A DNA stretch of 64,000 nt, taken from Paramagnetospirillum magnetotacticum MS-1. GTDB lineage: Bacteria; Pseudomonadota; Alphaproteobacteria; Rhodospirillales; Magnetospirillaceae. The stretch covers positions 565,501 to 629,500 of the forward strand of contig NZ_JXSL01000030.1 of the NCBI RefSeq assembly GCF_000829825.1, written 5' to 3'. This document shows, piece after piece, positions 1-64,000 of the stretch (the first letter of the stretch is position 1; each line of letters begins with the position of its first letter). The position numbers and the translations under genes were made by a program. Below the pieces are notes generated by a model. It made no database searches, was not told where the DNA came from, and was given only the letters and a program-made list of their open reading frames with translations.

Positions 1-3000
1 TGGCCGCCACCTGGGCCGAGGTGAAGGCCCCTGCCTGGGTGGCGTTCAGGGATAGAATCTGGGTAGTGCTGAGCAGGGCCACGCCGGTGGTGGCGATGGC
101 CGTCATCTGGGTGGCGGTCAATCCATCCATCTGACTGGTGGTCAGCCCCACCACGCTGGTCGTGCCAAGCGCCCCCAACTGGGTGGTGGTCAGCGTTCCC
201 AACTGTGCCGAAGTGACCCCGCCGAACTGGGTGGTGGACAGCCCCGCAATTCCGGTGGAACTCAGGCTTCTCACCTGAGTGGTGGAAAGCGCCCCCAGCT
301 GGGTGGTGGAAATTCCCTGCAGCTGAGTCGTGCCAAGCGCCACCATGGTGCTGGCCGACAGCCCCGAAATCTGGGTGGTGGACAGGCTGCCCAGGGCGGT
401 CGAGCTCAGGCCCGCCACGGCGGTGGACAACAAGAAGCCCAGGGCGGTGGAGGTCAGTCCGCCCATCTGGGTCGTGGACAAGGCGGCGAGATCGGTGGAA
501 TCCAGACCGCGGGCCTGGGCGGCCGAGAGGGTGGCAATCTGGGTGGTGGACAGGGCGCGCCATTGGGTGGTGGAAAGCGCGGAAAGGCTGGTCGCGGTCA
601 AGGCGATCATCTGGGTCGTACTGAGCGCCGAGATCTCGGTCGAAGTCAGCCCGCCCACCTGGGTCGTGCTCAGAATCGCGGTCTGCGTAGCGGTCAGTCC
701 GCCCAGTTGGGTGGTGGAAAGACCGGTCAGCGACGTGGTGGTCAATGCCTGGATGGAGGTGGTGGATATTTTCGACAGCTGGGTCGTGGACAATCCCGAC
801 ACCTGGGTCGTGGTCAGGGCACTGACCACCGACGAGCTCAACTGGGCGATTCCCGTCGTGGAAATCGCCCCGATGGCCGTGGAGGTCACACCGGTCAGTT
901 GAGTGGTGGTCAGAGCGGTCAAGGCCCCCTGGCTGAGCCCCGACACCTGGGTGGTGCTCAGCAGCCCCAAGGTGGTGGTCGACAGTCCCAGAACCTGGGT
1001 GGTGGACAGCGACGCCATCTGGGTGGTCGATAGCACCGCCAGCTGGGTGGTGGACAGGGTGCCGAGATTGGTGGTCGACAGACCCCGGATCTGGGTCGCC
1101 GTCAAGGCCCCGATCCCCGTGCTGGACAGGCCGCTCAGCAAGGTGGTGGACAGGGCCGACAACTGGGCGGTGACCAATCCGCCCAACTGGGTGGTGGAGA
1201 GCGTCGCCACGGCGGTGGTGGACAGCCCGTTGATCTGGCTTCCGCTGAGCGCACCCAGCATGGTCGTAGCCATGCCGCCCACCTGGGTGGTGGTCAGCGC
1301 CGCCAGTTCGGTGGAGGTGAAGCCGCGTATCGTGCCCACGGGGATAGCCGCCAACTGGGTGGTGGAAAGCAGGCTGACCTGGGTCGTCGACAGCGCTCCG
1401 ATGCCGCTGGCGCTCAGAACCGCCAAGGTGGCGGTGGAGAGCCCCGCCACCTGGGTGGTGGACAGTGCCGCCACCTTGGTGGTGGCCAGGAGGCTGATGG
1501 CCGCCGTCTTCAGGCTGCCCAGCTGAGTGGTCGAAAGCTCGACCAGACCGGTGGTGGTGATGGCGGCGGCCTGGGTGGTGGACAGCGCCGCCACCTGAGT
1601 GGTGGTCAAAGCCGCCAGACCCGTCGTGTTCAGAGCCGCCACCTGCGTGGTGGTCAGCCGCGCTGTCTGGGTCGACGACAGAGCCGCCAGCTGGGTCGTG
1701 GAGGCGGCGTTCAATTGTGTCGAGGAAAGCGCCGCCAGACCAGCGGCCGACAATCCCGCCATCTGGCTGGTGCTGAAGACGCCAAGCGCCGTGGTCGACA
1801 GGCCGGGAGCCTGGGTGGTGGTCAGCGCCGCCAGCTGATAGGCGGCGACGCCGCTGATCTGGGTGGTGGACAGCGACCCCAGATCGGTGGTCGACAGCGC
1901 CGCGAAGGACAGGGCCGCCAATCCGCCCATCTGGGTCGAGGTGAGCCCGCTCAACTGCGTCGTGGTCATGGCCGCGGCCGAGGTCGCGCTCAGCCTGGAG
2001 ATCTGGGTGGTGGAAAGCTGGGCCAGATCGGTGGTGTCCAGAACCGCGGTCTGGGTCGAGGTCAAGGCGCCCAGTTGGGTCACGGTCAGGGCATTGATCT
2101 GGGTGGTCGACAGCGCCGTGATGGCCGAGGTGACCAGACCGCCGAACTGGGTGGCGGTCAGCGCCCCCAATTGGGTGGTGGACAGCGCCGTGAGCTGGGT
2201 GGATGCCAGGGCGGCGATATCCGTGGTCTCCAGCCCGGTCATCTGGGTGGTCGACAGCGCCCCCAGATCCGTGGTGCTCAATCCCGCCAGACCCGAGGAC
2301 GACAGCGCCGCCACCTGCAGGACGCTGAGTGCCAGCAACTGGGTCGTCGATAAGGTGTTGAGAGTGGTGGTGCCCAGGCCGTTGATCTGGGTGGTGGTCA
2401 GTCCCGCCACCTGCGTGGTGGACAGAGCGGCGACCTGGGTGGTGGTGAACTGCCCCAGCTGGGTGGCGGTGAACCCCCGGACCTGGGTGGTGGACAGCCC
2501 GATCATCTGGGTCGAGGTCAGGGAGGTCAGCTGGGTCGAGGTCATGCCCACCAACACGCCCGAGGCCAGTCCGCCCAACTGGGTTGTGGACAATGCCCCC
2601 AGATTGGTGGTGGACAGCGCCCCCACCTGGCTGGACGTCAGACTGCTCATCTGGGTTGCTGTCAGCCCGCTCAGCTGCGTGGTGCTGAGCGCCCCCATGT
2701 CGGTGGTGTTCAGCCCACGCATCTGGCTGACGCTGAGGCGGGCCAACTGGGTGGTGGAGACCGCCGACAACTGCGTGGTGGAAAGCCCGCTCAGTTGCGT
2801 CACCGTCAGGCTGCCGATCTGGGTGATGGTCAGGTTGTTGACCTGGGTGGTGGAAATCTGGCCCAACTGGGCGGTGGAAAGGCCCACGATGGCCGTGGCG
2901 CTCAGCGCTCCCAACTGGGTGGTGGAAAGCTGCGCCACATCCGTGGTGGAAAGACCCGCCATCTGAGTCAAGGTCAGCCGCACCATCTGGGTGGTGGTCA

Positions 3001-4262
3001 GAGCCGACAACTGGGTGGTGGTGACGGCGGCCAGCTGGGTGGTGGTCAATGTCGCCACCTGCGAGATGTTCAGCCCCGCCATCTGGGTGGTGGTGAAATT
3101 GTTTACCTGGGTGGTGGACAAGGCCTGCAGCGCCGTCCCCGACAATTGGTTGACCTGGGTGGTCGACAGCCCCCCCATCCCCGTGGTGGTCAGCCCGCCG
3201 ATCTGGGTGGCGGTCAATGCGCCGATCTGGGTGCTGCCCAGACCACCGAGCTGGGTGGTCGATAGCGCGGTGATCTGCGTGGTGGACAGGCCGGTCACAT
3301 TGGTGGCGGTCAGCGCGCCCAGTTGCGTGGTGGTCAGGCTGGTAATCTGGGTGGTGGTGACGGCCCCCAGATCGGTGCGCTCCAGCGCCGCCACCTGGGT
3401 GGTGGTCAGGGCCGCCAGATCGGTGGTCTCCATGCCCGCCACCTGGGTGGTGGTCAGCGCGACGATCTGGGCCGCCGACAGGGACGCCACCTGGGTCGAG
3501 GTCAAATCCGCAACCACGGTGGTCGTCAGCGAGCGGACCTGAGTCACGCTCAGCCCGCCGATCTGGGTCGCGGTCAGGGCGTTCAGATGGGTGGTGTCCA
3601 TGGCCGCCACCTGGGTGGTGGACAGCCCGGCAACCTGGCTGACGGTCATCTGGGACAACTGGGTCGAGGCCAGGGCGTTCAACTGGGTGGTGGACAATCC
3701 GGCCACGCCGGCCGACGACAGGCCGGTCACCTGGGTGGTGGAGAGCCCGGCGAGATTGGTGGTCGCCAGCGCGGTGATCTGGGTGGTGGACAAGGCGGCA
3801 AGCTGGGTGGTGGAAAACCCAGCCATCTGAGTGGTGGTGACCGTATTCAACTGGGTCGTGCTGAGGCCGCGCACCTGTGTGGCGGTCAAGGCCCCCAGTT
3901 GCGACGAGGCCAGGACCCCCACCTGGGTGGTATTCAGCGCGCCAACCTCGGTCACGGTCAGGCCGCGGATCTGCAAGGTGGACAGCACCGAGATCTCGGC
4001 AGCCTGGAAGGCATCGACCTGGGCCGCGCTCAAGACCGCCAGCTGGGTGGCGGAAAAGGTCATCTGGACGGTGGACAGCGCCTGAATCTGGGTGGTCGAC
4101 AGCGCCGCCGCCTGGGTGGTTCCCAACTGGCTGATCTGGGTGGAGGACAGCGCCTGGATGCTGGTGACCGTGAAGGCCTTGACCTGAGTGGCGCTCAGCG
4201 CGGTCAGCGACGTGGACGACAGCGACTGCACCGCCGAGACGGACAGGGCGGAAATCTGGGTG
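1..4262 (-). repeat. 24-bp coding tandem repeat array
   Basis: Tandem array with a 24-bp period, seen as a pattern that returns exactly every 120 bp (five units). On the minus strand the unit reads CTG-TCC-ACC-ACC-CAG-GTG-GCG-GCG with variation mostly at codons 6-8 and occasional change at codons 2-4. Units are divergent rather than identical. This fits an old array kept under selection for the L-S-T-T-Q core rather than a recent expansion. The first units after the N-terminus (about 4020-4262) are the most degenerate. Confidence 0.9.
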
Positions 4263-4330
4263 GGGGTCAGAAACGAGACGGCGGAAACCACGGCGCAGCA
4301 ATTCCAGTTCGGGAAAGCCGTAATCTTCAC
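1..4330 (-). CDS. Giant octapeptide-repeat protein (LSTTQ repeats), C-terminus beyond window
   Basis: One minus-strand frame stays open from here to the window edge, so the gene is partial at its 3' end. After a short non-repetitive N-terminus (about 20 residues with adjacent Cys and a hydrophobic patch) the protein is almost entirely an 8-residue repeat, consensus L-[ST]-[TS]-T-Q-[VIL]-x-x, about 175 copies in the visible part. Stops (tca, tta, cta in the plus text) were not found in this frame at the places I checked. The plus strand is also long and open (WVVDSA-type reading) but is broken by TGA several times, so the minus strand is taken as coding. The start is uncertain. GTG at 4330 is chosen because an AT-rich stretch (TTATAAC) lies just upstream; an in-frame ATG at 4414 would add 28 residues. 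There is no clear Shine-Dalgarno for either. Function unknown: low-complexity, Thr/Gln/Leu/Ala-rich, perhaps a surface or solenoid protein. Confidence 0.75.
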   Translation of the reverse strand, partial: MKITAFPNWNCCAVVSAVSFLTPTQISALSVSAVQSLSSTSLTALSATQVKAFTVTSIQALSSTQISQLGTTQAAALSTTQIQALSTVQMTFSATQLAVLSAAQVDAFQAAEISVLSTLQIRGLTVTEVGALNTTQVGVLASSQLGALTATQVRGLSTTQLNTVTTTQMAGFSTTQLAALSTTQITALATTNLAGLSTTQVTGLSSAGVAGLSTTQLNALASTQLSQMTVSQVAGLSTTQVAAMDTTHLNALTATQIGGLSVTQVRSLTTTVVADLTSTQVASLSAAQIVALTTTQVAGMETTDLAALTTTQVAALERTDLGAVTTTQITSLTTTQLGALTATNVTGLSTTQITALSTTQLGGLGSTQIGALTATQIGGLTTTGMGGLSTTQVNQLSGTALQALSTTQVNNFTTTQMAGLNISQVATLTTTQLAAVTTTQLSALTTTQMVRLTLTQMAGLSTTDVAQLSTTQLGALSATAIVGLSTAQLGQISTTQVNNLTITQIGSLTVTQLSGLSTTQLSAVSTTQLARLSVSQMRGLNTTDMGALSTTQLSGLTATQMSSLTSSQVGALSTTNLGALSTTQLGGLASGVLVGMTSTQLTSLTSTQMIGLSTTQVRGFTATQLGQFTTTQVAALSTTQVAGLTTTQINGLGTTTLNTLSTTQLLALSVLQVAALSSSGLAGLSTTDLGALSTTQMTGLETTDIAALASTQLTALSTTQLGALTATQFGGLVTSAITALSTTQINALTVTQLGALTSTQTAVLDTTDLAQLSTTQISRLSATSAAAMTTTQLSGLTSTQMGGLAALSFAALSTTDLGSLSTTQISGVAAYQLAALTTTQAPGLSTTALGVFSTSQMAGLSAAGLAALSSTQLNAASTTQLAALSSTQTARLTTTQVAALNTTGLAALTTTQVAALSTTQAAAITTTGLVELSTTQLGSLKTAAISLLATTKVAALSTTQVAGLSTATLAVLSASGIGALSTTQVSLLSTTQLAAIPVGTIRGFTSTELAALTTTQVGGMATTMLGALSGSQINGLSTTAVATLSTTQLGGLVTAQLSALSTTLLSGLSSTGIGALTATQIRGLSTTNLGTLSTTQLAVLSTTQMASLSTTQVLGLSTTTLGLLSTTQVSGLSQGALTALTTTQLTGVTSTAIGAISTTGIAQLSSSVVSALTTTQVSGLSTTQLSKISTTSIQALTTTSLTGLSTTQLGGLTATQTAILSTTQVGGLTSTEISALSTTQMIALTATSLSALSTTQWRALSTTQIATLSAAQARGLDSTDLAALSTTQMGGLTSTALGFLLSTAVAGLSSTALGSLSTTQISGLSASTMVALGTTQLQGISTTQLGALSTTQVRSLSSTGIAGLSTTQFGGVTSAQLGTLTTTQLGALGTTSVVGLTTSQMDGLTATQMTAIATTGVALLSTTQILSLNATQAGAFTSAQVAA

Positions 4331-4470
4331 CCAATAGCAGAGGTGGTTATAACGCCGGGTTAACGTGGAATGAGGTTTGCCATATTGTCGCCACGCTTCG
4401 CGCCGATCTTCCATGGTGCCGCGGCCCGTTTGGCGCCTGGCGGCCATGACCAACCTGCAGGAATTGACCC

Positions 4471-5016
4471 ATGACCCCCTCGTTTAAAGCCACTCTGCCC
4501 CTGGCCCTCGGCCTTGCCCTCGCCGTCAGCCTGCCCCATCCGTCCCAGGCCAGCGACGCCTCGGATGTGGGGCGCGAGATGAAGCTGCCGGTCCCGGTGG
4601 TGGAAAGCACCCTGTCGGCCGTGGACAGCTTTTTCGCAGCCCCCGCCGCTCCCGCCAACCGCATGGTCAGCGGCATGGTCAAGGAACTGGCCCTCAAGGC
4701 CATCCGACATCGTATGAGCAATCTGGAAGACAGCCTCCCCGGCAAGTCCTCGGACTCCGCCTTCGAGGACCGCAACGCCAATTACAAGGCCGTCGTCCGC
4801 ACCACCCGGCACGAGACCACCGAAGCGCGGGAATGCGTGGACAACAAGGTCGTCCTGACCGCCTCGGAGGGCGTGCCGGTGATCAAGGACGGCGCCTTCA
4901 TCTTCGACACCACCCACCCCCGGATCTCCACCTATGGCTGGGACATCACCTTTTGCCGCACCCCCGTGGCCTCGGGCGGCTTCTCTGATTGGGCTCTGGC
5001 TCCGTCCGTCCGCTAG
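4471..5016 (+). CDS. Small secreted protein of unknown function
   Basis: The 181-residue product begins with a typical Sec signal peptide (basic MTPSFK, hydrophobic core, likely cleavage after SQA near residue 28). The mature part has just two Cys, in ARECVD and TFCRT, which could form one disulfide in the periplasm. No known domain is recognised with certainty. AGGA lies about 9 bases before the ATG. It is transcribed divergently from the octapeptide-repeat gene and ends about 30 bp before the convergent mtnA stop. Function cannot be assigned. Confidence 0.7.
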   Translation: MTPSFKATLPLALGLALAVSLPHPSQASDASDVGREMKLPVPVVESTLSAVDSFFAAPAAPANRMVSGMVKELALKAIRHRMSNLEDSLPGKSSDSAFEDRNANYKAVVRTTRHETTEARECVDNKVVLTASEGVPVIKDGAFIFDTTHPRISTYGWDITFCRTPVASGGFSDWALAPSVR

Positions 5017-5049
5017 GCGGGCATCCCCCGGCGAGGCCTGACGCCAAAG

Positions 5050-6138
5050 TCAGGCCCGCTCGGGAAACAACCCCCTCAACCCTTCCGGCGACGCCTCGCA
5101 CACGCCGCGCTCGGTGATCAGGCCGGTGACCAGACGGGCCGGCGTGACATCGAAGCCGTAATTGACCGCCGCCGAGCCGTCGGGAGTGACCTGCACCTCG
5201 CAAACCGCCCCGTCCTCGGTCTTGCCGAAGATATGGGTCTGCTCGCGGGCTGAACGGGTCTCGATGGGGATCTCCTTGACCCCGTCGGCGACGGTCCAGT
5301 CGATGGTGGGGCTGGGCAGGCCCACATAGAAGGGCACGTTGTTGTCCTTGGCGGCCAGGGCCTTGAGATAGGTGCCGATCTTGTTGCAGACATCGCCGTT
5401 GCGCGTGGTGCGGTCGGTGCCGACGATGCACAGATCCACCATGCCGTGCTGCATGAGATGTCCGCCGGTATTGTCGGCGATCACCGTGTGGGGCACGCCG
5501 TGCCAGTTCAGCTCGCGCGCCGTCAGGCTGGCGCCCTGATTCCTGGGCCGGGTCTCGTCCACCCAGACATGAACGGGAATGCCTGCGTCGAAGGCCTTGT
5601 AGATGGGCGCCAGCGCCGTGCCCCAATCCACCGTGGCCAGCCAGCCGGCATTGCAATGGGTGAGGATGTTGATGGTGCGCCCCTTTGCCTTGTGATGCTC
5701 GGCGATGATCTTGGCACCAAAGGCGCCCAGGCGGGCGTTCTGCTCGGAATCCTCGTCGCAGATTTCGGCGGCGCGCCCGTAGGCGGCGTCGACCCGGTCC
5801 TTGACCGCCAGCGGCGCCAGCACCGCCATCATCTCGTCCAAGGCCCATTTGAGGTTGATGGCGGTGGGCCGGGTGACGTGCAGCACCTCATAGGCCCGCG
5901 CCAACCCCTTGTCGGAGGCGTCTTCCAGGCAGGCCAGCGCCATGCCGTAGGCCGCCGTGGCCCCGATCAGCGGCGCGCCTCTGACCCACATATCCTTGAT
6001 GGCCTTGGCGGCGTCGTCGAGGGATGTCAGCCCCACCGTCACGAATTCATGGGGCAGGCGGGTCTGGTCGATGATCTCGACCACACGGCCATCGGCGCCC
6101 AGCCAGATGGTGCGGTAAGAGGTTCCGTTGATCTTCAT
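5050..6138 (-). CDS. mtnA: S-methyl-5-thioribose-1-phosphate isomerase
   Basis: Converts 5-methylthioribose-1-phosphate to 5-methylthioribulose-1-phosphate in methylthioadenosine (MTA) salvage; cytosolic. The 362-residue protein has family hallmarks: WVRGAP near residue 52, the active-site Cys in THCNAG, and [17 protein letters not shown] carrying the catalytic Asp. Length is normal for MtnA. It follows mtnP on the same strand, so the two steps after MTA formation are encoded together. The 106-bp gap between them holds a dispersed hairpin element ending just before the ribosome-binding region (AAAGGAC then ATG). No later enzymes of the aerobic methionine salvage route are in the window. Confidence 0.95.
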
Positions 6139-6150
6139 GATAAGTCCTTT

Positions 6151-6196
6151 TCGTCCCTCAAGCGCCGGGCGCGGCCCCGAAGGGCCGCTTGGCTTT
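6151..6196 (-). repeat. Dispersed hairpin element, copy 1 (upstream of mtnA)
   Basis: Read on the minus strand it runs AAAGCCAAG, then a perfect 7-bp stem GCGGCCC-TTCG-GGGCCGC, then GCCCGGCGCTTGAGGGACGA. It sits a few bases before the mtnA ribosome-binding region. Related copies lie at 50094-50137 and 21961-22008. The flanks are conserved while the stem bases differ and stay complementary, so structure rather than stem sequence is kept. Confidence 0.7.
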
Positions 6197-6244
6197 TCGC
6201 GCCATAAGGCGCGCGTCGCGTTGCTCCTAGGGGTTAGGCGATGC

Positions 6245-7132
6245 CTAACCCTTCAGCACCCGACCCGCCACGGCGTCGAGCTTGCCCACCACGGACGCGT
6301 CGCGGACCTCGCCATGGGTGATGATGGCGTTGTCGAGCGCGGTGTGGCAGCCCTTGGCACAGGGAGCGCTTCGCCCCGTCACCTTGGGGGCAACGGATTT
6401 GACCAGGGAGCGGGCGCGATCGGCATTGGCCAGCAGCACCTTGACGATGGCGTCCACGGTGACCGCGTCATGGTCGGGATGCCAGCAATCGTAATCGGTG
6501 ACCATGGCGACGCTGGCGTAGCACATCTCCGCCTCGCGGGCCAATTTGGCCTCGGGCATATTGGTCATGCCGATGACGTCACAGCCCCACTGGCGATAGA
6601 GATTGCTTTCCGCCAGGGTGGAGAATTGCGGGCCTTCCATGACCAGATAGGTGCCGCCGCGCACGGCGATGATGCCCGCTTCCTTGGCCGCCGCCTCCAC
6701 CAGATCGCCGAGACGGCCGCAAGTGGGGTGCGCCATGGAGATATGGGCCACCAGACCGCTTTCGAAAAAGCTCTTGGTGCGCGCGAAGGTGCGGTCGATG
6801 AACTGGTCGACGATGACGAAGGTGCCGGGCGGCAGTTCTTCCTTCAACGACCCCACGGCGGAGACCGACAGGATCTCGGTGACACCCGCCCGCTTCATGG
6901 CGTCGATATTGGCTCGGAAGTTCAGTTCCGACGGAGGAATGCGATGGCCGCGCCCGTGGCGGGGCAGGAAAACCAGCTTCTGGCCGTTGAGTTCGCCGAA
7001 CAGGAACTCGTCCGAGGTGGGGCCGAAGGGGCTTTCCACCCGCCGCCATTCCTTGTTGGTCAGCCCGTCGATGTCATAGACGCCCGAACCGCCGATGATG
7101 CCCAACACGGGAGTGGAATGTCCGTCCGCCAT
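6245..7132 (-). CDS. mtnP: S-methyl-5'-thioadenosine phosphorylase
   Basis: Phosphorolysis of MTA to adenine and 5-methylthioribose-1-phosphate, the substrate of the adjacent mtnA product. The 295-residue protein carries the PNP/MTAP features: phosphate loop [10 protein letters not shown] at the N-terminus, [29 protein letters not shown], and a late DYDCW. The frame extends upstream to 7261, but ATG at 7132 (MADGHS) puts GGSGVYD at the usual distance from the start. Upstream, 7133-7233 is a divergent region shared with the VF530-like gene. Confidence 0.93.
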
Positions 7133-7233
7133 GGAAAAGGCCCTTTCGCCACGATGATCACCGAGACGTGTTAGGACAAAATCGGTGCGGATGCAATTGG
7201 ACGGATGCGACCAGCACGCATTATGCTGCGGCC

Positions 7234-7476
7234 ATGACCAGCCAACAGCCCAAGAATCCACTGCACGGCATCACCTTGGAAACCGTGCTGACCACCCTGG
7301 TCCGGCATTACGGCTGGGCCGGATTGTGCCAGCAGATCAATCTGCAGTGCTTCTTCAACAATCCCAGCATCAAATCCAGCCTGAAATTCCTGCGCCAGAC
7401 CCCCTGGGCGCGGCAGAAGGTGGAGGAGCTTTACCTGAAGCTCAGGGCGTCTCGAACTTCAGCGACAGCGAGTTGA
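7234..7476 (+). CDS. VF530/DUF2132 family small protein
   Basis: An 80-residue cytosolic protein matching the VF530 family (DUF2132): [18 protein letters not shown] near residue 10, [16 protein letters not shown], then [13 protein letters not shown]. The family is a DNA-binding-like fold of unknown role. ATG at 7234 is chosen since the family begins close to DPLHGI-type sequence; the longer frame from 7168 adds unconserved residues. No Shine-Dalgarno is visible, and a weak TTGGAC (7197) / TTATGC (7221) pair ends eight bases before the ATG, so the mRNA could be leaderless (tentative). Its last 35 bp overlap the convergent msrB. Confidence 0.85.
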
Positions 7477-7837
7477 TGCAATAGCGCAGCCCCGTCGGTC
7501 CCGGCCCATCGTCGAAGACGTGGCCGAGATGGGCGTCGCATTTGGCGCACAGGACCTCGGTGCGGATCATGCCGTGGGTGCGGTCCTTCTCTTCCGCGAC
7601 CGCTTGCGGAGAGGCGGGCATGGAGAAGGCGGGCCAGCCGCAGCCGGAATTGAATTTGGCCTCAGACAGGAATAACTCCTGACCACAGCAGACGCAGGCG
7701 TATTTGCCCGGCTTGAAATGATGGTCGTATTGGCCGGAGAAGGGTCGCTCCGTTCCCTTTTGCCGGGTCACGGCGTATTGGCCAGGGGTCAACTGGGCCT
7801 GCCACTCGGCCTCGGTCTTCACCACTTTGTCGCTCAT
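7442..7837 (-). CDS. msrB: Peptide-methionine (R)-S-oxide reductase
   Basis: Reduces methionine-R-sulfoxide in proteins; cytosolic repair enzyme. The 131-residue product has both zinc CxxC pairs (CVCCGQ and CAKCDAH), the GCGWPAF segment, [10 protein letters not shown], and catalytic Cys in RYCIN near the C-terminus. The full domain is present and free-standing, not fused to MsrA. Its 3' end overlaps the convergent VF530-like gene. Confidence 0.95.
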
Positions 7838-7879
7838 GGGCTCTCTCCTTCGCCTTTAATGTAGGGCGGAGGCGCCCAA

Positions 7880-7912
7880 GAAAAAAGCGCGGCCCCTGTC
7901 GGAACCGCGCCC
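7880..7912 (-). terminator. Rho-independent terminator of pnp
   Basis: On the minus strand a GCGCGG stem (7905-7910 with 7887-7892), with an inner CC/GG pair in its 12-base loop, is followed directly by TTTTTTCTT. It starts about 26 bp after the pnp stop, ahead of msrB. Confidence 0.85.
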
Positions 7913-7937
7913 TTTCCCTCAAAGCTTACCGCGAGGA

Positions 7938-10100
7938 TCAATCCTCGTGGTGACGCTCGCGCTTGGAAGCGGCGCGCTCGGCTTCCAGCTGGGCGGAGAT
8001 GTCCTCGCCGGTGGTCTGATCCACCTGCTTCATGGACAGCTTCACCTTGCCGCGATCGTCGAAGCCCAGGACCTTGACCTTGACCACATCGCCCTGCTTG
8101 ACCACATCGGCGGTCTTGGCGACGCGCTCGCGGGCCAGTTCCGAGATGTGGACCAGGCCGTCGCGCGACCCTAAGAAGTTCACGAAAGCGCCGAAATCGA
8201 CGACCTTCACGACCTTGCCGTTGTAGATCACGCCCAGCTCGGGCTCGGCGACGATGCCGCGGATCCAGTCGATGGCGCGCTGGGCGGCATCGGCGTCCAC
8301 CGAGGCGACCTTGATGGTGCCGTCGTCGTCGATATCGATCTTGGCGCCGGTCTGCTCGCAGATCTCGCGGATGACCTTACCGCCAGTGCCGATGACTTCG
8401 CGGATCTTCTCCTTGGGGATGGAGATGGTGGTGATGCGCGGAGCATTGCCCGACACCGAATCACGGGCGTGATCCAGGCCCTTGTTCATCTCGCCCAGGA
8501 TGTGGATACGGCCGTCCTTGGCCTGACCCAGGGCGATCTTCATGATCTCCTCGGTGATGGAGGTGATCTTGATGTCCATCTGCAGCGCGGTGACGCCGTC
8601 GACGGTACCGGCCACCTTGAAGTCCATGTCGCCCAGGTGATCTTCGTCACCCAGGATGTCGGACAGCACGGCGAAGTCGTTGCCTTCCTTGATCAGGCCC
8701 ATGGCGATACCGGCCACAGGCTTGGGCAGGGGCACACCGGCATCCATCATGGCCAGCGACGAACCGCAAACGGTCGCCATGGAAGAGGAGCCGTTGGACT
8801 CGGTGATCTCGGAGACCACGCGCATGGTGTAAGGGAAGCTTTCCTTGGTCGGCAGGGTCGGACGCATGGCGCGCCAGGCCAGCTTGCCGTGACCGATCTC
8901 GCGGCGGCCGGGCGAGCCCATGCGGCCAGCTTCACCCACCGAATAGGGGGGGAAGTTGTAGTGCAGCATGAAATGCTCGCGGTATTCGCCCGCCAGCTGG
9001 TCGCTGATCTGCTCGTCCTGGCCGGTGCCGAGCGTGGCGACCACCAGGGCCTGGGTCTCGCCACGGGTGAACAGGGCGGAACCGTGGGCGCGGGGCAGAA
9101 CGCCGACCTCGACCTCGATGGCGCGCACCGTCTTGGTGTCGCGGCCGTCGATGCGCACGCCGGTCTTCAGGATGTTGCCACGGACCACATCGGCTTCCAG
9201 GTGCTTCAGGATGCCACCGGCCACGGCGATCTCGGCCGCCTCGGTCAGCAGAGCCAGAGCCTTCTTCTTGATGGCGCCGACGGCGGCGTAACGGTCCTGC
9301 TTCTTGATGATCTTATAGGCTTCGGCCAGTTCGGCGGGCACGCCCGCATCGTTGAACTTACCGGTGACCACCGCCACCTCGGCGGGGGGCTCGGGCAGAT
9401 CCCACGGATCCTTGGCGCATTCCTCGGCCAGTTCGATGATGGCCTGGATCACCGCCTGGAACGAGCGGTGGCCGAACATCACGGCGCCCAGCATGATGTC
9501 TTCCGACAGTTGCTTGGCTTCGGATTCGACCATCAGCACGCCTTCGACGGTGCCCGCGACCACCAGATCGAGATCGCTCTTGGGCAGATCGCCGACCAGC
9601 GGATTCAGCACGTATTCGCCATTCACATAGCCGACGCGGGCCGCGCCCACCGGGCCCATGAAGGGCAGGCCGGAAATGGTCAGAGCGGCCGAGGTGCCGA
9701 CCAGGGCGGCGATATCGGGATCGTTCTCGAGGTCATGGGAGAGCACGGTGCAGACAACCTGCACTTCGTTGCGGAAGCCATCGGCGAAGAGCGGGCGGAT
9801 GGGGCGGTCGATCAGACGGGAGACCAGGGTCTCCTTCTCGCTCGGACGGCCCTCGCGCTTGAAGAAGCCGCCGGGGATCTTGCCCGCGGCAAAGGCCTTC
9901 TCCTGGTAGTTCACCGTCAGCGGGAAGAAGTCGATGCCGGGCTTCTGGCTCTTGGCGCCGACCACGGTGCACAGAACCGAGGTTTCGCCATAAGTGACCA
10001 GCACGGCGCCATCGGCCTGACGGGCGATCTTGCCGGTCTCCAGAACCAGCTTGCGGCCGCCCCAGGTGATTTCCTTGCGGTGGACATTGAACATGGACAT
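7938..10100 (-). CDS. pnp: Polyribonucleotide nucleotidyltransferase (PNPase)
   Basis: Phosphorolytic 3'-5' exoribonuclease of the mRNA decay machinery. The 720-residue protein shows two RNase PH domains (about 10-230 and 310-540, with [11 protein letters not shown] and GEREIGHG-like segments) around a helical domain. These are followed by a KH domain ([15 protein letters not shown]) and an S1 domain ([23 protein letters not shown]). AAGGAAG eight bases before ATG 10100 decides the start; a GTG nine bases earlier is too close to it. It lies downstream of rpsO and truB on the same strand and is followed by a strong terminator. The usual partners rbfA, infB and nusA are absent here. Confidence 0.97.
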
Positions 10101-10198
10101 GTAAGTCACTTCCTTATGTTTAGGACCGCCGCCGGATTGCGGTCGGTCCCGGCGTCAATTTCTCGTACTGGCCGATCTTCAAACGGCTCAAATACGGA

Positions 10199-10228
10199 CA
10201 CCCGCGCGGAGCCATCCCCGCGCGGGTG
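10199..10228 (-). terminator. Strong hairpin between rpsO and pnp
   Basis: An 11-bp perfect stem, CACCCGCGCGG pairing with CCGCGCGGGTG around an 8-base loop, lies in the 172-bp gap between rpsO and pnp. Downstream on the minus strand is only a weak T-rich run (TGTCCGTATTTG). It could be a partial terminator or the RNase III processing site typical of rpsO-pnp messages in other bacteria. Confidence 0.6.
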
Positions 10229-10272
10229 CATTCCAGGCGACGCCCGGCCTTCGTATCGTCTGCTGGCGGGGA

Positions 10273-10542
10273 TTACTTGCGCAGTCCGAGGCGGCCAATG
10301 AGGCTCTCGTAGCGCTTGTTGTCCTTGGCCTTCAGGTAGTCGAGCATGCGGCGACGCTGGCCGACCATGATCAGCAGGCCGCGACGCGAATGGAAATCCT
10401 TCTTGTGAGACTTCAGGTGCTCGGTCAGGTTGCGGATGCGCTCCGACAGAATGGCGACCTGGACCTCGGCGGAGCCGGTGTCACCTTCCTTGGTCGCATA
10501 TTCCTTGACGAGTTCCTGGGTACGCTCAGCGGTGATCGACAT
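10273..10542 (-). CDS. rpsO: 30S ribosomal protein S15
   Basis: Primary 16S rRNA-binding protein of the 30S platform. The 89-residue sequence is full length, with [34 protein letters not shown] and the C-terminal [20 protein letters not shown] precedes the ATG by seven bases. It starts 9 bp after truB and precedes pnp, the classic truB-rpsO-pnp order. Confidence 0.98.
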
Positions 10543-10551
10543 CGTATACTC

Positions 10552-11487
10552 CTATTCTTCGGTGAGATTCATGACCCGCACCGGACGGATTTCTCCGCAT
10601 TCGATGCGAACCAACGCCACCAGCCGCTCTGCCTGCATCGCCCGGCACACTGTGCCTTCGACGAGTTCAGCCTGCGGGTGCCGGGAAACCACGTGCGAGA
10701 TTGACACGGGATTACCGCTTCGGAGGCGGCGGGCCTCGCTTTCCGTCAGGGCCAGCGCCGGGATGTCGTCCAGCGCGGTCTCGATGGGAAGCAGAAAGGT
10801 CCAAGGGGCGGGAACTTGACTCAACTCCTCCAGGGATTCAAGGGAAATCGCGTTTTGCTCCGTAAACGGGCCGCAGGCGGTACGCCGCAGAACCGAGACA
10901 TGCCCGACAGTGCCGAGCGCCAGGGCCAGATCGCGGGCGAGCGAACGCACATAGGTGCCCTTGCCGCAATGGACCTGGAAATCGGCATGATCGGAATCGG
11001 GCTGGCCCAGCAGGGTGAAGGAGTGGATGGCGACCCGGCGGGGCTTGATCTCCACCTCTTGCCCGGCGCGGGCCAGATCATAGGCACGCTGGCCGTCGAT
11101 CTTGATGGCGGAAAAGGCGGGCGGGATCTGGTCGATCTCGCCCACAAAGCCGGGCAGAGCCGCCTGAATGGCCTCGGCACTGGGGCGAACCGGCGACGTC
11201 TCGATCACCTCGCTTTCTTTGTCGCAACTGGCCGTGGCCTCGCCCCAGCGCAGCTGGAAGCGGTAGGTCTTGGCCCCATCCATGACGTATTGCACCGTCT
11301 TGGTGGCCTCGCCCAGCGCGATGGGCAGGATGCCCGACGCCAAGGGGTCCAGGGTGCCGCCATGGCCGACCTTGGCGGCGTTGAGGATGCGCTTGACCTT
11401 GGCTACCACCTGGGTGGAGCCGATTCCTAAGGGCTTGTCGATGGCCAGCCAGCCATCGACGGGATCGCCCTTGCGCTTGCGGGCCAT
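10552..11487 (-). CDS. truB: tRNA pseudouridine(55) synthase
   Basis: Makes pseudouridine 55 in the T-loop of tRNAs. The 311-residue protein has the TruB core: DGWLAIDKPLGIGS, then GHGGTLDPLASGILP with the catalytic Asp, YRFQLRWGEAT and a C-terminal PUA-like segment. ATG 11487 (MARKRKGD) gives the family start; the open frame upstream to 11568 covers the hairpin-rich intergenic region and is not coding. In most proteobacteria truB follows rbfA; here rbfA ends at 58523 on the other strand. Confidence 0.95.
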   Translation of the reverse strand: MARKRKGDPVDGWLAIDKPLGIGSTQVVAKVKRILNAAKVGHGGTLDPLASGILPIALGEATKTVQYVMDGAKTYRFQLRWGEATASCDKESEVIETSPVRPSAEAIQAALPGFVGEIDQIPPAFSAIKIDGQRAYDLARAGQEVEIKPRRVAIHSFTLLGQPDSDHADFQVHCGKGTYVRSLARDLALALGTVGHVSVLRRTACGPFTEQNAISLESLEELSQVPAPWTFLLPIETALDDIPALALTESEARRLRSGNPVSISHVVSRHPQAELVEGTVCRAMQAERLVALVRIECGEIRPVRVMNLTEE

Positions 11488-11541
11488 GGAGCAAACTTTC
11501 CTTCCGGTGTTTGGGACTTGCGGGCTGCCGCCCGAACCTGC

Positions 11542-11637
11542 TTGGGGCCTTAAGGCCCCAAACCCCATTCGTTTTCAAAAAAGCGGAGGGTCCGGGAGGC
11601 CTCGGCCTCCCGGTCGGGGTGCGGGGCGAAAGCCCCG
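11542..11637. repeat. Cluster of three perfect hairpins between elbB and truB
   Basis: Three inverted repeats lie in 96 bp: TTGGGGCC-TTAA-GGCCCCAA (11542-11561), CCGGGAGGCC-TC-GGCCTCCCGG (11592-11613) and CGGGGC-GAAA-GCCCCG (11622-11637). On the minus strand the middle stem is followed by CCCTCCGC and then TTTTTT. GGGAGG could alternatively pair with that CCCTCC to make a normal terminator for elbB. Confidence 0.6.
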
Positions 11638-11644
11638 ATTTTCC

Positions 11645-12313
11645 TTAGCGGCCCATCAGCGTCAGCAGGGCCTTGACCGTGTTCTCGGCGCCGTCGGCGA
11701 TCTGGGAGATGGAGGAATCCAGCATATAGCAGGGCGAGGTCACCACCTTGCGTGCCTTGTCCACCACCACGCCGCCGTGACCGGCCTGGGTATGACGTGC
11801 CCCCATGGCCTCGATAGCCTGGGCGGTGCCCTGGTCATTGCCGATGGTGACGTCGATGCCTTGCCCAAAGATCTTGGCCATCAGGGCCGGGGCGATGCAC
11901 AGCGCACCCATGGGCTTGCCCGCCTTGTGCATGGCCCTGACCGCCTTGTCGGTATCGGAATCCACGGCGCAATCGGGACCTTGAGTGGCGAAGGTGCAGA
12001 GATTCTTGGCCGCGCCGAAACCGCCGGGAAAGATCAGGGCGTCGTATTCGGCCGGATCGAATTCGCTCAGCGCCTTGATATTGCCGCGCGCGATGCGCGC
12101 CGATTCCACCAGGACGTTGCGGCTTTCTCCGGCGGCTTCCTGGCCCGTCAGGTGATTGACCACATGCATCTGGGCGCGGTCGGGGGCGAAGCACTGATAG
12201 ACGCCACCCAGTCGGTCGATGGCCAGCAGGGTCAGCACGGCTTCGTGGATCTCGGCGCCGTCATAGACGCCGCAGCCGGAAAGGACGACGGCGAAGCGGG
12301 GTTTGGCGGTCAT
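11645..12313 (-). CDS. elbB: ElbB/GlxI-type DJ-1/PfpI family protein
   Basis: A 222-residue protein of the DJ-1/PfpI superfamily, ElbB branch (linked with isoprenoid synthesis in E. coli and shown there to have glyoxalase activity). Seen in sequence: VLSGCGVYDGAEIHEAV at the N-terminus, ALIFPGGFGAAKNL, and the nucleophile-elbow Cys in GALCIAPA. ATG 12313 has AGGA about six bases upstream (AAAAGGAACCATC); the frame's earlier codons are ignored. It faces the M32 carboxypeptidase gene divergently. Its exact physiological substrate is not shown by the sequence. Confidence 0.9.
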   Translation of the reverse strand: MTAKPRFAVVLSGCGVYDGAEIHEAVLTLLAIDRLGGVYQCFAPDRAQMHVVNHLTGQEAAGESRNVLVESARIARGNIKALSEFDPAEYDALIFPGGFGAAKNLCTFATQGPDCAVDSDTDKAVRAMHKAGKPMGALCIAPALMAKIFGQGIDVTIGNDQGTAQAIEAMGARHTQAGHGGVVVDKARKVVTSPCYMLDSSISQIADGAENTVKALLTLMGR

Positions 12314-12417
12314 GATGGTTCCTTTTCCTCCCACGGAAATTTCCTCGTTATTATACGATTCCCCAAGGCAAGGGCCATGGTCTATCGTTTCCTTTCCCTC
12401 GACACCAAGTGAGTCCC

Positions 12418-13914
12418 ATGAGCACCAACCCGGCCTACGCCACCCTGGAAGCCCGCTTCCGCAAGATGAACTCCGTCGCCGAGGCGCTGTCGGTCCTGTC
12501 TTGGGACATGGCGACCATGATGCCCGAGGGCGGCGCCGAGATGCGCGCCGAGCAAGTCGCCACCCTGCGCGGCATCAATCACGAACAGATCACCGCGCCC
12601 GATATGGGCGAACTCCTGGAAAGCGCGGCGGCCAAGCCGCTGGATGAGTGGCAGGCGGCCAATCTGCGCGAGATGCGCCGCGACTGGATTCACGCAAGCG
12701 CCCTGCCCGCCGATCTGGTCGATGCCCAGGCGCGGGCCGAATCCGCCTGCGAGATGGTCTGGCGCCAGGCCCGCCCGGCGGGCGATTTCAAGGCCGTGCT
12801 GCCCGCCATGAAGGTCCTGCTGGGTCTGGTGCGCGAAGTCGGCCACGTCAAGGCGGACGCGCTGGGCGTTTCCATCTACGACGCGCTCTTGGACCAGTAC
12901 GAGCCCCTGGGCCGTTCGGCGGAAATCGACGCGGTCTTCGATCCGCTGGAAAAGTTCCTACCCGGCTTTATCGGCGAGGTTCTGGACGTCCAGAATTCCC
13001 GCCCGCCGGTCATCGCGGCGGACGGCCCCTTCCCCACCGACCGGCAGAAGGCCCTGGGCATCCGCCTGATGGAGGTTCTGGGTTTTGACTTCCGCCACGG
13101 CCGTCTGGACGTGTCGCATCATCCGTTCTGCGGCGGCTATCCCGGCGATATCCGGGTCACCACCCGCTATAACGAGGACGACTTCGCCCCGGCCATGATG
13201 GGCGTGCTGCACGAGACCGGCCATGCGCTTTACGAGTTCGGCCTGCCTTCGGGCCATTGGCGGCCCCAGCCGGTGGGACGTTCGCGCGGCATGGTGGTGC
13301 ACGAATCGCAAAGCCTGCTCATGGAGATGCAGGCCTGCCGCTCCGAGGAATTCGCGGGCTTCCTCTCGCCCCTGCTCAAAAGCACCTTCGGCACCGAGGG
13401 CCCGGCCTGGGAGCCCGACAACATCTACCGGCGCGGCAAGAGGGTCAGCCGCGGTTTCATCCGGGTGGAGGCCGACGAGGTCACCTATCCCGCCCATGTC
13501 ATCATCCGCTATCGCCTGGAAAAGGCGCTGATCGAGGGGCGGATGGAGTTGGAGGACCTGCCGTCGGCTTGGAACGAGGGGTATGAGCGGCTGCTGGGCA
13601 TTACGCCCCCCGACGACCGGCTGGGCTGTCTTCAGGATATCCACTGGTATGGCGGCGCCTGGGGCTATTTCCCCACCTATACGCTGGGCGCCATGACCGC
13701 CGCCCAGTTGTTCGACACGGCCCGCAATGCCGACCCGGAAGTGATGAAGGGTCTGGCGGGGGGTGATTTCCGGCCGCTGCTGGGCTGGCTGCGCGCCAAT
13801 GTCCATTCCAAGGGCTCAAAGCTGTCGACGCGCGACCTGATGATCCAGGCCACCGGACGCCCCCTCGACCCTGCGGTGTTCGAGGCCCATCTGCGGCGGC
13901 GCTATCTGGGTTGA
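12418..13914 (+). CDS. M32 family carboxypeptidase (carboxypeptidase Taq type)
   Basis: Zinc metallocarboxypeptidase releasing C-terminal residues from peptides; cytosolic. The 498-residue length is normal for the family. The zinc motif HETGH lies near residue 265 in GVLHETGHALYEFGLP, followed by SRGMVVHESQSLLME with the third ligand region. Other conserved segments are WDMATMMP near the N-terminus and NEGYERLLGI near the C-terminus. The start may be ATG 12418 or GTG 12409; neither has a strong Shine-Dalgarno. It stands alone, with its 3' end 24 bp before the tandem small genes. Confidence 0.93.
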   Translation: MSTNPAYATLEARFRKMNSVAEALSVLSWDMATMMPEGGAEMRAEQVATLRGINHEQITAPDMGELLESAAAKPLDEWQAANLREMRRDWIHASALPADLVDAQARAESACEMVWRQARPAGDFKAVLPAMKVLLGLVREVGHVKADALGVSIYDALLDQYEPLGRSAEIDAVFDPLEKFLPGFIGEVLDVQNSRPPVIAADGPFPTDRQKALGIRLMEVLGFDFRHGRLDVSHHPFCGGYPGDIRVTTRYNEDDFAPAMMGVLHETGHALYEFGLPSGHWRPQPVGRSRGMVVHESQSLLMEMQACRSEEFAGFLSPLLKSTFGTEGPAWEPDNIYRRGKRVSRGFIRVEADEVTYPAHVIIRYRLEKALIEGRMELEDLPSAWNEGYERLLGITPPDDRLGCLQDIHWYGGAWGYFPTYTLGAMTAAQLFDTARNADPEVMKGLAGGDFRPLLGWLRANVHSKGSKLSTRDLMIQATGRPLDPAVFEAHLRRRYLG

Positions 13915-13938
13915 CCACTTTGGAGTAGACTCAAGCCC

Positions 13939-14244
13939 ATGCTCGGCTGGCTGTCCCGTCTGGTCCTGGACAAGCGGGCGCGCGAGGCGTTGAAACGCCC
14001 GGCGTCCAATGCTGTGGCGCGCCCGAAGGCATCCACCCCCAGGGCAAAGGAACGCGACCCCGCCACCGCCTTGGCCGAGGCGGAGGAACGCATGAAGCGC
14101 CTGCCGCCGGAAAAGGCCCAGTTGATCCGCTCGGCCATGCTGGTGCACCGGGCGCGGCAATCGGTGCTGGCCAATCTTTCCGACGAGGAGCGGGCCAAGC
14201 TCAATCAGGTGGCGCTGAAGGCGCTGCTGGGGGAAAGTTCGTGA
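13939..14244 (+). CDS. Small protein of unknown function, tandem paralogue A
   Basis: A 101-residue, highly charged protein. The last about 45 residues (LIRSAMLVHRARQ, LSDEERAKLNQVALKALL) align with the same part of the next gene (LLKRAQEVHRAKR, LSDEDRAKLVSMAILTFL), so the two are paralogues. The N-terminal half is basic and probably disordered. The stop overlaps the next ATG (TGATG), implying translational coupling, and meaB follows. No domain was recognised; it could be a regulator or assembly factor, but nothing in the sequence shows that. Confidence 0.75.
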   Translation: MLGWLSRLVLDKRAREALKRPASNAVARPKASTPRAKERDPATALAEAEERMKRLPPEKAQLIRSAMLVHRARQSVLANLSDEERAKLNQVALKALLGESS

Positions 14245-14507
14245 TGTTCGGCTTCCTCAAATCCCTGTTCGCCGAGGAAAAATCCAAGCCCAAGGCCAAG
14301 CCGAAATCGGCCGCGGCGCCCAAACCCATGACCAAACCCGCCCCCGGCTCCGAACGCGCCGAACTGCTCAAGCGCGCCCAGGAGGTCCACCGGGCCAAGC
14401 GCAAGATCCTCGACCATCTGTCGGACGAGGACCGCGCCAAGCTGGTGAGCATGGCCATCCTCACCTTTCTCAACCAGGGCCGCGAGCCCGACGACAAGAA
14501 GAGATAA
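14244..14507 (+). CDS. Small protein of unknown function, tandem paralogue B
   Basis: An 87-residue protein: a short hydrophobic start (MFGFLKSLF), a Lys/Pro/Ala linker, and a helical C-terminal half shared with paralogue A around VHRAK and HLSDEDRAKL. GGGGAAAG precedes the ATG; a GTG three bases earlier is the alternative start. It overlaps paralogue A by one base, and meaB begins 8 bp after its stop, so the three genes look like one transcript. Function unknown. Confidence 0.75.
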   Translation: MFGFLKSLFAEEKSKPKAKPKSAAAPKPMTKPAPGSERAELLKRAQEVHRAKRKILDHLSDEDRAKLVSMAILTFLNQGREPDDKKR

Positions 14508-14515
14508 GTCCTCCC

Positions 14516-15505
14516 GTGAGCACTTCCCCCGATCCCAAGGCCTTGGCCTCCGGCGTGCTGGCTGGCGAGCGCCGCGCCCTGGCCCGCGCCATCACCTTGA
14601 TCGAATCCACCCGGCCCGACCACCGCGAGGCGGCCGAGGCGCTGATGCACGAACTGCTGCCCCATACGGGACGCTCGGTGCGCATCGGCATCACCGGCGT
14701 GCCGGGGGCTGGCAAGAGCACCTTCATCGAAAGCTTCGGCCTGCATGTGCTGGAGATGGGCAAGCGCCCGGCCGTTCTGGCCGTCGACCCGTCCAGCCCC
14801 CGCTCGGGCGGCTCCATCCTGGGCGACAAGACCCGCATGGAGGATCTGTCCAAGGATGCCCGCGCCTTCATCCGCCCCAGCCCGTCGGGCTGCACGCTGG
14901 GCGGCGTGGCGCGCCGCACCCGCGAGGCCATGCTGGTCTGCGAGGCGGCGGGCTTCGATGTCATCGTGGTCGAGACCGTGGGCGTCGGCCAATCCGAGAC
15001 GGCGGTGGCCGATATGGTGGACATGTTCCTCCTCGTCCTGGTGCCGGGCGGCGGCGATGAATTGCAGGGCATCAAGAAGGGCATCGTCGAATTGGCCGAC
15101 GCCATCATCGTCAACAAGGCCGATGGCGACTTGGCCGCCGCTGCGGCCCGGGCCGCCCGCGACTACAAGAACGCCCTGCACCTGCTGGCGCCCGCCTCGC
15201 CCCATTGGACCGTGCCGGTGCTGACCTGCTCGGCCCTGGCGCGGTCGGGAATTGACGAGGTGTGGGCCACCATCGCATCTCACCACGACACCATGGACAA
15301 GGCCGGGGCCCTGGCCGAACGCCGCGCCGCCCAGGCCCATGCCTGGATGTGGAACGAAGTGTCCGAGACCCTGCTTCAATCCTTGCGCGACGATCCCAGG
15401 GTCGAATTGATGCTGCCCGAGATGGAACGTGGCGTCGCCGCCGGGCGCATGGCGCCGGGCTCGGCGGCCCGCCAACTGGTCCGCACCTTCCGCGGACAAC
15501 GCTGA
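14516..15505 (+). CDS. meaB: MeaB/ArgK-family GTPase, methylmalonyl-CoA mutase chaperone
   Basis: G3E P-loop GTPase that protects and reloads adenosylcobalamin-dependent methylmalonyl-CoA mutase. The 329-residue protein has Walker A GVPGAGKST (about residue 62), switch and base-recognition elements AVDPSSPRSGGSILGDKTRM, the ETVGVGQSE segment, and NKADGD for guanine specificity. It starts with GTG. The mutase genes are not in the window. It is preceded by two small unknown genes and followed by the cheZ-like gene after 82 bp. Confidence 0.93.
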   Translation: MSTSPDPKALASGVLAGERRALARAITLIESTRPDHREAAEALMHELLPHTGRSVRIGITGVPGAGKSTFIESFGLHVLEMGKRPAVLAVDPSSPRSGGSILGDKTRMEDLSKDARAFIRPSPSGCTLGGVARRTREAMLVCEAAGFDVIVVETVGVGQSETAVADMVDMFLLVLVPGGGDELQGIKKGIVELADAIIVNKADGDLAAAAARAARDYKNALHLLAPASPHWTVPVLTCSALARSGIDEVWATIASHHDTMDKAGALAERRAAQAHAWMWNEVSETLLQSLRDDPRVELMLPEMERGVAAGRMAPGSAARQLVRTFRGQR

Positions 15506-15587
15506 CGTCACTCTATGTCACAGGGATGGGCCTTGGCGTCGTCGCGATAAACAGGCTATCCTCTGGGTTCAGTATGAAGGTAACGGA

Positions 15588-16160
15588 ATGAACATGCGGG
15601 CACCGATCTCCGAGAGCGGCCTCCTCAAGAGGGAGTTGGTGGGGCTGTTCGGCCACCTCCAGAAAATTCGAACCGAACTGGCCGCCCTCAATCCGCCAGG
15701 TGCCACCGACCATTTCGGCAGCATGTCGGAACAGTTGGACGCCATCGTCGGCGCCACGGAAAGCGCCACCAATACGATTATGGAAAGCATGGAGACCATC
15801 AGCGAGCTGATGTGCGAGGCCCGCGCCGCCGCCGTCGATAACCAGCCGCTGACCCAGGTCTTCGACAAGGTGGAAGACCGGGTCAATCAGGTGTTCGAGG
15901 CCTGCTCGTTCCAAGACATCACCGGCCAGCGCATCTCCAAGATCGTCAACTCCATGAAATTCGTCGAGGACCGCATCAAGGCCGTCATCCTTACCTGGGG
16001 CAAGGACGAGCTGACCAAGGTGGTGGTGGAGATCAAGAAGGAAGAGGTCGATCCCGACAAGGCGCTGCTGCACGGGCCCCAGCTGCCCGGCCAGGGCGTG
16101 TCCCAGGCCGATGTGGACCGCATGCTGGGCCAGGACGCCATCGACAAGCTGTTCGGCTAA
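15588..16160 (+). CDS. cheZ: CheZ-like CheY phosphatase
   Basis: A 190-residue helical protein with the CheZ active-site signature FEACSFQDITGQRISKIV near residue 105 (Asp and Gln for CheY-P hydrolysis) and a C-terminal helix ending DVDRMLGQDAIDKLFG, suited to docking on CheY. AAGG lies eight bases before ATG 15588; the longer open frame from 15429 overlaps meaB and is not used. No other chemotaxis gene is adjacent, so its CheY partner lies elsewhere. Some family members act on receivers outside classical chemotaxis. Confidence 0.85.
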   Translation: MNMRAPISESGLLKRELVGLFGHLQKIRTELAALNPPGATDHFGSMSEQLDAIVGATESATNTIMESMETISELMCEARAAAVDNQPLTQVFDKVEDRVNQVFEACSFQDITGQRISKIVNSMKFVEDRIKAVILTWGKDELTKVVVEIKKEEVDPDKALLHGPQLPGQGVSQADVDRMLGQDAIDKLFG

Positions 16161-16172
16161 GGCTTTCCAAAC

Positions 16173-17621
16173 CTACTGCCGCCAAAAGGCGGGGACAAAC
16201 AGCACCAGCACGGTGAACAGTTCCAGACGTCCCACCAGCATGCCCAGGCACAGCAAGGCCTTGGCCAGGTCGGGCAATCCGGCATAGGACCCCCCGGGAC
16301 CGATTTCCGGCCCCAGGCCCGGCCCCAGATTGGCCAGGGCCGAGGCCGCCCCCGATACCGCCGTGACGAAATCGAGCCCCAGGAAGGCCAGCGACATGGC
16401 CAGCATGGCGAAGCTCAGCGCATAGACGAACAGGAATCCCATCACCGAGCCCAGCACGCCTTCGGGAATGGTGCGCCGGTTGAAGGTGGCGATCAGCACC
16501 GCATGGGGCCGCAGCAAGCGGCGGATCTGCATCAAGGCGTCGGCGAACAGGAACTGGAAGCGGAAGACCTTGATGCCGCCGCTGGTCGAACCGGCACAGC
16601 CTCCGACAAAGGCCAGGAAGAACAGGATGGCGGCGGGCATGCCGCCCCAATTGCCGTATTCCAGGGTGAAATGGCCGGTCCCGGTCATCACCGACACCAC
16701 GGTCAGCGCTCCATGACGCAACGCGTCCAACGGCGCCAGCCCCCGGCTGGTCACCAGCCAGGATGATACGCCCAGGGTACCCAGGGCCAGCAGGGCGAAA
16801 TACCAGCGCAGCTGATGATCACGCAGCACCACTTTGCGGTTGCCGCGCAGGAAATGGAAGAACAGCAGGAAGGGCATGCCGCCCAGGATCATGCCGAAGG
16901 TGATCAGCACGGTAATGGCGCCGCTGTCGAAATGGCCGATGGAGGCGTCCGAGGTCGACGCGCCCGAGGTGGAAATGGTGCCCATGGCGTGGACCAGGGC
17001 CTCGAACCCGCTCATTCCCGCCACCCACAGGGCCAGGGCCAGCAATCCGGTGGCGCCGCAATAGCCCGCCAGGATGGAAAGCGCGATGCGCCGCCCGCGC
17101 GAGGTGGCGCGTTCGGCCGGACCCGGCACTTCCACACGGAACATCTGCATGCCGCCCACCGCCAGATCGGGGAGAACGGCGATGGCCAGGGCGATGACGC
17201 CGATACCACCCAGCCAGCCCAGCAGAGCCCGCCACAGCAGCAAACCACGCGGCAGGACGTCCAGGCCCTTGATCACGGTGGCGCTGGTGGTGGTCAGTCC
17301 GGCGGTGGCCTCGAACACCGCATCCATCACCGACAATTGCAGCGGGCCGTAGATCAGGGGAAGGGCGGCGAACAGGGCGGGCACCGCAAAGCCGAAGGTG
17401 GCCGACAGATAGGTCTGGCGGACGCTGCGCTTTTGCTGGGGCGTGCGGGTCCCCAGCAACAGGGCCAGGCCGAAGAACAAGGTCATGCCCGACGACGTGG
17501 CGAAGACCCGCCATTCCTCGTGCCCATCGCGGAAATCGATCACGGCGGGCAGCCACATGGCGGCCGCCAGGATGCAGACCAGGGTGCCGACGATGGAAAG
17601 GACTGGGCGAATATCGATCAT
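16173..17621 (-). CDS. TrkH/KtrB-type cation channel, copy with Ser in first filter loop
   Basis: A 482-residue inner-membrane protein of the TrkH superfamily with four M1-P-M2 repeats. The four filter loops read GLTTTSATV, STSGASTSD, MTGTGHFTLEY and GGCAGSTSGGIKV. The first has Ser (AGC at nucleotide level) where K+-selective members have Gly; the sister gene upstream has Gly. In plant HKT transporters a Ser at this site goes with Na+ selectivity, so this copy may carry Na+ or be unselective (inference). It starts 8 bp after the sister gene and has exactly the same length, so it arose by tandem duplication. No TrkA/KtrA gating subunit is nearby. Confidence 0.9.
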   Translation of the reverse strand: MIDIRPVLSIVGTLVCILAAAMWLPAVIDFRDGHEEWRVFATSSGMTLFFGLALLLGTRTPQQKRSVRQTYLSATFGFAVPALFAALPLIYGPLQLSVMDAVFEATAGLTTTSATVIKGLDVLPRGLLLWRALLGWLGGIGVIALAIAVLPDLAVGGMQMFRVEVPGPAERATSRGRRIALSILAGYCGATGLLALALWVAGMSGFEALVHAMGTISTSGASTSDASIGHFDSGAITVLITFGMILGGMPFLLFFHFLRGNRKVVLRDHQLRWYFALLALGTLGVSSWLVTSRGLAPLDALRHGALTVVSVMTGTGHFTLEYGNWGGMPAAILFFLAFVGGCAGSTSGGIKVFRFQFLFADALMQIRRLLRPHAVLIATFNRRTIPEGVLGSVMGFLFVYALSFAMLAMSLAFLGLDFVTAVSGAASALANLGPGLGPEIGPGGSYAGLPDLAKALLCLGMLVGRLELFTVLVLFVPAFWRQ

Positions 17622-17629
17622 GGCTGCCG

Positions 17630-19078
17630 CTACTCCCGCCAATAGCTGCGTGAGAACAGCACCGCCACGGTGAACAGTTCCAGGCGGCCTAGCATCATCT
17701 CGGCGGCCAGAATCCATTTGGCGGCGTCGGGCAGGGGACGATAGCTGCCGAACGGGCCGATGACCTCTCCGATTCCCGGTCCCGCATTGGCAAGCGCCGC
17801 CGCCGACCCCGACAGCGCCGTCATGAAATCCAGCCCCACCACGCTTAAGGCCAAGGCGAACAGCGCGAAGGTGAAGAAATACATCACCACGAAGCCCTGC
17901 ACCGAATCCAAGATGGAGGCGGCGATGGGGCGCTGGTTGTAGTGGATGACGAAGATGCCGTGGGGATGCAACAGACGCTTCAAATGGATGCCCGCCAGGG
18001 CGAACAGCAATTCCCATCGGAAGATCTTGACGCCGCCACCGGTGGAACCGGTACAGCCGCCGATGAACACCAGGATGAAGAACACCACATGGGCAAAGCC
18101 GCCCCAGGCGCCGTAATCGGTGGAGACGAATCCGGTGGTGGTCACGGTGGAGACCACGTTGAAGGTGGCGTGGCGCACGGCGATGCCAAAGCTCATGTCG
18201 TTGACCGCCCATTGCCAGAGCGCCATCACACCAGCGGCGGTGCCGACGAACATCAGGTACCAGTGGGCCTGGGCGTCATCCATGATGGGCGGGCGGCCAC
18301 GGCGCCACGGCCCGGTCCACAGCACGAAGGACGAGCCTCCCACCATCATGGCGAAGACCGCCACCCACTGCACGGCGGTGTTCCAGTGGGCCAGCTTGGT
18401 GTCCGAAGTGGAAAAGCCGCCGGTGGAAATGGCGGCCATGGCGTGGCAGATGGCGTCGAAACGGCCCATTCCCGCCGCCCAGAAAGCCAGGGCGGCCAAT
18501 ACGGTGAACACCACATAGACCAAGGTGATGGAGGTGGCCACCTGGGTGATGCGCGGCTTGATGGCCTCCGTCTTGTCCGAGGTCTCCATGCGGAACACCT
18601 GCATGCCGCCGATGCGCAGCAAAGGCAGGATGGCGATGGCCATGATGATGATGCCTTCACCGCCCAGCCAGTTGAGCAAGGCCCGCCAGATCAGGATGCC
18701 GCGCGGGGCGGTGTCCAGTCCGATGATCACCGTGGCCCCGGTGGTGGTCAGGCCACTCATGGCCTCGAACACCGCGTCGGTGAGGCTCAGGTGCAGATTG
18801 CCGAAGGCGAAGGGCAGTGCCGCGAATCCCGCCGTGCTGATCCAGGCCAGCGTGGTCAGCATGAAGGCCTGGCGCGCCGAGAGCGCGGGCTTGCCCTTGG
18901 AATGGGTGCCGAAGATCAGCGCCATGGAGGAAAAGGCGGTGACCATGGCCGAGACGGCGAACACCTTCCAGTCCACGTCGCCAGCCAACAGATCGACCAC
19001 CGCCGGAATGCCCATGGCCGCAGCCAGCACCAGCAGCAGGAAGCCGTTGACGAAGAGAACCGGCCGAAAATCGATCAA
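17630..19078 (-). CDS. trkH: TrkH-type potassium uptake channel subunit
   Basis: A 482-residue inner-membrane channel subunit for K+ uptake. The filter loops are canonical: MSGLTTTGATV, STGGFSTSD, VTTTGFVSTDY and GGCTGSTGGGVKIF, each keeping its Gly. About ten hydrophobic segments fit the four-repeat fold. It is the first gene of a tandem pair on the minus strand and follows the aminopeptidase gene by 63 bp. The regulatory NAD-binding TrkA subunit is not in the window. Confidence 0.92.
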   Translation of the reverse strand: MIDFRPVLFVNGFLLLVLAAAMGIPAVVDLLAGDVDWKVFAVSAMVTAFSSMALIFGTHSKGKPALSARQAFMLTTLAWISTAGFAALPFAFGNLHLSLTDAVFEAMSGLTTTGATVIIGLDTAPRGILIWRALLNWLGGEGIIIMAIAILPLLRIGGMQVFRMETSDKTEAIKPRITQVATSITLVYVVFTVLAALAFWAAGMGRFDAICHAMAAISTGGFSTSDTKLAHWNTAVQWVAVFAMMVGGSSFVLWTGPWRRGRPPIMDDAQAHWYLMFVGTAAGVMALWQWAVNDMSFGIAVRHATFNVVSTVTTTGFVSTDYGAWGGFAHVVFFILVFIGGCTGSTGGGVKIFRWELLFALAGIHLKRLLHPHGIFVIHYNQRPIAASILDSVQGFVVMYFFTFALFALALSVVGLDFMTALSGSAAALANAGPGIGEVIGPFGSYRPLPDAAKWILAAEMMLGRLELFTVAVLFSRSYWRE

Positions 19079-19141
19079 GTCATCTTTCCCCTAAGGAGAA
19101 CCGACTCATGGAAGGATTCGCCGCCGCTGTAAAGCCCTGTC

Positions 19142-20539
19142 TTAGCCGCCGACCCGCTGGGCGATGGTGGCGAACAGGGCCCGCAGCGCCAAAGCCTCGC
19201 CGCCTTCGGGCCGTCCGGGACGCGCCGCGCCGTTCCAGGCCATGATGTCCAGATGGGCCCAGGGGATCTGAGGGCCAACGAATTCCTGCAAGAACAGGGC
19301 GGCGGTGATGGCCCCGGCATGGGGGGAATCCGTGGCATTGGTGAGGTCAGCCACCTTGGAATCGATCATGCGGCGATAGGGCTTGTGCAGCGGCAGACGC
19401 CATAGCGGCTCGCCCTCGGCCTCGCCCTGCTCGAGTATTTGTGCCGCCAGCCCGTCGTCATTGCAAAACAGGGCGGGCAGATCGGTGCCCAGCGCGCTGC
19501 GCGCCGCCCCGGTCAGGGTCGCCATGTCGATCAAGAGGGCGGGCTTTTCCGAAGACGCCTCGGCCAGGGCGTCGCACAGGATCAGGCGGCCCTCGGCATC
19601 GGTATTGCCCACCTCGACGGTCAGGCCCTTGCGGGTGGCCAGCACGTCCAAGGGCCGCATGGCCTCGCCCGAGACGGAATTCTCCACCGCAGGGATCAGT
19701 ACACGCAGCCGCAGCCGCAGCCCGGCTGCCATGATCATGGAGGCCAGGCCCAGAACATGGGCGGCGCCGCCCATATCCTTCTTCATCAGCTTCATATTCG
19801 ACGACGGCTTCAGATCCAGGCCACCGGTATCGAAGCAAACCCCCTTGCCCACCAGGGTCAGTTTGGGGGCCATCTCGTCGCCCCAGCGCAGGTCGATCAG
19901 GCGGGGTCGGCGGTTCTGGGCGGCGGCGCGGCCCACGGCGAAAATAGCGGGGTAATTCTCGACCTCCAATCCGTCGCCCACGATGACCCGGCATTTGGCG
20001 CCGAAGCGCGCCGCCAGGGCATCGGCGGCCGAGGCCAGTTCCGCCGGCCCCATATTGGAGGCCGGAGTATTGATCAGGTCGCGGACCAGAGCGATGGCCT
20101 CGACCTCGCGGGTCACACGGGCGCGGTCGGCGGTCTCGGGCCAGACCAGACGGGGCAGATCATTGGCCTTACGGCCCTTGTAGCGGTCGAAGGCATAGGC
20201 GGCCAGCGCCCAGGCCGTGGCGGCGCGATCGGCCTGGATGGCGGGCAAAGACGCGGCCAGACGGAACGTCCGCACGGGCAATTTGGGTGCAAAATGGGCG
20301 AAGGCCCAGGGATCGTCCTCATCAGGCAGTCCGGCCAGGGCCCCGGCCAGAGCCCCGCCCTCGCCGGGCAACAGGCAGACGGTGCCGGGCTCGGCCTTGA
20401 AGCCGGTCTGTTCGACCCACCGGCGCACGGAATCGGGCTGGCCGCCCAGCCATGCGGGCAATTCGCCCTTGCGCAAGACGATCAGATCCGTCGCCGCGTC
20501 ATCGGCCTCGACCAGTTGCTCCAGCACCCGTTTCTCCAT
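19142..20539 (-). CDS. M17 family leucyl aminopeptidase
   Basis: Two-metal aminopeptidase removing N-terminal residues from peptides; cytosolic. The 465-residue protein has the M17 catalytic domain: GKGVCFDTGGLDLKPSSNM with the catalytic Lys and metal Asp, KKDMGGAAHV, and the signature NTDAEGRL. The N-terminal domain is shorter and more divergent than in E. coli PepA. It lies upstream of the trkH pair on the same strand and divergent from the GST gene (69-bp gap). I leave the symbol open because alphaproteobacteria often carry two M17 paralogues. Confidence 0.92.
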   Translation of the reverse strand: MEKRVLEQLVEADDAATDLIVLRKGELPAWLGGQPDSVRRWVEQTGFKAEPGTVCLLPGEGGALAGALAGLPDEDDPWAFAHFAPKLPVRTFRLAASLPAIQADRAATAWALAAYAFDRYKGRKANDLPRLVWPETADRARVTREVEAIALVRDLINTPASNMGPAELASAADALAARFGAKCRVIVGDGLEVENYPAIFAVGRAAAQNRRPRLIDLRWGDEMAPKLTLVGKGVCFDTGGLDLKPSSNMKLMKKDMGGAAHVLGLASMIMAAGLRLRLRVLIPAVENSVSGEAMRPLDVLATRKGLTVEVGNTDAEGRLILCDALAEASSEKPALLIDMATLTGAARSALGTDLPALFCNDDGLAAQILEQGEAEGEPLWRLPLHKPYRRMIDSKVADLTNATDSPHAGAITAALFLQEFVGPQIPWAHLDIMAWNGAARPGRPEGGEALALRALFATIAQRVGG

Positions 20540-20608
20540 TAATTGCCTGTTGAAGACATCCCGCGCTTGCTCCCATGATCATGGACCACTCACCGTTTGG
20601 GAAGCGTC

Positions 20609-21235
20609 ATGTCACTCACTCTCGTCGTCGGCACCAAGCGTTGGTCCTCGTGGTCGCTGCGTCCCTGGATGGCGCTTAGCGCGACCGGAGCGCCCTTCCG
20701 TCAGGTTCTGGTCGAACTGCGCCAGCCCGAAACCAAGGCCAAGATCCTGGAATACTCGCCCTCAGGCAAGGTTCCCATGCTGGACGATGATGGGCTCAAG
20801 GTCTGGGACTCTCTGGCCATCTGCGAATATCTGGCCGAACGTTTCCCCGAGGCGGGGCTGTGGCCCGAGGGCCGCGAAGCCCGCGCCCTGGCCCGCTCGG
20901 TCTCGGCCGAAATGCATGCGGGCTTCGTGCCCTTGCGCTCGGCCTGCCCCATGGATTTGGCCGAAGACCATCCCATGGCCGAAATCCCCGATGACGTGAA
21001 GGCCGATGTGGCGCGCATCGACGCCATCTGGACCGAATGCCGCAACCGATTCGGCCAGGGCGGCCCCTTCCTGTTCGGCGTCTTCTCCAATGCCGACGCC
21101 ATGTATGCCCCCGTGGTCACCCGCATCCGCACCTACGCCCTGCCGGTGGGCGCGGTGTCGGAGGCCTATTGCGACGCCATCATGGCCCACCCGGCCATGC
21201 AGGCCTGGATCATGGAAGCCAAATTGGCGGGGTAA
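20609..21235 (+). CDS. Glutathione S-transferase family protein
   Basis: A 208-residue GST-fold protein. The thioredoxin-like N-terminal domain has SSWSLRPWMAL (catalytic Ser region), GKVPMLDDDGLKVWDSLAICEYL with the cis-Pro, and an acidic pair for glutathione. The C-terminal helical domain runs from about residue 85, with FGQGGPFLFGVFSNADAMYAP. GGGAAG precedes ATG 20609. It is convergent with recR. The substrate is unknown; detoxification is the default expectation for the family. Confidence 0.9.
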   Translation: MSLTLVVGTKRWSSWSLRPWMALSATGAPFRQVLVELRQPETKAKILEYSPSGKVPMLDDDGLKVWDSLAICEYLAERFPEAGLWPEGREARALARSVSAEMHAGFVPLRSACPMDLAEDHPMAEIPDDVKADVARIDAIWTECRNRFGQGGPFLFGVFSNADAMYAPVVTRIRTYALPVGAVSEAYCDAIMAHPAMQAWIMEAKLAG

Positions 21236-21276
21236 GGGCGGCCCGAATGGGCTTGGGCGATAGCCCAATGTGAATT

Positions 21277-21870
21277 CTAGAACACCCGCCTTGCCCGCAG
21301 TGCTGCGGTGATGGTGCCGTCGTCCAGATGGTCCAGTTCGCCGCCCACCGGCACGCCATGGGCGAGGCCCGAGACGGTGACGTTGCACGGGGCCAGACGC
21401 TCGGCCAGGTAATGGGCGGTGGTCTGGCCCTCCACCGTAGCGGGGGTGGCCAGAATCACCTCGGTGACGGTGTCATCCGCCGCGCGGGCCACAAGGGAAT
21501 CGATGCCCAGATCCTCCGGCCCGATCCCGTCCAGGGCCGAGAGCAGACCGCCGAGGACGGCATAGCGGCCCTTGAAGCTGCCGGTGCGCTCCATGGCCCA
21601 CAGCCCGGCCACGTCCTCGACCACGCAGAGCATGGAGGGATCGCGCCGGTGATCGGCGCAGATGGCGCAAGGATCGATGGTGTCGAAATTGCCGCAGACC
21701 GAGCAGGTGCGCACTTTGGCCGCCGCCTCGGCCATGGCCTGGCCCAAGGGAATCAGCAGGGATTCGCGCTTTTCCACCAGACGCAGGGCGGCACGCCGCG
21801 CCGAGCGCGGCCCCAGTCCGGGCAACCGCGAAAGGAGTTGTATCAGGCGCTCGATCTCGGGTCCGACCAT
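21277..21870 (-). CDS. recR: Recombination mediator protein RecR
   Basis: Loads RecA with RecF/RecO at gaps. The 197-residue protein has the N-terminal HhH ([17 protein letters not shown]), the four-Cys zinc site [16 protein letters not shown], and a Toprim domain with [16 protein letters not shown] and the [15 protein letters not shown] end. ATG 21870 (MVGPEIERL) matches the family start; the open frame upstream to 22041 crosses a dispersed element and is rejected. It lies downstream of dnaX-ybaB, the widespread dnaX-ybaB-recR order. Confidence 0.96.
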
Positions 21871-21960
21871 TGCCCAGCCGTAACAGAGTTCATCGACGAG
21901 CCGCCGGCCCTGGCCGGTGGCGAGGAGTTGCGGGCAAGGCCCGGCGCGCCCTTTGGCGCG

Positions 21961-22008
21961 GGAGCCAAGGCGGACGGAGGTCCGCCGCCCGGCGATTGAG
22001 GGGCGAAG
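21961..22008 (+). repeat. Dispersed hairpin element, copy 3 (between ybaB and recR)
   Basis: On the plus strand it reads GGAGCCAAG, stem GGCGGAC-GGAG-GTCCGCC, then GCCCGGCGATTGAGGGGCGAAG. It has the same flanks as the copies before mtnA and obgE, but lies on the strand opposite to its neighbour genes and not before a start codon. The adjacent ybaB terminator-like stem (GGGCGAACC with GGTTCGCCC, 22008-22033) follows it. Confidence 0.65.
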
Positions 22009-22041
22009 GGCGAACCAAATTCCGGTTCGCCCCGACAACAA

Positions 22042-22365
22042 TCAGAACGGCAGCTTGAAGCCGGGCGGCAGGTTCAGCCCGCCGGTCATCTTGGCCATTT
22101 CCTCGGCCATGGCGGTCTCGGCCTTGGTCTTGGCGTCGTTGAAGGCGGCCAGCAGCAGGTCTTCCAGCACTTCCACGTCATTGGGGTCCACCAGGGACGG
22201 GTCGATCTTGACCTTCTTCAACTCGTATTTGCCGTTCAGCGTCACCTGCAGCATTCCCGCCCCAGCCGAGCCGGTCACTTCCATCTCGGCCATGGTGGCC
22301 TGCATCTCGGCCATCTTGGACTGCATCTGCTGGGCCTGCTTCATCAGGTTGCCAAGGTTCTTCAT
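22042..22365 (-). CDS. ybaB: YbaB/EbfC family nucleoid-associated protein
   Basis: A 107-residue DNA-binding protein forming tweezer-like dimers. Seen: a Met/Gln-rich coiled-coil start ([17 protein letters not shown]), the core [17 protein letters not shown], and [26 protein letters not shown] precedes the ATG. Its ATG overlaps the dnaX stop (ATGA), so translation is probably coupled; recR follows. Confidence 0.95.
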
Positions 22366-24155
22366 AGGTCTTCCTCTCCAGGGAGCATTTCGTCGTCCGG
22401 GATGTTTTCCGGGTCCTCGATGGGCGGAGCCTCGGGCAGGTCCTCGGCTCCCAGATCGCGCACCGCCTCGATGGTGGCGCCGGGGAAGGCGGCCAGCACC
22501 GCCTTGACCAGGGGATGTTCGGCGGCATCGGCGCGGCGGCGCAGTTCGGCGTTGGCCTCCTGCTCGGCCAGGGTCGGCTGGGCCGGATCGGTGGAATTGA
22601 CCGAGACCGTCCAGCGCCGCCCCGTCCATTCCGACAGCATCCGCGCCACCTTGGGCGCAAGGTCCGAGCCGACACTGCTGTTCTGGCGCCATTCGATGCG
22701 GCCGGGGGCAAAGGACACCGGATTGACTTGGGTGCGCAGTTGCACGGCGATCAGCCCTTCGCGGCGCTCGGAGAACAGCGCCACCATGGCCGCGAAATCG
22801 GCGGGCATGGCAGGCAGGACCACCGTCTCGGCCATGGGCGCGGGCTGAAGTTTCAGCGCGGTGGCGGGGCCATGCACCGGGCCGCCGCCCACATGATGGA
22901 CAGAGACCGCATCGGCGCCACCACCGCCGCCAAAGCCGGATCCGCCCCCTCCCCCACCAGGGCCGCGCGGTGCGGGCGGCGGCGGGGGATTGGCGCGCAA
23001 CTGCTCAACCAGTTCGGCCGGAGTGGGCAGTTCGGCGGCATAGGCCAGCCGCACCACCGCCATCTCGGCGGCCTGCAAGGGATTGGGGGCATTGCGGGTC
23101 TCAGTCAGCCCCTTCAACAGCATCTGCCAAGCCCGCGTCAGAGCGGCCAGAGACAGGGTCTTGGCCATCTCGGCGCCCTTGACCCGCTCGGTCTCGGGCG
23201 CGCCCAACTGGTCGGCGGCGTCGGGCGTCACCTTGAGCCGCGTCAGCCAGTGGACCAGTTCCAGCATGTCTTGCAACACCACCGCCGGATCGGCGCCAGC
23301 GGCATACTGATCGGTGATCTGGTCCAGTGCCGTGGGCACGTCGCCCTTCATGACGGCATCGAGAAGATCGAAGACGCGGGCCCGGTCGGCCAGACCCAGC
23401 ATGTCGCGCACCTGGGTCTCGGTGACCGCCCCGGCGCCGTGGCTGATGGCCTGATCCAGCAGCGACAACCCGTCGCGCACCGAGCCGTCGGCGGCGCGCG
23501 CGATCAGCTTCAAGGCTGCCGGTTCGATCTCCGCGCCTTCCTTGGCGGCGATGGCCTCGAAATGCCGGGACAGCACCTCCATCTCCACCCGGCGCAGGTC
23601 GAAACGCTGGCAGCGCGACAGGACGGTGACGGGGATCTTGCGGATCTCGGTGGTGGCGAAGATGAATTTCACGTGTTCCGGCGGTTCCTCCAGCGTCTTC
23701 AGCAGGGCGTTGAACGCCGCCGTGGACAGCATGTGAACTTCGTCGATGATATAGACCTTGAAGCGCGCCGAAGTGGGGCGATAGCGCACGCCCTCGATGA
23801 TCTCGCGGATGTCGTTGACGCCGGTACGGCTGGCGGCATCCATCTCCAGGATGTCCACATGGCGATCCTCGGCGATGGCGCGGCAATGCTCGCAGACACC
23901 GCAAGGATCGATGGTGGGGCCGCCCTTGCCATCGGTGCCGACACAGTTCAGCGCGCGGGCGATGATGCGGGCGGTGGTGGTCTTGCCCACCCCGCGCACG
24001 CCGGTCAGCACGAAGGCATGGGCCAGGCGCCCGGTCTTGATGGCGTTTGACAGGGTGCGGACCATGGCCTCCTGCCCGATCAGACCGGCAAAGTCGGTCG
24101 GCCGGTATTTGCGGGCCAGGACGCGATAGGGCGTGGGGGCGGGGGTCTCGCTCAT
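22362..24155 (-). CDS. dnaX: DNA polymerase III subunit tau/gamma
   Basis: Clamp-loader ATPase and organiser of the replicase. The 597-residue protein has Walker [13 protein letters not shown] (about residue 45), the zinc module with [13 protein letters not shown] and HCRA, the DEVH-type Walker B (IIDEVHMLS), the SRC sensor ([14 protein letters not shown]), and a tau-like C-terminal region. A Pro-rich then Gly-rich linker ([20 protein letters not shown]) splits the two halves near residue 400. I see no A-rich slippery heptamer like that giving E. coli gamma. ATG 24155 (MSETPAP) is preferred over an upstream TTG. Confidence 0.95.
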
Positions 24156-24216
24156 GGGGGCCAAGATAGTACGGGCAATCGAATCATGCCAGAGCCGCCG
24201 TGGAACGGCGCCGATA

Positions 24217-25281
24217 TCAGTTGGTCACGCCGGCGTCGAAATAATAGGCCGAGGCGCCGCCATGCAACTGGATGCCCAGCTTGTCCAGACCCGCGGCCGA
24301 GAGGTTGACCAGCTTGCCGCGCGGATGGCTTTCGGTCAGCAGCTTCTGGGTACTGGGATGCCAGAGGGCGCGGGTGACGCCATAGATCAGGTCGTTGGGC
24401 TGTTCGGCCCCGGTGACCATGACGACGCCCACATCCAGGGTCTTCACATCCGAACTGGTGCCGCGATAGCTGTCGGCGGGGATGGTCGAGGCGGAAAAGA
24501 AAGGATAGGTCGCCCGCATCTTGTCCACTTCCGGCCCGGCCAGGGGGACCAGCACGATGTCGGAGCGCTGGGCCAGCTCGGCGATGATGGGCACGGGCAA
24601 TCCGTCCACCACCAGCATGGCGTCCAACTGGCCAGCGGCGATGGCGTCGGCGGCGGGACCGGGTTTGAGGAAGCTTTGCTTGATCTGGCTCTCATTCATG
24701 CCGAAGGCGGTAAGCAGCAGGCGGCCATGGACCAGTTCGCCAGAATCCTTGTCGCCCAGCGAGACCCGCTTGCCCCGCAGATCCTTGACCGAATGGATCT
24801 TGGAATCCTTGCGGGCCACCAGATGGAGGCTTTCGGGATAAAGCAAGGCGATGGCCCGCAGATTCTGCACCGCGCCCCGGCCCTTGTAGATGCCGGTGCC
24901 ATGATAGGCCCAATAGGCGATATCGGCCTGGACCAGGGCGGCGTCGAGGCGCTTGGCCGCGATGGCCTCGATATTGGCGATGGCGCCCCCGGTGGACTTG
25001 GCCACGGCGACCATGCCCGGCACCCCGCACGAGCCCCCCTTGTCGCATTCGCGCGAGCCTGGGGGATTGCTGATGGCATTGGCGATCAGGCCACCGAAGG
25101 CAAAGCGGGTTTCCCCCGTCGGGCCGGTGCCGATCTGGAAAAAGCGGATATCCTGCGCCGCCGCCAGTCCAGCGCCGAAGCACAACAGCAAAGCCGCGAT
25201 CAGGACGGAACGGTGTGGCTTTCTGGCAGGCACGGCAGCTTTCCCCCCATGGAAACGACGCATCGGGCGATGAGGATACAT
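24217..25281 (-). CDS. TAXI family TRAP transporter solute-binding protein
   Basis: A 354-residue periplasmic binding protein. A basic N-terminus and a hydrophobic segment (SVLIAALLLCFGAGLAAA) form the signal peptide, cleaved near AAAQ. The mature part has TAXI features: IGTGPTGETRFAFGGLIANAIS at its start, STGGAIANIEAI, ADIAYWAYHGTGIYKG and LRGKRVSLGDKDSGE. A CDKGGSCG pair may form a disulfide. ATG 25281 or 25263 are both possible starts; no strong Shine-Dalgarno. The membrane subunits of a TRAP transporter are not adjacent, so its partner is elsewhere. The ligand cannot be told from sequence. Confidence 0.88.
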   Translation of the reverse strand: MYPHRPMRRFHGGKAAVPARKPHRSVLIAALLLCFGAGLAAAQDIRFFQIGTGPTGETRFAFGGLIANAISNPPGSRECDKGGSCGVPGMVAVAKSTGGAIANIEAIAAKRLDAALVQADIAYWAYHGTGIYKGRGAVQNLRAIALLYPESLHLVARKDSKIHSVKDLRGKRVSLGDKDSGELVHGRLLLTAFGMNESQIKQSFLKPGPAADAIAAGQLDAMLVVDGLPVPIIAELAQRSDIVLVPLAGPEVDKMRATYPFFSASTIPADSYRGTSSDVKTLDVGVVMVTGAEQPNDLIYGVTRALWHPSTQKLLTESHPRGKLVNLSAAGLDKLGIQLHGGASAYYFDAGVTN

Positions 25282-25307
25282 GACAAATATGATAAAATCC
25301 TCATGTA
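25272..25307. promoter_or_regulatory. Nested inverted repeats in a divergent intergenic region
   Basis: TACATGA (25277-25283) and TCATGTA (25301-25307) are inverted across 17 bases, and overlapping them GAGGAT (25272-25277) pairs with ATCCTC (25297-25302). The AT-rich middle contains TATGAT on the plus strand. It lies at the start of the TAXI gene and 95 bp before the divergent unknown gene, so it may be an operator. Confidence 0.4.
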
Positions 25308-25402
25308 AGTGACGCATTCCGTCGGATTTGGATTCATGTTCCCCATTGCGCATGGCGGCAAAGCAGGCACAATGGCCGTTCGGGATGGGGACCGAGAGTA
25401 TC

Positions 25403-26434
25403 ATGGCTGACGACGACGGACTTAAACCAATCAATGACAGCGACATGGATTCCATGTTCGTTTTGCCGCTGTCGATCATCCCGCTTCAGACCCCGGCCTT
25501 GCAAAGCGCCAAGCTGATCAAGAACGTGCGGCTGCGCAGCGCCGTCGAGCTGTTTTCCGACGTCCAGACCGGTTCAGGCCAGGTGGATGTGGAATCGCTG
25601 CCCGCCATGTTCGGCTGGCCGACCGAGCAGATCCACCCCGACCTCGGCATCCTGCGCCGCCTGGCGCTGCTGCCCAGCTACGATGTCTATTCCTTGCGCA
25701 TCTCCTTGCGTGAGCATGGCATCCCGGTGAACGATTACGCGGCGCTCAAGCTGTCGCCGGAGAAGGCGGCGGAACTGACCCGCTACATGATCATGTTCAC
25801 CCGCCCGCTGATGAAGATGATCTATTCGGGCGAGGATGTGCATATCGACAGCTATGACGATCTGCTGAAGCTGTTCCGCGACCCCGATATCAAGAAGGCG
25901 CGCCAGCGCCTGGAAACCATGGCGCAAAGCCTCAACATCGATATCTTCGACGTGCCGCGCTTCCTCGAAGATTACGGCGACACCTTCATGTCGCTGTCTT
26001 ATTTCCGCCACTGCCTCGACCGGCTGGAGCCCTATTTCACCGCCAGCGTCCAGGCACTGGCGCCCATCCGCTCTCACTTCCAGTTGAAGCAGAACGTCAA
26101 TCTGATGAAGACCTGCGACATGGTCGAGGAGGTGATCAACTCGATCTCCGCCTCCATTTCAGGCCGGCTGGAAGTGTTCGACAAGCGCACCCGCGAAATG
26201 TGGGAGAACATCTCCCAGGACGAATTCCGCTCGGTGAAGGGAATGATCGAGCGCTATCACGTCACCATCGGCGCGGCGTTGTGCGGCCTGACCGTGAAGA
26301 TGAGTTCCTTCGCCAAGATGTTCCCCCGCCCCAATTCGGGCGGCCCCATCAAGCGCGCAGACTTCATCATGAGCGAGATGGTTCAGGGTATCGATCTGAT
26401 CAAGGACGTGGAAAAGCAGTTCACCGCCCAGTGA
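25403..26434 (+). CDS. Conserved-looking cytosolic protein of unknown function
   Basis: A 343-residue, mostly helical soluble protein with no signal peptide and no domain I recognise. Features: a short acidic N-terminus (MADDDG), then LQTPALQSAKLIKNVRLRSA, a central DPDIKKARQRLETMAQ helix, and a C-terminal half with long helices (MVEEVINSISASISGRLEVF). GAGAG lies five bases before ATG 25403. It is divergent from the TAXI gene and convergent with a DivK-like receiver, which hints at signalling but proves nothing. Codon use is like the neighbours. Confidence 0.75.
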   Translation: MADDDGLKPINDSDMDSMFVLPLSIIPLQTPALQSAKLIKNVRLRSAVELFSDVQTGSGQVDVESLPAMFGWPTEQIHPDLGILRRLALLPSYDVYSLRISLREHGIPVNDYAALKLSPEKAAELTRYMIMFTRPLMKMIYSGEDVHIDSYDDLLKLFRDPDIKKARQRLETMAQSLNIDIFDVPRFLEDYGDTFMSLSYFRHCLDRLEPYFTASVQALAPIRSHFQLKQNVNLMKTCDMVEEVINSISASISGRLEVFDKRTREMWENISQDEFRSVKGMIERYHVTIGAALCGLTVKMSSFAKMFPRPNSGGPIKRADFIMSEMVQGIDLIKDVEKQFTAQ

Positions 26435-26500
26435 TCCGGCCGGGATGGCCGCGCCCCACGGAAGATCATGCCTCAGAGCGCGGGCATCCTGCCCGCCTTC

Positions 26501-26872
26501 TCACTGCCCGCCGCAATAGCGCGCCACTTCGTCCAGCAGCTTGCGGATGGAAATGGGCTTGGTGATGACTTGGTTGAAGCCCTCTTCCAAAAAGCCCGCC
26601 ACGGAATCGGGATCGGCGAAGGCGGTCACCGCCACCACCGGCACATCCTTGGTGCGGTCATCGGCGCGAAGCTGCTTTAAGAGATCGATGCCCGAATATT
26701 TGGGCAGCTGGATATCCATCAAGATGACGCCCGCTCCGCTGCCGGCAGTCAAATCGACCAAGCCGTCCCCGTCCGACGACTTGACGGTGGTATAGCCCGC
26801 GATGGTCAGCGCCTGTTCCAGGAGCTTCATATTCATCGCGTTGTCTTCAACAACGACGACGGTACCGGTCAT
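26501..26872 (-). CDS. DivK-like single-domain response regulator
   Basis: A 123-residue stand-alone receiver. The acidic pair is in VVVEDNAMNMKLLEQAL, the phosphoacceptor Asp in LMDIQLPKYSG, the switch Thr in AVTAFADPDS and the conserved Lys in TKPISIRKLLDEV. The EDNxMNMKLL and VTAFA/KPIS wording is that of the DivK group of alphaproteobacteria, though the true cell-cycle divK may be elsewhere. It lies 20 bp downstream of the large REC-PAS-GGDEF-EAL gene on the same strand and probably shares its transcript. Confidence 0.9.
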   Translation of the reverse strand: MTGTVVVVEDNAMNMKLLEQALTIAGYTTVKSSDGDGLVDLTAGSGAGVILMDIQLPKYSGIDLLKQLRADDRTKDVPVVAVTAFADPDSVAGFLEEGFNQVITKPISIRKLLDEVARYCGGQ

Positions 26873-26892
26873 GCCCCGATCCTCTCAGTCAT

Positions 26893-29800
26893 TCAACTTT
26901 GCCCTGCCCGTAGTACCGTAGCCTTCTCCGGGCCGCGTGGGCAGTAACTTTTGGCGAATTCGGCAAAATCGGCAACCGGCATCGGCCGCCCGATCATATA
27001 GCCCTGAATCTCGTCGCAGCCGTGGCGGGCCAGCAAGGAGGCCTGAGACTCGGTCTCGACGCCCTCGGCGATGGTCTTGAGCGACAGCGAATGGGCCAGT
27101 GAAATGATGGCGTTGACCAGGACGCGGCCATCCTCGTCCTGGTCAAGATCGCGCACGAAGGCGCGATCGATCTTCACGGTATCAACCGGGAATCGCTTGA
27201 GATAGGCCAGGGATGAATAGCCGGTGCCGAAATCGTCGATGGACAGCGTGACGCCCAGCTTGGCGAGAGAGCGCAGCAGCTTCAGCGTGCCCTCGCCATC
27301 GGTCATCAGCATGCTCTCGGTCAGTTCCAGGTCCAGATCCCCGGGGCTGACCCCGGATTCCGCGATACAGTCGGCGACGATGTCGGCCAGATCGGCCTCG
27401 CGGAACTGGCGACCGGAAATGTTGACGCCCAGGCGCAGCCCGGTCAGCCCCAGATCGTTCCAGCGGCGCAGCTGATCGCAGGCCTGATGCAGCACCCAGG
27501 TGCCCAAGGGAACGATCAGGCCGGTTTCCTCGGCCACGGGAATGAATTTGTCCGGCGTGATGATGCCCAGTTCGGGGTGGCGCCAGCGGATCAGGGCCTC
27601 GGCCCCGATCAGGGCATAGTCGGAAAGGCGGACCTGGGGCTGGTAGAACAGTTCGAACTGGCCCGAGCGCAGCGCATCCTTGACCGATCGCTCCAGGGTC
27701 ATGCGCTCCGTCACCGCGAAGGACATGGCCGCGTCGAAGAAGCCCATGCGCAGATCGGTGCGCCGCTTGACGTTGTGCAGGGCCATCTCGGCATTGCGCA
27801 AAAGCTCCTGCGCGTCGTCGCCATCCCTGGGAAAGACCGATACGCCCATATCCACCGGCACCACCATCTCGGTGCCGTGAATGGTGTAGGGCTTGTTGAG
27901 GATGTCGTGGATCTGGGTCACCTGGGCGGTGATCTCGGCCATCTCGGACGTCTGGGGGACCACCACGGCGAATTCGTCGCCAGCCAGCCGCGCCGCCGTT
28001 CCGCCCGCCCCCACCGCCTGGGCCAGACGCCGGGCCGTCTCGCGCAGCAGGGAATTGCCCACGTCGTGGCCCATGGAATCATTGATGGTGGTAAAGCCGT
28101 CCAAATCGACGGTGATGATGGCCACCAGCAGACCCGCACTGCGCGCCATGGCGACAGCCTGGCCCAGCCGGTCGGTCAGCAAGGAGCGGTTGGGCAGGTC
28201 GGTGAGCGGATCGTGATTGGCCAGATAGGCGACACGCTGGGCCAACTGCTTGTTTTCGGTGAGATCACGGATGGTGCCGGTGAACAGGCGGCGCTTTTCC
28301 ACCCGCAATTCCGAGATGGACAGGTGAACGGGAAACAATGACCCGTCCTTGCGCTTGCCCATCACCTCGCGGCCAATGCCGATGATGGCGCCGATTCCGG
28401 TGCTGAGATAGTTCTTGATATAGCCGTCATGGTGGCCCGCATCGGGCTCGGGCATCAGGATCGAGACATTGGCCCCGATCAGCTCCGACAGGGAGTGCCC
28501 GAAAATGCGCTCCACCGACAGATTGGCGTTCAGGATGGTCCCGTCCTCGTCGATGGTCACGATACCGTCCAGAACCGTATCCATGATGGCACGGATACGG
28601 TGTTCGCGCGCCGCCACCGCCCGCATGGCGGCCGTCACCTCGGTGGTATCGCGCCCCACCAGCAGCGTGGCGTTGCGGGCCTCGCGCCGGAGCGGCACCG
28701 CCGACACTTCCACGTCTCTAACCCGGCCAGCGAAGGTCACCACCTTGACCGGCAGGGGATGGCCCTCCTCATAGAGAGTGTCGAGACCGCCCTCGAAGAT
28801 GGCGCGGTAGTCAGGATGGATGAACTCGGAGAAATGCTTGCCCTCACAGGCCGAGACCGAGGGCGCCCGCAGCATGCCGAGACCGGCGGCGTTGATGCGT
28901 TCGATGATTCCATCGACACAGACACAGATCAGGTCGGGCGACAGTTCCACCAGATCGCGATACGAGGCCTGGTCCTTGAGCAGCGCCGATTCCAGCATGG
29001 AAACATCGGTGATGCGGTCCAGCAGCTTCAGGATCTGGCTGCCGGAATTGAGAATGGCCTCGGCATATTCCCGGTAACCCGCCTGGGCGAGCGGACCCAG
29101 CATCTCGGTGGAGATCAGCTCGGCAAAGCCGATGACGTCGTTCAAGGGGGTGCGGATGTCGCGGCTCATGCGCCCCATGAACTCGGTCTTGGCGCGGTTG
29201 GCGAAATCGGCCTCTTCCTTGGCCTCGGCCAGGGTAGCGGCATTGGCGCGCTCGCCCGTGATATCGCGCGAGAAGATGGCGAAACGGTGTTCGCCCGCCT
29301 CGACCCCCGCCACGGCCAACAGGCGGTTGGCGAACCAATGGATACCGTCGGTATCTTCGAACTGGACGGTCCGCCCGCTTTCCAAGGCCTCAGCCAGGAA
29401 CGAACGGCGGTGTTCGGCCAGGGTCAGGGGCAGCAGGTCGAAGATGGATTGGCCGATCACCGCGTCGGGAGGCGCGTTCAGATACTGCTCGGCCTCCGTG
29501 TTCAGTGTCAGGATATGCCCCTCGGCATCCAGCAGCATGGCGATATCGTGGCTGGCGTCCAGAAGAGCCTGGGAGGTGCGGTGCGACGCCTCCAGCGCCG
29601 CCTGGCCCTCCTGGCGCTCGATGGCGTGGCGGATGACGCGCGGCAACAGGGTAAGGCCCGCATCGGATTTGACCACATAATCCTGGGCCCCGGCCCGGAT
29701 GGCCTCCTGAGCCACCCTTTCGTCGTCCAGGCTGGTCAGCACCACCAAGGCCTTGTCGGGCGCCCAGGACTTCAGCCGCAGTACAGATTCGATCCCGGAG

Positions 29801-29997
29801 GCATCGGGCAAGCCGAGATCAGAAAGAATGCAATCGAAAGCGCTGAAGGGCGCGTCCTTCAAGGACTCGCCCAACGAGGATCGACACGACACCTTCCAGT
29901 TGGGCTGGGCATCGGCCAATTCGATCTCGATCAACCTCTGGTCGCCAGGGTTGTCCTCGATAATCAACAGTCGCAGATGGTCGGAGCCCGAACTCAT
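26893..29997 (-). CDS. REC-PAS-(degenerate DHp)-PAS-PAS-GGDEF-EAL cyclic di-GMP protein
   Basis: A 1034-residue cytosolic sensor. Order: receiver (about 8-125; Asp60 in LSDLGLPD, Lys110); PAS (about 145-250); a histidine-kinase-like helix pair where the H-box reads MSRDIRTPLN, with Arg279 in place of the phospho-His and no ATPase domain; PAS (about 345-460); a FixL-like PAS (GIVTIDEDGTILNAN); GGDEF with the active-site variant AGDEF; and EAL with GAEALIRW, LELTES, DDFGTGYSS and EGVET all present. So phosphodiesterase activity is likely; cyclase activity is possible but uncertain, and no RxxD I-site is seen. No strong Shine-Dalgarno; ATG 30018 is an alternative start. The receiver gene behind it may act in the same circuit. 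Confidence 0.92.
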   Translation of the reverse strand: MSSGSDHLRLLIIEDNPGDQRLIEIELADAQPNWKVSCRSSLGESLKDAPFSAFDCILSDLGLPDASGIESVLRLKSWAPDKALVVLTSLDDERVAQEAIRAGAQDYVVKSDAGLTLLPRVIRHAIERQEGQAALEASHRTSQALLDASHDIAMLLDAEGHILTLNTEAEQYLNAPPDAVIGQSIFDLLPLTLAEHRRSFLAEALESGRTVQFEDTDGIHWFANRLLAVAGVEAGEHRFAIFSRDITGERANAATLAEAKEEADFANRAKTEFMGRMSRDIRTPLNDVIGFAELISTEMLGPLAQAGYREYAEAILNSGSQILKLLDRITDVSMLESALLKDQASYRDLVELSPDLICVCVDGIIERINAAGLGMLRAPSVSACEGKHFSEFIHPDYRAIFEGGLDTLYEEGHPLPVKVVTFAGRVRDVEVSAVPLRREARNATLLVGRDTTEVTAAMRAVAAREHRIRAIMDTVLDGIVTIDEDGTILNANLSVERIFGHSLSELIGANVSILMPEPDAGHHDGYIKNYLSTGIGAIIGIGREVMGKRKDGSLFPVHLSISELRVEKRRLFTGTIRDLTENKQLAQRVAYLANHDPLTDLPNRSLLTDRLGQAVAMARSAGLLVAIITVDLDGFTTINDSMGHDVGNSLLRETARRLAQAVGAGGTAARLAGDEFAVVVPQTSEMAEITAQVTQIHDILNKPYTIHGTEMVVPVDMGVSVFPRDGDDAQELLRNAEMALHNVKRRTDLRMGFFDAAMSFAVTERMTLERSVKDALRSGQFELFYQPQVRLSDYALIGAEALIRWRHPELGIITPDKFIPVAEETGLIVPLGTWVLHQACDQLRRWNDLGLTGLRLGVNISGRQFREADLADIVADCIAESGVSPGDLDLELTESMLMTDGEGTLKLLRSLAKLGVTLSIDDFGTGYSSLAYLKRFPVDTVKIDRAFVRDLDQDEDGRVLVNAIISLAHSLSLKTIAEGVETESQASLLARHGCDEIQGYMIGRPMPVADFAEFAKSYCPRGPEKATVLRAGQS

Positions 29998-30055
29998 GAT
30001 AGATCGACCATGCAACATCCCGGGCCTATTGTAAACAATCCGCGAATGGCCCGGA

Positions 30056-31297
30056 TCACAGCAGCAGCCCCACCATGCTTCCGGTGAGGCAACTGGCCAT
30101 CGTACCCGCAATGATTGAGCGCCCGCCCAGGCCGACGATCTCTGCGCGGCGCTCGGGCGCCATCACCGACAATCCTGCGATCAGGATGCCCAGCGAGCCC
30201 AGATTGGCGAAGCCGCACAGGCCATAGGTCATGATCAGCCTGGATCGCGGCGACAAGGCCTCGGGCGGCAGATGCGCCAGATCGAGGAAGGCCAGAAGCT
30301 CGTTCAGCACCGTCTTGGTCCCCATCAAGGCGCCCGCCGTCACCATCTCGGCCGCGGGAATTCCCATGGCCCAGGCCACCGGAGCCATGACCCAGCCCAG
30401 ACCCCGCTGCAGGGTGACCGGCGCGCCCGCCACGTCAGGCAGCAGGCCGAGACCGGCATTGGCCAAGCTGACCAGGGCGACCAGGACCACCAGCATGGCG
30501 ACAATGCCCACCAGCAGGCGGACGCCGTCCATGGTTCCCTGGACGACGGCATCCATGGACCCGGCATATCCGTGGCCGTCGCCCAGTTGTCCCGCCCCGG
30601 TCATGGCGCGATCGGGCACCATGACCCGGCCGATCATCAGCCCCGCGGGCACCGAGATCAGCGAGGCGGTGAGCAGATGGCCGATGGCGTCCGGAATGAC
30701 GCCCTCCAGGAAGGTGGCGTAAAGCACCATCACCGTCCCGGCGATGGTGGACATGCCCGCCGTCATCACCAGGAACAGCTCGCCCCGCGACAGCTTGCCC
30801 ACATAGGGACGGATCAGGAGCGGCGCCTCGATCATGCCGAGGAAGGCGGTGGCCGAGGCCGACACGCCGACTGCGCCGCCCACCCCCATGGATGCTTCCA
30901 GCAGACGCGAGGCGGCCCGCACCACCACCGGCAGAATGCGCCAATGATAGAGCAGGGCCGATAGCGCGCTCATCAGCAGAACCAGGGGCAAGGCCTGGAA
31001 GGCAAGGATGAAGCCCGAGGCCGGATTGGCGGCAGTCCAGGGCGCGGGCCCGCCACCCACATAGCCGAAGACAAAGCTGGTCCCCGCCCGCGTGGCGGTC
31101 TGCAACGCATCCACCGCCCGGTCGAGGCCAAGGAACAGCAGCTTGGCGGCGGGAACCTTGAGCAGCAGAAGGGCCAGGCTCAGTTGCACGGCCAGACCTG
31201 CGGCGACCACCCGCCAGGACACGGCGCGGCGGTCCTCGGACAGCAGAAGGGCCAGCCCCACCAGACCTAAGATGCCGATGAGTCCCTGGCCCGTCAT
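30056..31297 (-). CDS. CNT family (NupC-type) nucleoside transporter
   Basis: A 413-residue inner-membrane protein for ion-coupled nucleoside uptake. CNT signatures: NPASGFILAFQALPLVLLMSALS, FLGMIEAPLLIRPYVGKLSRGELF, GMSTIAGTVMVLYA, then the second motif EMVTAGALMGTKTVLNELLAFL and GFANLGSLGI. About eight to ten hydrophobic helices with two hairpin loops fit the family. It is the gene before the REC-PAS-GGDEF-EAL gene and after the unknown 366-residue gene, all on the minus strand. Confidence 0.93.
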   Translation of the reverse strand: MTGQGLIGILGLVGLALLLSEDRRAVSWRVVAAGLAVQLSLALLLLKVPAAKLLFLGLDRAVDALQTATRAGTSFVFGYVGGGPAPWTAANPASGFILAFQALPLVLLMSALSALLYHWRILPVVVRAASRLLEASMGVGGAVGVSASATAFLGMIEAPLLIRPYVGKLSRGELFLVMTAGMSTIAGTVMVLYATFLEGVIPDAIGHLLTASLISVPAGLMIGRVMVPDRAMTGAGQLGDGHGYAGSMDAVVQGTMDGVRLLVGIVAMLVVLVALVSLANAGLGLLPDVAGAPVTLQRGLGWVMAPVAWAMGIPAAEMVTAGALMGTKTVLNELLAFLDLAHLPPEALSPRSRLIMTYGLCGFANLGSLGILIAGLSVMAPERRAEIVGLGGRSIIAGTMASCLTGSMVGLLL

Positions 31298-31316
31298 GCC
31301 AATACGCCGACCGGTC

Positions 31317-32417
31317 TCAATGCCGTTTGGCCAGCCATTCGTCCACGGCGGGCACCATGGCCTTGATGGACAGACCGAAGGCCAGCATCAGCTTGTCCTT
31401 CTCCTGGGTCATGTGCAGCAGGTTGTCCACCACCTTGCGCAGGATATCCTTGGCGAAGGCGGGAATGGCCAGGATTTCCTCGGCACGGGGGCCGAACCCG
31501 GTTTTGAGCGAATGCACCATCACCTCGACCTTGTCGATGTTGAGGCGCTGAATCTCCTGCAGATTCTCGGCGGCGATATAGCACAGCATGTCGCCGAAGA
31601 TCTTGGCCACCGACTTGTCCAGGGCGGCACAGACATTGAAGAAAGCCTGGTCACGGGCAAAGAAGGTCCAGGCGTGATCGCCCAGCGTCTTCCTGAAGAA
31701 CTCGAACATATCGCGGTTCCACACCGAGATGCCGCCGATGGCCTGTGGGCGCTCGGCGAGAACGGCACCGAAATCAGAACCGACGGCGGCTTTGACCTTC
31801 TTCAGCTTGTCGGGCTCGAACTTGGCCACCGCCTCGATATGGGCCGCGGTGGGCAGGGCCACGATATCCTCGCCGATCTCGATGATCTGGGGATAGCTGA
31901 GCTTGCTCCGGTAGACCTCCAGCAACGGCAATTGCCAGCCGAAGGCGATATAGCGCGACAATTCGCGCACCTTGCGTTCCTCGACCGGATCCACCGCCTG
32001 ACGCTCCACCTGTTCGGTCTTCTTGATCAGGCCGAACATGCTTTTCGTCGTCACGGTCTCGGTGATGGTCTCCATGGGCTTGTCGGCCTCGAAGATCTTC
32101 TTGGCGCAGGTCCGAACCAGCAATTGCTGGATCTGGCCCAGGCTGATTCCGCAAACCAGGGGGGTGCTTTCGTCGCGGACCGGGTCCTTGCCTTCCTTGG
32201 CGCGGACGATGTCGTCGACCATGTCGCGCTTGGCCTGGAAGGTCTTGATGAAAAACTGGAGAATGTCAGGGTCCGAGATCACCTGTTGGTAGGTGACGGC
32301 AGGCTCCACCAGACCGGCCTGCTGGAAGGTGGCCAGCACCTTCTTCAGCCCCTCGATGACGCCCTTCTTGGTCTCGGTATCGATCTCCACCGGAGGTGGA
32401 AGCTTGGCGACGGACAT
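31317..32417 (-). CDS. Soluble protein of unknown function
   Basis: A 366-residue protein without signal peptide or obvious membrane segment. It looks helical and charged: KKGVIEGLKKVLATFQQAG at the start, FFIKTFQAKRDMVDDIV, a short Lys/Thr-rich insertion around SMFGLIKKTEQVERQ, and FGDMLCYIAAENLQEIQRLN near residue 290. AGGACC lies about nine bases before the ATG. It sits 41 bp after the RlmM-like gene and 19 bp before the nucleoside transporter, so it may be cotranscribed with both. I do not recognise the family. Confidence 0.75.
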   Translation of the reverse strand: MSVAKLPPPVEIDTETKKGVIEGLKKVLATFQQAGLVEPAVTYQQVISDPDILQFFIKTFQAKRDMVDDIVRAKEGKDPVRDESTPLVCGISLGQIQQLLVRTCAKKIFEADKPMETITETVTTKSMFGLIKKTEQVERQAVDPVEERKVRELSRYIAFGWQLPLLEVYRSKLSYPQIIEIGEDIVALPTAAHIEAVAKFEPDKLKKVKAAVGSDFGAVLAERPQAIGGISVWNRDMFEFFRKTLGDHAWTFFARDQAFFNVCAALDKSVAKIFGDMLCYIAAENLQEIQRLNIDKVEVMVHSLKTGFGPRAEEILAIPAFAKDILRKVVDNLLHMTQEKDKLMLAFGLSIKAMVPAVDEWLAKRH

Positions 32418-32458
32418 GAGGCGGTAGGTCCTGGTAAATGTTCCCCGGACCTACTGGT

Positions 32459-33379
32459 TTACTCCGAAGGGTATAGGGAGGCAAGCCGCATCCAGGTCAA
32501 CTCGTGCTTGTTGTGGGCCAGATGCATAAGCCGCGAGCCGGGAATGGCGGCAAAGGCCCGCGCCGTCTCGTGGTCGGTTTCACCCTGGAATTTAAGGGTG
32601 CATATGAAATTACGCGCCAGCCCGCTTTCCAGCCAGCGCTCCACCAGCCGCAACAGCCGCTCGGGGTAGCAGATGACGTCCGAGCACAGCCAGTCCACCC
32701 TGCCGATCTCGGCGGGCTCCAGACCGAAGGCGCTGCCCTGGCGGTAGTCCACATTGGGCATGGCGGCCACATTGGGGGCCAGCGGCGCTTTGTCCACGCT
32801 GATCACCCTTGCCCCGGTGGCGGCCAGAACCCAGGTCCAGCCCCCCGGACAGGCGCCGAGATCGATGCAGGTCTGACCCGGACCGGGCATTTCTCCGGCC
32901 AGGGTCAAGGCCTCCCACAGCTTGAGATAGGCGCGGCTGGGCGGCGTCTCGCGATCCTCGACGAAGGCGGCCTCGCCATTGGGAAAGGGGCTGGAGCATT
33001 GGGCCGAGGCCAGGATATGGCCCTCGTCGATCCAGGTGAACGAGCCCAGAGGAGCGGCGGGCGCGGCCGTGCCGAAGACCAGCGGCCTGGCCGAGACCTT
33101 GGGCAGCTTCTCGGCCAGAAGGGCGGTACGGCGGTGCAGATGGAACTCGTAGGGCCACCAGTTGCGTTGGATGGATTTCAGCGCCTTGGCCGCCTCGCCG
33201 ATGGAGGCCACCTCCAACATCCGGGGCTCGGCCCAGATATTCTGCGCCCAAGCGGCGGGCTTAGGCGGGCCGGGCGACAGCATCAGGCGGCCGTATTCGG
33301 CGGTAACTTCGCCCAGTTCGGCCCGCAGATCGTCCTCGAACCCGGCGGCGGCCAGATAGGCGGTGAATTCGCCGCTCAT
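32459..33379 (-). CDS. RlmM-like 23S rRNA 2'-O-methyltransferase
   Basis: A 306-residue SAM-dependent methyltransferase of the RlmM/FtsJ type, expected to act on 23S rRNA (C2498 in E. coli). The C-terminal Rossmann domain has CIDLGACPGGWTWVLAATGA (motif I), VISVDKAPL, DWLCSDVICYPERLL and CTLKFQGETDHE with the catalytic Lys. The N-terminal part corresponds to the THUMP-like region but is shorter than in E. coli (366 residues). ATG 33379 overlaps the lpxL-type stop by four bases. Symbol withheld since the target base is inferred. Confidence 0.82.
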   Translation of the reverse strand: MSGEFTAYLAAAGFEDDLRAELGEVTAEYGRLMLSPGPPKPAAWAQNIWAEPRMLEVASIGEAAKALKSIQRNWWPYEFHLHRRTALLAEKLPKVSARPLVFGTAAPAAPLGSFTWIDEGHILASAQCSSPFPNGEAAFVEDRETPPSRAYLKLWEALTLAGEMPGPGQTCIDLGACPGGWTWVLAATGARVISVDKAPLAPNVAAMPNVDYRQGSAFGLEPAEIGRVDWLCSDVICYPERLLRLVERWLESGLARNFICTLKFQGETDHETARAFAAIPGSRLMHLAHNKHELTWMRLASLYPSE

Positions 33380-34245
33380 TCCGGCCAACGCCGGTGGACC
33401 CACAGCCACTGGTCGGGCCGCTCGCGGATCCACTCCTCCAGCAGGGCATTGATGCGGACCAGAAGCAGGCGGTTATCCTCGTGATTGTCGCTGGTATGGG
33501 GGAAGTCCATGGGGGCATAGACCGTGACCCGGAAATGGGCGCCGCCCAGCCTTTCCACCCTTGCAGGCACCAGCGGGCATTTGAACTTGGTGGCGAAGGC
33601 CGCCTGGGCCGGGGCGGTCATGGCATCGCGGCCGAAGAAAGGAACGGGCACCCCGTCATTCATCTTCTGATCCACCAGCATGCCGAGATGGCCGCCCTTC
33701 TTCAGGGTGATCAGCGCCTGACGCGCCCCTTCAGGCCCTTTCTGGATCATGGTGGTGGCGACGCTCGCCCGGCCCTTGCGGTAGAGCTCCTCCACATAAG
33801 GATTGTTGGCGGCGCGATAGACCAGATGCAGCGGCAGGCCGTGAAGCGCCGCCACGGCGCCGTTGATCTCCCAATTGCCCACATGGCCCGAAATGAAGAT
33901 GCCCGGCCGCCCGTCATCGCGCAGCAGGTCGATATATTCCGTGCCGACCAGTTCCACCCTTTGGGTGGCGATCTGGTGCAGGTGGGGGAACTCGCCCGCC
34001 ACCCGGCCGATATTGTCCCACATGGCGCGGATGATGGCCTTGATCTCGGCATCGCTCTTCTCGGGGAAGGCGGATTTGAGATTCTTGCGCGCCGTGCGGT
34101 TGACACCGCCCAGCAGCGGCCCGATCGAGCGGCCCAGCCAGCCGCCCAGACCCGAGGCGGCGTCCAGGGGAAGTGCCGCGAACAGCGCCCAAATGGCCCG
34201 CGCCCCCAGGGCTTCCAGGCGCTGGCGCAGTTCCTTTTTCGTCAT
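33376..34245 (-). CDS. Lipid A late acyltransferase (LpxL/HtrB family)
   Basis: A 289-residue inner-membrane acyltransferase adding a secondary acyl chain to Kdo-lipid A. Seen: an N-terminal hydrophobic anchor (LGARAIWALFAALPLDAA), the catalytic HVGNWE (H-x4-E) near residue 118, and GHLGMLVDQKMNDGVPVPFFGRDA. The start ATG 34245 overlaps the lpxK stop (ATGA). It is the last lipid A gene of the operon msbA, DUF374, waaA, lpxK, lpxL. LpxL and LpxM cannot be separated by eye. Confidence 0.92.
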   Translation of the reverse strand: MTKKELRQRLEALGARAIWALFAALPLDAASGLGGWLGRSIGPLLGGVNRTARKNLKSAFPEKSDAEIKAIIRAMWDNIGRVAGEFPHLHQIATQRVELVGTEYIDLLRDDGRPGIFISGHVGNWEINGAVAALHGLPLHLVYRAANNPYVEELYRKGRASVATTMIQKGPEGARQALITLKKGGHLGMLVDQKMNDGVPVPFFGRDAMTAPAQAAFATKFKCPLVPARVERLGGAHFRVTVYAPMDFPHTSDNHEDNRLLLVRINALLEEWIRERPDQWLWVHRRWPE

Positions 34246-35219
34246 GCCCGCACTCCGATTCGATCGAACAGGGGTGTTAGCAAAGACGGGTCCTCCCAGT
34301 CCAGCGATACGCTCAGAACCGACACACGGGCGCGCAGATCGGCGGGCAGGCGCACCCGGTCCTTGGCGGTGGTGACCAGAAGGGCCTCGTTGGACTCGGC
34401 CTCGGCCAGCAGAGCCTCGATATCGGCGCGGGCGAAGGGGTGGTGGTCGGGGAAGGAATGATCGGCGGTCAGCCGCGCCCCGCACTGCTTTAGGGAAGCG
34501 AAGAACTTTTCCGGCCGCCCGATTCCGGCGAAGGCCACCACTTTGCGGCCCTTCAACTCGGCGCCCTCGGCGCCGGGCACCAGACGGGCCGCCAGCAACG
34601 GGATATCGTGGGCGCGGGCCAGTTCCGCCAGCCCCCGGCGATCCTTGCCGATCACCACCATGGCGTCGGCGCGGGCCAGCCCCTGATCGGGCGGCTCGCG
34701 GCACGGCCCGGCCGGCATGGTGCGGCCATTGCCGAAGCCGTAACTGCCATCGACGACCACCAGCGACAGGTCCTTGGCGATGGAGCCGTTCTGGAAGCCG
34801 TCATCCATGATGATCACCTCGGCCCCCATCTCGGCGGCGGCCACGGCCCCATCGGGCCGCCAGCGCGCCACCCAGGTGGGCGCTTCACGGGCCAGCAGAA
34901 GGGCCTCGTCACCAACGCGTGCGAAGTCGTGGCGGTCGAGATCCACGGCGCGCGGCCCCACCTCGGTGCCGCCATAGCCCCGCGTCAGGAAATGCGGCTT
35001 GACCCCGGCAGTGATCAGGCGCCGGGCCAGGGCGATACCCACCGGCGTCTTGCCTGCTCCGCCCGCCACGATATTGCCGACGCAAATCACCGGAATGGCG
35101 GGACGGTATTCCTCGGCCCGCTCCAGGCGGTGGCGCACCACCCAGCCGTAGACCGAGCCCAGGGGGGACAACAGGCGGGAAACCGCATTATCCCTGCGCC
35201 AGAAGTCAGGAGCGCGCAT
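34242..35219 (-). CDS. lpxK: Tetraacyldisaccharide 4'-kinase
   Basis: Phosphorylates the lipid A disaccharide at the inner membrane. The 325-residue product begins MRAPDFWRRDNAVSRLL (membrane-binding helix) and has the P-loop GNIVAGGAGKTPVGIAL near residue 60, TRGYGG, IIMDDGFQN with the catalytic Asp, and DHHPF. ATG 35219 lies 14 bases inside the waaA gene; the open frame upstream is the waaA shadow. Both gene borders overlap, so the operon is translationally coupled. Confidence 0.95.
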   Translation of the reverse strand: MRAPDFWRRDNAVSRLLSPLGSVYGWVVRHRLERAEEYRPAIPVICVGNIVAGGAGKTPVGIALARRLITAGVKPHFLTRGYGGTEVGPRAVDLDRHDFARVGDEALLLAREAPTWVARWRPDGAVAAAEMGAEVIIMDDGFQNGSIAKDLSLVVVDGSYGFGNGRTMPAGPCREPPDQGLARADAMVVIGKDRRGLAELARAHDIPLLAARLVPGAEGAELKGRKVVAFAGIGRPEKFFASLKQCGARLTADHSFPDHHPFARADIEALLAEAESNEALLVTTAKDRVRLPADLRARVSVLSVSLDWEDPSLLTPLFDRIGVRA

Positions 35220-36480
35220 GACCGGCCTCCAAGGGGGCCAGGTAGGGCGCCAGGGCGTCTTCCACCTGATCAAGCACCCCCGCTTCGCCATCGGCCCAAG
35301 CCTTGGCAGCCGCACCCGCCGCCTGCAAGCCTTGGACGTCGGCCAGCAGGGCGCGCAGGGTCACGGCCAGTTCACCCTCGTCCCTGACCCGCAAGGCGGC
35401 CCCTGCTGCCAGCATGGAGGGCGCCATGTCGGGGAAATTGTCCATCAGGGGACCGAACAGCACGGCGGCGCCGAGAAGGGCGGGCTCGAACGGATTCTGC
35501 CCGCCGCCGACGCACAGGCTCTTGCCTACGAAGACCGGCCCGCCCAGGCGGTAGAACAGGCCCAGCTCCCCCATGGTGTCGGCCACATAGACCGCCGTTT
35601 CCGGCGTGATGGCCTCGCCCGCCGAGCGCAATGATACGGTCAGACCCTGGGCCCGCAACTCGTCCGCCACCTCCTTGCCCCGCGTATGATGGCGGGGCGC
35701 GATGATGGTCAGCAGGCCGGAAAGCCCCAAGACGGCATGGACCCGCCCGGCAAGGGCCTCCTCGCCCGGATGGGTGCTGGCCGCCAGCCACAGGGGCCGT
35801 CCGGCGATCTGGTCCTTCACCCGCTCCAGCGCCGCTTGGTCGCAAGGCAGGGGCGCCACCGCGTATTTAAGATTGCCCAGGCAGCGCACCTCGCGCGCGC
35901 CCAGGGCCCGCAGCCGTCCGGCGTCGGATTCGGTCTGGGCCAGGCACAGCGCGAAACCCGACAGCATCTTATGGATGAAGCCGGGAACCTTCTTCCAGGC
36001 GGCGAAGGATTTGGCCGACATGCGGCCCTGGATCAGCACCTGGGGAATGCCGCGATGGCGGGTCTCGGCCAGCAGATTGGGCCAGAATTCCGATTCCGCC
36101 CACAGGGCCAGATCGGGCCGCCAGTGATTGAGGAAGGCCCGCACATAGGCGATGCGGTCCACCGGTACGTATTGATGCACCGCGCCCTTGGGCAGGCGCT
36201 CGGCCAGCAGGCGTGCCGAGGTGACGGTGCCCGTGGTCATCAGTACCGAGAGGCCACGAGCGATCAACCGCTCCACCAGGGGCAGCATGGACAGGGCCTC
36301 GCCCACCGAGGCGCCATGCATCCACACCAACGGCCCCATGGGCCGCGCGCTTCCGGGATGGCCCAGGCGCTCGGGAAAGCGCACGCCGTCTTCCTTGCCG
36401 CGCTCCTTGCGCCGCTCCAGATAGGCGGAAATCAGCGGCCCGCCCATGGTGGTGAGGCCCCGGTACAGGCGGTAGATCAT
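35206..36480 (-). CDS. waaA: 3-deoxy-D-manno-octulosonic acid transferase
   Basis: GT30 transferase adding Kdo to lipid IVA. The 424-residue protein has an N-terminal anchor (MIYRLYRGLTTMGGPLISAYL), WMHGASVGE near residue 53 with the catalytic Glu, ALWAESEFWPNLL, LIQGRMS, ASTHPGEE, IIAPRHH and GGGQNPFEPALLGAAVLFGP. ATG 36480 overlaps the DUF374 stop (ATGA). Whether it adds one or two Kdo residues cannot be read from sequence. Confidence 0.95.
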   Translation of the reverse strand: MIYRLYRGLTTMGGPLISAYLERRKERGKEDGVRFPERLGHPGSARPMGPLVWMHGASVGEALSMLPLVERLIARGLSVLMTTGTVTSARLLAERLPKGAVHQYVPVDRIAYVRAFLNHWRPDLALWAESEFWPNLLAETRHRGIPQVLIQGRMSAKSFAAWKKVPGFIHKMLSGFALCLAQTESDAGRLRALGAREVRCLGNLKYAVAPLPCDQAALERVKDQIAGRPLWLAASTHPGEEALAGRVHAVLGLSGLLTIIAPRHHTRGKEVADELRAQGLTVSLRSAGEAITPETAVYVADTMGELGLFYRLGGPVFVGKSLCVGGGQNPFEPALLGAAVLFGPLMDNFPDMAPSMLAAGAALRVRDEGELAVTLRALLADVQGLQAAGAAAKAWADGEAGVLDQVEDALAPYLAPLEAGHARS

Positions 36481-37187
36481 GCCGCCCCCTCGGCCGTGTC
36501 CGGCTCCGGCGTTTCTTGGCCCATCCTGGCATCGGCGTCGCGGGTGATGGCGTTGAGGCTGTCCTCCACCGCCTGGCGCGCCGCCTCCATGGCCGCCTCG
36601 TCGGCATCCTTGGGCACAACGATGGGATCGCCCCAGACAAAGACGCCCCGAGAGAACGGCCAGGCCACGGCAAAACGGTCCCAACTACCCAGCAAGGTGC
36701 GGCGGCTTGTGGCGAAGGTGGCGGGCAGGATGGGAACACCCGCCAGTTTCGCCACCGCCACGATACCGTCGCTGGCCCGCATGCGCGGCCCCTTGGGGCC
36801 GTCGGGGGTGATGCCGACGCATTGACCGGATTTGAGGAATTTCAGCATGGAGCGCAGCGCCGCGCTGCCGCCCCGCGTGGTCGAGCCCTGCACGGTGTCG
36901 ATGCCGAAATGCGACACGGTGCGCGCGATCAGTTGGCCGTCGCGGTGCTGGCTGATCAGCATGTGGATGGGAACGCTTGGCCGCCACGACTTGGGCATCA
37001 TCAGGATGCGGCCATGCCAGAAGGCCAGGATGAAAGGCTTTCCCTGGTCCCACAGCGCCTGGGCATGGCCGCCATTGACCACGCTCCAGCGGCCCGTGAG
37101 ATAGACCAAGCGGATGTAGAGCGAGCCCAGCCAGCACAGCAGCCCGCGCAAGCCCTCGCTCTTTCCGATGCGCTTGGCCCAGCTCAT
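36477..37187 (-). CDS. DUF374 lysophospholipid acyltransferase-family protein
   Basis: A 236-residue protein of the DUF374 family, related to glycerolipid acyltransferases and commonly placed beside waaA. Seen: ILAFWHGRILMMP with the conserved His, ISQHRDGQLIA, GSTTRGGSAALRSML and GITPDGPKGPRM. The N-terminus has one hydrophobic segment. It sits between msbA (18-bp gap) and waaA (overlap), so a part in lipid A or Kdo-lipid handling is likely but unproven. Confidence 0.9.
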   Translation of the reverse strand: MSWAKRIGKSEGLRGLLCWLGSLYIRLVYLTGRWSVVNGGHAQALWDQGKPFILAFWHGRILMMPKSWRPSVPIHMLISQHRDGQLIARTVSHFGIDTVQGSTTRGGSAALRSMLKFLKSGQCVGITPDGPKGPRMRASDGIVAVAKLAGVPILPATFATSRRTLLGSWDRFAVAWPFSRGVFVWGDPIVVPKDADEAAMEAARQAVEDSLNAITRDADARMGQETPEPDTAEGAA

Positions 37188-37205
37188 CGTATAGGGCCCA
37201 TGGGC

Positions 37206-39029
37206 TCAGCCTCCGGTGACCTTGGTGGCTTCCTCGGCGAACTGCATGGCATAGAGACGGGCATAGGTTCCGTCCCTGGCGATGAGCGCGTTGTGGTCGC
37301 CTGATTCGATCACCCTGCCCTTGTCCAGCACATGGATCAGGTCGGCATTGACCACGGTGGACAGACGGTGGGCGATGACGATGGTGGTGCGGCCCCGCAT
37401 CAGCAGTTCCAGGGCGGTCTGCACCTGACGCTCGGATTCGGTGTCGAGCGCGCTGGTGGCTTCGTCCAGCAGCAAGATGGGGGCGTTCTTCAGCATGGCG
37501 CGCGCGATGGCCAGACGCTGGCGCTGACCGCCCGACAGGTTCAGGCCGCGCTCGCCCACCAGAGTGTCGTAGCCTTCGGGCAGGCTGACGATGAAGTCAT
37601 GGGCGGCGGCCGAACGGGCGGCGGCCTCGATCTCCTCGTCGGTGGCGCCAAAGCGGCCATAGGCGATATTGGCCCGAATCGTATCGTCGAACAGGGTGAT
37701 CTCCTGGCTGACCAGGGCGATCTTGGAGCGCAGGGACGCCAGACTGACGCCGCGCACATCCTGGCCGTCCACCAGGACATGGCCGTCGGTGACATCGTAG
37801 AAGCGGGGCAGCAGGTTCAGCACCGTGGACTTGCCCGCCCCCGACGGCCCTACCAGGGCCACGGTCTTGCCGCCCGGCACGGCCAGATCGATGCCGTCCA
37901 GCACCGCCTTGGCGCCGTCATAGGTGAAGAACACGCCCTCGAAGCTGACATTGCCCTCCAGCACCACCAGATCGGGAGCGCCGTCTTTTTCGAAGATGGT
38001 GGGCTGGGTGTCGAGCACCGAGAAGGTGCGGGCCGCCGCCGCCAGACCTTCCTGCAGATTGGTGTTCATGGCGGCCAGAGACTTGATGGGGCGATAGGCC
38101 AGCATCAGGGCGGTGATGAACGAGAAGAAGGCGCCGGGCGTGGTTTCGCCCTCCACCACCCGCGTGCCGCCATAGAGGATCACCACGGTGATGGCGATGC
38201 CCCCCAGCAGTTCCATGATGGGCGAGGAGGCGGAGCGCACACGGGCCGCCTTGTAGATCAGGTCCTGAAGCATCTCCACCAGGGCGCCGACCTTGCGCTT
38301 CTCGTAGTCCTCCATGCCATAGGCCTTGACCACCCTGATGCCCTGGACCGCCTGCTCCAGATAGGTGGTGAGCTGGCCCATATGCTCCTGGGTGTTGGCG
38401 GTCACCTTGCGCATGCGCCGGCCCAGCTTGCGGATGGGCAGAATGGCGATGGGGAAGATGAAGAAGGTCCAGGCCGACAGCCGCCAGTCCTGATAGAACA
38501 TGGCGCCGATCAGGAAGATCACCGACGAGGCATCCTTGCCCGCCCCGGTCAGGGCGTCGGACACCGCGAAACGCATCTGCGAGATGTCGTTGGTCAGCCG
38601 CGACAGGATGCGCCCGGTGGAATTGGCATGAAAGAAGGCGATGTCGAGCCGCATCAGATGGGCGAAGAGACGCGCCTGCATATCGGCGATGACCCTGAGG
38701 CCCACCTTGGACAGGAACACCGCCTCGCCGTAATTGCACACGGACTTGACGGCAAAGGTGGCCAGAACGGCCGCCGCCAGGGGGACCAGGAATTCGGGCC
38801 GCTTCTCGGTGAAGATCTTGTTGACCACCGGGTCCATGAGCAGGGCATAGCCCGCATTGGCGGCGGCGCCCACCACCATGCAGAACACCGCTGCCGTGAC
38901 CTTGCCCATATAGGGGCGCATGCCCTCGTTGAACAGGCGGCGCACCAGCACCCAGGTGGAATGATCGAAGGAAATCTTCTGCTTGCTCAACGGATTGACG
39001 ACCCCTGTCCGCACATGCGGGCGGACCAT
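37206..39029 (-). CDS. msbA: MsbA-type ABC exporter (lipid A flippase)
   Basis: A 607-residue half-transporter with N-terminal six-helix domain (about 40-330) and C-terminal ATPase: Walker A GPSGAGKST, Q-loop SQEITLFDDT, signature LSGGQRQRLAIARA, Walker B ILLLDEATSALD, switch His in IAHRLS. Placement at the head of the Kdo/lipid A operon supports lipid A flipping. The start is uncertain: ATG 39029 (MVRPH) is given, but GTG and TTG codons shortly downstream (before SKQKISF) are possible. The 171-bp gap upstream holds the cytochrome bc1 terminator. Confidence 0.92.
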   Translation of the reverse strand: MVRPHVRTGVVNPLSKQKISFDHSTWVLVRRLFNEGMRPYMGKVTAAVFCMVVGAAANAGYALLMDPVVNKIFTEKRPEFLVPLAAAVLATFAVKSVCNYGEAVFLSKVGLRVIADMQARLFAHLMRLDIAFFHANSTGRILSRLTNDISQMRFAVSDALTGAGKDASSVIFLIGAMFYQDWRLSAWTFFIFPIAILPIRKLGRRMRKVTANTQEHMGQLTTYLEQAVQGIRVVKAYGMEDYEKRKVGALVEMLQDLIYKAARVRSASSPIMELLGGIAITVVILYGGTRVVEGETTPGAFFSFITALMLAYRPIKSLAAMNTNLQEGLAAAARTFSVLDTQPTIFEKDGAPDLVVLEGNVSFEGVFFTYDGAKAVLDGIDLAVPGGKTVALVGPSGAGKSTVLNLLPRFYDVTDGHVLVDGQDVRGVSLASLRSKIALVSQEITLFDDTIRANIAYGRFGATDEEIEAAARSAAAHDFIVSLPEGYDTLVGERGLNLSGGQRQRLAIARAMLKNAPILLLDEATSALDTESERQVQTALELLMRGRTTIVIAHRLSTVVNADLIHVLDKGRVIESGDHNALIARDGTYARLYAMQFAEEATKVTGG

Positions 39030-39112
39030 ATCACGCCCGCCCGCGCCATCCAAACGAAACGGCGGCCATTGCGGCCGCGGCCAAGCGAGCGGAGCGAACG
39101 CTGAGGCCGAGG

Positions 39113-39156
39113 GGCAAACAAACGAAACGGCCGCCGTTGTTGCCAACGGCGGCCGT
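39113..39156 (-). terminator. Rho-independent terminator of the petA-fbcH operon
   Basis: A 13-bp perfect stem (39127-39139 with 39144-39156, ACGGCCGCCGTTG and its complement) with a 4-base loop; on the minus strand it is followed by TTTCGTTTGTTTG. It lies 45 bp after the fbcH stop. The rest of the 39030-39200 gap has no gene; it contains an additional GCCAAGCG hairpin segment near 39080-39105. Confidence 0.85.
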
Positions 39157-39200
39157 CCCTTCGCTTATGGATATGCCACGTCAGGTGCGGGCCAGCCCCC

Positions 39201-41195
39201 TCAGTGCACGTCCTTCCAGATCTGACGCTTCAGCGCGTAGAGCAGGGCGGTCAGCAGGGTCAGGAACACCATCACCTTGACGCCCATGGACTTGCGGGCG
39301 TTCAACTCGGGCTCGGCGGCCCAGTTGAGGAAGGTCACGATGTCGTAGGCCACCTGCTCCTTGGTCGCCTTGGTGCCGTCGGCATAAGAGACGATGTCGT
39401 CCATGATGGGCGCCGGCATGCTGATGGCGTTGCCGGGGAAGTAGTGGTTGAAGAACTTGCCCTCGGGGATCGGATGACCCTCGGGAGCGGCGTCCTCATA
39501 CCCCAGCAGCAGCGAGTAGACGTAGTAGGGACCGTTGTTGCGGGCCTTGTTCATCAGCGAAAGATCGGGCGGCGCGGCGCCGCCATTGGCCGCAGCGGCG
39601 GCCTTTTCGTTGGCGAACGGCGGCACGATCTTGTCCGACGCGCGGGCGGGACGGTTGACCACCACGCCTTCGTCGTTGGGCTGATCCGGGACTTCCTTCT
39701 CGGCCGCGAAGGCCTTGATCTCGTCCGCGGTGAAGCCGATATCGGCCAGGCTGCGATAGGCGACCAGCTTCATGGAGTGGCAATTGGAGCACACGTCATG
39801 AAACACCTGCCAGCCGCGCTTCAGCGCCGCCTGATCATGCTTGCCAAACAAGCCTTCCCAGGAAAAGGCAGTGGCGGGCTTCTTCAGCTCGGGACCAGCG
39901 GTGTTGGCGCTGGCCTCGGAGCCGAAACCGGCCAGACCGACCATCAGCATAATGATCAGGGCGGCGGCCTTGACCACCGGCTGGGCGATGGACGCCGGCA
40001 GAGCCTTGGGCTTCTCGATCTTGCCGAGGATTGGCAGGATGATCAGGAAGTGGGCGAAGTAGTAGGCGGTGCAGAACTGGCCGATCTTGACCAGGATGCC
40101 TTCCGCCGGCTTTCCACCCACATAGCCCAGGATCATGGCGTTGGCGAAGAACAGCCAGAAGAACTGGCGGTACAGCGGCCGGAACTTGGCCGAACGCACC
40201 TTGGAGGTATCCAGCCAGGGCAGAGCGAACAGGATCAGGATGGCCGAGAACATGGCCAGCACGCCCTGCAGCTTGGCAGGCAGGAAGGGCAGATCGAAGG
40301 TGAAGGCGCGCAGGATCGCGTAGAACGGCAGATAATACCATTCGGGCACGATGTGCGGCGGCGTCACCATGGGATTGGCCGGAATGTAGTTATCGGGCTC
40401 GCCGAAGAAGTTGGGCGCCCAGAACACGAAGGCCAGGTAGAACATCAGGAACAGGCCGATGCCGTACAGATCCTTGACCGTGTAGAAGGGGTGGAAGGGG
40501 ATGGAATCCTGCGGCCCCTTCATGTCGATGCCCAGCGGGTTGTTCGACTTCACCGTATGCAGCGCCCACACATGCACCACGACCAGGCCCAGGATGATGA
40601 AGGGCAGCAGGAAGTGCAGAGCGAAGAAGCGGTTCAGCGTGGGATTGTCCACCGAGAAGCCGCCCCACAGCAGGGTGACGATGAACTCGCCCACCACGGG
40701 GAAGGCCGAGAACAGGTTGGTGATCACCGTGGCGCCCCAGAAGGACATCTGGCCCCAGGGCAGCACATAGCCCATGAAGCCGGTGGCCATCATCGCCAGA
40801 TAGATGGCGATGCCAACGAACCACAGAATCTCGCGCGGGGACTTGTACGAACCGTAATAGAGGCCGCGGAAGATGTGGATATACACCAAGATGAAGAACA
40901 TCGAGGCGCCGTTGGCGTGCAGATAACGCAGCAGCCAGCCGTAATTCACGTCACGCATGATGCGCTCGACCGAGTCGAAGGCCAGCGAGGTGTGGGAGGA
41001 ATAGTTCATGGCCAGGAAAAGACCGGTGAGGATCATGATGATCAGCATCACCGCGGCCAGCGAACCGAAGTTCCACCAGTAGTTCAGATTGCGAGGGGTC
41101 GGATATTCGATCGCGCTATGCTGCACCATCGAGAAGATGGGCAGGCGCTCTTCGATCCAGTTGACCACCTTGTTGTTGCTCTTGAAGTCGCTCAT
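39201..41195 (-). CDS. fbcH: Fused cytochrome b / cytochrome c1 polyprotein of the bc1 complex
   Basis: A single 664-residue frame holds both subunits of ubiquinol:cytochrome c oxidoreductase. Residues 1-405 are cytochrome b: heme ligands His93/His107 and His194/His208, PEWY at 284-287, eight or more membrane helices. A hydrophobic signal-like stretch near 409-430 ending in ASA is a probable leader-peptidase site. From there cytochrome c1 follows, with heme motif CSNCH (469-473), the Met ligand region near GNAISMPAP, and a C-terminal anchor ([13 protein letters not shown]). The fused arrangement with cleavage after translation is known from Bradyrhizobium fbcH. GAGGGG precedes ATG 41195; petA is 11 bp upstream. 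Confidence 0.95.
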
Positions 41196-41206
41196 GACGG
41201 GTCCCC

Positions 41207-41761
41207 TCAGCCGATCCGGACGGTGGTGTCGCTGGTGAACTGATAAGGCGGCACCGGCAGGTTGGCGGGAGCCGGGCCCTTGCGGATGCGACCGGACGTG
41301 TCGTAGTGCGACCCGTGGCACGGGCAGAACCAGCCACCGAACTCACCCCTGGGGTCGGCGGGCTTCTGGCCCAGCGGCACACAGCCCAGATGGGTGCAGA
41401 CGCCGACCAGGATCAGCCATTCGGGCTTCTTGACCCGGTCGCTGTCCTTCTGCGGATCGCGCAGATCGGCGACGGCCGCCTGTTCGGCGGCGGAAATTTC
41501 TTCAGGCAGACGATTTCGGACGAAAACCGGCTTGCCGCGCCACACCACTGTGACGGCCTGGCCCGGCTTGATGGCCGAGATGTCCACATCGGTGGTCGAA
41601 AGCGCCAAAGTATCGGCGGCCGGGTTCATGCTGTGCACGAACGGCCAAAGTGCCAAGCCAGTCCCAATCGCACCGACGCCGGCCGTGGCGTACAGCAGGA
41701 AATCCCGCCGTGTCTGCCCGTCCACCGACGAGGGCTGGGCATTGTGTGCCTGATCAGCCAT
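41207..41761 (-). CDS. petA: Ubiquinol-cytochrome c reductase Rieske iron-sulfur subunit
   Basis: A 184-residue [2Fe-2S] protein of the bc1 complex. A Tat-type start (TRRDFL) leads an N-terminal membrane helix ([17 protein letters not shown]). Cluster ligands are in CTHLGC and CPCHGS. AAGAGG lies about six bases before the ATG. It is the first gene of the petA-fbcH operon and is divergent from trmL across 152 bp. Confidence 0.97.
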
Positions 41762-41913
41762 GATTAATCCTCTTGTTGGCCCGCGGAAGCGCGACTATTA
41801 ACCACATCGTCCGAGTCGTTTCAACAGCCGTCTCGACGTCCATGCGCGTTACCTAATATGCTACAGGGCTAAGCGCTGCCGCACCGCACAAATTTTTGTC
41901 ACCGAGACAGCCG

Positions 41914-42390
41914 TTGGAACGCCTTCGACTCGCCCTTTTTCAGCCGGATATACCGCAGAATGCCGGAACATTGCTGCGCCTGTCCGCATGCCTGGGGGTC
42001 GGCGTCGATATTATCGAACCTTGCGGCTTCGTTCTTGACGAACGCAAGGTCCGCCGGGCGGGAATGGATTATATTCATCAGGCCAGCTACATTCGCCACG
42101 TCTCCTGGGACGCCTTCGCCGCCACCCTGGCCTCCGGCGGACGCCGTCTGGTGCTGCTGACGACGGGGGGCGCGGACCGTCATGACCGCTTTCCTTTCGC
42201 GCCCGGAGATACCATCATGGTCGGACGGGAAAGCTGTGGCGTGCCCACTGAGGTGTTCGACCGGGCCGGGGCGCGAATTCGCATCCCCATGCGAGCGGGG
42301 GCACGGTCGCTCAACGTGGCGCTGGCCGCCGCCATCGCCACCGCCGAGGCGTTGCGGCGTCTGGATGGTTTTCCCGAGGAGGGGGACTGA
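41914..42390 (+). CDS. trmL: tRNA (cytidine(34)-2'-O)-methyltransferase
   Basis: SPOUT-family methyltransferase for the wobble ribose of certain tRNAs. The about 158-residue protein has LALFQPDIPQNAGTLLRL at the start, VRRAGMDYIH, MVGRESCGVP and the knot motif IPMRAGARSLNVALAAAIA. No ATG is available: TTG 41914 has GAGACAG upstream and fits the family start, while TTG 41896 is the longer alternative. It is divergent from petA; a methyltransferase gene follows after 5 bp. Confidence 0.92.
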   Translation: MERLRLALFQPDIPQNAGTLLRLSACLGVGVDIIEPCGFVLDERKVRRAGMDYIHQASYIRHVSWDAFAATLASGGRRLVLLTTGGADRHDRFPFAPGDTIMVGRESCGVPTEVFDRAGARIRIPMRAGARSLNVALAAAIATAEALRRLDGFPEEGD

Positions 42391-42395
42391 CGAGC

Positions 42396-43094
42396 ATGAG
42401 CAGCGATACCGTCAAGCATTGGGACACCGACCGCGCCGCGGCCTATGACAACCGGGTGCGCGAGGCCATCCCCGGCTATGACGCATTGCATGTGCTGTCG
42501 TGCCAGATCGTCGCCGAGACCACCGGCGGCAAGGGCCGCGCCCTGGTGATCGGCGCGGGCACCGGCGCGGAATGCGTGGCCCTGGCCCAAAGCTGCCCCA
42601 ATCTATCGGTCGTGGGCGTCGACCCTTCCAAGGACATGCTGGAACATGCCGAGGTCAAGGTGAGGGAGCACAACCTGACCAGCCGGGTGCGGCTCTACCC
42701 TTCCAAGGTGGGCGATCTGCCCAAATTCGAGCCCTTCGACGCCGCCACCTTGCTGCTGGTCATGCATTTCCTGCCCGATGACGGGGCCAAGAAATCCCTT
42801 CTGGAAGAAATCGCCGCCCATCTGAAGCCCGGCGCTCCGCTGGTCCTGGCCGATCTGTTCGGTACCTGGGATGATGCCTGGCAGCAGCAGTTGCGCGTCT
42901 GGTGGCGTCACCTGCAACTGGCGGCGGGAATTCCCGAGGTCGAGGTGGACAAGGGTTTCCGCCATGTGGACCGCGACATCTTCCCGCTGCCCGAAGCGCG
43001 GCTCACCGCTCTTCTGGCCGAAACCGGCTTCGGCCCGCCGGAACCCTATTTCCGCGCGCTGTGCTTTGGCGGTTGGGTGTCTAGGAAGGTTTAG
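42396..43094 (+). CDS. Class I SAM-dependent methyltransferase
   Basis: A 232-residue cytosolic methyltransferase. Motif I is ALVIGAGTGAECVALA, the acidic end of strand 2 is VVGVDPSKDML, and motif post-I/IV is FDAATLLLVMHFLPDD. The start VKHWDTDRAAAYD resembles CmoA- and UbiE-type enzymes, but the substrate is unknown. It begins 5 bp after trmL and is probably cotranscribed. The following 404 bp contain no gene. Confidence 0.85.
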   Translation: MSSDTVKHWDTDRAAAYDNRVREAIPGYDALHVLSCQIVAETTGGKGRALVIGAGTGAECVALAQSCPNLSVVGVDPSKDMLEHAEVKVREHNLTSRVRLYPSKVGDLPKFEPFDAATLLLVMHFLPDDGAKKSLLEEIAAHLKPGAPLVLADLFGTWDDAWQQQLRVWWRHLQLAAGIPEVEVDKGFRHVDRDIFPLPEARLTALLAETGFGPPEPYFRALCFGGWVSRKV

Positions 43095-43498
43095 CGGCGA
43101 GCCCAAAATGTGAGGCGCGCAGTCATCCTGAGTACAAGCGAAGGATCTTTCACGCAGAAACGGCAGACGTTCTCTCGTGAAAGCCCCTTCGGTTTTGCCC
43201 ACGGTTGTCCGGTTTAAATTTCCATGAGAGACCCAAAAGGCAGAGCCAATGCGGGTTTCATCTGGTTATGGAACACGGATGGACACGGATTATAAAAATC
43301 CCGTAGGGTCATCCTGGGGCCAAGGTCGGGGAAGTGGCCGAAAACGAAAGCATTTCCGTGTTTATCCGTGAGCGGTGCGAAGCACCGTATCCGTGACATC
43401 CGTGTCTCATGACTCCACCTCTGCCGCCTCAAATTAAACCGGGCAGCCGTGGGCTTTGCCTCAAGGGTGACAGCTTGGTTCAGATTAAAGGCACGACG
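43095..43498. other. Gene-free 404-bp interval with repeats
   Basis: No credible gene is seen between the methyltransferase and the next minus-strand gene. From 43121 there is a TCATCCTGAG...CGAAGGATCTTTC type sequence, with inverted arms CTTTCACG (43147-43154) and CGTGAAAG (43176-43183). An ATCCGTGT-arm element follows (43273-43405, listed separately). The 72-codon open frame here is built from these repeats and is rejected. Confidence 0.7.
43273..43405 (+). repeat. ATCCGTGT-arm inverted-repeat element, copy A
   Basis: Left arm: ACACGGAT twice, 10 bases apart (43273, 43283). Right arm: ATCCGTG units at 43364, 43389 and 43398, with a hairpin CGGTGC-GAA-GCACCG between them. The arms are complementary, so the element of about 130 bp can fold on itself. 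Copy B at 45598-45727 has the same layout and orientation. Confidence 0.75.
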
Positions 43499-44011
43499 CT
43501 AGGTCCCGCCCAACAGACCGTCGATTTCCACCTGGGCCATGGCGCGGTCCGAGCCGTGGATGATGGCGTTGGCACAGTCCATCAGGGCCTGGGCGGCGCG
43601 CGAGATGGCCTTGACGTGTTCGGTGGTCAGGCCCGGATCGGCGCCCGCGACGATTTCCTCTTCCAGCTTGACCACGCCACCGAGGATCAGCGTGTTCAGA
43701 TGGTTGATGGTTTCCTCGAAGGGACGGCGGAACTTGGTGGGGACGCGCTCATAGGCCTCCACCGCCAGCTGCTTGTCCTTGAAGGTGGAATCGGCGAAAT
43801 GCTCCTGATAGCTCTTGGGAGCCCACATCTTGCATTCCTCGATCATGTCCGGCATGTCCGGAATCATGTCGAGCAGCATGACGATTTCATTGAAATGGTT
43901 GAGGTAATCGGTGGCAAGCAGAGTCTGGGCGCTGATATTGGTGCCCTCGACTCTGGCGACGTATTCCTCGAATGCCACCCGCTCTTCCGGCGGAATATCT
44001 GATTCCGTCAC
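43499..44011 (-). CDS. Conserved-looking cytosolic protein of unknown function
   Basis: A 170-residue, acidic, helical protein without signal peptide. Prominent segments are TDYLNHFNEIVMLLDMIPDMPDMIEE, split here as TDYLNHFNEIVMLL and DMIPDMPDMIEE, then KSYQEHFADSTFKDKQ and FEETINHLNTLI. AAGGAGG just upstream supports GTG 44011; a TTG at 44035 is the alternative. It is 78 bp downstream of rlmH on the same strand. I cannot name the family. Confidence 0.75.
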   Translation of the reverse strand: MTESDIPPEERVAFEEYVARVEGTNISAQTLLATDYLNHFNEIVMLLDMIPDMPDMIEECKMWAPKSYQEHFADSTFKDKQLAVEAYERVPTKFRRPFEETINHLNTLILGGVVKLEEEIVAGADPGLTTEHVKAISRAAQALMDCANAIIHGSDRAMAQVEIDGLLGGT

Positions 44012-44089
44012 CACCCCTCCTTGGAATCCTACCAACTCCCCGGCCCCATCCTTGCGCTATGAGAGGGAGAATTTCAAGAGCGCTTGGTC

Positions 44090-44548
44090 CTATGCCCGAT
44101 GATAGGGATGCCCGGTCAGAATGGAATGGGCCCGCCACAACTGTTCGGCCAGCAGGGCGCGGACCAGCATGTGCGGCCAGGTCAGGCGGCCAAAGGACAG
44201 CAACAGATCGGCGCGGTCGCGCACCGCGTCGCCATGACCATCGGCGCCGCCGATCACAAAGGCGATGTCCTGGGCCCCGCCGTCGCGCCAATCCCGCAAT
44301 TTCCCGGCGAACTCCACCGAGCCCAGGTCGCGGCCCCGCTCGTCCAGGGCCACCACTTTGGCGCCGTCGGGGATCACGGCCAGCAGAAGCTCGGCCTCGC
44401 GCGCCTTCAACTGGGCGCCGGAAAGCGGGCGCTTCTCCTCGACCTCCTTGAGGATGGGCGGCGGCGTCAGGCGGCGGCAATATTGGCGGAACAGCTCCTG
44501 CTCCGGCCCGGCCTTGGCCTTGCCCACGGCGGCGATGAGAAGACGCAT
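44090..44548 (-). CDS. rlmH: 23S rRNA (pseudouridine(1915)-N3)-methyltransferase
   Basis: A 152-residue SPOUT methyltransferase acting on assembled 70S ribosomes. Seen: MRLLIAAVGKAKAGPE, the SAM-knot segment FVIGGADGHGDAV, and the C-terminal LLAEQLWRAHSILTGHPYH. ATG 44548 overlaps the rsfS stop by one base (TGATG). It follows rsfS and nadD, the common order. Confidence 0.96.
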   Translation of the reverse strand: MRLLIAAVGKAKAGPEQELFRQYCRRLTPPPILKEVEEKRPLSGAQLKAREAELLLAVIPDGAKVVALDERGRDLGSVEFAGKLRDWRDGGAQDIAFVIGGADGHGDAVRDRADLLLSFGRLTWPHMLVRALLAEQLWRAHSILTGHPYHRA

Positions 44549-44967
44549 CAGCCCTGTTCGATGGCCTTGGCGCGCACCGCCGAGGCGGTCGGCGCATCGG
44601 CCTTGGCTTCCAGCGCGCCCCACATCTTTTCCAGATTGTAGAAGGCGCGCACTTCGGGGCGGAACAGATGGACGATGATGTCGCCGCCATCCACCAGCAC
44701 CCAGTCGCATTGGGGCATGCCCTCGATGGTGACCTTCTGCCCGGCCTGTTTCAGGGCCTTTTCCACATGGTCGGCCATGGCACCCACTTGGCGCTGGGAC
44801 TTGCCGGTGGCGATGATCATGGTATCGGTGATGGAGGTGCGGCCCTTGAGGTCCAGGACGATCACGTCCTCGGCCTTGTGGTCGTCCAGGGTGGCCGCGA
44901 CCAGTTCCGCCAGGGTAGGAGCGGGAGCGGGGGCGGGTTCGGCCTTGGCGGCGGGTTTGCGGGCTAT
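44548..44967 (-). CDS. rsfS: Ribosomal silencing factor RsfS, probable ATA start
   Basis: Binds ribosomal protein L14 and blocks subunit joining in starvation. The core has LAELVAATLDDHKAEDVIVLDL, TMIIATGKSQRQVGAMADHV and CDWVLVDGGDIIVHLF. The start is odd. A strong AGGAGAG (44972-44978) sits six bases before ATA 44967, and no ATG, GTG or TTG follows it in frame before the conserved core. The only ordinary upstream start is GTG 45054, which would overlap nadD by 91 bases and add unconserved residues. The nadD stop TAG overlaps this ATA, fitting coupled translation. Confidence 0.85.
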   Translation of the reverse strand: MARKPAAKAEPAPAPAPTLAELVAATLDDHKAEDVIVLDLKGRTSITDTMIIATGKSQRQVGAMADHVEKALKQAGQKVTIEGMPQCDWVLVDGGDIIVHLFRPEVRAFYNLEKMWGALEAKADAPTASAVRAKAIEQG

Positions 44968-45578
44968 GGTTCTCTCCTGTTGCGGATGGCGGTGGACGAG
45001 GCGGCGTGACGCCGGATGTGCAGAAACACCCAGGCGGGCGGCTGTCCTTGCCACAAAAATCTGGCCCTGGACGACGGCAGGCGGCTGGCCTTGAAGCGAT
45101 GAGCCGCCCGGCTGCCCAGGATTCGCGCAGAATAGGGACCCCGCGCCAGAATCGCAACGGGGACCGACCGGAAGATGTCGTCCCAGCGCAACCAGCGATG
45201 AAAACCGGCCAGATTATCGGCGCCCATCAGCCAGACGAAGCGGATGTGGGGAAAGCGCTGGCGCAACACCGTCAGGGTGTCGGCGGTGTAACATGTGCCC
45301 CATTGGGTCTCGATCTTGGTGGGACGCAGATGGGGATGACCGGCCGCCATGGCTTGGGCCGAGGCGAGACGTTGGGCAAGCGGCGCCATGCCCGCGACCG
45401 GCTTCAAGGGATTCTGCGGACTGACCAGCAGCCAGACCTCGTCCAGCTTCAGAAGCCGCAGGGCCAGCAGGGCGATATGCCGGTGCCCGTCATGGGCCGG
45501 GTTGAACGAACCACCCAGCAGCCCGACCCGCGCCCGTCGGCGCTCGCCCCAACGGTTCAACGGCGGGCGGGTCACCAT
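44964..45578 (-). CDS. nadD: Nicotinate-nucleotide adenylyltransferase
   Basis: Makes deamido-NAD from nicotinate mononucleotide and ATP. The 204-residue protein has VGLLGGSFNPAHDGHRHIA (HxGH-type site), LVSPQNPLKP, FVWLMGADNLAGFHRW and the C-terminal SSTAIR. The 3' end overlaps rsfS. The gap to proA upstream is filled by ATCCGTGT-arm element copy B, so nadD may have its own promoter there. Confidence 0.95.
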   Translation of the reverse strand: MVTRPPLNRWGERRRARVGLLGGSFNPAHDGHRHIALLALRLLKLDEVWLLVSPQNPLKPVAGMAPLAQRLASAQAMAAGHPHLRPTKIETQWGTCYTADTLTVLRQRFPHIRFVWLMGADNLAGFHRWLRWDDIFRSVPVAILARGPYSARILGSRAAHRFKASRLPSSRARFLWQGQPPAWVFLHIRRHAASSTAIRNRREP

Positions 45579-45597
45579 GGTTCCGACATATCAAGAG

Positions 45598-45727
45598 ACA
45601 CGGATAAACACGGATGCGGGCTGCGCCAGCCACGGATGGACGGGGAGAAGAAATCGGCCACGGCCCATTTCCCCTCCTGATCCGTGTCCATCCGTGAGCG
45701 CGAAGCGCAATCCGTGTTCATCCGTGT
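45598..45727 (+). repeat. ATCCGTGT-arm inverted-repeat element, copy B
   Basis: Left arm ACACGGAT at 45598 and 45608; right arm ATCCGTG units at 45680, 45690, 45710 and 45720, with a hairpin GCGC-GAA-GCGC between the two right-hand pairs. Spacing (10 bases) and order match copy A at 43273-43405, while the inner hairpin has different but still paired bases. It fills the nadD-proA gap. Confidence 0.75.
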
Positions 45728-45741
45728 TCCCTGGAAAGACC

Positions 45742-47010
45742 TCACCCAGGCCGGACCTGGCCGCTGCCCCGCACCACATATTTGAAGGTGCAGAGCTGCT
45801 CGACGCCCACGGGGCCGCGCGCATGCATCTTGCCGGTCGAGATGCCGATCTCGGCGCCCATGCCGAATTCGCCGCCATCGGCGAACTGGGTCGAGGCGTT
45901 CCACAAGACGATGGCCGAATCGCAGCCGTTGAGGAAGGCCTCGGCGGCGCCCGCATCCTCGGCGAGGATCGCCTCGGTGTGGTGCGAGCCATAGGTGTTG
46001 ATGTGGTCCACCGCCGCTTTGACTCCATCCACCACTTTGACCGAGATGATGGCGTCCAGATATTCGGTGCTCCAGTCGGCCTCGGCGGCGGGCAGCACCC
46101 GGCCATCGGCCTGCATCGCCTGTTGATCGCCCCTCACCTCGCAGCCCGCATCGATCAGCATGGCGACCAGGGGCGCGAGGTGTGTCTTGGCGCAGGCCGC
46201 GTCCACCAGCAGCGTCTCGGTGGCGCCACAGATGCCGGTGCGGCGCATCTTGGCGTTGAGAACCACGGCCTTGGCCATCTCCAGATCGGCGGAGCCGTCC
46301 ACATAGGTGTGGCAGATGCCTTCCAGATGCTGGAACAGGGGAATGCGGCTTTCGGCCACCACGCGTTCCACCAGCGACTTGCCGCCCCTGGGCACGATGA
46401 CGTCGATATAGTCGGACAAGCGCAGCATGACTCCCACCGCTTCCCGGTCGGTGGTGGGCACCATCTGTACCGCATCGGCGGGCAGGCCGCAGGCGGTGAA
46501 GCCGCCCTTCAGCGCCCTCAGGATGGCCTGGGACGAGTGAAAGCTTTCCGAGCCGCCGCGCAAAATGGTGGCGTTGCCCGATTTCAGGCAAAGGGCGGCG
46601 GCGTCGGCGGTGACGTTGGGGCGGCTCTCATAGATGATGCCGATCACCCCCAAGGGCACGGCGACGCGCGAAATATGGATGCCGTTGGGCCGGGTCCATT
46701 CCGCCAGGGAGCGGCCCACCGGATCGGGCAGCCGGGCGATATCCTCCAACCCCTTGGCCATGGCCTCGATGCGCGCCGAATTGAGCATCAAGCGGTCGAG
46801 CATGGAGGCCGAGAGACCCTTGGCCGTACCCGCCTCCATATCCTGGGCATTGGCCGCCAGGATCAGCTTGGCGTCGATGCGGATGGCCTGGGCCGCGGCG
46901 CGCAGCGCCTTGTCCTTGGCCGCCGACGGGGTCAAGGCAAGAATGCGGGACGCGGCGCGGGCGCGTTCGCCCAATTCGGTCATCACGGCGTCGAGATCGG
47001 TGCTGCTCAT
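45742..47010 (-). CDS. proA: Gamma-glutamyl phosphate reductase
   Basis: Second step of proline synthesis: reduces glutamyl-5-phosphate with NADPH. The 422-residue protein has [29 protein letters not shown], the catalytic Cys in [15 protein letters not shown], and [15 protein letters not shown] at the end. GAGG places ATG 47010 better than ATG 47013. The amidase gene separates it from proB, so proB-amidase-proA form one unit. Confidence 0.96.
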
Positions 47011-47030
47011 CATGTCCTCACGGTACTCAA

Positions 47031-47741
47031 TCAGTTCAGGCCTTGGCAATGGGCGGCCGCGGCCGCCGTGATAGCGCGGGCGAAGGCGGCGCGGTAGGGC
47101 TCGGAGGCGATCAGGACTTCATCGTCCCGGTTGACGATGATTCCCGCCTCGATCAGCACGGCGGGCATGACCGCTTGGCGTAGGACCGCCAGACCGTCGA
47201 AGCGATAGATGCCGCGCGCCGAATCCAAAAGGGGCCGGTTCTCGCCATCGACCGGCAGGCCATGGTGCAGGCTGGGCGCAAGACCTTGCACCAGCAGACT
47301 GTCGGCGATCCCCTGGGCCACGCGCAGGCTTTCCTCCAGCCGAGGATTGGCCGCCGAGACGAACAGTCCGAAGCCGGAAAACACCTCGGAATGAGCCCGC
47401 GTCACGCCCTGCCAGACCCAGTCGGTCTTATAGATGTCTTGCACCGAATCATGATGCAGGGAGAGGAACAGGCTGGCACCGGCTTGGGCGGCGCGGCGGG
47501 GGCGTTCGGCCAGATCCGCGATATCGCCCTCGCCGTTGATCAGGGTCCAGGCGATGCCGTGCCGGTCCAGTTCCCAACCCACCCGGCGGGCCAGTTCCGT
47601 GTTGAAGACAAGTTCCGGCACGCCGCGCGCGCTGATCTCGCCCGGCGCCTCCTGGTAATGGCCGACATCAAGGGCGATCAGGCAGCCAGCCAGAACAGGC
47701 TGGGGCAGCAGCACGAGGAGGAGAAGGCAGAACAGGCGCAT
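47031..47741 (-). CDS. N-acetylmuramoyl-L-alanine amidase (Amidase_3)
   Basis: Zinc amidase splitting the peptide from N-acetylmuramate. A 236-residue exported protein: the first 18 residues are a signal peptide ([18 protein letters not shown]). The domain shows the three metal-ligand regions ALDVGHY, an E in ELVFNTELA, and LFLSLHHDS, with the catalytic Glu in [15 protein letters not shown] fits a lipobox, but the Cys directly precedes the first strand and a second Cys lies near the C-terminus (HCQGLN), so a disulfide is equally plausible. The gene lies between proB (1-bp gap) and proA (20-bp gap). Confidence 0.9.
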
Positions 47742-47742
47742 C

Positions 47743-50159
<2,417 letters not shown>

Positions 50160-50215
50160 TCAATGCGCCCGCGCTCGCCTGCGGCTCGCTCGTAGTGCCC
50201 AGGATCGGGCGGATA

Positions 50216-50250
50216 TAAAGCAAAAGGGGAACGGCGAACCGTTCCCCTTT
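50216..50250 (-). terminator. Rho-independent terminator of rplU-rpmA
   Basis: A 12-bp stem (50223-50234 with 50239-50250, AAAGGGGAACGG and its complement) closed on the minus strand by a TTCG tetraloop and followed by TTTTGCTTT. It lies 30 bp after the rpmA stop, so obgE needs its own promoter or read-through. Confidence 0.88.
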
Positions 50251-50279
50251 CTTAAAAACGCAAGCGTCCGGGAACGGCC

Positions 50280-50549
50280 TTATTCGGCGGCCTCCGGCAG
50301 GGGCTCCACCACCACGAAGGTGCGGCCCTCGGCCTTGTGCTTGAAGCTCACCTTGCCCATGGCGGTGGCGAACAAGGTGTGATCCTTGCCCATGCCCACA
50401 TTGGTGCCGGGGTAGAACTTGGTGCCGCGCTGACGCACGATGATGTTGCCGGGAATGACCAGCTCGCCACCGAACTTCTTGACGCCGAGCCGCTGACCCG
50501 CGGAGTCGCGACCGTTGCGGGACGAACCGCCAGCCTTTTTATGAGCCAT
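50280..50549 (-). CDS. rpmA: 50S ribosomal protein L27
   Basis: Large-subunit protein reaching the peptidyl-transferase centre. The 89-residue sequence is complete: [24 protein letters not shown] at the start (given in part), [23 protein letters not shown]. It begins 31 bp after rplU and ends before a strong terminator. Confidence 0.97.
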
Positions 50550-50580
50550 TGTCCTAGTCTCCTGGTATCCGCTCGGGCAA

Positions 50581-50883
50581 TCAGCCGGCGGAGATATCGG
50601 TGATGCGCAGGATCGTCAGGTCCTGGCGGTGGCCGTTCTTGCGGCGCGAATTCTGGCGGCGGCGCTTCTTGAAGACGATGATCTTCTCGCCACGGGCCTG
50701 GGCCACCACGGTGGCCTTCACGCTGGCACCCGACACGACGGGAGCGCCGATCTTTTCGCCGACCATCAGCACCTGATCGAGCACGACTTCCGAACCGGCC
50801 TCACCGGCCAGCTTCTCGACGCGGATCACGTCGCCAGAAGCGACCTTGTACTGCTTACCGCCGGTCTGAATGACTGCGAACAT
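50581..50883 (-). CDS. rplU: 50S ribosomal protein L21
   Basis: Large-subunit protein binding 23S rRNA. The 100-residue sequence has [28 protein letters not shown], and the Lys/Arg-rich [17 protein letters not shown] near the end. It heads the rplU-rpmA transcript, with a good promoter 65 bp upstream of its ATG. Confidence 0.97.
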
Positions 50884-50948
50884 GACGATTCTACCTGAGC
50901 AAAAGAAATAGTGGCGCGCAAGGTTTGGGCCTAGCGCGAGAGGGCCGA

Positions 50949-50976
50949 AATATACTCACCCCCAGGGCAGAGTCAA
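50949..50976 (-). promoter_or_regulatory. Sigma-70-type promoter of rplU-rpmA
   Basis: Minus-strand TTGACT (50971-50976) and TATATT (50949-50954) with a 16-bp spacer, giving an about 60-base leader before rplU. The same -10 and spacing occur in the rimP promoter (52572-52599). Confidence 0.7.
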
Positions 50977-51026
50977 CGGCTATCTGAATCAGATTCGCAA
51001 GAACCCCGGCTAAGCGATTCCGATTG

Positions 51027-51239
51027 CTAGGAACCGCCCTCGGACAGCAGCCGGGTCTCGGCGGCGGCGCGCTCGGGCAGGCGGGCCAGAATGGCCATCT
51101 TCTCGCCGTCCGTGGCCGTCGACCAGGCCTTGATCTCGGCCCGCGTCCGGCGACAGCCCACGCACCAGCCGAACCTGTCGTCCATACGACAGACGGATTT
51201 GCAGGGCGAATTGAAGATCTGAAGCGTTGGCGCGGGCAA
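51027..51239 (-). CDS. DUF1289 family small Cys-rich protein
   Basis: A 70-residue protein of the DUF1289 family with four Cys in SPCKSVC and WCVGCRRT, likely binding zinc or an iron-sulfur centre, and a helical acidic C-terminus. It starts with TTG behind AAAGGATAGG; no ATG precedes the first Cys motif. Role unknown. It is divergent from the phosphofructokinase gene (98-bp gap). Confidence 0.85.
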   Translation of the reverse strand: MPAPTLQIFNSPCKSVCRMDDRFGWCVGCRRTRAEIKAWSTATDGEKMAILARLPERAAAETRLLSEGGS

Positions 51240-51337
51240 GGCCTATCCTTTCGAGGCGGGTATCTCCCCCTCATATTGGTCGCTGGCGAGGCCGCAAAAA
51301 GGGGCTATCCTGATTTCGCACCAAAAGGGAGGGTTCC

Positions 51338-52552
51338 ATGCTGCATGGCAAGGTTCTGGTGGCCCAGGGCGGCGGCCCGACGGCGGTGATCAATCAATCC
51401 ATGGTCGGCGCGGTCCTCGAATCGCGGAAATTCCGCAATGTGGATCTGGTCTACGGCGCCCATCACGGGGTGCGGGGCATCGTCAACGAGGATTTCCTCG
51501 ACCTGACCCAGGAGACCAGCCACAACCTGGAAATGGTGGCGCAGACTCCCTCATCGGGCCTGGGCTCGACGCGCGACAAGCCGGACCTCAAATACTGTCA
51601 CGAGATCTTCGAGGTCTTAAAGGCGCACGGCATCGCCTATTTCTTCTATATCGGCGGCAACGATTCCTCGGACACGGTGCGCATCGTCTCGGAAGAGGCG
51701 CGCAAGGCGGGCTATCCACTGCGCTGCATCCATATCCCAAAGACCATCGACAATGATCTGGTCCTAAACGACCACACGCCGGGCTTTCCCTCGGCGGCCC
51801 GCTTCGTGGCCCAGGCCTTCATGGGGGTCAATCTGGACAATGCGGCGCTGCGCGGCATCTATCTCGCCGTTGTGATGGGGCGCCATGCCGGGTTCCTGAC
51901 GGCGGCCTCGGCCCTGGGCAAGAAGTTTCCTGAAGACGGCCCCCACCTTATCTATATCCCCGAGCGAACCTTTCGGGTGGACAGCTTCCTCACCGACGTG
52001 AAGGCCACCTATGACAAATACGGTCGCTGCGTGGTGGCCCTGTCGGAAGGCATTCACGACGAGGACGGAGCGCCGATCATCACCAAACTGTCCAAAGCCA
52101 CGGAAAAAGACGCCCACGGCAATATCCAGCTTTCTGGGACCGGGGCGCTGTCAGACCTTTTGTGCGAGGAGATCAAGGGCAAGCTGGGCATCAAACGGGT
52201 CAGAGGCGACACGTTCGGCTATCTCCAGCGCTCGTTCATCGGCTGCGTTTCCGATGTCGACCAGCGCGAGGCCCGCGAAGTGGGGGAAAAGGCGGTGCAG
52301 TTCGCCATGTGGGGCGATCAGGACGGCTCGGTGACCATCCAGCGCACCGGTTTTTACTCGGTGGATTACAAGTTGCTGCCGCTGGCGGCGGTCGCTGGCA
52401 AGACCAGGGTGATGGAGGATCACTTCATCGCCGAATCCGGCACGGATGTCACCGATTCCTTCCGCATGTATCTGCGGCCGCTCTTGGGATCGGGCATGCC
52501 CGACGCCTTCCGGCTGCGCCTCAATTCGGTGCCGAGGATCCTGAAGAAGTAG
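51338..52552 (+). CDS. pfp: Pyrophosphate-dependent 6-phosphofructokinase
   Basis: Reversible phosphorylation of fructose-6-phosphate with pyrophosphate. The 404-residue protein has AQGGGPTAVINQS near the start, IGGNDSSDTV where ATP enzymes carry Gly in place of the acidic/polar residue after GG, and PKTIDNDL, whose Lys is the PPi-type marker; MGRHAGFLTAASAL follows. GGGAGGG precedes ATG 51338. It is followed by the promoter of the rimP operon. Confidence 0.92.
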   Translation: MLHGKVLVAQGGGPTAVINQSMVGAVLESRKFRNVDLVYGAHHGVRGIVNEDFLDLTQETSHNLEMVAQTPSSGLGSTRDKPDLKYCHEIFEVLKAHGIAYFFYIGGNDSSDTVRIVSEEARKAGYPLRCIHIPKTIDNDLVLNDHTPGFPSAARFVAQAFMGVNLDNAALRGIYLAVVMGRHAGFLTAASALGKKFPEDGPHLIYIPERTFRVDSFLTDVKATYDKYGRCVVALSEGIHDEDGAPIITKLSKATEKDAHGNIQLSGTGALSDLLCEEIKGKLGIKRVRGDTFGYLQRSFIGCVSDVDQREAREVGEKAVQFAMWGDQDGSVTIQRTGFYSVDYKLLPLAAVAGKTRVMEDHFIAESGTDVTDSFRMYLRPLLGSGMPDAFRLRLNSVPRILKK

Positions 52553-52571
52553 GGCGGATGCCACAAGCTTC

Positions 52572-52599
52572 TTGCCTCAAGCGCCGATTTGGCTATATT
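52572..52599 (+). promoter_or_regulatory. Sigma-70-type promoter of the rimP-nusA-infB operon
   Basis: TTGCCT (52572-52577) and TATATT (52594-52599) with a 16-bp spacer lie 20 bp after the pfp stop. Transcription would start near 52606, leaving an about 105-base leader with two hairpins before rimP. Confidence 0.65.
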
Positions 52600-52622
52600 G
52601 ACGCCAAGACACATTCTTGTAT

Positions 52623-52675
52623 TCCCGTCAGACGGGATTGTGAGGGTGGGCCAGTGGCCCACTTTTTTCGTTTTT
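52623..52675 (+). terminator. Leader hairpin plus intrinsic terminator ahead of rimP
   Basis: First TCCCG-TCAGA-CGGGA (52623-52637), then GTGGGC-CAGTG-GCCCAC (52646-52662) followed by TTTTTTCGTTTTT. The terminator lies downstream of the rimP promoter, so besides ending pfp transcription it can act as an attenuator of the operon that encodes NusA itself. rimP starts 36 bases later. Confidence 0.8.
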
Positions 52676-52710
52676 AGGGACCAACGTTAAGGTCGCAAGG
52701 CGACAGGGTT

Positions 52711-53208
52711 ATGGATCTTCAAAGCCGTTTGGAGGCCCTGATCGCGCCGTCACTGGACGCCATGGGGTACGAGCTGGTGCGGGTGCAGCTGCAGGGAAAG
52801 CAGAGGCTCACGCTTCAGATCATGGCGGACCGCAAGGACGGCGTGATGATGGCCGTGGATGATTGTGCCGATATCAGCCGTTCGGTGTCTGCCTTGCTCG
52901 ATGTGGAGGACCCCATTTCGGCGGCCTACACATTGGAGGTCAGTTCGCCCGGCATCGATCGTCCGCTGACCCGGGCCAAGGACTTCGCCGCTTGGGCGGG
53001 GTTCGAAGCCAAGATGGAATCGTGCCAGCCCATCGACGGGCGCAAGCGGTTCCGGGGCAAGCTGCTGGGTCTGGATGAGACGGGCGCCCATGTGCGCCTG
53101 GCCGTCGAGACCGGAGAGGTTTCCATTCCGCTGGCCGATGTTCGTGGCGCCAAGCTGGTGCTGACCGACGAACTGATCGCCGCGACCGTTAAAGATCAGG
53201 AAGAGTGA
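52711..53208 (+). CDS. rimP: Ribosome maturation factor RimP
   Basis: 30S assembly factor. The 165-residue protein has YELVRVQLQGKQRLTLQIMA, the conserved DDCADISRSVSALLDVED, YTLEVSSPGIDRPLT, and a C-terminal SH3-like domain (FRGKLLGLDE). It is the first gene of rimP-nusA-ylxR-infB-rbfA and begins 36 bases after an intrinsic terminator in the leader. Confidence 0.96.
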   Translation: MDLQSRLEALIAPSLDAMGYELVRVQLQGKQRLTLQIMADRKDGVMMAVDDCADISRSVSALLDVEDPISAAYTLEVSSPGIDRPLTRAKDFAAWAGFEAKMESCQPIDGRKRFRGKLLGLDETGAHVRLAVETGEVSIPLADVRGAKLVLTDELIAATVKDQEE

Positions 53209-53223
53209 GGACGAATTAGGACC

Positions 53224-54732
53224 ATGGAACGGATCGCCGCACTTCCCCGCCCCGAACTTCTTCAGGTGGCAGACGCCGTCGCCCGCGATAAAGGCATCGA
53301 CCGCGACGAGGTTCTCGAAGCCATGGAGCAGGCCATTCAGAAGGCCGGTCGCTCCAAATATGGCCACGAGCACGATATTCGCGCCCATATCGACCGCAAG
53401 ACCGGCGAAATTCAGCTTGCCCGCTATATCGAAGTGGTCGAGGAGGTGGAAAACGAAGCCACCCAGCAGACCTTGAAGCAGGTGCTGAAGAAGAAGCCGG
53501 ACGCCCAGGTCGGCGACTTCCTGGTCGATCCGCTGCCGCCCATCGATTTTGGCCGCATCGCAGCGCAAACCGCCAAGCAGGTCATCGTCCAGAAGGTCCG
53601 CGACGCCGAGCGTCAGCGCCAGTTCAACGAATACAAGGACCGCGTCGGCGAGATCAGCAACGGTCTGGTCAAGCGCGTCGAGTTCGGCAATGTCATCGTC
53701 GATCTGGGTCGGGCCGAGGCGCTGCTGCGCCGCGACGAGTTGATCCCGCGCGAGACTTTCCGCACTGGCGACCGCGTGCGCGCTTATATCTACGACGTCC
53801 GCCAGGAGCCGCGTGGCCCGCAGATCTTCCTGTCGCGCACCCATCCCATCTTCATGGCCAAGCTGTTCGCCCAGGAAGTGCCGGAGATCTATGACGGCAT
53901 CATCGAGATCAAGGCTGTGGCCCGTGATCCCGGCTCGCGCGCCAAGATCGCCGTGCAGTCCCACGATTCCTCCATCGATCCCGTCGGCGCCTGCGTCGGC
54001 ATGCGAGGGAGCCGTGTTCAGGCGGTGGTGGCCGAGCTGCAGGGCGAGAAGATCGACATCATCCAGTGGTCGCCCGACGTCGCCACCTTCGTGGTGAACG
54101 GCCTGGCTCCCGCCGAGGTCACCAAGGTGGTGCTGGACGAGGAAGCCGGCCGCATCGAGGTGGTGGTTCCCGACGACCAGCTGTCGCTCGCCATCGGGCG
54201 GCGCGGCCAGAATGTGCGTCTGGCCAGCCAGCTGACCCAGTGGAATATCGACATCCTCACCGAGGCCGAGGAATCCGAGCGCCGCACCGAGGAATTCCGC
54301 TCGCGCTCCAATATGTTCATCCAGGCCCTGGACGTGGACGACGTCATTGCCCATCTGCTGGTGACCGAGGGCTTCTCCTCCGTCGAAGAGGTGGCCTACG
54401 TCCCCAGCGAGGATATCGCCGATATCGAGGGCTTTGACGAGAACGTCGCCGAGGAGCTTCAGACCCGTGCGCGCAACTTCCTGGCCGAGCAGGACGAGCG
54501 CTACGACCAGATGCGCAAGGACATGGGCGTCGCCGACGAGATGGCCGCCATCGAGGGGCTGGCTCCGTCCATGCTGGTCAAGCTGGGCGACAAGGGCATC
54601 AAGACCCTGGACGACCTGGGCGATCTGGCCGGTGACGAACTGCTCGACATCCTGGGCAAGGATGCCATGAGCGAGGACGAGGCCAACGCGGTCATCATGG
54701 CGGCCCGTGCTCATTGGTTCGAGGAAAAGTAA
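53224..54732 (+). CDS. nusA: Transcription termination/antitermination factor NusA
   Basis: RNA-polymerase-binding factor. The 502-residue protein has an N-terminal RNAP-binding domain (1-125), an S1 domain ([17 protein letters not shown]), KH domains ([32 protein letters not shown]), and two C-terminal helix-hairpin-helix repeats ([32 protein letters not shown]). It follows rimP by 15 bp. The last codons (AHWFEEK) are repeated about 90 bp downstream, see 54709-54817. Confidence 0.97.
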
Positions 54733-54817
54733 TGCGTTTTGGCACCAGCCGTCTCCGAACCAATGGGCACTATCGTATCGGTATGGCGGCGAAGCCGCTG
54801 GCTCATTGGTTCGAGGA
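54709..54817 (+). promoter_or_regulatory. Direct repeats with a central inverted copy at the nusA-ylxR border
   Basis: GCTCATTGGTTCGAGGA occurs at 54709-54725 (nusA end) and again at 54801-54817. Between them 54752-54768 (TCTCCGAACCAATGGGC) is its near-complement. The middle copy can pair with either flank (about 13 continuous pairs including one G-U), giving two mutually exclusive RNA hairpins. No U-run follows either. Confidence 0.6.
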
Positions 54818-54827
54818 CGGTAAGTAA
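54732..54827 (+). CDS. Possible 31-codon ORF, partial echo of the nusA tail
   Basis: The ATG overlaps the nusA stop (TAATG). The peptide ends LAHWFEDGK, echoing the nusA end RAHWFEEK in the same register, as expected if the 3' end of nusA was duplicated. It may be a relic or a short coupled leader peptide before ylxR. There is no independent sign that it is a functional protein. Confidence 0.3.
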   Translation: MRFGTSRLRTNGHYRIGMAAKPLAHWFEDGK

Positions 54828-54839
54828 GAGGGGGACGGC

Positions 54840-55436
54840 GTGGCCGATACCCCTGATTTGGAAGAAGAAGAAGAGGTCGGACCCGAGCGCCGGTGCGTCG
54901 TCACCGGTCAGGTCCGGCCCAAGTCGGAATTGCTGCGGTTCGCCGTGGCCCCTGATGGTACGCTGTTTCCGGACCCCGGCCATGAGTTGCCCGGTCGGGG
55001 AATCTGGTTGAGCGCCAGCCGGGATGTGGTAAATACGGCCGTGGCCAAGCGGTCTTTCGCCCGGGCGGCCCGCCGTCCGGTGGTGGTATCGGAAGATCTG
55101 GCCGACCGGATGGAAGCGCTTCTGGCGCGCCGTTGCCTGGATATCCTGGGTCTGGCGCGCCGCGCCGGTCAGGCGGTCTGTGGGTTCGAAAAGGTGAGCG
55201 CCGAGATTAAATCCCGCCGCGCCGCCTTGGTATTAGGGGCCAGGGACGCCGCCCGCGACGGGCGCGCCAAGGTCCAGGCGATGGCACCCGGTGTGCCGGT
55301 GATCGAGCTTTTCGACGGGGCCGAGTTGGGCGCCGTTTTTGGCCGCGATGCGGCCGTTCATGTCTGCGTGCTTCCGGGCAGGCTGGCGCAGCGTCTCAAG
55401 GATGGCGCGGCGTTGCTTGCCGGTTTCCGTGGATGA
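54840..55436 (+). CDS. YlxR/DUF448 protein fused to an L7Ae-like domain
   Basis: A 198-residue RNA-binding protein. The N-terminal YlxR domain has ERRCVVTGQVRPKSELLRF and GRGIWLSAS; the C-terminal half (from about 95) is L7Ae/YlxQ-like, with LDILGLARRAGQAVCGFEKV and SRRAALVLGARDAA. GAGGGGG precedes GTG 54840. Between nusA and infB this is the normal alphaproteobacterial arrangement of two proteins that are separate in Bacillus. Confidence 0.9.
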   Translation: MADTPDLEEEEEVGPERRCVVTGQVRPKSELLRFAVAPDGTLFPDPGHELPGRGIWLSASRDVVNTAVAKRSFARAARRPVVVSEDLADRMEALLARRCLDILGLARRAGQAVCGFEKVSAEIKSRRAALVLGARDAARDGRAKVQAMAPGVPVIELFDGAELGAVFGRDAAVHVCVLPGRLAQRLKDGAALLAGFRG

Positions 55437-55463
55437 TTTTTTGCAGAAGAGACGAAGTCGTAC

Positions 55464-58058
55464 ATGAGCGATTCCCAGGATCAAGACCGTAAGGCCCCGC
55501 TGAAGCTGACCCAGCCGGGCAAGCTGGAGCTGAAGAAGACCGTCGAGACCGGACAGGTCCGCCAAAGCTTCTCCCATGGCCGGTCCAAGGTGGTGACGGT
55601 CGAGGTTCGCAAGAAGCGCACCTTCACCAGCGCCGGTGGCGCCATGCACGAGATCAAGGAAGGCGCCCATTCCGCCGCCGAGGCCGATCTCGCCGCCGCC
55701 GTGGCCAAGGTGGAAGCCGCCACCCGCGCCGCCAGCGCCCATGATCTGACCAATAACGAGAAGGCCGCCCGCGCCAAGGCGCTGCAGGACGCTCTCCATC
55801 ATCAGGAAGAGGTCCGCGCCCGCGCCGAGGAAGAGGCCGTGCGCCGCGCCATCGAGGACGAGGCCATCCGCGCCGCCGAGGAAGAGGCCCAGCGTCTCGC
55901 CGAGGAAGAGGCGAGCCAGCGCGCCGCCGAGCCTCAGCCCGAGCCGGAAGAAGAGGCCCCCGCCCCGCCCGCTCCGGCTGTCGCCGCCCCCGTCGCAGCA
56001 GCCCCGGCCCAGCCCAAGCCCGTAGCCGCGCCCGCCGCTCCGGTGGCCGACGCCACGGCAGCCGCGCCGCGCGCCCGCACCGAGGAAGAGGAAGAAGAGG
56101 AGGAGCGCGCCAAGAAGCGCGCCGCCGCCCACAAGCCCGCCCCGGTCAAGCGCACCGAACCGCGTCGCCGCACCGGCAAGCTGACCATCACCGACGCGCT
56201 GACCGACGACGACCGCTCGGAACGCGGCCGGTCGCTGGCCGCCGTCAAGCGTGCGCGCGAACGCGAGCGCCTCAAGCACATGCAGAAGGGTTCGGAAAAG
56301 GTCATCCGCGAGGTGATCGTGCCCGAAAGCATCACGGTGCAGGAGCTGGCCAACCGTATGGCCGTGCGTGGCGCCGACGTGATCAAGTGCCTGATGCGCC
56401 TGGGCGTGATGGCCACCATCAACCAGAATATCGATGCCGATACCGCCGAACTGGTGGTGACCGAATTCGGCCATAACATGAAGCGCGTGTCCGAAGCCGA
56501 CGTCCTGGTCGGCCTGGAGGGCGAGGTCGACACCGACGAGGTGCTGTTCTCCCGTCCGCCGGTGGTCACCGTCATGGGTCACGTCGATCACGGCAAAACC
56601 TCGCTGCTGGACGCCTTGCGCGCCACCGACGTGGTGTCGGGCGAAGCGGGCGGCATCACCCAGCATATCGGCGCCTATCAGGTGACCATGAGCTCGGGCG
56701 ACAAGATCACCTTCATCGACACCCCCGGCCATGAAGCCTTCACCGCCATGCGCGCCCGCGGCGCCAAGGTGACCGATATCGTGGTTCTGGTGGTGGCCGC
56801 CGATGACGGCATCATGCCCCAGACGGTGGAAGCCATCCGCCATGCCAAGGCCGCTGGCGTGCCGATCATCGTCGCCATCAACAAGATCGACAAGCCGGGC
56901 GCCAATACCGAGAAGGTCCGCCAGGAACTGCTGCAGCACGAGCTGGTCACCGAGGAACTGGGCGGCGACGTCCTGGCCATCGAAGTGTCCGCCAAGAAGC
57001 GCCTGAACCTGGAAAAGCTGGAAGAGGCCATTCTGCTCCAGGCCGAAATCCTCGACCTCAAGGCCAATCCCGACCGCGCCGCCCAAGGCGTGGTGGTCGA
57101 GGCCAAGATGGAAAAGGGCCGGGGCTCGGTGGCCACCGTCCTGGTGCAAAAGGGCACCATCAAGGTCGGCGACGTCTTCGTGGCTGGCGCCGAATGGGGC
57201 CGGGTCCGCGCCCTGGTGGACGATCATGGCAATTCCATCAAGGAAGCCGGTCCCTCCACCCCGGTCGAGGTTCTCGGCCTGCAGGGCACGCCTGCCGCCG
57301 GTGACGACTTCGTCACCGTCGATGACGAAGGCCGCGCCCGTGAAATCGCCGGCTATCGGAGCCGCATGGATCGCGAGGCCAAGGCCAAGCTGGTTCAGCG
57401 CGGCACCCTGGAACAGATGTTCTCGGCCATCAAGTCGGGCGAGGCCCAGGAACTGCCCGTGGTCATCAAGGGCGACGTGCAGGGCTCCATCGAGGCCATC
57501 TCGTCCACCTTGGAAAAGATGGGCAACGAAAACGTCCGGGTGCGCATCCTGCATGCCGCCGTGGGCGCCATCAACGAGTCGGATATCACGCTGGCCAAGG
57601 CCTCCAACGGCCTGCTGATCGGCTTCAATGTCCGCGCCAATCCCCAGGCCCGCGACATGGCGCGCCGCGACGGCGTGGACATCCGCTACTACTCCATCAT
57701 CTACGACGTCACCGACGATCTGAAGAAGATGCTGTCGGGCATGTTGGCGCCGGAACTGCGCGAGCGCTTCCTGGGCTACGCTTCCATCCGCGAGGTGTTC
57801 AACATCACCAAGGTCGGCAAGGTGGCGGGCTGCATGATCACCGAAGGCACCGTCAAGCGCGGCGCCAAGGTGCGCCTGCTGCGCGACAACGTGGTCATCC
57901 ACACCGGCGATCTGGGCCAGCTCAAGCGCTTCAAGGACGACGTCAAGGACGTCCGCGAGGGTTACGAGTGCGGCATGTCCTTCACCAATTACGAAGACAT
58001 CCGGGTCGGCGACGTCATCGAATGCTTCGAGATCGAGGAGATCGCGGTCACCCTGTAA
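55464..58058 (+). CDS. infB: Translation initiation factor IF-2
   Basis: GTPase placing initiator tRNA on the 30S subunit. The 864-residue protein has a long Ala/Glu/Pro-rich, probably disordered N-terminal part (about 60-250), the IF2_N module ([16 protein letters not shown]), then the G domain with [22 protein letters not shown] and NKIDKPG, and domains II-IV ending in [17 protein letters not shown]. It follows ylxR by 27 bp and precedes rbfA by 36 bp. Confidence 0.98.
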
Positions 58059-58094
58059 CGGGGTGACCGTGCCTCTCGCGGCGGAGTCATTGCC

Positions 58095-58523
58095 ATGAGC
58101 CGGGGTGCCAAGCCACCGTCCCAGCGCCAGCTTCGCGTCGGCGAGGAACTGCGCCACGCCATCGCCATGGTGATCGAGCGGGGCGAGTTCCGCGACCCCG
58201 ACCTTCTGGGCCGCGCCATCACCGTTACCGAAGTCCGGGTCAGTCCTGACCTGCGCAACGCCACGGTCTTCGTGGTGCCGCTGGGCGGTGGCGACGTGGC
58301 CCCCATCCTGGCGGGCCTGAAGCGCGCCAAGGCCTTCCTGCGCCACGAAATCTCGCGCATGGTCGAATTGCGCGCCGTGCCCGATCTGTGGTTCCAGGAA
58401 GACACTACCTTCGATACCGCATCCCGAATCGATTCCATTCTCAATTCGCCGGAAGTGCGTCGCGACATCGACCACCCCGCCGCCGAGGATGAGTTCGCCT
58501 CCGATGGGGATGACGGGCTTTAG
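58095..58523 (+). CDS. rbfA: 30S ribosome-binding factor RbfA
   Basis: KH-fold 16S rRNA processing factor. The 142-residue protein has RQLRVGEELRHAIAMVIERGE, ITVTEVRVSPDLRNATVFV and the C-terminal LRAVPDLWFQEDTTFD-like segment (RAVPDLWFQEDTTF). It is the last gene of the operon; truB, the usual next gene, is missing. Its stop overlaps the convergent tetR stop by four bases. Confidence 0.95.
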   Translation: MSRGAKPPSQRQLRVGEELRHAIAMVIERGEFRDPDLLGRAITVTEVRVSPDLRNATVFVVPLGGGDVAPILAGLKRAKAFLRHEISRMVELRAVPDLWFQEDTTFDTASRIDSILNSPEVRRDIDHPAAEDEFASDGDDGL

Positions 58524-59128
58524 CGCTTGCCGTAGGCCCGCATCAGGGTCTGAACGGCCGCGGCTATGGTCTTTGCCACAGAGCGTCCTTCGGGCAGGCC
58601 CAGCAAGGCGCGATGATAGGTTTCGGCCCGCAGCATGCCGATGAACTGATCGGCGATCACCAGGGGATCGATGTCGGTGGCCAGTTCACCTCGTGCCTGA
58701 AGGCAGGCGACCGAGGCGGCGATGGCCGCCTTGCCCCGGATGGGTCCGGTCTCGTAGAAGGCCTGGGCCAGTTCGGGGGTCCGCGCCGATTCGGCCACCA
58801 CCACCCGGTAAAGGGCCATGGCGTCGGGCGTCATCAGCAGACCCAGCAGCCGTTCCGCATACGTCGTGAACGTGCGCTCCGCGTCGAAACTTTCGTCCGG
58901 CGACGCAAAGGCGAAGGATGCCTCGCAACGGCGGTGCATGATGGCGGCAAACAGCTGATCCTTGCCCTCGAAATGGGCGTAGATGGTCGCCTTGGAAACT
59001 TCCGCCCCGGCGGCCACCGCATCCATGCTGGTGGCGGCATAGCCCTCCACCAGGAACAGCCGTTGGGCGGCATCCAGGATGGCCTCGCGCTTGGCCGAGG
59101 GTTTGGACCGGGTCCGGGTCATGGTCAT
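58520..59128 (-). CDS. TetR family transcriptional regulator
   Basis: A 202-residue repressor-type protein. The N-terminal HTH runs KREAILDAAQRLFLVEGYAA, TSMDAVAAGAEVSKATIYAHF (recognition helix), FEGKDQLFAAIM; the C-terminal ligand domain is divergent. GGAGGAG precedes ATG 59128; ATG 59122 is also possible. It is the last gene of the group that includes the membrane protein, radical SAM and Lgt-like genes, with a 32-bp palindrome 14 bp before its start. It probably controls itself and perhaps the group. Confidence 0.93.
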   Translation of the reverse strand: MTMTRTRSKPSAKREAILDAAQRLFLVEGYAATSMDAVAAGAEVSKATIYAHFEGKDQLFAAIMHRRCEASFAFASPDESFDAERTFTTYAERLLGLLMTPDAMALYRVVVAESARTPELAQAFYETGPIRGKAAIAASVACLQARGELATDIDPLVIADQFIGMLRAETYHRALLGLPEGRSVAKTIAAAVQTLMRAYGKR

Positions 59129-59141
59129 GGCTCCTCCACGG

Positions 59142-59173
59142 CCCAAAACTAAACCAATCAGTTCAGTTTTGGG
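59142..59173. promoter_or_regulatory. Palindromic operator candidate of the TetR regulator
   Basis: Arms CCCAAAACT (59142-59150) and AGTTTTGGG (59165-59173) are perfectly inverted around 14 bases, and the inner ACTAAAC/GTTCAGT half-sites extend the symmetry with one mismatch. The size and form are typical of TetR-family operators, and the position immediately upstream of tetR fits autorepression. It overlaps the stop codon of the preceding gene. Confidence 0.65.
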
Positions 59174-59627
59174 AAGGGGAATTTGGCTTAGCCCCGGACC
59201 GGCGCGACAGCCATCCGCCCAGCCGAATCAAGCCGATTCCCATCAACAGCGTGGCCAGGAGCGGAAGCACATAGTCCATGTCGGCCAAACGGCGCTCGAA
59301 ATTCTTGGACATAAGGACGGAATCGACGAAGTCGTAGACTGCGGTCACCACCGTCAGCCAGCCGGAACCGGCCAGGGTGACTGCCGTCCAATAGGCCATG
59401 GGCGAGGGCCGAGCGGTAGCGGCGGAATCATCCGCCAATTTCTTGCGGTAATACTCGGAAATGCCCCGGCCTAAGACCAGGATCACTCCGGCGGCGGCAA
59501 GGCCGATCCAGCCAACCGGGTCCATCATCACGCACAGTCCCGAACCGGCAAGAACCACGATGCCGAGCAAGGTCACAATACCGGCGGCGATCGCTCCGAC
59601 CGGAAGCCGTCGTCGTGGCTCAGTCAT
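59163..59627 (-). CDS. Small four-helix membrane protein of unknown function
   Basis: A 154-residue inner-membrane protein with four hydrophobic segments: PVGAIAAGIVTLLGIVVLAG, WIGLAAAGVILVLGRGI, YWTAVTLAGSGWLTVVTAVY and VLPLLATLLMGIGLIRLG. Polar loops are short. Its start overlaps the radical SAM stop by eight bases, so the two are coupled. No family recognised; a partner or membrane platform for the enzymes upstream is a guess. Confidence 0.8.
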   Translation of the reverse strand: MTEPRRRLPVGAIAAGIVTLLGIVVLAGSGLCVMMDPVGWIGLAAAGVILVLGRGISEYYRKKLADDSAATARPSPMAYWTAVTLAGSGWLTVVTAVYDFVDSVLMSKNFERRLADMDYVLPLLATLLMGIGLIRLGGWLSRRSGAKPNSPSQN

Positions 59628-60990
59628 GGTTATTACTCCGGTGGAACAGGTTGAAGGTGTCGATGGGAATCATCTTGCCGTCGGGCTGGGCCACATGGAC
59701 GCAGGCGCGTTTGACCTGACCCAGGCAGAAGCTGTAGCGGTCGAGGAACTGGACGATGGACAGGCGAAAGACCTTGTCATAGGTCAAGGATGCCGGGGCC
59801 TGGATTCCGGGCAAACAGCACAGCAGCTTGCCCATCTGGACGGCGGTATCCTCCCCCGCGCAGGACATGGACAACAGCCGCATCAGGCTGTCCTTGAGGC
59901 CCGGCACCGCGTCGAAGGTGAGCGCGTTGGGCACCGCCGACAGCAGCAGATCTCTGGGCACCAGCCCGGTTACCGCCGTCGCCCGGTTCCCGTGGCGCAG
60001 GGCATAGGCGATGGTGATGCTTTCCGGATTGCAAGGCAGCGGCACCAGATCGGCCGGGCCGAACAGGCCGTTGGACTGCTCGATGATGGCCCGGCGGATA
60101 TCCGAGGGCAGCATGCGGCTGTCCTTGCCCAGACCGGGGCTGCGCCCGGCGTCTTGCAGGGGCTGGAAGCTGACGCCGCGCACGCAAGCCACAGCCAGGG
60201 CATGGTCGATGATCGCCCCAACCTCCCCGTCATTGACTCCCTTGGCCATGACGCAGACCAGGGTGGTGGAGATGCCGTGGCGATCGAGCGCCGCCAAAGC
60301 CCCCTTACGCACCTCGCGAAGATCGGCGCCCCGCAGAACGCTGAGCGCCTCGGGCTCCAGGCTATCCCATTGCAGATAGACCTCGAAACCCGGACCCAGC
60401 CCGGCCAGGGCGGTGGCAAAGTCCGGGTCGCGGGCCAGACGCACGCCGTTGGTGTTGAGCATCACATGGCGGATGGGGCGCGCCTTGGCCGCCCGCAGAA
60501 TCTCCAGGATCTGGGGATGATCGGCGGGCTCGCCCCCGGAAATCTGGACGATGTCCGGGCTGCCGCCCTCGCTTCGCACCACCGCGTCGAGCATCGCCTC
60601 GACCTCAGCCAGGCTGCGATGGCCGCGCCCGGGCCGCGACTGGGCGAAGCAGGTGGGGCAGTCCAGGCCGCAGGAATCGGTGACCTCCACCAGGGCCAGA
60701 CAGGAATGCTGCTCGTGGTCGGGACACAATCCGCAATCATGGGGACAGCCCTTGTCCACCTGGGTGTGGAAGTGGGCGGGCAGGTCGCCCGGCTTGATGA
60801 AGTCGCGGGCTTCGCGCCAATAGGCGTAATCGCTGGAGATCATGGTGCGCTGAGGCCCGTGGGCGGGACAGCGTTTGAGGTGCCAGACGCAGCCGTCCTC
60901 GGCCACCACCTTGGCCGGAATCAGCGCCAGACAGTCCTCGCACAGGGCATGGGTGGTGCCCAGATAGAGCCAGGGCCTAGGCGTGGGCAT
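59620..60990 (-). CDS. Radical SAM protein with tetraether-synthase-like (Tes/MJ0619-type) Cys pattern
   Basis: A 456-residue radical SAM enzyme. Order: a rubredoxin-like four-Cys site (Cys17, 20, 34, 41); an auxiliary cluster motif GCPHDCGLCPDHEQHSC (Cys82, 86, 89, 97); the radical SAM site CGLDCPTC (Cys107, 111, 114); the SAM-binding QISGGEPADHP; and a Cys-containing C-terminal part ending IDTFNLFHRSN. This layout is that of the MJ0619/Tes group, whose archaeal member joins lipid chains in tetraether synthesis. Its start lies 14 bases inside the Lgt-like gene, a lipid-transfer homologue, which supports a lipid substrate. The actual reaction here is unknown. Confidence 0.82.
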   Translation of the reverse strand: MPTPRPWLYLGTTHALCEDCLALIPAKVVAEDGCVWHLKRCPAHGPQRTMISSDYAYWREARDFIKPGDLPAHFHTQVDKGCPHDCGLCPDHEQHSCLALVEVTDSCGLDCPTCFAQSRPGRGHRSLAEVEAMLDAVVRSEGGSPDIVQISGGEPADHPQILEILRAAKARPIRHVMLNTNGVRLARDPDFATALAGLGPGFEVYLQWDSLEPEALSVLRGADLREVRKGALAALDRHGISTTLVCVMAKGVNDGEVGAIIDHALAVACVRGVSFQPLQDAGRSPGLGKDSRMLPSDIRRAIIEQSNGLFGPADLVPLPCNPESITIAYALRHGNRATAVTGLVPRDLLLSAVPNALTFDAVPGLKDSLMRLLSMSCAGEDTAVQMGKLLCCLPGIQAPASLTYDKVFRLSIVQFLDRYSFCLGQVKRACVHVAQPDGKMIPIDTFNLFHRSNNHD

Positions 60991-61678
60991 GGCGGTCCCT
61001 TCGGCGGCGGATCATCACCAGTCCATAGGCCAGCAGCCCCAGGCAGGTAAGATGAAACAGGTTGAACGGCCCGATCACGTCCGGATAGGGCTTGAGGAAT
61101 TCCCAGCAGAAGCGCTGCCCAGCATAGACGGCCACCAACAGGGCGAAACCATGGCGCCGAGGCATCTCGTGCCCAAGCGCCAGCGCCGCCAGAAACCAGA
61201 CCAGAAAGGCGGCCATGGCCAGACTTTCGTAAAGCTGCACCGGGTGCCGGGCAATCCCGTCGCCGAAATCCATGCCCCAGGGCAGGGCGGTGGGCGTGCC
61301 ATAGGTGAAATCCTCCAGCCCCGACAGCAGACAGCCGATCCGCCCGACGGCGATGCCGAAGGCCAGCGGCGCCACCACGCCAAGACCGGTGGAACCGCTC
61401 AGACCGGTGAAATGCTTGTACGCCTCGACGGCGGCGATGGCTCCGGCCAGGGCGCCGACCACGCTCTTTCCCATGCCGGGCAATCCTGCCAGATGGATGT
61501 TGAGAGTGCCCAAAGCCACCGCGCCCGCCACCGCGCCCAGGATGGCCGAGGCGTACCACCAGGGGTGACGGATGGGATCGGGTGTGGCCGCCCCGGCCAG
61601 CCAGCACCGCCGCACCGCCAGCCCCAGAAGGCCGCCGCCGCCCCAGGCCAGCAGATCGAACACCGTATGAATAGGCAA
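60977..61678 (-). CDS. Lgt-like prolipoprotein diacylglyceryl transferase family protein
   Basis: A 233-residue polytopic membrane protein of the Lgt family. The signature region reads GRIGCLLSGLEDFTYGTPT, keeping the Arg and the G/YG-P frame but with Cys where Lgt usually has Asn; RHPVQLYES and the LLVAVYAGQRFCWEFLKP helix also match. True Lgt transfers diacylglyceryl from phosphatidylglycerol to lipoproteins. The altered signature and the linkage to a radical SAM gene suggest a specialised paralogue. It starts with TTG behind GGGGGACG (GTG 61663 is an alternative) and is the first gene of the group. Confidence 0.82.
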   Translation of the reverse strand: MPIHTVFDLLAWGGGGLLGLAVRRCWLAGAATPDPIRHPWWYASAILGAVAGAVALGTLNIHLAGLPGMGKSVVGALAGAIAAVEAYKHFTGLSGSTGLGVVAPLAFGIAVGRIGCLLSGLEDFTYGTPTALPWGMDFGDGIARHPVQLYESLAMAAFLVWFLAALALGHEMPRRHGFALLVAVYAGQRFCWEFLKPYPDVIGPFNLFHLTCLGLLAYGLVMIRRRRDRHAHA

Positions 61679-61752
61679 GCGTCCCCCGAACCAGCCTGCG
61701 TCCTGGCCGGATCATAGCCGGATTCACGGAAAAGGAGGAAGCCCGTCCGTTT

Positions 61753-64000
61753 TTATTCCACCAGTCCAGCCAGGGCATCGTCCAGGCGGGCCGAGGTGAT
61801 CTCGGTGAGGCGAGGGCCGTCGGTCCACACCAGAACGCAGCGTATCCGGTGATGGGGATAGATGCAGGCCAGGGCCAGACGATAGGCGGCCATCTGGCGG
61901 ACATAGAGATCAGGCACCTCGTCGGGCGTGGCGGGCGGGCGGCGATTGGTCTTGTAATCGGCCACCACCACTTCGGACTCGCTGACCACCAGACGGTCGA
62001 CCCGGCCCGAGACCACCCGGTCGCCGATGCGTCCCACCAGCGGCACCTCGGCCTTGGATCCGGGACCGAACAGCCCGGCCAGCCCCGGATGGTCGAGAAT
62101 GTCCGAGACTTCATTGGCGATGGCCAGTTGCTCGGCGGTCTCCAGCCCCCAGGCCGGGCGGCCCAGGAAGCGCAGCATGGCGCGCGAGCGTTCGGGCCCC
62201 GGCAGTTCGGGGACGGTCTGCAACAGCCGGTGAATGAGCTTGCCCCGCTGCCAGCGCGGCTTGCCGTCGGCCTCGGCGAGTGGCGAACGCACGGTGGGCT
62301 CGTCGCCTTCGGGCCGCGACGGCGCCAGCGGCCGGGGCGGCACCGGCTCGGGCTCGGCCGAAAGTGAAGCCCAGTCGGGCAGAGCGGCGGCGGGCCTTTC
62401 GCCCGGCCCGGCGGCGGAACCCGTCTCGGCGGGCGCGGTCTGGGCATTGGCCAGGACCAGAACCGGCGCTTCGGCGGTCTCCCCCGCTTGGACCAGGAAG
62501 GGGTCGTCGAATTCCGCGGCGGTGGCGGCCAGGGCGCCTTGGACCAGGGCGTGCCAGCAAGTCTCGGGCGCCGCCTTCAGGCCCCGCCAGCCGCACAGGA
62601 TCAGCCGGTCCTCGGCCCGCGTCATGGCCACATAGAGCAGGCGGCGATATTCCCTTTCCCGCGACAGCTTGCGCGCCTCCGCGCCCCGGCGGCAGACCGC
62701 GTCCATATCCTCGGCGCGCGGCGGCCAGGCGGGCAGCTCCTCCTCGCCCTCGCCCAGCCATAACAGCCGGGGCGAGCGGGTCGGCACCTGCATGGTGTCG
62801 GGCAGGAAGACGATGGGTGCCTGCAGGCCCTTGGACCCGTGCACGGTCATGATGCGCACCGCGTCACGCCCCCCTTGCTCCAGGTCGCGCTTGATCTCCA
62901 GCGCACCGGCCTCCAGCCAGTGGAGGAAGCCTTGCAGCGAAGGCGGATGGGCGCGTTCGAAGGCCAGCGTCAGCGACATGAACTCGTCGATGGCATCCTC
63001 GGCCTCCAACCCCAGCCTGGCCAGCAGGTTCCGCCGCCCGCCCAGCGGCCCCAGCACCCGCGCGTAAAGCGTATGGGGCGAGACATGGTCGGCCTGGGCC
63101 AGCAACTGAGAAAGCTGGCGAAAGGCCATCTCGAAAACGCCGCCCTCATGGGCGACGCCCCGGCGCAAGGCCTCCCACAGCCCCACATCCTCGCCGCGAT
63201 GATGGGCCAGGGTGAACAGCTGCTCCTCGGTGAGCCCCACCAGCGGCCCTTTCAGCACGGTGGCCAGCGTCAGGTCGTCTTCGGGCAGCAGCAGAAAATT
63301 GCCCAGCGCCATCAGATCCATGACCGCCATCTGCTCGGTCAGCACCATGCGGTCGGCGCCCGCCACCTCCACCTTGCGGCTTTTCAGTTCGCGCACCAGA
63401 TCCTCGACGAAGCCGCCCCGGCGGCGCACCAGGACCAGCACGTCACCGGCCCGCACCGGGCGGGCCTTGGACTCCAGCATCTCGCCGTCGATCATGGCGC
63501 GGATGCGCGACGCCACCAGCCGGGCCAGCCGGGTGCGGGGCGAATCGCCTCTGATGCGCTCCACCGGCGGCTTCCAGGCGGGCGGCTCGTCGGTGGGACG
63601 GGGTTCGACGGCTGGCCACACCTCCACCCTTCCGGCCTGACCGCCGCGATGGGGCAGATGGGTGATGTCCTCATCACCCGCCACCCCGTCGCGCCCCGGC
63701 TGACCGGGGGCGAAGACGGCATTGACCGCGTCCAGCACCGATGGCGCCGAGCGGAAGGACAGATTGAGGTCCACCACATCCCACTTGCCGCCCGCGGCGG
63801 GCACATGGGCGGCGAAGGCCTGGCGCATGCGCTCGAATTCGCGCGGATCGGCGCGCTGGAATGAATAGATGGACTGCTTGGCGTCGCCCACGGCGAAGAC
63901 GGTGCGCAAGCTTTCGCGCGCGCCGCGTCCGGCGAAGAATTCCTCGGTCAGTTTCTCGACCACCGCCCATTGATCGGGATTGGTGTCCTGTGCCTCGTCG
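61753..64000 (-). CDS. addA: Double-strand break repair helicase-nuclease AddA, N-terminus beyond window
   Basis: C-terminal about 750 residues of a UvrD-type helicase with RecB-type nuclease. The visible part begins in helicase motif II (DEAQDTNPDQW), then motif III FAVGDAKQSIYSFQRADP, motif IV NLSFRSAP, motif V IMTVHGSKGLQAPIVFLPD and motif VI LLYVAMTRAEDRLIL. The nuclease domain at the end has GRVDRLVV, VVADYKTNRRPP and QMAAYRLAL. This is the alphaproteobacterial AddA layout. The frame runs on past position 64000, so the start and motif I are not seen. addB is not in the window. Confidence 0.93.
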   Translation of the reverse strand, partial: DEAQDTNPDQWAVVEKLTEEFFAGRGARESLRTVFAVGDAKQSIYSFQRADPREFERMRQAFAAHVPAAGGKWDVVDLNLSFRSAPSVLDAVNAVFAPGQPGRDGVAGDEDITHLPHRGGQAGRVEVWPAVEPRPTDEPPAWKPPVERIRGDSPRTRLARLVASRIRAMIDGEMLESKARPVRAGDVLVLVRRRGGFVEDLVRELKSRKVEVAGADRMVLTEQMAVMDLMALGNFLLLPEDDLTLATVLKGPLVGLTEEQLFTLAHHRGEDVGLWEALRRGVAHEGGVFEMAFRQLSQLLAQADHVSPHTLYARVLGPLGGRRNLLARLGLEAEDAIDEFMSLTLAFERAHPPSLQGFLHWLEAGALEIKRDLEQGGRDAVRIMTVHGSKGLQAPIVFLPDTMQVPTRSPRLLWLGEGEEELPAWPPRAEDMDAVCRRGAEARKLSREREYRRLLYVAMTRAEDRLILCGWRGLKAAPETCWHALVQGALAATAAEFDDPFLVQAGETAEAPVLVLANAQTAPAETGSAAGPGERPAAALPDWASLSAEPEPVPPRPLAPSRPEGDEPTVRSPLAEADGKPRWQRGKLIHRLLQTVPELPGPERSRAMLRFLGRPAWGLETAEQLAIANEVSDILDHPGLAGLFGPGSKAEVPLVGRIGDRVVSGRVDRLVVSESEVVVADYKTNRRPPATPDEVPDLYVRQMAAYRLALACIYPHHRIRCVLVWTDGPRLTEITSARLDDALAGLVE

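Follow-up and report, generated by a model that had tools for sequence, protein, structure and literature searches.

Three overlapping genes of Paramagnetospirillum magnetotacticum MS-1, encoding an Lgt-like membrane protein, a Tes-like radical SAM protein and a small membrane protein, are present as an insert in the genome, and they suggest an undescribed way for bacteria to attach or remodel lipids. We tentatively read the unit, with a little less than even confidence, as a three-component, horizontally spread lipidation cassette. The genes lie in a stretch of 64,000 nucleotides (the window; contig NZ_JXSL01000030.1), for which an earlier note had proposed a TetR-regulated operon making or attaching an unusual lipid.

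A three-gene insert and its distribution

The three genes overlap on the minus strand with tetR next to them, all where the earlier note had placed them (Table 1). The insert contains exactly the three cassette genes and is missing at the same site in same-genus relatives; its ends, taken from alignment to addA-tetR junctions, are accurate to a few bases, and no target-site duplication was detected near them. Our results suggest that the cassette is small, mobile, horizontally spread and sporadically distributed.

Table 1. Features of the cassette and its surroundings, in window positions.
Feature	Position	Strand	Remarks
Lgt-like membrane protein gene	60977..61678	-	TTG start, 233 aa
Tes-like radical SAM protein gene	59620..60990	-	456 aa
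Small membrane protein gene	59163..59627	-	154 aa; proposed lipid acceptor
GxC motif codons (G30-L31-C32), small membrane protein	59532..59540	-	
Cassette, ~2.57 kb	59183..61752		Alignment to addA-tetR junctions of L129, L130, L132
TetR-family regulator, AefR-like C-terminal domain	58520..59146	-	Pfam; outside cassette
Palindromic operator, 24-bp core AAACTNAAC-N6-GTTNAGTTT	59146..59169		Outside cassette

The palindrome reported before tetR (probable ATG start, 59128) does exist. However, tetR comes directly after addA in seven of the 13 same-genus relatives examined, where the cassette is absent, and the palindrome or a close variant precedes it in those seven. Because this arrangement follows addA in relatives without the cassette, TetR and its operator fall outside the unit to which they had been assigned. 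Only one other perfect copy of the operator was found in the genome, 10 bp before an HlyD gene that is followed by an MFS pump gene, and two more operator-like sites, with two mismatches each, lie on contig C9. Regulation of the system by this TetR is unsupported, and was rejected on the basis of the operator search and the cassette-free addA-tetR sites.

The Lgt-like gene is found in the locus at 27 of 28 discovery loci, five of which (L031, L032, L033, L044 and L054) come from one genus, and at all 15 held-out loci, the two sets being not fully independent because some genera are common to both. Thus, the genes form a conserved unit, as had been supposed, and their linkage extends over several phyla rather than being peculiar to this genome. 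By comparison, no Lgt-like gene was found at 12 Tes/TrsS/TrsM-type loci (L010-L012, L014-L022; some contigs are short), nor within the 1.5-kb flanks of five further loci of these types (L102-L106). The contig of L005 starts at the radical SAM gene, the Lgt-like protein of L006 is divergent and groups apart, that of L007 is short, and an MFS-like ORF lies downstream at L043.

Among 385 alphaproteobacterial genomes, six encode the radical SAM protein (E<=1e-60) and seven a cassette-type Lgt-like gene (at least 194 bits, the next Lgt match scoring 97.6 bits); these seven are the six radical SAM genomes and one with a truncated remnant. Radical SAM and Lgt-like distances are correlated (Mantel r = 0.80, n = 23), which fits co-inheritance, although shared species history could also yield this value. 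Ten plasmid records have a radical SAM match; among the seven examined, it is accompanied by an Lgt-like gene in four (H1, H7, H8 and H10) and by a methyltransferase gene in its place in H2, H4 and H9.

The radical SAM and Lgt-like proteins

The GCPHDCGLCP and CGLDCPTC motifs noticed earlier are present in the radical SAM protein, and the kinship with the MJ0619/GDGT-MAS group that had been proposed for it is real: the protein matches PDB 7tol (GDGT-MAS) with E = 1.3e-56, and thus belongs to a superfamily whose solved member joins lipid tails. Its best NCBIfam match is TrsS (NF045646, 277.6 bits), and it scores 237.2 bits with Tes (NF045702), in both cases missing the curated cut-off (490 and 450, respectively); as controls, archaeal L016 scores 661.3 bits with the Tes model, and L018 and L020 score 565.9 and 597.1 bits with the TrsS model. 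We know of no function for TrsS. Neither NCBIfam nor the tree groups the window protein with any family of known non-lipid function. In the tree, the TrsS rows, three in number, make up a starred clade of their own (100/99) within the Tes-holding group, apart from the window clade. Placing all Lgt-linked radical SAM proteins in one clade yields p-AU 0.213 on a tree weakened by long branches, and a single recruitment and several recruitments therefore both fit.

The rubredoxin-type Cx2C...Cx2H site has been described as Cys4; its ligands are instead the Cys3His set of GDGT-MAS (C17, C20, C41 and H44), and the three cysteines are kept in 36 of 36 rows of alignment A3. The N-terminal CxxxCxxC + His cluster site (C82, C86, C89, H92) and the CX3CX2C core (C107, C111, C114) follow. 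The C-terminal cluster site is altered (C320, C391, C392, C430), with Asp444 in place of the PFC cysteine of Tes, which is presumably a cluster ligand. At the positions of Tes Met439, Tyr459 and the PFC Cys the window protein has V413, V433 and D444, and among 19 rows of the tight clade Met439 is kept in seven, Tyr459 in none and the PFC Cys in none (Asp or Glu in all 19); archaeal L016 keeps M, Y and C. According to passages of PMC9433317, Met439 and Tyr459 are conserved in 1000 archaeal GDGT-MAS homologs. Given the loss of Tyr459 and the PFC Cys, coupling of the Tes type is not assured. Two other readings of this gene were rejected: that of a selenoprotein, as the sole TGA within the own-genome match is by its coordinates the gene's own stop, and that of a defence system, for which PADLOC returned only weak viperin matches (31.3 and 26.9 bits) to the generic radical SAM core.

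The Lgt-like protein passes the gathering score of Pfam PF01790 (61.1 bits against 24.9), and its best score with the NCBIfam lgt equivalogs is 36.3 of 334 bits, leaving their cut-offs unmet. It has seven predicted helices, and a predicted model gives it the Lgt fold. Its signature does carry Cys for Asn (GRIGC vs GRxGN), and the suspicion that it is not the housekeeping enzyme is upheld twice over: a search for a second, canonical lgt found one, separate, at G000:C30:308949-309695 (E = 2.6e-74), and a 100/100 branch splits the Lgt-like proteins from 23 canonical Lgts. In that tree, a weak midpoint split (50/81) puts the actinobacterial rows and L006 on the same side as the canonical Lgts, though outside the canonical group.

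Arg143, Tyr235, Arg239 and Glu243 have kept equivalents in the window protein (R113, Y185, R189 and E193), whereas V74 stands for His103, C116 for Asn146 and H4 for Tyr26. His103 and Asn146 are essential in E. coli Lgt. Across the 23 Lgt-like proteins, the Arg143 equivalent is Arg in 21 and Lys in two, and the Arg239 equivalent is Arg in every one. His103 and Asn146, each present in 23/23 canonical Lgts, are kept in none; the former is never replaced by Tyr or Trp and once by Phe, and the latter is replaced by an invariant Cys (23/23). Asn149 is kept in two and Glu151 in three. Arg143, Tyr235, Arg239, Glu243 and the new invariant Cys are strongly constrained. Both arginines are described as essential in E. 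coli Lgt, with an active site presumably facing the periplasm, in part of PMC4728403; sections of PMC13251419 report that the natural N146C Lgt of L. interrogans is partly functional and that some Lgts carry Y, W or F at H103.

Small membrane proteins with a conserved cysteine

The third gene encodes a membrane protein, as the earlier note held, but the four helices assigned to it become three by hydropathy, with a weaker fourth possible; its relatives commonly have two or three helices. That note missed the conserved Cys, on which the whole system may turn. The window protein has a single Cys, located where the first helix ends, and G30 and C32 are invariant in the 16-row alignment A8. No known family was found above the Pfam cut-off for the window protein, those of L004 and L008 or two L052 proteins; among 16 aligned small proteins, two have a weak holin-like match and one a weak B12D match.

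A GxC small protein was found at 25 of the 28 discovery loci; the small membrane protein of L005 lacks Cys, and no such small protein was found at L006 or L007. At the held-out loci, strict GxC was found at 10 of 15 and failed at four of the 14 assessable, and [GSP]xC, a relaxation made after viewing these loci, holds at 14/14. Small proteins occur in tandem, in 2-3 copies, at eight of 28 discovery and three of 15 held-out loci, which fits the expectation for substrates. Strict GxC occurs in 33 of the 39 small proteins, compared with a mean of 2.3 after shuffling; this comparison is illustrative only, most of the proteins having been picked for Cys. In 11 cassette genomes, strong matches (E<=1e-9) to a small-protein model lie at the cassette and nowhere else, weak matches (E 0.006 to 0.1) lie elsewhere in four cassette genomes, and the best E is no better than 0.005 in nine cassette-free genomes; as members of a model match it by construction, here and in the search for Lgt-like genes, the informative genomes are those with no match.

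In 24 of 27 small proteins (a set that leaves out L049 for its off-frame start, its motif being counted in the 28-locus tally) Lys and Arg are commoner before the helix than after it, and the Cys is therefore predicted to lie outside. Signal peptidase II cleavage wants Gly, Ala or Ser at position -1 of the lipobox Cys. This residue is Gly, Ala or Ser in 10/27 and another in 17/27, including Leu in the window protein; signal peptidase II should therefore leave most of these proteins uncut.

A putative lipidation mechanism, its alternatives and related systems

The conserved unit, its occurrence as an insert, the Lgt fold of the predicted model, the retained and lost residues and the conserved Cys with its predicted membrane side are observed; we infer the Cys as acceptor, a glyceride as the transferred group and the action of the radical step. 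The Lgt-like membrane enzyme would grip a phosphatidylglycerol-type lipid via its conserved arginines and move the glyceride onto the thiol of the small-protein Cys ([G/S/P]-x-C, at the outer end of a transmembrane helix); the small protein, in most cases uncut by signal peptidase II, would remain a lipidated transmembrane protein. The Tes-like enzyme would take H from a lipid tail and then couple tails or alter them otherwise, either before transfer or on lipid already attached, and the product would be a cross-linked or bilayer-spanning anchor. That the cassette may make or attach an unusual lipid is plausible. The fully specified version, in which a mobile three-gene cassette of several phyla gives small transmembrane proteins, on a membrane-surface Cys, a glyceride with tails welded by the Tes-like enzyme, and hence protein-anchored cross-linked or bilayer-spanning lipids, we consider unlikely.

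Lipidation is supported by the conserved linkage and co-occurrence of the genes, by the insert of exactly these three, by the GxC small proteins with their tandem copies and predicted outer Cys, by the kept Arg143 and Arg239, by the N146C precedent and the natural variation at H103, and by GDGT-MAS, which binds bacterial phospholipids and shows no head-group specificity according to portions of PMC9433317. Against it stand the loss of His103 from 23/23 proteins and of most Asn149 and Glu151, the cytosolic type of the radical SAM protein where the Cys is predicted outside, the absence of Tes Tyr459 and the PFC Cys, the three of 28 discovery loci without a Cys protein, the strict GxC failures among held-out loci, and the genera shared by both sets. 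The idea favoured in the earlier note, that the radical SAM and Lgt-like proteins make an unusual membrane lipid such as a tail-coupled or macrocyclic phospholipid, taken here with a structural or regulatory small protein whose Cys is no acceptor, agrees with membership of the Tes superfamily, with the proposal in parts of PMC8941075 and PMC11868695 that bacterial Tes homologs make membrane-spanning lipids, and with the retention of lipid-binding arginines where His103, on the acceptor side, has been lost. It leaves unexplained, however, both the tandem small proteins that share mainly an outer-helix-end Cys and the need for an Lgt fold, and we regard it as somewhat unlikely.

The small, divergent, at times tandem partners with one conserved Cys also have the look of precursor peptides, and the radical SAM protein might modify them in a RiPP-like manner, for example with a thioether at the GxC Cys, while the Lgt-like protein merely binds or positions them in lipid; Tes chemistry, in the relevant part of PMC9433317, runs via a carbon-sulfur intermediate. 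Yet in 24/27 the prediction puts the Cys outside, away from a radical enzyme of the cytosol, the nearest relative with a solved structure works on lipid tails, and, despite the MFS-like ORF at L043, no recurrent leader, protease or exporter gene was noticed in the ORF lists looked over non-systematically, and this reading seems to us quite improbable. Still more doubtful is a catalytically dead Lgt-like protein acting as a lipid-binding scaffold or sensor, in a cassette with an unrelated membrane role: His103, Asn146, Asn149 and Glu151 are seldom or never kept, but the four retained residues and the new Cys (23/23) are under strong constraint and an N146C Lgt is able to work (PMC13251419, in part).

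Our literature search found no paper joining Tes-like radical SAM, Lgt-like and small Cys proteins in one system. The newness is that of the system, since each enzyme by itself belongs, distantly, to a known superfamily, and would lessen if the cassette makes an ordinary tail-coupled lipid. If the lipidation mechanism holds, a second Lgt-type pathway would exist, dedicated and with acceptors of its own, and radical lipid chemistry would be tied to protein lipidation. In passages of PMC8941075 and PMC11868695, bacterial Tes homologs are taken as potential markers of brGDGT lipids, which span the membrane and are palaeoclimate proxies; counts of such markers would need sorting if one defined bacterial Tes-like branch serves protein lipidation. 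Since the cassette is a natural insert of small size (2.6 kb) and same-genus cassette-free genomes can serve as controls, its function is directly testable.

Among known systems, GDGT-MAS/Tes (MJ0619, MA_1486; NF045702) shares superfamily and domain order with the window protein, which keeps its Cys3His (C9, C12, C33 and H36 in GDGT-MAS, according to a section of PMC9433317), N-terminal CxxxCxxC+His and CX3CX2C sites; the window protein differs in its sub-cut-off score, the loss of Tyr459 and the PFC Cys, the extra C320 and C391-C392, its bacterial origin and its linkage to Lgt-like and Cys proteins. Mss, the bacterial membrane-spanning lipid synthase, compared by description, is said to resemble Tes in catalytic architecture, as judged from predicted models, and to couple fatty acyl tails (PMC13274423 and PMC11868695, in part); unlike the cassette, it has no Lgt-like partner mentioned in those portions. 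TrsS (NF045646), although the best NCBIfam match, is a separate clade matched below cut-off, and at the TrsS-type loci examined no Lgt-like gene was found nearby. The cassette's Lgt-like gene is a second Lgt-type gene beside the canonical one, and its product differs from canonical Lgt (E. coli 5azb) in lacking His103 and in having Cys for Asn146 and His for Tyr26. The same Y26H and N146C exchanges are described, in a part of PMC13251419, for MSMEG_5408, the second mycobacterial Lgt homolog, which is presumed to have low Lgt activity.

A recurrent three-gene unit

In the window, genes for an Lgt-like protein, a Tes-like radical SAM protein and a small membrane protein overlap in series (see table); upstream lies what we take to be addA, with its stop at 61753, and downstream are tetR and then, on the opposite strand, presumably rbfA and infB. 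The radical SAM protein matches the archaeal lipid-tail-coupling enzyme GDGT-MAS, or Tes (PDB 7tol; E = 1.3e-56, residues 13-325 and a C-terminal piece), and scores below cut-off for NCBIfam TrsS (277.6 bits; cut-off 490) and Tes (237.2 bits; cut-off 450). The Lgt-like protein scores above the Pfam LGT cut-off (61.1 bits; cut-off 24.9), the match covering only profile positions 78-238. The earlier note doubted that this was the housekeeping enzyme, and a canonical lgt is indeed present elsewhere in the genome (E = 2.6e-74).

Coordinates of the cassette genes and of the second operator copy (G000:C22, contig of the same genome; L058, extracted locus)
Feature	Position	Strand	Remark
Lgt-like protein gene	60977-61678	minus	sequence
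Radical SAM protein gene	59620-60990	minus	overlaps Lgt-like gene by 14 bp
Small membrane protein gene	59163-59627	minus	overlaps radical SAM gene by 8 bp
Second perfect TetR operator copy	G000:C22:80138-80161 (L058:3139-3162)		precedes HlyD/MFS efflux gene pair by 10 bp

A pattern-based scan of one-per-species genomes returned at least 20 radical SAM relatives, and close relatives (44-57% identity; loci L003-L009 and L013) occur in Pseudomonadota, Planctomycetota, Bacteroidota and Myxococcota. In overlapping genome samples, the radical SAM was found in 6 of 385 alphaproteobacterial genomes (E <= 1e-60; four in the tight clade of the window protein and its close relatives, two distant), 12 of 398 genomes of the phylum (E <= 1e-40), 7 of 248 of the order (E <= 1e-50; two tight-clade and five others, of 232-248 bits, with no Lgt-like gene in their 1.5-kb flanks) and, at E <= 1e-100, 8 of 116, 8 of 200 and 1 of 48 genomes of one family and two further orders. 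Plasmid records contributed further loci from Bacteroidota (Persicobacter; one), Mycobacterium (two) and Nonomuraea (one), and in all of these the radical SAM gene has an Lgt-like gene close by.

The linkage suggested in the earlier note recurs, as does the small Cys protein described below. An Lgt-like gene was found in 27 of the 28 discovery loci (the L006 copy is divergent and not clearly of the same type, and that of L007 is short; the sequence of the remaining locus, L005, begins at the radical SAM gene), in all 15 held-out loci, some of them from genera also represented among the discovery loci, and in none of 12 loci with Tes-, TrsS- or TrsM-type radical SAMs (L010-L012 and L014-L022, some on short contigs). 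Among the 385 alphaproteobacterial genomes, seven carry an Lgt-like gene of the cassette type (at least 194 bits; next hit 97.6): the same six that have the radical SAM, and one with a truncated copy, in which no radical SAM was found. There is very little doubt that a conserved three-gene unit exists.

Because a truncated Lgt-like remnant (L065, G326:C68) and, in a different genome, an intact cassette (L013:7993-9285) both adjoin a gene we take to be argG, the cassette may have settled in this neighbourhood repeatedly. A membrane methyltransferase-like gene follows the cassette in two small alphaproteobacterial genomes (L052:3768-4745, which matches ICMT, E = 3e-13, and PEMT; L053:8643-9644). 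In three related loci of genus g396, which is not of the window's class, the Lgt-like gene is separated from the radical SAM gene by one for a lipoprotein-like protein (L045:5171-5989, which matches Sel1 repeats, E = 2.9e-8; L121:5398-6252; L122:5398-6216).

Position of the cassette between addA and tetR

The earlier note had counted TetR and its operator as part of the unit; comparison within the genus sets them apart, the cassette having been inserted between addA and tetR. All 16 genomes of the genus, the window's own among them, have addA. A locus was obtained for 13 of the relatives: in seven, tetR is the next gene, and the short stretch between the two contains the palindromic operator or a near copy of it; in the other six, the available flank gave no tetR match. 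Alignment with the addA-tetR junctions of three relatives delimits an insert of about 2.57 kb (59183-61752), containing exactly the three cassette genes. Its G+C content (0.66) resembles that of the window (0.65), and a look for target-site duplications near its ends found none. The order-level search listed 14 further genomes of the genus, and none of them had the radical SAM at E <= 1e-50. Elsewhere in the genome the operator core recurs perfectly only once, ahead of an HlyD-type gene and the MFS transporter gene that follows it; this pair is likely the true target of the window's TetR. Since tetR adjoins addA in relatives without the cassette, and given this operator copy, TetR appears to regulate efflux and to belong to an older locus made up of addA and tetR.

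A small membrane protein with a conserved cysteine

BLAST of the window's small protein against loci L003-L022 gave no match at E <= 1. Small proteins in many of these loci share a plan of two or three helices with a Gly-x-Cys (GxC) motif at a helix end (G30-L31-C32 in the window). Of the 28 discovery loci, 25 encode such a protein within 600 bp and on the same strand, eight of them in two tandem copies (L031, L042, L043, L048, L050, L051, L052 and L055); one of 12 control loci (L011) has the motif too, in an apparently unrelated protein. L005 has a small membrane protein without Cys, and none was found at L006 or L007. Only G30 and C32 are invariant in a 16-row alignment. Lys and Arg are more numerous before the helix than after it in 24 of 27 small proteins, which in these puts the Cys, by prediction, on the outer side.

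Strict GxC occurs in 10 of the 15 held-out loci, of which L123 is not assessable as its sequence ends inside the Lgt-like gene; L124 and L125 have SxC, and L126 and L127 have PxC, the last in three tandem copies. Under the looser rule [GSP]xC, set after the held-out loci had been seen, all 14 assessable loci encode a small membrane protein with the motif at a helix end. A small-protein profile matched the cassette in the window's own genome at E = 2.9e-4 (next match 0.86); its strong hits (E <= 1e-9) in 11 cassette genomes were confined to the cassette, and nine genomes without the cassette gave no match better than E = 0.005.

Candidate function and relation to Tes

Lgt modifies, on the periplasmic side, a Cys that directly follows a hydrophobic segment; in the solved member of the Tes superfamily, lipid tails enter a hydrophobic tunnel. 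The cassette brings an Lgt-like enzyme and proteins with a Cys so placed of its own, the latter at times in more than one copy, together with a radical SAM enzyme of that superfamily. On the most economical reading, the small proteins would be acceptors lipidated by the Lgt-like enzyme, and the radical SAM enzyme would modify the lipid, either before or after its transfer. The chief doubts concern the loss of His103 (E. coli Lgt numbering) from the Lgt-like protein, the altered C-terminal cluster site of the radical SAM protein, the side of the membrane where the radical reaction would take place, and those loci that lack a Cys protein. The full mechanism, as read from sequence, is a tentative proposal, to which we give somewhat less than an even chance.

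In the open-licence literature, no paper mentions tetraether lipid synthase together with prolipoprotein diacylglyceryl transferase, and prior description elsewhere is possible; four papers name both diacylglyceryl transferase and radical SAM, and in one of them, on graspetides, the matching text is unrelated to the cassette (PMC8939145, available portions). Bacterial Tes homologs are already known, and the accessible parts of two papers propose, without showing it, that they synthesize membrane-spanning lipids (PMC8941075, PMC11868695).

Phylogeny refines the earlier description of the radical SAM protein as belonging to the MJ0619/Tes group: it falls in its own tight clade (support 100/100), and Tes, TrsS and TrsM-type rows group together, apart from it (95/89). 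Actinobacterial and second alphaproteobacterial Lgt-linked groups form separate branches, and the AU test is compatible with a single clade of all Lgt-linked proteins (p-AU 0.213). The actinobacterial proteins (L042, L055, L056) retain the rubredoxin-type site but no longer have the N-terminal CxxxCxxC cluster site. In a different Tes-like branch, from Chloroflexota, Afipia, Mycolicibacterium and haloarchaea, a methyltransferase gene follows instead of the Lgt-like cassette (L040, L041, L057 and, by our reading of the sequence, L010-L012). Two different Tes-like genes stand in tandem at L015:454-3329 and L017:4482-7353.

Compared with the metal ligands of GDGT-MAS (PMC9433317, in the part available), every site as far as the core is conserved (C17, C20, C41, H44; C82, C86, C89, H92; C107, C111, C114). 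C320, C391, C392 and C430 are invariant across the 19 tight-clade rows, and the C-terminal cluster site is unlike that of Tes: the PFC Cys position is Asp or Glu and the Tyr459 position is Phe, Ile or Val in all 19, whereas Met439 is still Met in seven. Because this site differs and the tree position is separate, the cassette radical SAM protein is, judged by its sequence, a relative of Tes and not a Tes.
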